Source: Pseudomonadota bacterium
GTDB taxonomy: Bacteria; Myxococcota_A; Bradymonadia; UBA4248
Direction of reading: 5' to 3'
Assembly: GCA_017421975.1 (NCBI GenBank)
Contig: JAFOHE010000015.1
Location: 1 to 33,388 of the forward strand
DNA length: 33,388 nucleotides
The notes under the pieces were generated by a model that worked only from the letters and a program-made list of their open reading frames with translations, did not search any database and had not been told where the DNA came from. Of this stretch, positions 1 through 33,388 are shown piece by piece. The translations under genes were made by a program, and so were the position numbers. Every line of letters begins with the position of its first letter. Within the stretch, counting starts at the first letter, position 1.

Positions 1-1
1 A

Positions 2-1174
2 CGAGGAACGACGACAAATTTTAATAACGAAGATGATCGCGTTCAGCTTAGATCGAACTTGCGTAATACTGAAATGCTTCTTCAACGTGATATTGGACGC
101 GTTGCATTTCGTTCTAATTTTCAGGCATATCAAGTTACAAACCAACACTCGGATACCAATTTTCAAGCCTTCCGACATGCGCGTGTACAGATTGATGGCA
201 AGTATTATTCTCAAATCACAATTGTTGGCGATATTACGGATTTCGGTTTTTTTGAGATCCGCCGCGCCAATAGCAAAGTCGTTGAACTCAATGACCTCGC
301 CTTGAGTGGTTTACAAAATAACGATTGCCTTCAAAAACTGGCGGCACAAGATGGAACTGTGAAGACGCTTACCTGCGGTATTGGTCATTGTAAGGCTTGC
401 GTCAATGGCTCGCCTGAAGATAACGCGAGTTCGCGTTTTGACGAAGCCTTTGATTTGGCTTTTCGAAATGCAGCCGCAGTGCGCATGACGAGCGTCGCTC
501 GAAACGAGAGTATCATTCGCCGATTGGATAATACAAATCGTCCCTCTGCGCGGCGATTGTATCTCGTTGATAATTTAAGTGTCGATCCGCAGATGGGTTT
601 TGCTGCACTTTTCCTCGGTGATCGTCTGACGCCGATCACGGCGATTACTTATTCTGTGATGAAAAATCTGAGTCATACTGACGAAATGGATCTTGTCAGA
701 TGTACGCACTCGCTCGATGATCATCCTGTGCCTTACAGTTGTTCCATTGTCGCTCGGAATATCGACTATTTCGATGTTTATCCCATATTTACTGATGTCA
801 ATCGTGAAGGTGCTGCTTTGACCATGGCGACGGACAAAGCAACAGATAAAGATTTTTCTGATTATGAAAATTTGGGGTGGTCAAGTGGTGATAATAGTAT
901 TACAAAATTGACCGGGGTGAATTTTAGAATTGGCGTTCATGGCACACGGCCTGTGATCAATCCGCAGTACGATGAAACGATGAACAATGCCCGCTATTTT
1001 CCGCCTTACTTTAAGAATGGTAATAACATTTATAATCGGGCACATGTTCAAAGTTCTGCAGCGATTTACAGTGTGCAAGACCCTAATGATTGGAAAGGGG
1101 GAAAAACGCCGGCTTCGATTGATAAGGGGACAGATGCAATTATATTTAATTCAACAACTGCTGGCGGTGCATAA
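2..1174 (+). CDS. PilW-like type IV pilus minor pilin, 5' end missing
   Basis: The frame is open from the first bases of the window, so the true start and N-terminal prepilin helix lie outside; a TTG at 59 is only an internal codon. About 390 residues remain. The visible start has the pattern LRNTEMLLQRDIGRVAF, which resembles the stretch just after the N-terminal helix of PilW-type minor pilins. The rest is a mixed globular domain with a cysteine group (CGIGHCKAC), a Cys pair around DLVRC/VPYSCS, and no membrane segment. A PilX-like gene follows after 42 bp, the usual order in a minor pilin cluster. The inferred role is priming or tip-capping of a type IV pilus. The PilW assignment rests on the short N-terminal pattern plus the neighbour, so it is moderate. 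Confidence 0.6.
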   Translation, partial: RGTTTNFNNEDDRVQLRSNLRNTEMLLQRDIGRVAFRSNFQAYQVTNQHSDTNFQAFRHARVQIDGKYYSQITIVGDITDFGFFEIRRANSKVVELNDLALSGLQNNDCLQKLAAQDGTVKTLTCGIGHCKACVNGSPEDNASSRFDEAFDLAFRNAAAVRMTSVARNESIIRRLDNTNRPSARRLYLVDNLSVDPQMGFAALFLGDRLTPITAITYSVMKNLSHTDEMDLVRCTHSLDDHPVPYSCSIVARNIDYFDVYPIFTDVNREGAALTMATDKATDKDFSDYENLGWSSGDNSITKLTGVNFRIGVHGTRPVINPQYDETMNNARYFPPYFKNGNNIYNRAHVQSSAAIYSVQDPNDWKGGKTPASIDKGTDAIIFNSTTAGGA

Positions 1175-1216
1175 ATTTGGGTGAGCCGTTTAGACGCATA
1201 AAGAAGGAGCATAACA

Positions 1217-1804
1217 ATGAAAACATTCGATATGAAAAAAGGTGTCGCGCTCGTCACGGTCATGCTCATTATCCTGACTTTGACGGTCATCGCTATTTTT
1301 ACGCTTCAGATGACGAAAACTGAAACGCAGGCTGCATCGGCTTTTCGCTTTAATCGGCAGGCAACGTATGCAGCACATAGCGTTTCCAATAGTATGATGA
1401 CGCAACTAAATCAGTTCGGCAATGAGAATGCTTCAGATGTTTTGTTTCAACAACTCAAAACCGATGGTGCTCGACTCTATTATACAGATGATATCAAAGA
1501 TAATACGGGTTTGACAAATAAGGTTTCGGATACTGGTTACCTTAAAGGTGACTTAAGCCGTTCAATTACGCAGTTGGGGTCTTTCGAAGATCTGACGATG
1601 GTACTCGGTGATACGACGGGAATGTCGGATGCAACGATGTTTTGCCGTTATACGATTTCGATGAATGCTGTCGCCATTGGCGGTCGTGCTGCTCAGCCTA
1701 AGGCGGGAAACACTTATTTTACTTTGAATGATCTCAATGCACGTGTCTCTTCACGTAAATATGAAATGGCGTATGTTTTGTTTCAGCCTGCGCCGTGCCA
1801 ATAA
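1217..1804 (+). CDS. PilX-like type IV pilus assembly protein
   Basis: This is a 195-residue protein. Its N-terminus, KKGVALVTVMLIILTLTVIA, is followed by FTLQMTKTETQAA, which matches the N-terminal domain of PilX minor pilins: one hydrophobic helix, then a conserved polar T-x-T-E stretch. The rest is a small extracellular domain with only two cysteines (FCRY and the C-terminal PCQ), possibly a disulfide. AAGGAG lies 7-8 bases before the ATG at 1217; an in-frame ATG at 1232 is possible but has a worse site. It follows the PilW-like gene closely and ends before a bidirectional terminator, so it is probably the last gene of the pilin operon. The family is clear at the N-terminus; the C-terminal domain is not recognisable. 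Confidence 0.7.
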   Translation: MKTFDMKKGVALVTVMLIILTLTVIAIFTLQMTKTETQAASAFRFNRQATYAAHSVSNSMMTQLNQFGNENASDVLFQQLKTDGARLYYTDDIKDNTGLTNKVSDTGYLKGDLSRSITQLGSFEDLTMVLGDTTGMSDATMFCRYTISMNAVAIGGRAAQPKAGNTYFTLNDLNARVSSRKYEMAYVLFQPAPCQ

Positions 1805-1824
1805 ACGTTTGGTATAAATTACAT

Positions 1825-1852
1825 AAAAAAGCCCACATGCGTGGGCTTTTTT
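1825..1852. terminator. Bidirectional intrinsic terminator
   Basis: A GCCCAC/GTGGGC stem with a 4-base loop is flanked by A-run and T-run on both sides, so it can act on either strand. It sits between the convergent PilX-like gene and the first TPR-PEGA gene. Confidence 0.85.
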
Positions 1853-1868
1853 ATGGTTCATTTAAAGA

Positions 1869-2879
1869 TTAAAATGTCCAATGGATACCAGCTGCCGTTG
1901 TGTCACCCGAAAAAACAATGTAGGGAGACAGCTTTTCCATGCGCTCATTTTCATATTGGTGCTCACGAAGGATATCGATCGTAATGAGCGTGACACCTGT
2001 GATGACGGCGGCTCCACCAATTGCAAGTAGTGCAATGCCAGCGTTGTGTTTGGTGTCATTTTTTTCATAATAAGAATAGGTGCCACCTCTGGCTGACGTT
2101 TGTGTTTTTTCATCGTAAGCCGTAGCAGCAACAGCACCACCTGTGACAGTCAAAATGGTACCGACAGCTGCGGATGCGATACCACCCCAGAATAAACCAC
2201 GCGATAAAATGGGAGGAGAGGGCATCAAAAGCGCAGTATCAATTTCCGAAAGATCGGGTTTGGAAAGCATCGTATTTTTATCTGTTTCCTTGATTTTGGA
2301 GGAACGCTTATCCATTGTGACTTCAAAATATCGGGGTTCATCAGCTTTCATACTGATGATGCGCGTTGCCGTTGCAAAACCTTTGAGTTGGAAGAGCAAA
2401 CGGCGTTGACCAACGGGGATGGAGGTCAGTTCATAGCATTGAACAGGTTCGGCATCATCAACGCTCACGAGGGTTTCAGCCGGTGAACACGAAATATGTA
2501 TTTCTGTTTTAACGACACCGCATTGCGCTGTGAGTTGTGAGACGTAAGGTGAGATATCATTGACGCCATATTGTTTAATCTGACGCGTGATATTTTCGTA
2601 TTCTTTAAAGTAATTGAGGGCTTCTTCACAACGACCGAGGTGTTGATAGGCACGGGCAATATTATAAACAGGTGTCGGATTGTCTGAGTATTTGCGAGCC
2701 ATTGTAAATTGTTCAATGGCTTTTTCATACATGGTAGTATCCGTTGATCCCTGTTTGTAATAATTAAGACCTTTAAGCATTAAATTTTGAAATTCAACAT
2801 TTTCATCAGCGAAAGCAATCTGTGAGAGGCTGAAAATGGCACTTAATGCAAGAAGAAACGTCATAAAATACTTTTTCAT
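1869..2879 (-). CDS. TPR-PEGA envelope protein, paralogue A
   Basis: This is a 336-residue exported protein. I chose the ATG at 2879 because AGGAG lies 6 bases upstream and the product then begins with a clean signal peptide (MKKYFMTFLLALSAIF, cleavage probably after AFA). Residues about 30-105 are TPR-like (YNIARAYQHLGRCEEALNYF). About 125-185 is a PEGA-like beta domain (CSPAETLVSVDDAEP ... LLFQLKGFA). Two hydrophobic glycine/alanine-rich segments follow (GLFWGGIASAAVGTILTVTG and GIALLAIGGAAVITGVTLI). The C-terminus is a short beta strand ending in Phe (AAGIHWTF). It shares this whole architecture with the gene 17 bp upstream, so the pair is a tandem duplication in one transcript. PEGA domains often bind surface polymers; the actual role here is unknown. 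Confidence 0.75.
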   Translation of the reverse strand: MKKYFMTFLLALSAIFSLSQIAFADENVEFQNLMLKGLNYYKQGSTDTTMYEKAIEQFTMARKYSDNPTPVYNIARAYQHLGRCEEALNYFKEYENITRQIKQYGVNDISPYVSQLTAQCGVVKTEIHISCSPAETLVSVDDAEPVQCYELTSIPVGQRRLLFQLKGFATATRIISMKADEPRYFEVTMDKRSSKIKETDKNTMLSKPDLSEIDTALLMPSPPILSRGLFWGGIASAAVGTILTVTGGAVAATAYDEKTQTSARGGTYSYYEKNDTKHNAGIALLAIGGAAVITGVTLITIDILREHQYENERMEKLSPYIVFSGDTTAAGIHWTF

Positions 2880-2896
2880 TTCATACTCCTTCTGCA

Positions 2897-3856
2897 TTAA
2901 AATATGAATTGGATGCCGGCAGAAGCGCCATCCGAAGAAAGATGAATGACGGGATCAAAAGAAAGTGTATTGCGATATTGTTGAATGCGTTCATCATCCG
3001 TTTTATGTGTAGAAATGGCATAGTGGATGAGCAAGCCAATGCCTGCTCCCAAAGCGGCACCGCCGAGAGCAAGCGTGACGGCACCACCAGTAATGAGGCC
3101 GTCGTCGCGATCATAGCGTGTGCTATTTTCGATAGATTGCTTGTCATAACCACAGGCAAGAAGAATTCCGCCAGTAATGCTTGCGAGTGCACCGACGGAA
3201 GCTGCGGCAAAGCCTGAAACAAAAATAGGGTCTTCCCAAAGTGAGGGACGATTGATGAGAAATGTTGTCGAATCTGAATGTTGTAATGCAACAGTCGAAG
3301 TGGCAACGCTGTTGATATCAATATTAATGTCCTGTTCTATGCTGGCGTATCCTTTGGCACGTACTGAATAGTGATGTTTGCCGGCTTTGAGCGTGTGCAT
3401 GCCATCACAAAGAACGGCGCGTTCGCCATCAAAACTCACTTCTGCTTGCGAAGGCGAACAATGGAGTACGAGCGTACCTGTCATGCCACATTGCTTTGTC
3501 AGCGCAGCGATGTATTCCGAGACATCGGTGTAATCGCTGTCTGCAATCGCTATAGATTGGTAGAGCAGATAATGGTTCAATGCTTTTTCGCAGTTGCCAA
3601 GCCGATGATAAGTACGTGCAATATTGTATATCACGATGGCTTGATCGGGTTCGAGTTGATGCGCATATAAAAAGGCATTCAGAGCATCTTGATAACGACT
3701 GGCGTCAGTTTTACCTTCATTATAAAGACGTATGCCTTCCTGCATGACGGAACTGAAGCTTTCGCCTGCGTAGGCTGAAGACTCGGTTTGTGCTGTTGCC
3801 GTCACAGGCATAAGCGTGACGAGGAGCATGATGGCAAATAGGATTCGATATTTCAT
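2897..3856 (-). CDS. TPR-PEGA envelope protein, paralogue B
   Basis: This is a 319-residue protein with a signal peptide (MKYRILFAIMLLVTLMPVTATAQ), a TPR-like segment (YNIARTYHRLGNCEKALNHY), a PEGA-like domain (CSPSQAEVSFDGERAVLCDG ... YSVRAKGYA), two hydrophobic segments and a C-terminal strand ending in Phe (SAGIQFIF). The same blocks occur in the same order in the gene 17 bp downstream, including the N-I-A-R-x-Y and C-S-P landmarks and the conserved QCG between the TPR and PEGA parts. It is first in the pair, and no clear promoter was found. TPR-PEGA proteins are frequent in Myxococcota. Function is not known; an envelope scaffold or polymer-binding role is inference only. Confidence 0.75.
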   Translation of the reverse strand: MKYRILFAIMLLVTLMPVTATAQTESSAYAGESFSSVMQEGIRLYNEGKTDASRYQDALNAFLYAHQLEPDQAIVIYNIARTYHRLGNCEKALNHYLLYQSIAIADSDYTDVSEYIAALTKQCGMTGTLVLHCSPSQAEVSFDGERAVLCDGMHTLKAGKHHYSVRAKGYASIEQDINIDINSVATSTVALQHSDSTTFLINRPSLWEDPIFVSGFAAASVGALASITGGILLACGYDKQSIENSTRYDRDDGLITGGAVTLALGGAALGAGIGLLIHYAISTHKTDDERIQQYRNTLSFDPVIHLSSDGASAGIQFIF

Positions 3857-3922
3857 GATGACGTGTGTTCGCGTGCCATTGGCAACGTTCTAAAGGAATA
3901 TATTGTAAACTATCTTATGGGC

Positions 3923-3954
3923 GAGCATCCGCCGTATTTTGTCGGAGAATGCTC
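3923..3954. repeat. Short inverted repeat downstream of the nucleotidase gene
   Basis: GAGCAT and ATGCTC face each other across 20 bases, with CCG/CGG able to extend the stem. No T-run follows on either strand, so a role as a terminator is doubtful. It lies in the 171-bp gap between the nucleotidase stop and the start of TPR-PEGA paralogue B. Confidence 0.35.
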
Positions 3955-4027
3955 CGCTTTGAAAGCATCGTCCAAAGCACAAAAGTTTATCAGAACGCAT
4001 GGTGCAATTCAATTGCCTTAATACGTC

Positions 4028-5797
4028 TTATAGAAAGGCATCGCATGTACCAACTGTGATGCGTGGAGCCTCGGGATCAATGAGATCGGCATTTCCAAAG
4101 CAGCCCTCTTTGGAAGAGATATATTGCATGATGGTTTGTTTGATGAGCGGGCCTTTTTCGATGATGGATGAAGTTTGGAAAATGCCGCCGAGTGAGTCGC
4201 CACCGTTGTAAAGGAAGTCACTGACGACGATTTTGTAGCGTCCTTTGGGATCAATGGGTTTGCCATTGATCGTCGGGCCGCTGCAGAGACAGCTTTTTTC
4301 CCAGTATTCTGTGTTACCATCGTGGTTGATGTCTTCCGTTGGGCGATTGCAATCGCGTTGGAATTTATAGGAAATGCCGCTGACCTGGAGAACGCCGTGG
4401 TGATGACCGCTTGACATGATGCGTAGAACATCGATGATTTCCTGTCCACTCATGTCCACGAGATAAGCATAGTTATCAAATGGCATCATGGCAGAGATGA
4501 GTTCGCGATAGAGATTGCCTTTAGGCCAATCAATGCGCAAGCCGCCGGCATTTAGCAGGGCGCCGTCCGATTCTGGAAATTGGCTCCGTGTGGCATCTGT
4601 TACAAGGTTGCCAACGCCAGACTCGCCTTCGTTATTTCTAAAAAGTGGTTCTGTTGTACAGGCCATGACATCACACAGGTTTTCGCGCATGCCAGATTCA
4701 AAGCGCGATGTCATTTCGTATCCGCGTGCATCGGGCGTTACCGTTAAGGCGCCAACTTTAAGGTTTTCGGGATGATCATAACCGCCGGCGCAGCCTTTAT
4801 AAATGGGGGCGTGCGTAAGATTGATTTTTTGGACGGTTTTTTTGTCAATTTCGAGCCCTTTGCCATCGGCTTTTGGCACGAGGCGAAGCGTCGTCAGTTC
4901 GCGTCCACCCGATTTGCCCTGCGTGATGAGCGTTTTGCCATTATCATATAAAAAGCTGATATGGAGATGTCCAGTGACGAGGAGATCGATCTTGTCCCGT
5001 ATTTCTGCAGGCATGGCCAGAATTTCACCGATTTCATGGTCAAACGTCGCGTCCGTCGAAACCGTATTAAATTCGGGCATTGGTGTCGGTTCACCCGTCA
5101 CGTGTGCGAGAACAATCGTGAAATCCGGATTTTCAGCCTCAATTTGTGGAATGACTCTCATGAGTGAATCGGCAACATTTTCAAAGTGTATGCCAGAAAT
5201 ATTTTGGGCACTTGTGGCGACAGGCGTTTCGACGGTCGTCACACCAGTGACGGCAATACGATAGGGACCTTTTTGGATGATGGTATAGGGCTTCAGTTCT
5301 TTTGGTGGCCATGACGAGTATTCATCCAATGGGATGACATTGGCGCTTACCCACGAAAATTGGCTCGCTGCGATGGCGTCTTTAAGGGCACCTTGAGGAT
5401 CGTCGCCACGGGTCTCACTCTTGCCATAATCGAATTCGTGATTGCCAAAGGTTGTCACATCAAGACCGATGGTATTCATAATTTCTACCATACCTTGACC
5501 TTTCGTTTCATTAAGTGGCGTGGCCCCCTGAAACATATCGCCTGCATCGATGAGTAAAACAGGATCAGCGGATGCTGCTTTCAGAGATTCGACTGTCGCC
5601 ATCCATACGGGAAGGCCACCGTCAGCAATATCTGGCGCATCTTTTTGGACGGATTCATAGAGCGTCGAATGATAATCGTTCCACATCACAAGTTCGACGC
5701 CCGTCGGTGCCGGTGTCGCCGCTGTTTGAATGTCAGAATTCTTGGTGCAAGATAGACAGCAAATGGCTGTAAGACTGAGTAAAAGCGCTTTCTTCAT
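4028..5797 (-). CDS. 5'-nucleotidase / metallophosphatase lipoprotein
   Basis: This is a 589-residue protein. The ATG at 5797 is preferred over an upstream in-frame ATG because GGAG lies 5 bases before it and the product then opens with a lipoprotein signal (MKKALLLSLTAICCLSC). The N-terminal calcineurin-like domain shows the metal-site motifs in order: NDYH, GDMFQG, GNHEFDYG and GHLH. The C-terminal half matches the 5'-nucleotidase C-terminal domain: GNLVTDATR, NAGGLRIDWPKG (usually NGGGIR), PFDNYAYLVDMSGQEI, and a final FLYNGGDSLGG. It should hydrolyse nucleotide or similar phosphomonoesters in the periplasm or at the surface; the substrate cannot be told. A Cys-rich, calcium-loop-like insert (CNRPTEDINHDGNTEYWEKS) interrupts the C-terminal domain. 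The gene appears monocistronic. Confidence 0.88.
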   Translation of the reverse strand: MKKALLLSLTAICCLSCTKNSDIQTAATPAPTGVELVMWNDYHSTLYESVQKDAPDIADGGLPVWMATVESLKAASADPVLLIDAGDMFQGATPLNETKGQGMVEIMNTIGLDVTTFGNHEFDYGKSETRGDDPQGALKDAIAASQFSWVSANVIPLDEYSSWPPKELKPYTIIQKGPYRIAVTGVTTVETPVATSAQNISGIHFENVADSLMRVIPQIEAENPDFTIVLAHVTGEPTPMPEFNTVSTDATFDHEIGEILAMPAEIRDKIDLLVTGHLHISFLYDNGKTLITQGKSGGRELTTLRLVPKADGKGLEIDKKTVQKINLTHAPIYKGCAGGYDHPENLKVGALTVTPDARGYEMTSRFESGMRENLCDVMACTTEPLFRNNEGESGVGNLVTDATRSQFPESDGALLNAGGLRIDWPKGNLYRELISAMMPFDNYAYLVDMSGQEIIDVLRIMSSGHHHGVLQVSGISYKFQRDCNRPTEDINHDGNTEYWEKSCLCSGPTINGKPIDPKGRYKIVVSDFLYNGGDSLGGIFQTSSIIEKGPLIKQTIMQYISSKEGCFGNADLIDPEAPRITVGTCDAFL

Positions 5798-5911
5798 AAT
5801 GTCTCCATGAGCGTATATGTATATTATAAACGGCACAATCGTCCGTCATCGAAAGTTCATTATAGAATGAAACGGTGCAAAAGACATTATTTCCGAGAAA
5901 TGTTGGGGGGA

Positions 5912-5973
5912 ACGGCGGCGTATCTTGATAGCCGCCGTGGACGGCCGTATTGAGCGTGAGCGAGATAGGCCGT
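5912..5973. repeat. Two adjacent hairpins upstream of metK promoter
   Basis: ACGGCGGC (5912-5919) pairs with GCCGCCGT (5931-5938). Immediately after, ACGGCC (5941-5946) pairs with GGCCGT (5968-5973). Neither has a T-run. They lie between the divergent nucleotidase and metK genes, upstream of the likely metK -35 box, so they are not part of the metK leader transcribed from that promoter. The rest of this 310-bp gap holds only the metK promoter and ribosome site. Confidence 0.5.
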
Positions 5974-5995
5974 GCACTATGATCATCCTATTTGC

Positions 5996-6023
5996 TTGAC
6001 ATAAGATGCCCACTGCATATAAA
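5996..6023 (+). promoter_or_regulatory. Sigma70-type promoter for metK
   Basis: A perfect TTGACA (5996-6001) and TATAAA (6018-6023) are separated by 16 bases, about 85 bases before the metK ATG. The leader between them and the gene shows no recognisable SAM or SAH riboswitch fold. The metK ribosome site is a GAGG 9 bases before the start. Confidence 0.7.
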
Positions 6024-6107
6024 CAACGCGACTTTTACTGCCTTTTTTGAGTTGTGCGTGCGGTAGAAGTTGTTTGAAGACCAGCATTACTTTTTGAGGT
6101 TTTTACA

Positions 6108-7271
6108 ATGAGCAAAAAAGATTTTCTTTTTACGAGCGAATCGGTCACGGAAGGTCATCCCGATAAAATGGCGGATCAGGTCAGCGATGCTGTGCTTGAT
6201 GCCATTCTTGCCAAAGATCCGAAGGCGCATGTCGCCTGCGAATCGCTTTTGAAGACGGGGTTGATCATTGTCGCCGGTGAAATCACAACAACGACGTGGG
6301 TTGATATCCCCGAGATCGCTCGAAATACAGTCAAAAATATCGGTTACGACAGTTCTGCCAAGGGGTTTGATTATCAGACGTGCGGCGTGATGGTGGCGGT
6401 CGAGGCGCAGAGCCCGGACATTTGTCAAGGCGTTGATACGTCGAAAGGTGTCGTGGCCGAGCAGGGTGCTGGTGACCAGGGACTCATGTTCGGTTTTGCC
6501 TGTGATGAAACGCCTGAATTTATGCCGGCACCAATCATGTATGCGCACCAGTTGACGCGCAAGCTTTCGCAGATCCGACGCGATGGTAAGGTCGATTTTC
6601 TCCGTCCGGATGGCAAGAGCCAGGTTTCCGTGCGTTACGTCGATGGCAAAGTCCATTCGATTGATGCGGTCGTCGTTTCGACGCAACATTCTGAGGACGT
6701 TTCGACGTCAGACCTTCGCGAAGCCATCATGGAACTCGTGATCAAAGATACACTTCCCTCCAATCTCCTCACCAAGGACACGAAATTCCACATCAATCCG
6801 ACGGGACGTTTCGTCATTGGCGGGCCTCAGGGTGATTGTGGTCTGACGGGACGTAAGATCATCGTCGATACTTATGGTGGTATGGGACGTCATGGCGGTG
6901 GCGCTTTTTCCGGCAAAGACCCATCCAAAGTCGATCGCAGTGCTTGCTACATGTGCCGTTATATCGCCAAAAATATCGTCGCAGCCGGCCTTGCACGCCG
7001 CGCCGAAGTCCAACTTGCCTACGCCATTGGTGTCGCGGAACCCGTCTCTGTTCTCGTCGATACGTTCGGCACGGCCACGGTCGATGAAGCCGTGATCGAA
7101 AAGCGTGTCCGCGACGTTTTCCGCCTTAAACCAGCCGGCATTATCGAATCGCTCGATCTGCTTCGCCCCATTTACAGCCCAACAGCGGCCTTCGGGCATT
7201 TCGGGCGAAAACCCGAAAATGGCTTCTTCACTTGGGAACGACTCGATAAAGTCGATGCGCTCAAAGGCTAA
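6108..7271 (+). CDS. metK: S-adenosylmethionine synthetase
   Basis: This 387-residue protein has the normal bacterial length. It makes S-adenosylmethionine from methionine and ATP in the cytoplasm. The family motifs are intact: [20 protein letters not shown] at the N-terminus, the hexapeptide GAGDQG around residue 120, the [16 protein letters not shown] phosphate-binding loop, and [11 protein letters not shown] near the C-terminus. It starts at an ATG after a GAGG site, has its own strong promoter and ends before an intrinsic terminator, so it is a single-gene unit. Upstream is a divergent nucleotidase gene. Nothing in the protein looks altered. Confidence 0.98.
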
Positions 7272-7282
7272 GCTGAATTAAG

Positions 7283-7323
7283 GCCCTTTCATAAAGACTT
7301 TTGCCGGTGAAAGGGCTTTTTTT
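7283..7323 (+). terminator. Intrinsic terminator of metK
   Basis: GCCCTTTC (7283-7290) pairs with GAAAGGGC (7309-7316), followed by seven T. It lies 11 bases after the metK stop codon. Confidence 0.85.
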
Positions 7324-7339
7324 ATTTCAAGGTTTTGGT

Positions 7340-7456
7340 GGGGGCCGACGCCCCCTACGCGGCTGTTTTGCGCAAGCAAAGACATGTCGCGACACGTCTC
7401 TGTCTGCGCAAAATACGCCGCTACCCCCTGTGCGGGGGATACCCCCGCAACGCCCC
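7340..7456 (+). repeat. Intergenic three-hairpin repeat with bulged-C stem
   Basis: A left hairpin GGGGGC-CGAC-GCCCCC (7340-7355) is followed by a long central hairpin: GCGGC (7359-7363) pairs with GCCGC (7417-7421), and TGTTTTGCGCA (7364-7374) pairs with TGCGCAAAATA (7405-7415) with one G-T wobble. A single unpaired C at 7416 sits between the two 3' arms. The apex holds a further AGAC...GTCT / TGTC...GACA stem. A right hairpin TGCGGGGG-AT-ACCCCCGCA follows. A shorter relative lies at 24466-24520 on the minus strand. The rest of this 330-bp gap (to 7601) has only a small GAGCC-TTAT-GGCTC hairpin at 7519-7532 and no gene. Confidence 0.8.
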
Positions 7457-7601
7457 TAGAATTTGATCGCTGACATCGTGTGCCCGTTTTGACAAGTGGG
7501 TATTTGCCTGCAAACGACGAGCCTTATGGCTCATGTAGCGTTTATCGTGCGGGAGGCGACAGCACGTGTGTTTAATCATTTTTTGAAAACTTAAATCGTT
7601 T

Positions 7602-8348
7602 ATGATTATTCAGTATAAATCCAGAAAAGAAGTTTATGAGACGGACGATGTGGTCGTCTTCTCCTACTCACTTAATGAACGTGCCATTCGAACGTTTGAA
7701 TTTGGGGCGTTCTTTTTGCTGATCATTGCTTCATTCATTTATCCGGTTACGCACTTTGAGCCCAGACAGTGGATGGCTGGCGCACTTGCCCTGGCTATCG
7801 CAGCGACAGCAGCTTTTTGTACTGCACGCTATTGGCGTATGTTCGTGACGACGGAATTTATCGGCTGGGATAAGGATAACTTTTATGTTACCCAGGGACG
7901 CAAAGGCGTTGCCGTCATTCCATGGAAAGTTCTTGATCTCAATAATACCGGTTTGAAAGATCCAACATCGGGATCTGTGCTCAATATCCATGTTTCGTCG
8001 CAAGATCCGATCGTCAAGCTCCGCCTTGTCTCCGGCTTTATTATCGTCGATAAGTTTCAGAACGTTTTGGCAACGATTCTGACGCATATTAAGCAGAATT
8101 TGGAAGCCAACGGTGAATTGCCGAAGAAGGTGGAAACGTCGTCTGAAAAGGACGTTTCTGAGGCTGCTTCCAAACCGCCTGTGTCTGAAGCTGCCGTAGA
8201 AAATGCAGCATCCACGTCTGTTGAAGAAAATGAAGCGGCAAAACTTTCGACGGATGTTTCGCAATCGGAAGGGCTGAGTGCGACGAAAGAAACGGAATCA
8301 AACGCGCCTGCGGTTGAAGCCGTTGAAAAGGAGGCTGAATCACATTGA
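7602..8348 (+). CDS. Two-helix membrane protein with PH-like domain and acidic tail
   Basis: This is a 248-residue protein of unknown function. After about 30 polar residues come two membrane helices (FGAFFLLIIASFIYPVT and WMAGALALAIAATAAFCTA). A beta-rich stretch follows (TEFIGWDKDNFYVTQGRKGVAVIPWKVL ... VKLRLVSGFIIVD) that resembles a bacterial PH-like fold. Residues about 165-248 form a low-complexity tail rich in Ala, Glu, Ser and Val, probably disordered. No clear ribosome site precedes the ATG. The stop codon overlaps the TTG start of rnhB by 4 bases, so the two are probably translated from one mRNA. The membrane topology is visible; the PH-like label is inference from strand pattern. 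Confidence 0.7.
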   Translation: MIIQYKSRKEVYETDDVVVFSYSLNERAIRTFEFGAFFLLIIASFIYPVTHFEPRQWMAGALALAIAATAAFCTARYWRMFVTTEFIGWDKDNFYVTQGRKGVAVIPWKVLDLNNTGLKDPTSGSVLNIHVSSQDPIVKLRLVSGFIIVDKFQNVLATILTHIKQNLEANGELPKKVETSSEKDVSEAASKPPVSEAAVENAASTSVEENEAAKLSTDVSQSEGLSATKETESNAPAVEAVEKEAESH

Positions 8349-9064
8349 TCGCTGCAGAATGTATTGAGAATGAACTGTATCGGGCTGAACCGATGCGTTT
8401 TATTTTGGGATGTGATGAAGTCGGGCGAGGGCCTTTGGCGGGGCCAGTGACAGCAGCCTGCGTCGTGTTTCCGCGCTCGCTTAAGGCAGATTTTCCGCTT
8501 TTTTCGCAACTTAATGATTCTAAAAAATTGACGGCAGCCAAGCGTGTTGCACTGGTGCCAGAGATTGAACAAACGGCACTCGCATGGGCTGTTGTTGATT
8601 TGCCACCCGAAGAAGTCGATCGCCTCAACATTTTACAGGCGAGTCTGACGGCGATGCGCATGGCCGTGTACGATGTCGTTGAGACGCTGAAAGATAAGAA
8701 TTTGCTTGAACAAACGCAGGTCAAAAGGCAAAGACAGTCGCTTTTTGATGAAAATACTAAAGATAAAGACTATCCGCTTTTTGTTGTCGTCGATGGAAAC
8801 AAATCTATCCCTGACCTTGTTTATTCTCAGGCATCTTATGTCAAAGGCGATGCTCGGTCATGGAGCATTGCCGCAGCTTCCATTATCGCAAAAGTCCATC
8901 GCGATACGCTGATGGCCGATTATGACAAAATCTATCCAGGCTATGGGTTCGCAAAACATGCTGGTTATCCGACAAAATTTCATCGGGAGGCCATTGCAAA
9001 ACTTGGTTTGTGCCCCATTCATCGTAAGTCTTTTCATATACATCAGTCGTCATCTGATGTATGA
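8345..9064 (+). CDS. rnhB: Ribonuclease HII
   Basis: This 239-residue enzyme cleaves the RNA strand of RNA-DNA hybrids, including single ribonucleotides in DNA. Catalytic motifs are present: GCDEVGRGPLAGP near residues 22-34 (D24, E25), LNDSKKL, VVDGNKSIP, SWSIAAASIIAKVHRD and YPGYGFAKHAGYPT. I accept the TTG at 8345, which overlaps the previous stop as TTGA with AAGGAGG about 10 bases before; an ATG at 8393 would still leave the whole catalytic core. Between the helix after LTAMRMAVYDVVETL and the VVVDGN strand lies an extra lysine/glutamine-rich stretch of roughly 25-30 residues not usual for the family, probably a surface loop. Confidence 0.95.
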   Translation: MIAAECIENELYRAEPMRFILGCDEVGRGPLAGPVTAACVVFPRSLKADFPLFSQLNDSKKLTAAKRVALVPEIEQTALAWAVVDLPPEEVDRLNILQASLTAMRMAVYDVVETLKDKNLLEQTQVKRQRQSLFDENTKDKDYPLFVVVDGNKSIPDLVYSQASYVKGDARSWSIAAASIIAKVHRDTLMADYDKIYPGYGFAKHAGYPTKFHREAIAKLGLCPIHRKSFHIHQSSSDV

Positions 9065-9087
9065 TCTGAGCTGCAAAGAGGTGTTTC

Positions 9088-9474
9088 ATGGAAAAAATTA
9101 TCATTCGTACAGATTTGGCACCGCGTGCCATTGGCCCTTATTCACAAGCTGTTCGCGTTGGACAGTTCGTCTTTGTTTCTGGCTGTCTTGGACTGGATCC
9201 GCAGACAGGTGCTTTGCGCGAAGGGCTCGACGCACAGACGAAGCAGTCGCTTGATAATCTGGGGGCCATTCTCAATTCCATTGGGCTTGATTACAGCCAT
9301 GTTGTTAAAACGACGGTATTCTTAAAGGATCTTGACGATTTCGCACGGGTGAACGAGCTTTATGACGCCGTTTTTAAGGATGCCGCTCCTGCGCGTTCCT
9401 GCGTCGAAGTCTCACGACTGCCAAAAAGGGCACTCGTCGAGATCGAGTGTATTGCAGTTTATCCTACAGAATAA
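9088..9474 (+). CDS. ridA: RidA-family enamine/imine deaminase
   Basis: This 128-residue protein is the usual length for a RidA subunit. RidA trimers hydrolyse reactive enamine/imine intermediates made by PLP enzymes such as threonine dehydratase. GPYSQAVRVGQFVFVSG near the N-terminus, the PARSCVEVSRLPK segment with the substrate-carboxylate Arg, and the VEIECIAV ending all match. The start is the ATG at 9088, after an AGAGG site. It lies 23 bp after rnhB on the same strand and is probably in the same transcript. No serine or isoleucine synthesis gene adjoins it, so context does not narrow the substrate. Confidence 0.93.
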   Translation: MEKIIIRTDLAPRAIGPYSQAVRVGQFVFVSGCLGLDPQTGALREGLDAQTKQSLDNLGAILNSIGLDYSHVVKTTVFLKDLDDFARVNELYDAVFKDAAPARSCVEVSRLPKRALVEIECIAVYPTE

Positions 9475-9529
9475 GCAGTTTATCCTACAAAAATAGATTC
9501 ATAAGGCTTCCCCTTTGGTTTGTAACCAA

Positions 9530-9540
9530 GGGGGGGGGGG
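9530..9540 (+). repeat. Homopolymer run of 11 G
   Basis: Eleven consecutive G end 12 bases before the ATG at 9553. A CCCC(TTT)GGTT / AACC(AA)GGGG inverted repeat just upstream runs into the tract. A second G5 run at 9544-9548 probably serves as the ribosome site of the following gene. Run length may be misread by sequencing. Confidence 0.8.
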
Positions 9541-9552
9541 TCAGGGGGATGG

Positions 9553-10164
9553 ATGATGGATGATGATAAAATTATCACGATAAAGCGGTACAATAATCGA
9601 AAGCTTTATGATACTGCTCATAGCCGTTATGTGACGCTTGCAGAACTTGGCGATCGCATTCGGCAGGGGGATATGATACGCGTTATCGATAATGATACCA
9701 AAGCGGATCTGACTGAGATGACGATGACACAGATCCTCATGGCGCAGCAAAAAAAGAAACAAAAAGGTATTATTAATATCGTTCAGGAACAGGCCGGTAT
9801 ATTGCTTCAGCGTATTAGTATTCCGGTTCAACAGATTCGCGACGAAGCTTTGCGTCAGGTTGAGAATCAAGTCGAACGCTTCCGACATCGTTCCGATAAT
9901 GCCGTGCCAGAGACGCCATTGGATAATGATGGTGCGACAAATGGTTCTGAGACCAGAGAAACGAGCAGTCAGGAACGTTCCTCTGAAGAAAAAGACGCTC
10001 CGACGCCTTCCATCTTAACGAGGCTTGAAACATTAAAACAAGCTTCCGATGAAAAATTATTATCGTATCTCTTATTTCAACGTGTAGAACAGCTCGAAGA
10101 AGAAGTGGCTGATCTGAAAAAGCGTCTTGAGCTGTTGGAACGTAAGGATGACGAGAATTATTGA
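9553..10164 (+). CDS. PHB-accumulation regulator-type DNA-binding protein
   Basis: This is a 203-residue protein. Residues 5-65 (IITIKRYNNRKLYDTAHSRY, then VTLAELGDRIRQGDMIRVID and LTEMTMTQILMAQQ) match the N-terminal DNA-binding domain of PhaR/PHB accumulation regulators, which in other bacteria sense polyhydroxybutyrate granules and repress phasin genes. The C-terminal half differs from classical PhaR: an amphipathic helix, a disordered Glu/Ser/Thr stretch (about 115-155) and a final coiled coil (LFQRVEQLEEEVADLKKRLE). Two ATGs (9553, 9556) are possible; the GGGGG site fits 9556 slightly better. No PHB synthesis gene is in view, so control of PHB itself is unproven. It overlaps coaE. Confidence 0.82.
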   Translation: MMDDDKIITIKRYNNRKLYDTAHSRYVTLAELGDRIRQGDMIRVIDNDTKADLTEMTMTQILMAQQKKKQKGIINIVQEQAGILLQRISIPVQQIRDEALRQVENQVERFRHRSDNAVPETPLDNDGATNGSETRETSSQERSSEEKDAPTPSILTRLETLKQASDEKLLSYLLFQRVEQLEEEVADLKKRLELLERKDDENY

Positions 10165-10729
10165 TCGTAAAATCTGGGGGCTGACGGGGGGCATCGGAAG
10201 CGGAAAATCCGTTGTATCCCGTATACTAAAAGAAAAATATGGTTTCAAAATCATCGATGCCGATCTTCTGACGGAAGAAACTTATACATGCGTACATCAT
10301 GATTTAGAAAACGCTTTTGGTAAATCGATTTTTGATCTTCAAGGCAAGGTCATTCGCCGGCAATTGTCCCAATGTGTCTTTGGACATCCAGATCAATTGG
10401 CGAAGTTGAATGCCATTATGCACCCAGCCATGACGTCACTCGTCAGGCATAAATTGACTCAATCCAAAAATAATGTCATTTTGGATGCGGCTTTATTATT
10501 TGAAGTCGGCTGGGATAGTCTCGTTCAAAAGACGATTGTTGTCGTTTCGCCGACAGCGGTGCGTATCAAACGTATTTGTAAACGGGATTGTGTTTCACCG
10601 GAGGTGGCAATGATGCGTATTCAAGCGCAGATGACCGACGGTGAACGCGTGCGACGTGCGGATGTTATGATATATAATATATTGGATATTTCATCACTCG
10701 AAAGGCAGTGTAAACATATTGTTGAATAA
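10148..10729 (+). CDS. coaE: Dephospho-CoA kinase
   Basis: This 193-residue protein catalyses the last step of coenzyme A synthesis, phosphorylating dephospho-CoA. The Walker A loop GLTGGIGSGKS is at the N-terminus, followed by IDADLL, the NAIMHPAM motif, LDAALLFEVGWD (usually D-x-PLLFE) and a lid helix RIKRICKRDCVSPE with RIQAQM. I chose the ATG at 10148, with a GGA 9 bases upstream, instead of a TTG at 10127; it overlaps the previous stop by 17 bases, which implies coupled translation. A bidirectional terminator ends the unit. The protein lacks the C-terminal extension of longer family members but has all catalytic motifs. Confidence 0.93.
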   Translation: MTRIIDRKIWGLTGGIGSGKSVVSRILKEKYGFKIIDADLLTEETYTCVHHDLENAFGKSIFDLQGKVIRRQLSQCVFGHPDQLAKLNAIMHPAMTSLVRHKLTQSKNNVILDAALLFEVGWDSLVQKTIVVVSPTAVRIKRICKRDCVSPEVAMMRIQAQMTDGERVRRADVMIYNILDISSLERQCKHIVE

Positions 10730-10730
10730 A

Positions 10731-10760
10731 AAAAGCCCACATCTTTGGATGTGGGCTTTT
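10731..10760. terminator. Bidirectional intrinsic terminator between coaE and eno
   Basis: AGCCCACATC (10734-10743) pairs perfectly with GATGTGGGCT (10748-10757) around a TTTG loop, with A-run before and T-run after, so it serves both convergent genes. Confidence 0.9.
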
Positions 10761-10783
10761 ATTACAATGTTAAAAGTTAGAAA

Positions 10784-12179
<1,396 letters not shown>

Positions 12180-12307
12180 ACTCTATATCCATGGTCTAAG
12201 CAAGGACAAATTCACGTGCGCCTTTATCCCGTCGTGCGCTTCTAAAAATGAAATTGCGGCAAATATGACGTGCGTAGTGCCTCTGTTAAAGGAGGATACC
12301 TGAAGGG

Positions 12308-12454
12308 GCGAAGCATAAAATTATTTGTTCACTTAAATTGCAAAGAAATACAAAAAATTACATGAACAATGCAAAAAAAGCGTAACGCCACCCACATGGG
12401 TGGCATAACACATAAAGGGGACATGTATTTAGGCCTACATGTAGTGGTTTTGTT
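12308..12454. repeat. Structured intergenic repeat, copy A
   Basis: TTGTTCA (12325-12331) pairs with TGAACAA (12363-12369) around an A-rich loop of 31 bases. AAAAAAAGCGTAACGCC follows, then a perfect GCCACCC-ACAT-GGGTGGC hairpin (12387-12404), then GGCATAACACATAAAG and TTTAGGCCTA. A diverged second copy begins 243 bases later. The element lies between divergent eno and the beta-helix gene; it has no convincing open frame. Confidence 0.7.
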
Positions 12455-12550
12455 GCTTTGAGTACGACCACATGTGGTTTCAGAATGTCTTACTCATCAT
12501 TGGGAGTTATGCTTTTGGCGCATTGGAAGCGCAGTGATTTAGATAGAGAC

Positions 12551-12693
12551 GCAAAGCATTTGTTTGTTCATATAAAACTCAAGAATAATGCGAAAAGATA
12601 TATGAACATAATAAGAAAAAGCGTAACGCCGCCCGCTTGCATGGCATAACTCATAAAGAGGGCGTGTGTTTAGACCTATATGTGGTTGTTTGT
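12551..12693. repeat. Structured intergenic repeat, copy B
   Basis: This is the diverged second copy. TGTTCA (12565-12570) pairs with TGAACA (12603-12608), again around an A-rich loop of about 32 bases. AAAAAGCGTAACGCC and GGCATAACTCATAAAG are kept, followed by TTTAGACCTA. The central GCC...GGC hairpin is degenerate here compared with copy A. Between copies are a CCACATGTGG palindrome (12470-12479) and unrelated sequence. Confidence 0.7.
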
Positions 12694-13293
12694 GCCAAGC
12701 AAGTGCCACGCTTCTTGTAGGTAGCTTATCATGCCAAATAAACGCTTACAAATTATATGTATGATGATTGATTGCTATATATGATGATTGATTGCTCAAT
12801 CGAAACGTGTTGAATTATCATTGTGTCAGATGTGTGATTTGGCATTAGTGGATGAGTTTTGATTATTTCAATAACAATATAAATGATTACTCTGATTCGA
12901 TTTTATCTTAGTTATTGTGCTGGACATAGATAATGACAATACATGGTTTGACAGTGGGGCAAGCCCCCACTGTCACATAAGTCTATGCCTCTAGTGTTGA
13001 TAACTATGGCCGGAACAATAATAGACTCCATCAATGGGAAGATTGTTGTTTTGTCAACAGAACCAAAAATATGCTTGCTTAATTGAGATATTGGATTTGT
13101 AACATTGTGTTTGTGATATAGTGTAAATGTATCCTTGTATTGCAAAATACAATGTGATACAAAAAATAAAACACAACAGATTGAATTTGAAAAATTAACG
13201 AGTATGTATGTGTATGTAGGTAATAACGACTGTATATCAAAATGCAGCGCCGTTATTCAATAAAAAGAGACTTGTGTCTCTGAAGGAGCAATC
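12694..13293. other. AT-rich 600-bp intergenic stretch without a gene
   Basis: I see no gene here. It contains a 20-bp tandem repeat (ATGATGATTGATTGCT at 12761 and again at 12781), a strong 11-bp hairpin at 12949-12975, an AATAACG/CGTTATT inverted repeat (13222-13228, 13251-13257) and an AGAGAC-TTGT-GTCTCT hairpin (13266-13281) directly before the AAGGAG ribosome site of the beta-helix gene. The last two lie in its likely leader. Confidence 0.5.
12949..12975. repeat. Perfect 11-bp hairpin
   Basis: TGACAGTGGGG pairs perfectly with CCCCACTGTCA around a 5-base loop (CAAGC). No T-run follows on either strand. It stands alone in AT-rich sequence and is much more GC-rich than its surroundings, so it may be a remnant end of a mobile element or a protein-binding site. 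Confidence 0.6.
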
Positions 13294-15450
13294 ATGAGAA
13301 AATATCCATGGCTATGTATAGCTTTATCTGCCATGCTGATGGTGGCAAATGCATGCAGCGATGATCAGTCCAGGGTAGAAGATGCCGTTGAATTGTGCGG
13401 CAATGGTAGGCTTGATGTTGGCGAAGCCTGTGACAAGGAGCTTTTCAGGGATGATGCAAAAGTCTGTTCTGAAGGCCAACAAGAAGTGTCGGATGCCATT
13501 TGGAAATGCTCTGATACATGCGAAGTGGATGAATCTTATGCATGTGCTTCAGCGGGATGTAATGATGGCAGCCTGGGGGACGATGAAGTGTGTGATGGCA
13601 GTCTCTTTGCGGATAATGTAAAAGTCTGTCCTGATGGTATGGAGGAAAAGGACGGGGGTGTATGGGCGTGTACAAGTACATGCCGTGTCGATACAGCGTC
13701 GGTTTGCCAAAAGATTTGTGGAAATGGCAGACTGAATGATGGTGAGGCTTGCGATGGAGTGGTGTTTGCTGATGGCGCTCAGGTGTGTCCAGATAACACG
13801 GATTTACTTGAATCACCTGTTTGGTCTTGCTCAGACAGTTGTACGGTAAATACGTCAAAAGCGTGTCAGCGTGCAGCGGGAACATGTGCAGTCGTCGATT
13901 TGACGACGCCATCATCGTCTGATAGTAGCCTGAAAATAACGAATTCAGACGGTGAAGTCGTGATTAAAGTCATCGAACAAACTTGTGTCGAATTGACGGG
14001 GACTTATGATGGGCTTGTTAAGATCAAAAATCCAAATAATTATGATCTGACTGTCGTCCTCAATAATATATCGATTACGAGCCAATCACACGATGGGCAA
14101 CTCAAGCTCAATAACAGCAGTTTGTGTCAGGGAAATACTTATACACTTGAACTTGTCGGTCAGAATACGATTGTCGGTTCGGCAAATGAGGCTGCCAAGA
14201 AAGTTCTTAAATGTGAATCGAATCTCAATATTACCGGAAGTGGTACGCTTGACATTACAGCTAAATATAAGACGGGAATTGGCGTGGATGACGTTTTGAC
14301 GTTCGATGGTGGTACCGTTAATGTTACTGTCGCAAGAACGACTTCAAACAGTGAAAAAGGTTTTGGCATTAAGGTTGTCAACGGCTTTATTATGAATGAC
14401 GGGCAACTCAATATTAAGGCCCGCGACAATATGACGTATTATGAAGCGCGTGGGCTTAAAGTCGATGGCTACGATGCCGTAGCCGAAGACGATGAGGATT
14501 ATGACGAGTGGAATACGGATGCCTGTCAAGGCTATGGAGCTGGAAAAGGTTATATCCATATTCATGGCGGAAAAATTGACATCGATTCAGATGCGAAAGC
14601 CATGGTCGCAGGATGGAAACAGGATGAGGATGCCGTGACAAGCAGCACGTCAGATGATCCCACACCAAATATTATGATTACGGGCGGTTCGATCAAGCTT
14701 ACGACCCATACAGAGCCACGCGAAAGTGGCAACGGTGGTGGCCCAGGGGGAGGACCTGGCGGTGGGCGTCCTGGACAGCCTGGCAGTAGTTCAAGCAGTA
14801 GTTCATCCGATACGGATATCAGTCCAGAAGGGCTCGAAGCTAAAAATGATATCGTCATTTCTGGCGGTGAGCTTTTGATCGATGCAACAGACGATGCGGT
14901 CAATGCTGCCAATGCTCTCACCATCTCCGGAGGAAAGATCGTTGCTATAAGCGCGAACAACGATGCCATTGATTCAAACAAGAGTTTTGTCATTTCTGGT
15001 GGCTTGATTGCCGCCCTTGCTGCGAGCAGTCCGGAACAAGCTTTTGACGTGATTGAGGGCGGTTCCATTCAATATCAGGGGGGCACGATCATCGGTCTTG
15101 GCGGGACTCAGGGCGGTGGCTCTGGTGGTTCCAGTGGAAACAACGATTTTTCGCTTTCAAAAGGGGCCTATGTCCAGAGTGTTGTTAGTTCTGTTGCGGG
15201 CAAGACTTTCGCATTGACCGCATCTGATAACACGTCTGCACTGGCTGCCATCAAAGTGCCAAGCGATTATTCGGTCAACGGCAATATCATGTTCATTCAC
15301 GAAAATCTTGTGAGCGGAACGTCTTATGCCCTTTATTCAAATGCTACAGTTACGCCCGATGCATCTTCTTCATGGTTCGGTGATATTTTGTTGGATAATT
15401 CTGGCGAAGTGAGTGGAACGACTGTGTCGAGCGTCAAAGCGACAAAATAA
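13294..15450 (+). CDS. Cys-rich, Cthe_2159-like beta-helix surface lipoprotein
   Basis: This is a 718-residue protein. A lipoprotein signal (MRKYPWLCIALSAMLMVANAC) leads to three Cys-rich repeats of about 50 residues starting near residues 35, 89 and 142 (CGNGRLDVGEACD, CNDGSLGDDEVCD, CGNGRLNDGEACD), the kind seen in many myxobacterial surface proteins. From about residue 200 a right-handed beta-helix is likely. It has repeated strand motifs (GTLDITAK, GGTVNVTV, GGKIDIDSDAKAM, GGSIKLTT, GGELLIDATDDAVNA, GGKIVAISANNDAID) as in Cthe_2159-type carbohydrate-binding proteins, which bind acidic polysaccharides such as polygalacturonate. A Gly/Pro then poly-Ser linker (about 478-505) interrupts the helix. 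AAGGAG lies 5 bases before the ATG. Surface glycan binding is inferred from family; no catalytic site is evident. Confidence 0.8.
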   Translation: MRKYPWLCIALSAMLMVANACSDDQSRVEDAVELCGNGRLDVGEACDKELFRDDAKVCSEGQQEVSDAIWKCSDTCEVDESYACASAGCNDGSLGDDEVCDGSLFADNVKVCPDGMEEKDGGVWACTSTCRVDTASVCQKICGNGRLNDGEACDGVVFADGAQVCPDNTDLLESPVWSCSDSCTVNTSKACQRAAGTCAVVDLTTPSSSDSSLKITNSDGEVVIKVIEQTCVELTGTYDGLVKIKNPNNYDLTVVLNNISITSQSHDGQLKLNNSSLCQGNTYTLELVGQNTIVGSANEAAKKVLKCESNLNITGSGTLDITAKYKTGIGVDDVLTFDGGTVNVTVARTTSNSEKGFGIKVVNGFIMNDGQLNIKARDNMTYYEARGLKVDGYDAVAEDDEDYDEWNTDACQGYGAGKGYIHIHGGKIDIDSDAKAMVAGWKQDEDAVTSSTSDDPTPNIMITGGSIKLTTHTEPRESGNGGGPGGGPGGGRPGQPGSSSSSSSSDTDISPEGLEAKNDIVISGGELLIDATDDAVNAANALTISGGKIVAISANNDAIDSNKSFVISGGLIAALAASSPEQAFDVIEGGSIQYQGGTIIGLGGTQGGGSGGSSGNNDFSLSKGAYVQSVVSSVAGKTFALTASDNTSALAAIKVPSDYSVNGNIMFIHENLVSGTSYALYSNATVTPDASSSWFGDILLDNSGEVSGTTVSSVKATK

Positions 15451-15475
15451 AAAAAGCCATCCCGAAAGGGATGGC
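15449..15475 (-). terminator. Intrinsic terminator for the minus-strand flavoprotein gene
   Basis: GCCATCCC-GAAA-GGGATGGC (15456-15475) reads on the minus strand into a run of seven T (15455-15449). On the plus strand the hairpin lacks a T-run, so it serves the flavoprotein unit, not the beta-helix gene whose stop codon it touches. Confidence 0.8.
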
Positions 15476-15565
15476 GGTCATGCCGATCATATTATCATAT
15501 TTATTAATGATAGTTTGCTCGCCATGAATGATTAAAGCATGAGATACGCTCTCCGGACGATATGG

Positions 15566-16186
15566 CTACATAATAAAATGCGTCCATGCACCGCGCTCGG
15601 AGGCGGGCTTCGTCACGCCAGCCTTTTGGCCCGCTTCGATGCACTTGAGCAACCACGCCATATTGTGCCCGATGTTGCGCATCGTCTGAAGGCCTTCGAG
15701 ATCTTTCTCGACGTCGGTGGGCGTGAAGCCGTGAACCATGTTCCAATAACTCGATGAAACGACGGGCATTTCATTGATGGTAAAGTACTTGTTGAGCGTG
15801 TCAAGCGTCGCTGTCGTGCCTGCGCGGCGTGCCACTGCGATGGCAGCTGCCGGTTTATAACGGAGCTTATTGCCGGCAGAGAAAAAGAGACGATCCATAA
15901 AAGAATAAACGGTGCCGTTGCCCGATGCATAATAGACTGGAGAGCCAATGATGAAAGCATCAATACTGTCCAGTTTGTCTGCAATGTCGTTGACAATGTC
16001 CTTATGGACGCATTGCCCTGTCTTCTTACACGCTCCGCATGCCGTACAGCCACGGATGACTTCTCGGCCAATTTGAATGATTTCGCTGTCGATGCCTTCC
16101 TGCTTGAGCGTCTCTGCAATTTCGGTCAGAGCTCTGCCCGTACAGCTGTTCTTTTCAGGACTTCCGTTGATCATCAATACTTTCAT
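15566..16186 (-). CDS. NADPH-dependent FMN reductase / iron-sulfur flavoprotein-like
   Basis: This is a 206-residue flavodoxin-fold protein. MKVLMINGSPEKNSCTGRAL is the FMN phosphate loop, and IIGSPVYYASGNGTVYSFMDR is the second flavin-contacting motif. Between them is GCTACGACKKTGQC, a C-x2-C-x2-C-x5-C cluster like the compact motif that holds a 4Fe-4S centre in iron-sulfur flavoproteins. An electron-transfer or quinone/disulfide reductase role is likely, but the substrate is unknown. AAGGAG precedes the ATG. It starts 79 bp after mvaD on the same strand and ends before a terminator, so the two are probably cotranscribed; no functional link to isoprenoid synthesis is obvious. Confidence 0.88.
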   Translation of the reverse strand: MKVLMINGSPEKNSCTGRALTEIAETLKQEGIDSEIIQIGREVIRGCTACGACKKTGQCVHKDIVNDIADKLDSIDAFIIGSPVYYASGNGTVYSFMDRLFFSAGNKLRYKPAAAIAVARRAGTTATLDTLNKYFTINEMPVVSSSYWNMVHGFTPTDVEKDLEGLQTMRNIGHNMAWLLKCIEAGQKAGVTKPASERGAWTHFIM

Positions 16187-16265
16187 TTTGCCTTCTCCTT
16201 GTTGTTGGGCATAAGCATCGTGGCGGCTTTAGCGCGGATGGTTATGCCAGGTGTGATGAAATGAT

Positions 16266-17252
16266 TTAATTAATGATGGTTGTACCGCCACCTACCTTGG
16301 TTTGAATGTAAGGTAGGCCAAAGGCAATAATATCATTTTTTACAAACGGATAAACGACGTCTTCGCAAATGACGATGACATTGGAACCGGCATCTAAAGT
16401 GCAGCACACGGGAACGGCTTGGCTTTGGCGGTGGATGTGTTCGATAATCTCAAGCGATTTGGGCGAAATATAGAAGATGGATGGCGAGGCCGTCGCTGCT
16501 AAGGCATGAAGTTGGCTTGTCGATGCATGGACAACTTCTCGGAGAAGAGAAAAATCTTTTTGGAAAATGGCATTTTGAGCCGCATCGGCGTGCATTTTGG
16601 CTGATGCCATATAGGCGTTCCAAAATGGCGATTTTTGACAGGCAATCATACCCTCGGCACTCGAAATGCGTTTTGGCTTTGTGTCAACGAGGATGGCAAA
16701 AACATGAAGGTTCCAGTATTGGTGCGGAAACAAGGAGGACGCATAGCAGTCTGAACCATCGGGTTCTGTTCCAGCGTATGCGCGTACCCAGCCACTCGGA
16801 ATACTCCTCGCTCCGCTACCAGATGCGAGACGTGCGAGTTGCGTAAGTTCGCGTTCCGTTAGCGAAAGGCCCGCTGAAGCGGCCGCTGCAACAGCTGCTG
16901 CGGCTGCTCCACTTGCACTTGAGGCAAGACCCGTCGAAACTGGAAAATTGTTGCGCGATGTTAAGACACAACGCATGCCTTCAAGACCGGCTTTGGCGCG
17001 TATCGTATCGAGCATCTTTTGAATACGGCCAAGTTTGTGCGCGGGTACTTCCCAACCGTTGATCGATAGCGCATCCCGCGGGTCTTCCTCGTTCCAGACG
17101 GCCGTTGTTTCTGTGTAAAGATCTTCAAGATTGATCGATAATGAATCAAAAAAAGGAAGATTAAGTGTTTCGTCCCGTTTGCCCCAGTATTTGGCGAGCG
17201 CGATGTTGGCATGAGCACGCGCAGTCACCTTTTTCTCTTTGCGATCTGACAT
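16266..17252 (-). CDS. mvaD: Diphosphomevalonate decarboxylase
   Basis: This 328-residue GHMP-fold enzyme converts mevalonate diphosphate to isopentenyl diphosphate using ATP. ANIALAKYWGKRDETLNLPF at the N-terminus is the diagnostic motif. The ATP loop is FPVSTGLASSASGAAAAA, the active-site region is LARLASGSGARSIPSGWV (usually ARxGSGSACRS), and the C-terminal catalytic Asp lies in TLDAGSNV (usually DAGPN). The small departures in the last two motifs still keep the key Ser, Arg and Asp. It implies a mevalonate route to isoprenoids, as in myxobacteria, although the other pathway genes are not in this window. No clear ribosome site was seen before the ATG. Confidence 0.92.
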   Translation of the reverse strand: MSDRKEKKVTARAHANIALAKYWGKRDETLNLPFFDSLSINLEDLYTETTAVWNEEDPRDALSINGWEVPAHKLGRIQKMLDTIRAKAGLEGMRCVLTSRNNFPVSTGLASSASGAAAAAVAAAASAGLSLTERELTQLARLASGSGARSIPSGWVRAYAGTEPDGSDCYASSLFPHQYWNLHVFAILVDTKPKRISSAEGMIACQKSPFWNAYMASAKMHADAAQNAIFQKDFSLLREVVHASTSQLHALAATASPSIFYISPKSLEIIEHIHRQSQAVPVCCTLDAGSNVIVICEDVVYPFVKNDIIAFGLPYIQTKVGGGTTIIN

Positions 17253-17616
17253 AAGCGATTTTACGTATAGGTTCTGTTACGGGAAAATCCCCGATGTTTC
17301 CGAAAACATTCCGGCAAACGGGAAATACCTATAACGCAAACTTGACTGTCTGTGTAAAAAATCTGATGGGTTGTTGACATTTGAAGAAAGGACGCGAAAG
17401 ACAAACATGCTAGACGAAGAACAAAAATAAGCTAAACGAAGATCGTCGGATTGCGAATGGAACAAAATGGTATGATATGATATGTAGTTATGACGTGGTT
17501 ATTATAATAAATATCTGTGTTGTAGTGTTAGCATTGTCTGTCTATGATATAGTGCTATGGTTGGGTTACGGAAAGCGTTAATGACAGCATGGATACTCAG
17601 TTCTTTGGTGATTGCC

Positions 17617-17719
17617 GTGCTATTTCGCTGCCGCTCCATACACACGGCTTTCCGTGCTATTTCGCTGCCGCTCCATACGCACGGTTTTCGGTGCTATTTC
17701 GCTGTCGCTCCATACGCAC
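17617..17719 (+). repeat. 37-bp tandem repeat, 2.8 copies
   Basis: Copies begin at 17617, 17654 and 17691 and are nearly identical (GTGCTATTTCGCTGCCGCTC then CATACGCACGG). They abut without spacers, so this is a minisatellite and not a CRISPR array. The surrounding 719-bp gap (17253-17971) has no convincing gene; it also has an ATGTTT-CCGA-AAACAT hairpin (17294-17309) near the mvaD start and a GTGGTTATTATA motif (17495-17506) that recurs at 26480. Confidence 0.9.
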
Positions 17720-17971
17720 CTCAGATGTGCGGTTTTGTGATTTGATCAGTCATAATGAGACTATAATCATGAAACTAAACATGATAACGTGCGTGTTCCG
17801 ATCGACAAAAAATAGAATATTGCTGCAAACTTTGTTATATCGTGCGCTCGTGTATCCGACTTAGTCTATATCGAGTACAACAAAAGACTGGATTTTTTCA
17901 AAATAAAGATGTTAGTCTTGGGCGTGAAATTGTGGGGGATTTTACAACGCTCTTTTGGGTTCGAGTACATC

Positions 17972-18757
17972 ATGAAAATTAAAAGCATCCTGTGTGTTTT
18001 GGGAACTCTTTTTACGACGGCATGCAACACTGGAACCGTTATGCAGTCAACCAAAACTGCGTCTGCTGTTTGGGGGGACGATATGACTTACGAGTATATT
18101 GAAGATCAATCGCGCCAATATCGTCAGGCACTCAGCATTGCTAAAAAAAAGGGAAACTACAAAAATTATGCATTACAGTATCGCCTTGGGAACCTCGTCG
18201 TGATAGATGCTTCTACACCACCGCCTCGATCGGTCATGGATGTCAATTCGACCAAGGCTGCTGTCGGTGTCCTTTTGGGCAGTGAACCTCAATATGTCGT
18301 TTTCCCTGATAGGGCAATGTTTGCGCATTTTATGAAGATGACGCGCAAAGACCCTTTGGTGATCCATGACAAAGCGGATGTGAATGGCGAAAATCAAAAA
18401 CGATTCGCATGGAATTTGCGCCTCCGGATGACACTTCTCCTTGCGACAGGAAGTGACAGTTACATGTCGGCGTATGATTTTCAGTCTTCTGTATTACAAA
18501 AAATGTTTGAAAAACAACAGCTAAAACCCCATGAACCGTCCTGGAAGGATGAAGATGGCATTCTCACCATTCAATTTTATCGGTTGCGTGCCAATGGCAT
18601 GATGGCGGAAATACCTACAATATGTACGCTCGTCGTCGATGAAAAACAGCAATTTACTTATCAATGCAAAGATATTATGGATGGATCCAAAAATAAAGAA
18701 CTCAATCAGGACACTGTCGAGCATTCTGCGAATGAAAAGGATAATCAAATGGATTGA
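17972..18757 (+). CDS. Putative lipoprotein of unknown function
   Basis: This is a 261-residue protein I do not recognise. The ATG at 17972 is preferred to an in-frame ATG at 17909 because it gives a short lipoprotein-like signal (MKIKSILCVLGTLFTTAC); the ribosome site is weak for both. After the signal the protein is soluble: a helical, Tyr/Gln-rich stretch (YEYIEDQSRQYRQALSIAKK), an alpha/beta region with VVFPDRAMFAHFMKMTRKDP, a second helical part (RLRMTLLLATGSDSYMSAY) and a final strand pair including ICTLVVDEKQQFTYQC. The tail is polar and probably disordered. It stands alone, convergent with the acyltransferase gene. Confidence 0.65.
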   Translation: MKIKSILCVLGTLFTTACNTGTVMQSTKTASAVWGDDMTYEYIEDQSRQYRQALSIAKKKGNYKNYALQYRLGNLVVIDASTPPPRSVMDVNSTKAAVGVLLGSEPQYVVFPDRAMFAHFMKMTRKDPLVIHDKADVNGENQKRFAWNLRLRMTLLLATGSDSYMSAYDFQSSVLQKMFEKQQLKPHEPSWKDEDGILTIQFYRLRANGMMAEIPTICTLVVDEKQQFTYQCKDIMDGSKNKELNQDTVEHSANEKDNQMD

Positions 18758-18807
18758 CGCGCTTAGACACATTATTGAATACCGACAAACGCGGAATGAG
18801 ATAGAAC

Positions 18808-19791
18808 TTACATAAGATATGTCAGAAAATGACCGTATTTTTTGCGGGATGCTTTGAGTATAAAAAAAGATAATAACCACGCAATAAGCGATGTTACGCC
18901 AAAAAGCAATAAACCCTGTTTGGAAAAAACGGGGGTGAGAAAAGCGATAATCGCTGGATGGATCAAATAAATAAAGACAGAAGTCTTTCTGAAAAAAGAC
19001 ATATCATGATGGGTAAACCAATTTTGCATACACCATTGAAAGACAAAGAAGAGACATGGAAGCAGACTGAGCCACATCACTGTATTCGCTGTGTGAATTT
19101 TCATGGCAAACCACATCTCGGCAAGGAGTGTGACAGAAAATAAAGTTGTGCCTGCAATCAAATGAAAAAGAGGAAGCGTTTTTTTTAGATTGGCCAGAAG
19201 CATTCCTATTGTTAGATAAGGTATGGCTTCGCATAGCGTGCGAAAGGGCACATCCCTTATGGTAATGGATGATTGGATTTGGCTTAGGATGGTGATTGAA
19301 TTAAATATTGGAAAATAAGTGCTTAGCATCCATCCAAAAATATAAAAAATAATTGCCAGAAGGACAATGTACTTTTTGGGACGAACCCAATGATATAGCA
19401 GCGTGAGAATACTTATCCCAAGAATAAGGGCATACAAATACCAGAGATGATTAAAGCCGCGAACGAACGTGCGAAAAAAATATCCCTCAATGCTGAGTTT
19501 TTTTTCGATAAAACAGGCAATGGGAAAATATAAAAGACTAAAGATAATATAGAGTATGCCGATGCGCTTGATATAGTGAAGCCAGCGTGTGCGCGTGACG
19601 GGCTTTTGAAAATACAAAAAACCTGATGCTGTAAAAAAAAATGGAACTGCAAAACGTGTAATAAATGCAAATAATTTATCGAGCTGATCATAATCTGCAA
19701 AAACAGAGGTGTGTATGCCAATAACGATAAAAGCAAAAATAAATTTGGCCAGATCAATACATGGATAATAACATTGTGTTGCTTGAGCCAT
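18808..19791 (-). CDS. Family 3 membrane acyltransferase
   Basis: This is a 327-residue polytopic membrane protein with about ten hydrophobic helices. The first (YPCIDLAKFIFAFIVIGIHT) carries the pattern of the acyltransferase-3 family, with the conserved His at the end of helix 1; FFFTASGFLYFQ and a final YLIHPAIIAF segment also fit. Such enzymes add acetyl or other acyl groups to envelope sugars, peptidoglycan or exopolysaccharide. It begins 6 bp after the MBL hydrolase stop and is the last gene of the three-gene unit with the LysM transglycosylase, which suggests an envelope glycan substrate, though this is inference. GGAG lies rather far (about 13 bases) before the start. Confidence 0.82.
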   Translation of the reverse strand: MAQATQCYYPCIDLAKFIFAFIVIGIHTSVFADYDQLDKLFAFITRFAVPFFFTASGFLYFQKPVTRTRWLHYIKRIGILYIIFSLLYFPIACFIEKKLSIEGYFFRTFVRGFNHLWYLYALILGISILTLLYHWVRPKKYIVLLAIIFYIFGWMLSTYFPIFNSITILSQIQSSITIRDVPFRTLCEAIPYLTIGMLLANLKKTLPLFHLIAGTTLFSVTLLAEMWFAMKIHTANTVMWLSLLPCLFFVFQWCMQNWFTHHDMSFFRKTSVFIYLIHPAIIAFLTPVFSKQGLLLFGVTSLIAWLLSFFILKASRKKYGHFLTYLM

Positions 19792-19797
19792 GGTTAT

Positions 19798-20445
19798 CTA
19801 GGCTCCGAATTTTCCTGGTGATAAAATGACGCCTTCAGGAAGCGACGAAACGTCATAAACACCATGCTCAAGCGTTGTATAATGATCAAAGTGGGATAAA
19901 AAACGATCTGGCGGTTCGATGGGAAGCGTGCAGAGCGATGTCCGATAATGGCATGGAAATATAGTTTTGGCAGATATGCGCTTGGCAAGCACCGCTGCGT
20001 CGTCGCCATTGAGCGTATAGAAGCCGCCTACGGGCAGAATGAGAAGATCCAGGTGGCCAAAACGCGCGATGGTTTCTGCTGAAAGGTGTTCGCCGCAATC
20101 CCCCAGATGTGCGATGCGCAGACCGTCGGCTTCGATGATTTTGGTATGTACGCCACCGCCGAATTTGGTGCCCTGATATTGATCGTGCCAGACGAATATG
20201 GAACGGATGATCAGGTGATTGTCCCGCCAGTCATGGCGGACAATGACGGGGATGGAACACAAATCAGCGGTATAATTGTGGTCGATGTGTTCATGGGTAA
20301 TGAGAGCAAAATCGGCTTGGGTGACGAACGCAGGATAATTAAAACGGCCATTAAACGTCATGGATTGATAGGGATCAATGATGAGACGGCGACCGTCCGA
20401 GAGTTCGATTAAAAAGGTTGCGTGCGCTATAAATTCGAGTTTCAT
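19798..20445 (-). CDS. MBL-fold metal-dependent hydrolase
   Basis: This 215-residue protein is a compact metallo-beta-lactamase-fold hydrolase of the UPF0173/L-ascorbate lactonase-like type. It has HATFLIEL at the start, IIDPYQSM, the zinc motif THEHIDH, HLGDCGEHLS with the third His and bridging Asp, and a late IFPCHY His. There is no signal peptide, so it is cytoplasmic. The substrate is unknown. It begins 3 bp after the stop of the LysM transglycosylase gene and ends 6 bp before the acyltransferase gene. No ribosome site is visible before its ATG, so it is probably translated by coupling to the upstream gene. Confidence 0.85.
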   Translation of the reverse strand: MKLEFIAHATFLIELSDGRRLIIDPYQSMTFNGRFNYPAFVTQADFALITHEHIDHNYTADLCSIPVIVRHDWRDNHLIIRSIFVWHDQYQGTKFGGGVHTKIIEADGLRIAHLGDCGEHLSAETIARFGHLDLLILPVGGFYTLNGDDAAVLAKRISAKTIFPCHYRTSLCTLPIEPPDRFLSHFDHYTTLEHGVYDVSSLPEGVILSPGKFGA

Positions 20446-20448
20446 GGG

Positions 20449-22419
20449 TTATTTTTTGACGATGAGTTTTTGGCCTTTGCGTATAGCACTGGCATTTTTA
20501 AGCTTGTTCCATTTCATGAGGTTATCGATGGAAACACCGTATTTTTTTGCAATTTTGGAGAGCGTATCGCCTTTGCCGACCGTATGATAAACGACTTTGG
20601 AGGACGTCGTGGCTGCTGCCGCCTTCGCCTTCGACTGCGTCGTTCGGGATTTGGCGTCAAGCATGGCACGGTGTTCGTTGCTTCCCTTAATAACAATATG
20701 GGCTTCATTTTCGTAGATCGTTTCGATACCCGATAAATCGCGGTTAGGTTCGACGTAGATCTGAAGAATCATCTTGGGTCTGAGCTTGGCATAGATGTCG
20801 ATATCGTTCCAAAGTGCGAGCTGCGTTGGGGTGACGCCAAAAGCTTCGGCAATGGCTCCGATGCGATCCCCTTTTTGTGTCATGTAAAAGACGCGTTGGT
20901 GTTTGGGAAGCGAAAATGTCGGTGGGGGAACGAGAACGAGGCGTTTATCGTCGTCTTTGAGCGTGCCGGATGCGGCAGCTTCGCGCTGTTTTTGTATGGA
21001 TGCGGCGATTTTGGCTTTGGAGCCCGATGGTAGAAGAATAGAGGCACCATAAGGGGCCGCTTCTTTTGAATCCATGTGGTTGAGTGCTCGGATGACGCGC
21101 GCAGGCTGACCGGAACGTTCGCTCAATATCTCAATCGTTTCTCCAAAACGGACATCATACGTTTCAGTCGATTTGTACTTTGTGTTGAGTTTGTCGAATT
21201 TTTCGACAAACGCATGGGCACTGCCTTTGGGAATGCGAACGATCCAAAGTTCATTGGGCGGCGTTTGGTGCTTCAAAAGCTCAGGATTCAATTCTTCTAT
21301 GGTTTCAAGTTTGCTTCCCGATGCTTCGGCAATCTGTTCAAGACGCGTGCCGCCAGGCACTTCTACGGAATCGAAACGAAGCGGTTTTTCGAGCTGAAGC
21401 CCACCATAACCAAAGGCTTCAGGGTTCTTGCCAATCGTGGCTGCGGCAAGGATTTTGGGCGCGTAACGACGCGTTTCATCAAACATGGCGCCATAGGCGA
21501 CGAGTTTGAAAAAGTCGTTTGTATTGTATTTGTCAATGGCAGCGTTCACGAGTCCAGGACCGCCGTTATAGGCTGCCATCGCAAGCGGCCAGGATTCAAA
21601 TCGCTGATACTGCTTTTTGAGATAACGTGCGGCTGCATGCGCTGATTTGATCGGATCAAACCTTTCGTCAACCCACGCATCAATGCGAAGACCCATTTCA
21701 ACGCCAGTGCCAGGCATAAATTGCCACATACCGCCTGCTGCTTTGGGACTTTTGACGCGCGTCTTGAAGCCGCTCTCAATCATGGCGAGGTAGAGTAAAT
21801 CGCCAGGAACGCCTTCTTCTCGCATCACCTGTTCGACGATATCGTGCCATTTGCCGGAACGTTGCAGCCATACTTTGAATCCCTTGGAACCCGTTGACGA
21901 GTAGAGCGCAAGATACTCGCGAACCGCCGGTTGGTGTAGACAGTCCAAACCAAACGGCTTGATGAGCCCCGTACTCGTGTCGGTATTGTCGAGAATCTGT
22001 GTCAGCTGTGCCATGGATTGCGCCATAATGCGCGTGGCATGTTGCTGAAGTCCCTGCGTTTCTGCTTCGTCCGTTTCATTGAGAAGCATTTCAAGGACGG
22101 ATGCGTGGGAGAGTTCGAGCGGATCCGAGGGCTGGACAAGGCTTGATGCTTCGGCGTTTCGAACTGGAAGATCCGAAGCACTGCCCTCGATGAGCGTTCG
22201 TTCAAGGACGCGCATGGCCTGGAGTTCGGCATAGTCCTCAGAACCATCCGGAACTTGCATATCGCGTATTTCCGCTTCAATCAGCGCGTTGTCATCTTCG
22301 ATGGACGCAGACAAATCCTCGCCCATTTCATCGTCTTCCTGAGCATAAACCGATACCGGTAATAACATCATGACTGCATAGAGCAGACAACAAATATATC
22401 GCTTAAAAACAACGCCCAT
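20449..22419 (-). CDS. LysM lytic transglycosylase, MltD-like
   Basis: This is a 656-residue periplasmic murein-cleaving enzyme. The ATG at 22419 is preferred over an in-frame ATG at 22494 because it starts a signal peptide (MGVVFKRYICCLLYAVMM, cleavage after VYA) and has AGGTAG nearby. An acidic linker leads to the SLT domain. The catalytic Glu is at about residue 215 in LLYLAMIESGFKTRV, with AAGGMWQFMPGTG and MAAYNGGPG motifs. Four LysM-like repeats follow, the last being YHTVGKGDTLSKIAKKYGVS at the C-terminus. It is longer than E. coli MltD by its N-terminal linker and extra LysM copies. It is first in a tight unit with an MBL hydrolase and an acyltransferase. Confidence 0.9.
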   Translation of the reverse strand: MGVVFKRYICCLLYAVMMLLPVSVYAQEDDEMGEDLSASIEDDNALIEAEIRDMQVPDGSEDYAELQAMRVLERTLIEGSASDLPVRNAEASSLVQPSDPLELSHASVLEMLLNETDEAETQGLQQHATRIMAQSMAQLTQILDNTDTSTGLIKPFGLDCLHQPAVREYLALYSSTGSKGFKVWLQRSGKWHDIVEQVMREEGVPGDLLYLAMIESGFKTRVKSPKAAGGMWQFMPGTGVEMGLRIDAWVDERFDPIKSAHAAARYLKKQYQRFESWPLAMAAYNGGPGLVNAAIDKYNTNDFFKLVAYGAMFDETRRYAPKILAAATIGKNPEAFGYGGLQLEKPLRFDSVEVPGGTRLEQIAEASGSKLETIEELNPELLKHQTPPNELWIVRIPKGSAHAFVEKFDKLNTKYKSTETYDVRFGETIEILSERSGQPARVIRALNHMDSKEAAPYGASILLPSGSKAKIAASIQKQREAAASGTLKDDDKRLVLVPPPTFSLPKHQRVFYMTQKGDRIGAIAEAFGVTPTQLALWNDIDIYAKLRPKMILQIYVEPNRDLSGIETIYENEAHIVIKGSNEHRAMLDAKSRTTQSKAKAAAATTSSKVVYHTVGKGDTLSKIAKKYGVSIDNLMKWNKLKNASAIRKGQKLIVKK

Positions 22420-22617
22420 TTTTCTACCTGGTCTCTCTCTCAAACGCAGTTCATGCTGCTTTCGATGGACATTCGGCATCCGTTTTGATGACACAAAATC
22501 AAGTTAATCCATGCCATGGATAATGACATTTCTCCAAAATAACGTTATAGAGTCCCATGCCGTTTTGGGCGAATATTTACCCTTTCGGTCCATTTTTGTA
22601 TCACGATGGAGGCGTGC

Positions 22618-24330
22618 ATGAAGAAAGCTGTTTTCCTCACGACATTGATATTGGGCGTATCCATGATGGGGTGCGTGGATATGGAGTTTAAGAAAGCCCC
22701 CTTTGAATTCTGTGGTCATGGCTACTCATGGTACACGGATGGGGAAACTTGCCCGAAGGGCGTTGAGTGCCAGGCTGTGTCCGATGGCCGCCTTTGTATT
22801 CAGGATTGTCCGGCGGGTTCGACGCACGTCGATGATTACGTGACATGCCCGGTCGGTGAAGAACAAGATTGTTCTACGCTCGCTAGCGGTGTCGTTTGCA
22901 GTAAGAGCGTCGATACATGCCCATCGGATTATTCGCAGGCAGCCCTTTGTCCGGACGGCGTCAAATGCCTCACCATTCGCAATGCCGGTGGCTTCTGTAT
23001 CGAAAATTGCAAGAGCGGGTATGTGCGCACGGCGAATAACACGTGTCCGAATGAGGGTGGCAAGGACTGCAACATGAACGCTTCCGGCGTCATTTGCATG
23101 AAGCTCGTGGGGTGCGAGGGCGACAGTTGCCAAAACAGCGGTGCTTACTGCGAATCCGGCTATATCGTGACTTCGGAATCGGAAGCCAAAAATTGTGTCG
23201 AAGAATCGACGCTTGAAGAATCGGAAATCGATGAATTTGATCTCGCCGGTGACCAACACCTGTGTCATTACAGTACCACGCCATTGGGCGAGGCCGACAA
23301 ACGTAGATGCCGAAAGCTCATCGAAGAAAATACGACGGATTCTGAATTTCCGGTGTTGGCCGAGCAAATCTGTTCGAAAGAACAGCTCAATCCGCCTGCC
23401 AATGCGCTCAAAATCCATGTGATCGACGTCGGTAATGGCGATGCGATATGGATTCAGACGCCCGATAACCACAATGTCCTCGTCGATGGCGGTGACGGCG
23501 GCTATATGGGCGTTGTCAGTGGCGGACCCATCGTGCGGGATTATCTTGCCGGTCATGGATTTCCGCCTGGAAGCACGTTCGATGCGGTTTTCCTTTCGCA
23601 TCCAGATTCCGACCATTTCGGCGGATTTTCCAATATCTTTGGGACGGGGGGCTACAAACTCAAAAACTATATTGACCCCATGGAACCCAATACCAAAGAA
23701 TTCAATCAGGATAAGAAATCCTATTTTGATTGGATTACGAAGGTCAATGGGTTTATTACACAGGATCACATCTATATGCCGGCCAGCGACAAGTTCAAAA
23801 ACGGCGACCGTTTGCCGACGGAATTCTTTGGCGAACAGGTTTCGGCGCATTACGTCTTTAGCCGCAAAAAGCTGATCAAATATGACGAAAACACGTCATC
23901 CATCATCTTCCGCGTCGAATTTGGCGGTCGGACGATGCTCTTTACCGGTGATGCGACTTCTGTCGATGAGAAGGAAACACTGACGCTCGATAAAACGCTC
24001 CTTCAGTCGAATTTCCTCAAGGTCTGCCACCATGGCTCAAGCACATCTTCGACGCCTGAGTTCCTCAAAGGTGTGTTTAATGGCATCGAGGCGGAAGACC
24101 GCGGTGCCGTGATTTCAAGCGGACGCCGTGAATACAGCGGTACGCGAACGATGCGGCCCGAAGTCGTCGCCGACATCCGCGCCTACGTCACCAATGCCAA
24201 CCATTTCCTTAGCACCAATGCCGGTGATGATTACAAAGACAGCGATAAAGATGCCGTCCGTGACGATAATGTGTTAATCGTCATCAAGCCAAGCGGCGAC
24301 TTCTATGCCTGTTATTCCGGTGTCAATTAG
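22618..24330 (+). CDS. Secreted ComEC-like MBL lipoprotein with Cys-rich repeats
   Basis: This is a 570-residue protein. The ATG at 22618 follows GGAGG by 5 bases and starts a lipoprotein signal (MKKAVFLTTLILGVSMMGC). Residues about 30-185 hold four Cys-rich units of roughly 30-40 residues with a common C...CP-x-G...C...G-x-x-C spacing. An acidic linker follows. The C-terminal half is a metallo-beta-lactamase domain of the ComEC/Rec2 type: IHVIDVGNGDAIWIQTP, LVDGGDGG, LSHPDSDHFGG, MLFTGDAT and LKVCHHGSS are all present, so the metal site looks intact. Unlike ComEC there is no membrane channel, so it would act alone outside the cell, perhaps as a nuclease or phosphodiesterase; that is inference. 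It is transcribed divergently from the transglycosylase unit. Confidence 0.85.
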   Translation: MKKAVFLTTLILGVSMMGCVDMEFKKAPFEFCGHGYSWYTDGETCPKGVECQAVSDGRLCIQDCPAGSTHVDDYVTCPVGEEQDCSTLASGVVCSKSVDTCPSDYSQAALCPDGVKCLTIRNAGGFCIENCKSGYVRTANNTCPNEGGKDCNMNASGVICMKLVGCEGDSCQNSGAYCESGYIVTSESEAKNCVEESTLEESEIDEFDLAGDQHLCHYSTTPLGEADKRRCRKLIEENTTDSEFPVLAEQICSKEQLNPPANALKIHVIDVGNGDAIWIQTPDNHNVLVDGGDGGYMGVVSGGPIVRDYLAGHGFPPGSTFDAVFLSHPDSDHFGGFSNIFGTGGYKLKNYIDPMEPNTKEFNQDKKSYFDWITKVNGFITQDHIYMPASDKFKNGDRLPTEFFGEQVSAHYVFSRKKLIKYDENTSSIIFRVEFGGRTMLFTGDATSVDEKETLTLDKTLLQSNFLKVCHHGSSTSSTPEFLKGVFNGIEAEDRGAVISSGRREYSGTRTMRPEVVADIRAYVTNANHFLSTNAGDDYKDSDKDAVRDDNVLIVIKPSGDFYACYSGVN

Positions 24331-24369
24331 AAGCGTGTTTTATACAACGTCATTTTGCTGATACCAAAG

Positions 24370-24393
24370 ACCGCGTTTTTTAACGCGGTTTTC
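24370..24393 (+). terminator. Intrinsic terminator of the MBL lipoprotein gene
   Basis: ACCGCGTT (24370-24377) pairs with AACGCGGT (24382-24389) around four T, followed by TTTTC. It lies 40 bases after the stop codon. Confidence 0.75.
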
Positions 24394-24465
24394 TATTGTC
24401 CATTTTTTAGGTCTGATTTCTGTGAGGTCGTTGTCACGTTGGTTTTGGTACCCACTTGGCAGAAC

Positions 24466-24520
24466 GAGGGGGTAGCGGCGTATGCCACAGGGCATAGCCG
24501 CGTAGGGGGAGACTTCCCCC
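24466..24520 (-). repeat. Bulged-C hairpin repeat, second copy
   Basis: Read on the minus strand, GGGGG-AAGTCT-CCCCC is followed by TACGCGGC, an inner stem TATGCC-CTGT-GGCATA, a single bulged C (24480), then GCCGCTACCCCC. Flanks and layout match the element at 7340-7456, but the inner stem differs in sequence and is far shorter. It lies between the MBL lipoprotein gene and tsaD. Confidence 0.75.
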
Positions 24521-24573
24521 AACCCAAAAACAGACGTGTTTTGCGATTGATTTGATTTGTAAAGTTTTGCACC

Positions 24574-25602
24574 ATGAAAGTACTTGGAATTGAAAGTTCA
24601 TGTGACGAATGTTCGGCAGCCATCGTTGAGGATGGTAAGATTTTGTCCCACGTGATTGCGAGCCAGATTCCGCTTCACGCCAAATACGGCGGTGTCGTGC
24701 CTGAACTCGCGAGCCGTGCGCATATCGTCGATATCGTTGAAGTGTTTAAGGGGGCGTTTAAGGAAGCGGGCGTCGATCGCAACGAGATTGATGGCGTGGC
24801 CGTCACCAAAGGGCCAGGGCTCATTGGGTCGCTTCTCGTTGGCATTGAGGCTGCCAAAGCCTTTGCTTACGCGCAAAACATTCCGCTCGTCGGCGTTCAC
24901 CACACCGAAGGCCATTTGCTTGCGCCGCTACTTGGCACGGCTGACGGCATGGAAAAACCGGCCTTTCCGTTTGTCGGACTCGTCGTTTCGGGCGGTCACA
25001 CGAACCTCATCGCTGTCCGCGGCGTTGGCCAATATGAAGGTATTGGACATTCCATTGACGATGCGGCGGGTGAGGCGCTCGACAAAGTCGGTAAAATGAT
25101 CGGTGTGCCTTACCCTGGTGGTGTACACATCGATAAACTCGCCGTCGGTGGCAATCCTCATGCCTTCGAATTCCCGCGCGCTTTGCCACAACACGACAAT
25201 TTCGATTTCTCGTTTAGTGGTCTCAAGACGAGCGTCGCGACACAGCTCAGACGCATTGGCCATATCCCTGAAGGTCAGGAACTGAGCGATCTTTGTGCTT
25301 CCGTGCTCGAAGCCGTCGTCGATTCGCTTGCACGAAAAACCATTCGAGCCGCCAAAAAGATTGGTGCTCAGACGGTCGTCGTCGCCGGCGGTGTTTCCGC
25401 AAACCGTCGCTTGCGCGAGAGACTCAAAAATGATTGCGCCAATGAAGGCCTCAGACTCTCCATTCCGCCGCTCAAACTCTGCACGGACAATGCTGCAATG
25501 ATCGCAGGCCTGGGAACCTTCCAACTGCGTCCCCTCGTCGAGGCGCATAAGGGATTCGAAGCTTTCGATATGCAGCCTTTGCCAGGATGGGAGCTTGTCT
25601 GA
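24574..25602 (+). CDS. tsaD: tRNA N6-threonylcarbamoyladenosine transferase
   Basis: This 342-residue enzyme transfers threonylcarbamoyl to A37 of ANN-decoding tRNAs, with TsaB and TsaE. The start MKVLGIESSCDECSAAIVED matches the family (usually GIETSCDETS). The metal-binding pair is H110 and H114 in HHTEGH; VSGGHTNL, the phosphate loop region DDAAGEALDKVGKMIG, FSFSGLKT and VVVAGGVSANRRLR are intact, as is CTDNAAMIA. No good ribosome site precedes the ATG. Its stop overlaps the ATG of the following OrfA-like gene as TGATG, implying coupled translation. Confidence 0.97.
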   Translation: MKVLGIESSCDECSAAIVEDGKILSHVIASQIPLHAKYGGVVPELASRAHIVDIVEVFKGAFKEAGVDRNEIDGVAVTKGPGLIGSLLVGIEAAKAFAYAQNIPLVGVHHTEGHLLAPLLGTADGMEKPAFPFVGLVVSGGHTNLIAVRGVGQYEGIGHSIDDAAGEALDKVGKMIGVPYPGGVHIDKLAVGGNPHAFEFPRALPQHDNFDFSFSGLKTSVATQLRRIGHIPEGQELSDLCASVLEAVVDSLARKTIRAAKKIGAQTVVVAGGVSANRRLRERLKNDCANEGLRLSIPPLKLCTDNAAMIAGLGTFQLRPLVEAHKGFEAFDMQPLPGWELV

Positions 25603-26030
25603 TGTATTCCGAAGAAGATAAAAAGCGCATTCTCGACAAGCTCTTGCCGCCGCACAACGTCAAAATGGCGGATCTCGCCAGGCTTGAAGGTGTGTCGCTC
25701 ACGTCGCTCTACATGTGGCGAAAGGAGCTCGGATACGATTCCCAGCTTAAAGCCGCAAAACGCCAGATGATGAACGACCAGACGTCGCAGGCGGAACAAT
25801 GGCTCACGTCCGAAGATAAATTCACCATCGTCATGGAGACGTACGAAATGACTTCGGAGGAGCTTTCGCAGTATTGTGCGGCGAACGATTTGATTGCGGA
25901 ACACGTCCTGATATGGCGCGAAAATTGTCTGCGTGCCAATGAGCAATCTGAGACGCAGTTGGCGATTGAACGTCAGGAACTGCGCCGTCTTCAGCGTGAA
26001 AATCGCCGCCTTCGCCGTGAGAAAAAGTAA
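25602..26030 (+). CDS. Transposase OrfA-like double-HTH protein, no OrfB
   Basis: This is a 142-residue protein. Residues 1-45 (YSEEDKKRILDKLLPP, then LARLEGVSLTSLYMWRKELG) are a homeodomain-like HTH as in IS3-type OrfA. A second such unit follows (SEDKFTIVMETYEMTSEELS, then YCAANDLIAEHVLIWRENCL), and the C-terminus is a basic coiled coil (LRRLQRENRRLRREKK). The two-HTH plus coiled-coil layout is that of OrfA proteins made with a separate DDE transposase. No OrfB, terminal repeat or target duplication is visible. The ATG overlaps the tsaD stop codon (TGATG), with GGGAG about 9 bases upstream. It may be an IS remnant or a domesticated DNA-binding protein; the frame is intact, which slightly favours the latter. 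Confidence 0.8.
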   Translation: MYSEEDKKRILDKLLPPHNVKMADLARLEGVSLTSLYMWRKELGYDSQLKAAKRQMMNDQTSQAEQWLTSEDKFTIVMETYEMTSEELSQYCAANDLIAEHVLIWRENCLRANEQSETQLAIERQELRRLQRENRRLRREKK

Positions 26031-26039
26031 TCGTATTGC

Positions 26040-26322
26040 CCCCCCGCTTTTCGCCTTTGGCTCAATACGCGAGGGTTCCGCTGCTTTTCGCCTTTGGCTC
26101 AATACGCAGCGTCGCGCGTCTATGTTGCGCCATAAGGCGCGCCATACGCCGCGCTTTTTTTTGCCCCCCGCTTTTCGCCTTTGGCTCAATACGCGAGGGT
26201 TCCGCTGCTTTTCGCCTTTGGCTCAATACGCAGCGTCGCGCGTCTATGTTGCGCCATAAGGCGTGCCATACGCCGCGCTTTTTTTGCCCCCCGCTTTTCG
26301 CCTTTGGCTCAATACGCGAGGG
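26040..26322. repeat. Composite tandem repeat, ~124-bp unit with inner 37-bp period
   Basis: GCTTTTCGCCTTTGGCTC followed by AATACGC occurs five times (starting 26046, 26083, 26170, about 26207 and 26293). Within a unit the two copies are 37 bases apart; whole units recur after 124 and 123 bases. Each complete unit then has a GC-rich hairpin and a T-run. Two full units and a partial third are present. Long minus-strand frames crossing it only reflect the repeat. Confidence 0.92.
26114..26161 (+). terminator. Repeat-embedded hairpin with T-run, first unit
   Basis: GCGCG (26114-26118) pairs with CGCGC (26150-26154); TATG (26121-26124) pairs with CATA (26143-26146) with a bulged C at 26147; an inner GCGCC-ATAA-GGCGC stem tops it, and a run of eight T follows. 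This could end the tsaD-OrfA transcript. The second unit repeats it at 26238-26285, where the inner arm GGCGC has become GGCGT, which still pairs by G-T wobble. Confidence 0.65.
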
Positions 26323-26349
26323 GAGTCTTCCTGATGCCTGACGCCTGAT

Positions 26350-26390
26350 AACTGACAACTGACAACTGACAACTGACAACTGACAACTGA
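26350..26390. repeat. 7-bp tandem repeat AACTGAC, 5.9 copies
   Basis: The heptamer AACTGAC repeats without interruption over 41 bases. Short heptamer arrays of this kind are known between genes in several bacterial groups and can change length by slippage. Confidence 0.9.
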
Positions 26391-26781
26391 TCCCTCATTC
26401 GACCAAAATGACAATGAGCAGGCGTGTCGTGTGGTTGTTATACACACAGATATACGATTAGTATGCATATATATATTATGTGGTTATTATACATACAATG
26501 GATACCATAAACACACCATATATTGCGTGATGAAGTATAAATTTTGTATTTACTCTCATGCAGGCAAGCTTTATACTTTATGTGTGTTTAAGAAGCTGAG
26601 TGCGACATGAATTTCAAAAGACAAAGTGTTTTTTGAAGCGGCAGAGGCGTCTCAGTTTTTGATCAATCTTATTATCGTGATCGTGCGCAACGCGGGACAA
26701 TGATTCATGAATCGTTGTTGATTCCCGGAAGTGGCCTGGAGCGTCGTTGACCTCGATCCAGAACGAAGTCAGGAGTGAGAG
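26391..26781. other. AT-rich intergenic stretch upstream of serA
   Basis: No gene is visible. TGTGGTTGTTATACACACA (26430-26448) recurs as TGTGGTTATTATACATACA (26479-26497), 17 of 19 bases identical, 49 bases apart. The part from 26600 to 26760 is less AT-rich and probably forms the serA leader, but I found no recognisable riboswitch. The serA ribosome site is AGGAG shortly before its ATG. Confidence 0.5.
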
Positions 26782-27699
26782 ATGAAAGTACTCGTTGCTA
26801 CAGAAAAACCGTTTGCCGCAGTTGCCGTCGAAGGGATCCGCAAAGAGATCGAATCGGCAGGTCATACGCTTGTCCTGCTTGAAAAGTATTCGGATAAACA
26901 GCAGCTTCTCGACGCCGTTTCGGATGCAGATGCCATTATTATCCGATCGGACAAAATCACGGCAGAAGTTCTCGATGCAGCTAAACAGTGCAAAATTGTC
27001 GTGCGTGCCGGTGCGGGCTATGACAACGTCGATCTTGATGCAGCGACGGCGCATCATGTTGTCGTCATGAATACCCCTGGTCAGAACTCCAATGCTGTTG
27101 CTGAACTCGTCTTTGGTATGCTCATTATGGGTGTGCGTAAATTTTATACGGGTGCAGCAGGGACGGAACTCCTCGGCAAAAAAATCGGCATTCTTGCCTT
27201 CGGTAACGTCGGGCGCAACGTCGCACGTATTGCAAAGGGCTTTGGGATGGATGTCTATGCTTATGATGCTTTCTGCCCGAAAGATGTCATTGAAGCCGCC
27301 GGCGTACATGCCGTTGACAGCCAGGCAGATCTCTTCAAATCCTGTGACATCGTCAGCCTTCACATTCCTGCGACGCCTGAGACGAAAAAATCCATTGGCA
27401 AAGACCTCGTCGGCAGCATGAAAAAGGGCGGTATCCTCGTCAACACGGCACGTAAGGAAGTCATCCATGAAGACGAACTGGTCGCCCTCATGGCGGAACG
27501 GACTGACCTCGTCTATTTGACAGACATCGCACCCGATCAGGCGGATGCCTTCAAGGCGTTTGAAGGCCGCTACTTTGCCACACCCAAAAAAATGGGGGCT
27601 CAGACGGCTGAAGCCAATATCAACGCCGGTATCGCTGCTGCAAAACAGATTGTCGCCTATTTCAAAGATGGCTGCACGAAATTCCAGGTCAATAAGTAA
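26782..27699 (+). CDS. serA: D-3-phosphoglycerate dehydrogenase, short form
   Basis: This 305-residue NAD-dependent dehydrogenase starts serine synthesis by oxidising 3-phosphoglycerate. RAGAGYDNVDLDAA is the substrate loop. The Rossmann motif is ILAFGNVGRNVARIAKGFGM, with Ala in place of the first Gly of GxGxxG. LVNTARKEVIHEDEL carries the catalytic Arg. The usual catalytic His region (T-P-H-x-G) reads TPKKMGAQTAEAN, with Lys instead of His, as I recall for short SerA proteins of Bacteroidetes. There is no C-terminal ACT domain, so feedback inhibition by serine is not expected. It starts a two-gene unit with the DUF1015 gene 20 bp downstream. Confidence 0.88.
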   Translation: MKVLVATEKPFAAVAVEGIRKEIESAGHTLVLLEKYSDKQQLLDAVSDADAIIIRSDKITAEVLDAAKQCKIVVRAGAGYDNVDLDAATAHHVVVMNTPGQNSNAVAELVFGMLIMGVRKFYTGAAGTELLGKKIGILAFGNVGRNVARIAKGFGMDVYAYDAFCPKDVIEAAGVHAVDSQADLFKSCDIVSLHIPATPETKKSIGKDLVGSMKKGGILVNTARKEVIHEDELVALMAERTDLVYLTDIAPDQADAFKAFEGRYFATPKKMGAQTAEANINAGIAAAKQIVAYFKDGCTKFQVNK

Positions 27700-27719
27700 G
27701 CTCAAATACGGAGTATCTC

Positions 27720-28967
27720 ATGGCAGTAGTCAAACCATTCAAAGGCGTTCGTCCGCCGAAGCACCTCGTCGAAAAAGTGGAAAGCCGTCCTTATGACGTT
27801 CTCGATTCGGAAGAAGCCCGCGCAGAAGCTGGCGACAACGAGATGTCCCTCTATCACATTATCAAGCCTGAAATTAACTTTGAGCCAGGCACGAGTGAAT
27901 ACGATCCAAAGGTCTATGAAAGCGCCGCTCAGCATTTTCAGATGTTCCAGGACAAAGGATGGCTCGTCCAGGATGATCAGGAAATGTATTATATCTACGC
28001 CCAGACGATGAACGGAAAAACGCAGTACGGGCTCGTCGTCGGCGCTTATGTCGATGATTATCTCAACGGCGTGATCAAAAAACACGAACTCACGCGGGCC
28101 GATAAAGAAGAAGACCGCATGAAACACGTGCGTGTCAACAATGCCAACATTGAACCCGTGTTCTTTGCTTATCCCGACAATGACGTGCTTGACGCTTTGA
28201 TTAAACGTTATGCGCAGACGGAACCCGAATACGATTTTATTGCACCAATTGATGGCTTCGGGCACAAATTCTGGTTAATCAGAGATGCCGCCGATATTGC
28301 GACGATCACCGCTGAATTTGCCAAAATGCCTGCATTGTACATCGCCGATGGGCATCACCGTTCTGCCGCTGCAGCACTCGTCGGCGCCGAAAAAGCCAAA
28401 GCTGATCCAAATCACCGCGGGGATGAGGAGTACAACTATTTTATGGCTGTCTGCTTCCAGGCAAGCCAGCTCACGATTCTCGATTACAATCGCGTCGTCA
28501 AGGATTTGAATGGACTTACGCCGAGTGAGTTCCTCGATAGGCTTGCCGCGAATTTTGAGGTCGAATGTAAGGGGACGGAGGCGTATCGTCCGGCGAAGCT
28601 CCACGAATTCTCGCTTTATCTCGAAGGAAAATGGTATGCACTGAACGCGAAAGCCGGCACATTCGATGCTTCCGATCCCATCGGCGTTCTTGATGTCAGC
28701 ATTTCTTCACGACTTATTCTCGACGATATCCTCGGCATTAAAGACCTTCGCAAAGATAAACGCATCGATTTCGTCGGTGGGCTTCGCGGCCTCGGCGAGT
28801 TGAAGCGTCGCGTCGATAGTGGAGAGATGAAAATGGCACTTGCCCTCTATCCGGTGACGATGAAACAAATCATGGATATCGCCGATTCCGGCAAAATTAT
28901 GCCGCCAAAGGCAACTTGGTTTGAGCCAAAATTGAGAAGCGGACTCGTCATTCACAAACTCGACTAA
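27720..28967 (+). CDS. DUF1015 family protein
   Basis: This is a 415-residue cytoplasmic protein. The start (VVKPFKGVRPPKHLVEKVESRPYDVL), the central LYIADGHHRSAAA motif with EEYNYFMAVCF after it, and the late MALALYPVTMKQIMDIADSG plus PPKATWFEPKLRSGLVIH all match DUF1015, a family of unknown function often next to serC/serA. The His-rich ADGHHR motif is its most conserved part and may be the active site. It follows serA by 20 bp and ends before an intrinsic terminator, so it is cotranscribed with serA; a role linked to serine or phosphoserine is inference. serC itself is not in the window. Confidence 0.92.
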   Translation: MAVVKPFKGVRPPKHLVEKVESRPYDVLDSEEARAEAGDNEMSLYHIIKPEINFEPGTSEYDPKVYESAAQHFQMFQDKGWLVQDDQEMYYIYAQTMNGKTQYGLVVGAYVDDYLNGVIKKHELTRADKEEDRMKHVRVNNANIEPVFFAYPDNDVLDALIKRYAQTEPEYDFIAPIDGFGHKFWLIRDAADIATITAEFAKMPALYIADGHHRSAAAALVGAEKAKADPNHRGDEEYNYFMAVCFQASQLTILDYNRVVKDLNGLTPSEFLDRLAANFEVECKGTEAYRPAKLHEFSLYLEGKWYALNAKAGTFDASDPIGVLDVSISSRLILDDILGIKDLRKDKRIDFVGGLRGLGELKRRVDSGEMKMALALYPVTMKQIMDIADSGKIMPPKATWFEPKLRSGLVIHKLD

Positions 28968-28990
28968 TATGCATTGTATGATATGATCTC

Positions 28991-29019
28991 GCTCTGCCGT
29001 TGTGCGGCAGAGCTTTTTT
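28991..29019 (+). terminator. Intrinsic terminator after serA-DUF1015
   Basis: GCTCTGCCG (28991-28999) pairs perfectly with CGGCAGAGC (29005-29013), followed by six T. Confidence 0.92.
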
Positions 29020-29045
29020 ATTATTTTAACCCATGGAGAAATAGG

Positions 29046-29513
29046 ATGGCTGACGCTCCCGTATTGAATGAACACAATAAAAATGAATATCCGCCAATGC
29101 ATTCTGCAGAACATATTCTCAATCGTACAATGGTTAATATGTTCGGATGTGAAAGGTCAAAAAATGCACATATTGAGCGCAAAAAAAGCAAATGTGATTA
29201 CCATCTTTCACAAGCACCGACTCGGGAACAAATCGAAGAAATCGAACGTCGCGTCAACCAGGTCATTGCATCTCATCAGGATGTTACCGTTGAATTTGTA
29301 GATAGAGTGCATTTACCAGCCGATGTCGATTTGTCCAAATTACCGGAAAATGCGAGTGAGACGCTTCGCCTTGTTCGCATCGGCGACTACGATGTTTGCG
29401 CTTGCATTGGAACGCATGTCGCCAATACGCGCGAAATCGCGCCTTTCAAAATCATATCCTCCGATTGGAATGATGGCGTTTGGCGCGTGCGATTTAAGCT
29501 CCTCGAAAAATAA
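29046..29513 (+). CDS. AlaX-like alanyl-tRNA editing protein
   Basis: This 155-residue protein resembles the second additional (SAD) editing domain of alanyl- and threonyl-tRNA synthetases. The zinc ligands are visible as HSAEH (residues about 19-23) and CIGTH near residue 120, with CDYHLS and EIERRVNQVI between them. Free-standing proteins of this kind remove wrongly attached serine or glycine from tRNA. The ATG at 29046 is chosen because it follows GGAG and lies after the previous terminator; an in-frame ATG at 28974 would sit before that terminator. Serine synthesis genes are just upstream, which fits serine mischarging but is only suggestive. Confidence 0.88.
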   Translation: MADAPVLNEHNKNEYPPMHSAEHILNRTMVNMFGCERSKNAHIERKKSKCDYHLSQAPTREQIEEIERRVNQVIASHQDVTVEFVDRVHLPADVDLSKLPENASETLRLVRIGDYDVCACIGTHVANTREIAPFKIISSDWNDGVWRVRFKLLEK

Positions 29514-29665
29514 TGTGTTTAATTTCATGAACCATGCGCGTTTAATTTGACGAGCTATGCGGAAAATAGTATCTGTTAGTCCGTGGTCGCTTGACCAGTA
29601 CTTTAAAGCATGAGGATGAATATATATAGTCTGTTAGCAGACATGATTTCATCGCGTGTTAAAGG

Positions 29666-29691
29666 ATATTGCTTATATATATAAGCAATAT
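29666..29691. promoter_or_regulatory. Perfect 26-bp palindrome before the VIT-domain gene
   Basis: The arm ATATTGCTTATAT is followed by its exact reverse complement, ending 30 bases before the ATG at 29722. Placed just ahead of the ribosome site AAGGAG, it could be an operator for a dimeric repressor or form an RNA hairpin. Two smaller hairpins lie upstream (TGGTC-GCTT-GACCA at 29585-29598; GTCTG-TTAG-CAGAC at 29629-29642). No convincing -35/-10 pair was found. Confidence 0.65.
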
Positions 29692-29721
29692 ATAAACAGA
29701 GTGAGAAGGAGAGCAATCATT

Positions 29722-32700
29722 ATGATAAATGAAGAAGCCATAATTCTACCAGTTCCCCGCGTACCCCTCGTTGTGATAGAGGTGCCGTCTTTGTTACAAG
29801 AAGAAACCGCACCGCGCATCGGTGAATATTGTATTGAAGCGAAGATTAAGGGATTATATGCGCACGTTACGACGGAATTTACGATTCATAATGATAATCA
29901 TCGTACTTTTGAAGGTGAATTGGAATTTCCGCTTCCCGATGGTGGTGTCGTCTGTGGCTATGCGATTGATCTTCAGGGCGTGATGACGCCTGCAAGCGTC
30001 GTGGAAAAAGAAAAAGCCCGCATTGCTTTTGAGAATGAAGTCAAAAAAGGTATTGATCCAGGGCTCGTCGAGCAAGTGCGTGGCAATGCGTATCGAACGC
30101 GCATTTATCCACTTCCCGCGAAAGGCTCGCGACGCGTTCGCATCGAATATCTCACGTCCCTCGTTCACGGTGAAAATGGCGATGCTGCACTCTATCTGCC
30201 CATGCCACACACGAAACTCGAACGACGCGATGTTGAAATCATGGTCGATATGCCTGATGCGCCTGCGCCGCGATTGAGTGGCCTTGGCAATCACACGTTT
30301 GTACAGGCACAGGCCGTCTGGCGCGTCGAAACACACGATACCGATATCACGCCCGATGACGATCTCCTCATCGCCTTACCGACGTTGCCGAAGCAGTTCG
30401 CTTGTCTTGAATCCCATGATGGTGATACCTTTTTTGTGGCAAGTGTTGAAACGCCTGTCGATGACCAAAATGCGCATACGGTACTTCCAAAGGCTTGGCG
30501 CATCATTTGGGATGCTTCCGGAAGCCGCGCGGAAGCAGATATCAAGGCTGCTATCGCTCTCCTTGAGCTTTTGCCAAAGAACGAGGCTTATACACTCCAC
30601 GTTTTCAGAAACACCCTTGAACCTGTTCGGACTTTTGCGGATCTCGACGCGCTTCTCAATGCCGTTCGCGCTGTCGTCTATGATGGCGGTACGGATTATG
30701 CGCCATTGCAGGCATTGGCACGCGACGCTTTTGATGGCATGACGCTCTTCTTTACTGATGGTTTAGATACGTTCATCGGTGCTTTGCCCGAATTCGGTGC
30801 TTCCTCTGCTGCGATTGTGTCGTCAAAGATGCGCGATATTTCGGTGCTTCGCGCCGCGTGTGGCGGCAAAGTCTTTGATCTTGCTTCCATGACGCCGAAA
30901 AAGATCATTGAAAACCTTCATGTGACTTTGCCCACGATTTGTGCCGTGAAAGGGGAGGGCATTTCGGATATTCTGGGCATCGGCGAGGTGACTACGGGAC
31001 GGCTCACCATCCTCGGACGGCTCAACGTGGACAAGGCACAGATCACCCTTTGCACGTCAAAAGGCGAAAACATCGAAATGACGCTCGATCGGGCAAAAGC
31101 AAAAGAAGGCAGGAACCTGGCACTTGCATGGGCTGCCAAACGCGTAGAAGCGCTTTCGCCAAACGCCGACAGCCATCGAGAAGAGCTTTTGGCCATCGGT
31201 CGCCATTTTTCAATCGTTAGCCCCGTTTCGAGCATGATCGTCTTTGAACGCCTAGAACAATGGCTTGAATACGACATTGAACCGCCTTTGGCTTTGGAAG
31301 CGTTACATAAAGATTGGCTTGAAAAGCACCAGCAGAACAAACAGAGTGAGGAACTCAAACGTCGTAACTGGCTGAATTCGCTCGATTCGGAGTGGTGCAG
31401 AAGAAAGGAGTGGTGGGCATCGCCTGTGCCTAAAATAGAGAAGCCTTCAAGCGGTCTCTTTGGACAAATGCGGAATGTTGCTCAGGCTGTTGGTGGAGCA
31501 ATGTCGTCATTAGCTAGAAACGCGGTGCCAGCACGGTTGAGAGAGGCGCCCATGATGATGGCTGATAGGCAAGTGCCCCACATGGAAAGTGAAAATATGC
31601 CCGGAATGGGTATGGCGAGTCCATCCATGGCTGGAAATGCTGCGCCTATGCCACCGTGTATGGCTGAAAGGTCTGTCGCACGCGCACCTATCGCGGACGA
31701 TGAGGATTGTTGTTGCGAGATGTGTGAAGCATGTATGGATGAGGAAGACAGTTGCGATGCATCTGACAAGGCCTCTTGCGATGCCAATAACGCAGGCGTG
31801 ATTACGATCCAGGCTTGGAATTCGGATATGCCTTATCTCAAGGCGATTAGGGACGCTTCTGTGATCTTCAAAGACAGGGATAGCCTCTATACGGAATATA
31901 TCAAACAAAGAAAGATTTACGCTTCAAGTCCTTCATTTTATCTCGATTGTGCAAGCCTCTTTTTTGAACAAAAAGAAAAAAATTATGCCATTCGAATTTT
32001 GTCAAATCTTTCAGAATTAAAACTCGATGATGTCGCTCTCCTTCGCGTCTATGCTTGGCGTCTGCGCGAGGCTGGTGAACTTGATTTGGCGATTGTAATA
32101 CTCCAAAAAGTGGCGAAAATTCGTCCAGATGAAGCAGTTTCCTTTAGGGATTTGGCGCTGACTTATACATTACGCGCCAAAAGGGATCATTCGGCTGAGG
32201 ACGCCGAAGTAGCACTGAAATATTATAAACATGTCATAGAAACGCCGTGTCCGCGTCGTGACGCTATTTATACAGCAGTCGTTGCCATCGAAGAATTTAA
32301 TGCTTTGGCTGCCTGGTGTGATGCACAAAATTGGAATGAACATAAACCTGTCATGCCCGAACTGGATGAAAAATATCGTCAAAATCTCGATACCGATATA
32401 CGCATTGTTCTGATGTGGGATGCGGATGATACTGATATTGATTTACACGTCCTCGAACCTAGCGGAGAAGAGGTTTATTATTCAAATAAACGTTCTGCAT
32501 CTGGTGGTATGTTAAGTTATGATGTGACGACGGGATATGGGCCAGAAGAGTATTTACATAAAAAAGCACCGTCTGGAACATATAAAATTCTGTCCAATTA
32601 TTTTGCCAGTCACCAGCAAAAATTGACGGGACCCGTCACTGTGACAGCGACGGTCTTTACAGATTGGGGACGTCCGAACGAAAAAAGCCAGACGATGAGT

Positions 32701-32754
32701 CTGCGGCTCGAGAATGCCAAAGATCATGTCATGATTGGTGAAATTAAAATATAA
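29722..32754 (+). CDS. VIT / vWA / TPR / DUF2135 multidomain protein
   Basis: This is a 1010-residue protein. The ATG at 29722, after AAGGAG, is preferred to one at 29656 that precedes the palindrome. Residues about 20-150 are a VIT domain (VTTEFTIHNDNHRTFEGELE, then FPLPDGG). About 255-400 is a vWA domain whose metal site looks intact: DASGS near residue 264, GGTD, and FTDG. Residues about 610-695 form a disordered Met-rich then Cys/Asp/Glu-rich linker. A helical TPR-like part follows (LRVYAWRLREAGELDLAIVI), and the C-terminus is a DUF2135/YfaP-type beta domain (RIVLMWDADDTDIDLHVLEP ... SGTYKILSNYF). There is no signal peptide. VIT-vWA proteins usually act in protein-protein contacts; the role here is unknown. 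No terminator was found after it. Confidence 0.88.
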   Translation: MINEEAIILPVPRVPLVVIEVPSLLQEETAPRIGEYCIEAKIKGLYAHVTTEFTIHNDNHRTFEGELEFPLPDGGVVCGYAIDLQGVMTPASVVEKEKARIAFENEVKKGIDPGLVEQVRGNAYRTRIYPLPAKGSRRVRIEYLTSLVHGENGDAALYLPMPHTKLERRDVEIMVDMPDAPAPRLSGLGNHTFVQAQAVWRVETHDTDITPDDDLLIALPTLPKQFACLESHDGDTFFVASVETPVDDQNAHTVLPKAWRIIWDASGSRAEADIKAAIALLELLPKNEAYTLHVFRNTLEPVRTFADLDALLNAVRAVVYDGGTDYAPLQALARDAFDGMTLFFTDGLDTFIGALPEFGASSAAIVSSKMRDISVLRAACGGKVFDLASMTPKKIIENLHVTLPTICAVKGEGISDILGIGEVTTGRLTILGRLNVDKAQITLCTSKGENIEMTLDRAKAKEGRNLALAWAAKRVEALSPNADSHREELLAIGRHFSIVSPVSSMIVFERLEQWLEYDIEPPLALEALHKDWLEKHQQNKQSEELKRRNWLNSLDSEWCRRKEWWASPVPKIEKPSSGLFGQMRNVAQAVGGAMSSLARNAVPARLREAPMMMADRQVPHMESENMPGMGMASPSMAGNAAPMPPCMAERSVARAPIADDEDCCCEMCEACMDEEDSCDASDKASCDANNAGVITIQAWNSDMPYLKAIRDASVIFKDRDSLYTEYIKQRKIYASSPSFYLDCASLFFEQKEKNYAIRILSNLSELKLDDVALLRVYAWRLREAGELDLAIVILQKVAKIRPDEAVSFRDLALTYTLRAKRDHSAEDAEVALKYYKHVIETPCPRRDAIYTAVVAIEEFNALAAWCDAQNWNEHKPVMPELDEKYRQNLDTDIRIVLMWDADDTDIDLHVLEPSGEEVYYSNKRSASGGMLSYDVTTGYGPEEYLHKKAPSGTYKILSNYFASHQQKLTGPVTVTATVFTDWGRPNEKSQTMSLRLENAKDHVMIGEIKI

Positions 32755-32811
32755 TAATATGGGATTTGCGCTGCCTATCCATGCACCTTTTGGCGCATGG
32801 ATACGGCGCGC

Positions 32812-32847
32812 GCGTTGGCTATTGGCCAATAGCCAATACGCCAACGC
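32812..32847 (+). repeat. 15-bp hairpin with bulged C, containing a 22-bp palindrome
   Basis: GCGTTGGC (32812-32819) pairs with GCCAACGC (32840-32847), and TATTGGC (32820-32826) with GCCAATA (32832-32838), loop CAATA, with one bulged C at 32839. Bases 32815-32836 also form a perfect palindrome. The layout matches the hairpins at 7359, 24466 (minus) and 26114. Confidence 0.8.
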
Positions 32848-32955
32848 AATACATTTTGGGGGCGGTTTGCTATATTTGTGACTCTGCTGTTGACTGTGCC
32901 TACGGCAAAAACCTCTCGCCATTTCGCGTGTGACGCGTTATGGTGGAAAAGATGA

Positions 32956-32979
32956 GACAAAGGTGCCAGACCCTTTGTC
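32956..32979. repeat. 8-bp inverted repeat before the AAA-ATPase gene
   Basis: GACAAAGG (32956-32963) pairs with CCTTTGTC (32972-32979). It lies 19 bases before the AAA-ATPase start codon, in the leader or promoter. Confidence 0.6.
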
Positions 32980-32998
32980 AAAGTTATATGGAGGAAAC

Positions 32999-33388
32999 AT
33001 GCAGGAACGCTATTTCCCAATCGGGATTCAGACATTTGAAGAGATTCGGCGGTTAAATGCCATCTACGTGGACAAAACACATTTGCTCTACCGCCTGGCA
33101 AGTGGGGGAAAGTACTATTTTCTCTCTCGCCCGCGAAGATTCGGCAAATCCCTGCTTATTTCGACGCTTAAAGCGTATTTCGAGGGCCGAAAAGACCTGT
33201 TTGAAGGATTGGCAATCGTCAACCTCGAAAAAGATTGGATGCCATACCCGGTGCTGCATTTTTCATTGAGCAAAAAGCGGATTGTGAAGCTCGAAGACGT
33301 CGGGATTTTGCTCGACAATCTTCTTCGGGAACTCGAAGGCGTTTATGGCGCAGAGCCGGAGACGGATAAATCACAATACGGTCTGCGG
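32999..33388 (+). CDS. AAA-ATPase of the DUF1703/PDDEXK-associated type, 3' end missing
   Basis: The frame starts at the ATG at 32999, with GGAGG 4 bases before it, and runs open off the right edge (130 residues visible). The N-terminus [20 protein letters not shown] is followed by [20 protein letters not shown], then the Walker A region [20 protein letters not shown] and [20 protein letters not shown]. This matches the 'predicted AAA-ATPase' family (PF09820) which usually carries a C-terminal PD-(D/E)XK nuclease-like domain; that part is outside the window. Such genes are often present in many copies in gut bacteria and their function is not settled. Confidence 0.9.

Follow-up and report, generated by a model that had tools for sequence, protein, structure and literature searches.

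Do hairpins with different arms, scattered over one bacterial contig, form a single family, and what could read them? This question is raised by positions 7340-7456 of the window, the whole stretch of 33,388 nucleotides analysed here, which makes up one entire contig; the draft genome has 384 of these and totals 3.63 Mb. The initial annotation described five hairpin copies with a single unpaired C and proposed that their fold is maintained, as in REP-type elements moved by a dedicated transposase or in a structured RNA/DNA motif.

Hairpin copies in the window

All five copies were present, and further hairpins of the same kind were identified that had been overlooked (Table 1). When the sequences were folded as single-stranded DNA, the common fold with its unpaired C was recovered at 24475-24501 on the minus strand (z -4.2) and at 32812-32847 (z -6.6), and the region 7351-7431 also folded strongly (z -4.5). 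The 26-kb copies were degenerate and gave the weakest fold (z -1.6). The hairpins at 32772-32808 and 32812-32847 form a head-to-tail pair, both in the same orientation. The G5/C5 hairpin noted beside both the 7.3-kb and the 24.5-kb copies is in each case part of a longer, composite repeat. Its flanks turn up again at numerous places in the source genome, and the repeat is also found in relatives including the sister genus (matches at query 11166-11232).

Table 1 Hairpins and composite repeats located in the window
Feature	Position	Strand	Description and basis
Bulged hairpin	5912..5938	-	ACGGCGGC TATC aa GATA [C] GCCGCCGT; absent from the initial annotation
Second hairpin in 5912-5973 array	5941..5973	-	ACGGCC TAT n14 ATA [C] GGCCGT; absent from the initial annotation
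Composite repeat	7340..7456	+	GGGGG-n6-CCCCC-TAC, bulged hairpin, TACCCCC, then G5/C5 hairpin; from sequence, flanks at many loci
Bulged hairpin	7359..7421	+	Outer GCGGC/GCCGC, inner TGTTTTGCGCA/TGCGCAAAATA, unpaired C at 7416
Nested palindrome	tip of 7359..7421	+	GACATGTCGCGACACGTC
Bulged hairpin, intergenic	17690..17720	+	GGTGC TAT n14 ATA [C] GCACC; absent from the initial annotation
Composite repeat, second copy	24451..24520	-	Variant, TCGTTCTGCCAAGTGGG on 3' side; from sequence, also in relatives
Bulged hairpin	24475..24501	-	GCGGC TATGCC ctgt GGCATA [C] GCCGC; unpaired C opposite 24480
Degenerate copy	26114..26154	+	T.C mismatch in outer stem, internal loops in inner stem
Degenerate copy, repeated	26238..26278	+	Within ~124 bp tandem unit
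Imperfect hairpin	32772..32808	+	TATCCATGC...GCATGGATA [C], short outer stem; read by eye
Bulged hairpin	32812..32847	+	GCGTTGGC TATTGGC caata GCCAATA [C] GCCAACGC; unpaired C at 32839

Two further repeats were observed in the window. Positions 26036-26390 hold the ~124 bp tandem unit with hairpin-like CGCTTTTCGCCTTTGGCTCAATACGC blocks, followed by (CTGACAA) repeats, and similar repeats occur in a related genome (G006). Long composite hairpins contain palindromes of the type RGACGT..ACGTCY nested within their tips, both in the window (7380-7399) and at another locus (L159:6709-6755 and L159:10456-10508), as if one repeat had entered another.

Anatomy and covariation of the hairpins

The source genome contains about 400-500 hairpins of one build, C-TAT...ATA[C]G: an outer stem (7-8 bp) that ends in a C-G pair, TAT facing ATA, an inner stem (about 6 bp), a loop that is mostly 3 nt long and often TGC, and a single unpaired C on the 3' side, with a total length of about 27-36 nt. 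That copies exceed chance genome-wide was evident from the exact pattern GCGGCTRT-N6..36-ATACGCCGC, which gave 81 matches as compared with 0 for the reversed pattern. GCGGC..GCCGC was nevertheless rejected as the defining pattern; it is too narrow, because the outer arms vary as well. The core patterns GCTAT-N4..34-ATACGC and GCTAT-N6..14-ATACGC gave 617 matches against 97 in the control and 417 against 26, respectively.

To compare this core with others, hairpins with each of the 256 combinations of a trimer and a 3' bulge base were tallied in a 414-kb sample of the source genome. TAT/ATA with C accounted for 60 hairpins, whereas the next core, an A/T run, gave 19 and the median over the 256 cores was 3; TAT/ATA with a bulged A, G, or T gave 8, 3, and 7 hairpins. 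A scan of own and related sequences without a fixed core again found C-T..A[C]G to be the commonest junction (73 of 342). A broader definition with any T..A[C] was discarded, as TAT was present in 69 of these 73. Strong hairpins with an unpaired C numbered 39 in the source genome and 79 in relatives, as compared with at most 4 for those with no bulge or with A, G, or T. The unpaired base thus has to be C. The pair below it was C-G in 112 of 115 hairpins.

The length of the outer stem was also restricted. Under a rule that excluded stems shorter than 6 bp, stems of 6, 7, 8, and 9 bp were found in 15, 47, 53, and 4 of 119 hairpins. A ninth pair was observed 13 times as compared with 23.9 expected from shuffles, only 3 of 1000 of which were that low. 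Stem length therefore looks as if it were measured, and an unpaired foot is favoured.

Pairing of the arms was investigated in a non-circular manner at 128 sites picked only by the 9-base core CTAT-N-ATACG. The next seven outer positions were paired at 71, 66, 56, 49, 41, 38, and 30 percent of the sites and position nine at 13 percent, whereas control cores stayed near 25 percent at every outer position; these counts are not to be read as probabilities, because neighbouring and orthologous sites are not independent. At least five of six further pairs were formed at 39 core-picked sites against 0-1 in controls, and other cores and other bulge bases showed no such extended outer pairing. When fixed-length sites from across the family were pooled (55 in all), pairing at outer positions 2-8 and inner positions 4-5 was above that in every one of 500 shuffles, and most outer positions showed each of the four Watson-Crick types; inner pair 6 says little, because it hardly varies.

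Orthologous places in two related genomes, whose genes are about 75-85 percent identical, gave a similar picture: arms and core were kept while loops and flanks had changed, and paired change was seen directly (CGCGTGC/GCACGCG versus CGCGCGC/GCGCGCG). Some hairpin sites were not common to both genomes. An array before one RAYT gene reads TATCGGGGCG/CGCCCCGATA in the source genome and TATCGGC/GCCGATA in two relatives. Maintenance of the fold through paired changes of the arms, as the initial annotation had proposed, is thus strongly supported. Neither of the two outcomes that the annotation had named as refuting, a copy number at chance level and a lack of covariation, was observed.

The hairpins also occur in arrays of two to four, mostly spaced by 0-9 nt and in either orientation. 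These arrays are arranged head to tail in 11 of 11 cases in the source genome, 16 of 17 in relatives, and 13 of 15 at other loci. Near-identical pairs were in no excess among the single hairpins of the source genome and in mild excess in G006. There is therefore no sign of recent movement of the source-genome hairpins outside the composite subfamily, which alone looks copied.

RAYT genes and competing explanations

The proposed link to REP elements and their RAYT transposases was borne out in part. RAYT-type Y1 genes were identified in five of the eight family genomes, including the source genome, whose gene (171 aa) matched NF047646 with E 1.6e-18 and 67 bits against an equivalog cut-off of 80. 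Three other family matches exceeded that cut-off (92.9, 92.7, and 80.4 bits), two of which carry another repeat. In an alignment of the family RAYTs, the best solved relative was TnpA-REP 4ER8, and the HuH and Tyr residues were invariant; the motifs are NHxH/DHIH and YIxNN, with long inserts between HuH and Y.

Hairpin arrays adjoin four independent RAYT loci. Three hairpins, the third imperfect, lie just 3' of the stop at G000:C157, and two with long loops lie just 3' of the stop at G002:C54. G000:C365, G001:C107, and G007:C275 share an orthologous array of three hairpins, partly imperfect, ahead of the start, and two imperfect hairpins precede the start at G001:C113, the distance of these 5' arrays from the RAYT start being about 18-130 nt. 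No adjoining array was found at G000:C335, G002:C239, or G002:C189. Arrays at four of nine independent RAYT loci, as compared with two or more hairpins within 135 nt at 10 of 271 background genes, gave P of about 2e-4, a value that is suggestive and not decisive because the comparison was framed post hoc and took in imperfect hairpins, identified by eye, at the RAYT loci but not in the background. Hairpins also cluster near gene ends regardless of RAYT.

Two RAYTs, G006:C16 and G007:C245, were rejected as hairpin-linked loci, since they sit amid a different coding repeat. At both loci (L259 and L260) a RAYT domain shares one open frame with restriction/methylation-like protein sequence, and the in-frame repeats on its flanks, APGYACVSPAKDAARG and kin, represent another family of REP-like repeats, one that is coding. 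A further repeat family, tandem units of the AGCTATAGGGCGGGTCTGAGACCCGCCC type (L164:550-1045), lies upstream of the RAYT gene of the source genome, on its other side.

We tentatively propose that the hairpins are REP-like sites at the DNA level, set by shape and one base and putatively read by an enzyme of the RAYT kind. As single strands, the hairpins form an outer stem no longer than 8 bp and a short inner stem, and the C is extrahelical, flanked by a C-G and a T-A pair. A RAYT-type (TnpA-REP) HuH/Y1 enzyme would bind this hairpin via the extrahelical C and the neighbouring pairs, contact the arms only as a helix, and act in the unpaired foot directly below the stem. Such recognition would leave the arm letters free to drift by compensated changes, with the core, the bulge, and the length of the stem remaining constant, and a RAYT may move the hairpins or may once have moved them. 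Depletion of the ninth pair fits a requirement for a single-stranded foot. Recognition by a RAYT-like enzyme is plausible and would accord with known Y1 enzymes that read one extrahelical base: the E. coli REP enzyme contacts C27, one extrahelical base on the 3' arm, and the IS608 enzyme reads the single extrahelical T17 in its hairpin (PMC8266576).

The rest of the RAYT claim stood less well. The hairpins carry no GTAG foot, and three family genomes (G003, G004, and G005) contained no RAYT despite 462-687 core matches, a family-RAYT profile giving only two weak partial matches there. In addition, a RAYT gene fragment (G001:C286; L282, about 65-100) holds an in-frame, canonical-looking GTAG...CTAC REP, GTAGAGACGTGTC..GCACGTCTCTAC. 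Its palindrome GTAGAGACGTGTCGCGGCACGTCTCTAC lies between the HuH and Tyr motifs and resembles the double-foot REPs in subclass 2.4 genes (PMC6006769). The RAYTs may therefore serve this GTAG REP rather than the bulged hairpins, which may be older relatives, targets, or neighbours of the RAYT-served element. Palindromes of the type seen in this fragment also occur in the tips of long composite hairpins.

There is a real chance that a protein other than a RAYT reads the hairpins. It is quite possible that they are sites maintained by the host through selection, where a cruciform or single strand is bound by a host protein with a chromosome function and RAYT genes are incidental neighbours in the same gaps. 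Full hairpin density in genomes without RAYT, hairpins kept at orthologous places despite diverging flanks, the absence of recent copies among single hairpins of the source genome, and the base-specific bulge are all consistent with this. A candidate protein was not found, however, and the arrays at four independent RAYT loci exceed the background. The lack of excess in the one sister-family genome also speaks against it. Among about 240 genomes sampled from the phylum, enrichment was restricted to one family of uncultured gut bacteria (eight genomes in one count, seven in another); copies were also present in UBA4248 and in additional RGIG bins. All remaining genomes, whether of the same class or from elsewhere in the phylum and including that of the sister family, were at or near the control level. 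A wider spread was rejected on densities of 0.09 hairpins per 10 kb outside the family versus 2.07 in family loci, among the matches listed.

A more radical form of recognition by shape seems somewhat doubtful: the site would lie almost wholly in shape (a stem of at most 8 bp, the extrahelical C, and the T-A/C-G junction), arm sequence would be ignored, and the reader might not be a RAYT. If it were true, hundreds of unlike sequences would function as one site.

An RNA-level role, as a stem-loop near mRNA 3' ends that is bound via its unpaired C and acts in end protection, processing, or termination, is unlikely. With genes called by a simple longest-ORF rule, under which some hairpins inside ORFs are doubtful, the hairpins are mostly intergenic and over-represented in convergent gaps, and their median distance to the closest gene 3' end is 48.5 nt. 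Their orientation shows a slight excess in the gene sense (31:17), and TTTT follows downstream in 12% versus 6% of the background. About one third nevertheless oppose the neighbouring gene, in which case the RNA has G on the other arm, and 88% lack a T run. Intrinsic terminators were rejected on TTTT within 10 nt in only 12 of 99 hairpins, a known structured RNA on the lack of any Rfam 15 match at gathering score in the window, and an mRNA element on an orientation that is only weakly tied to genes. A replication-strand signal was likewise dismissed, as no bias with GC skew was observed (42:50). As orientation shows no link with replication and only a weak one with transcription, the hairpins are probably read as DNA.

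Quasipalindrome correction alters both arms together, and template-switch repair of this kind could match arms without any function, the family being a mutational by-product; this is very improbable, since such repair is expected to erase the bulge, yet the unpaired C has persisted, hairpins that lack a bulge or carry another base there are rare, and the stem has an upper limit of length. Integron attC sites are read by shape and extrahelical bases, and an attC-like site of an integron-type integrase is scarcely credible here, as the TIGR02249 cut-off was reached in none of the eight family genomes, weak matches occurred in 14 of 14 control genomes, and the flanks hold no conserved motif.

The preferred RAYT-like reading raises a directly testable question, namely whether a single-strand HuH enzyme can use footless sites without GTAG and with free arms. 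Hundreds of natural compensated variants map what the reader needs, namely the extrahelical C, the pair on either side of it, and the length of the stem. Repeat finders seek common sequence and would therefore miss such a family; shape-defined sites may be widespread yet overlooked.

Comparison with known REP and recombination systems

The hairpins share with REPs that they are palindromes of 20-40 nt, present in many copies and mostly intergenic. They are not REPs in the accepted sense, because neither the foot nor a common stem sequence was found: a GTAG/GTGG or CGTC foot was absent, the flanks holding at most 0.22 bit of information per position and a weak 3' T preference, and 115 hairpins had 40 distinct 5-nt outer arm ends. 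Copies of the composite subfamily do have flanks in common. The inverted dimers of REPs, head-head or tail-tail, are not the rule, and the dispersed singles and arrays do not show the IS200/IS605 arrangement of hairpins at the ends of a transposase element.

REPs of RAYT/TnpA-REP subclass 2.2 (E. coli y, z1, and z2) are likewise short, intergenic, and high-copy, with a stem irregularity and a 3'-arm C (PMC8266576). They require a GTAG foot, have a common sequence, and form inverted arrays, whereas the bulged hairpins have no foot, two free arms, one extrahelical C, and head-to-tail arrays. The single extrahelical base is also the main recognition point in the subterminal hairpins of IS608 (IS200/IS605; T17; PMC8266576), but these have a fixed sequence and guide tetranucleotides and flank a mobile element, whereas the bulged hairpins are dispersed with no element between them. 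As in integron attC, structure and extrahelical bases outweigh sequence; unlike attC, the hairpins are much shorter, do not lie between gene cassettes, and are accompanied by no integron integrase.

The atypical structures beside genes of RAYT subclass 2.6 and class 3 resemble the bulged hairpins in adjoining Y1 genes, in being without GT[AG]G, and in having genomic copies elsewhere. They are described as weaker, with a CnGA foot in class 3, and no free-arm family with an extrahelical C is reported among them (PMC6006769). The open-access literature searched likewise yielded no account of a hairpin family whose arms are free and whose extrahelical C is fixed. The family RAYTs themselves have the motifs and inserts of subclass 2.4, whose REPtrons are double-foot with a REP in tnpA between HuH and Y (PMC6006769), and one gene fragment carries GTAG...CTAC there, whereas neither a GT[AG]G nor a C[TC]AC foot is present in the bulged hairpins. 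We file them as structure-defined, REP-like elements, and a REPtron-like arrangement occurs at several loci.
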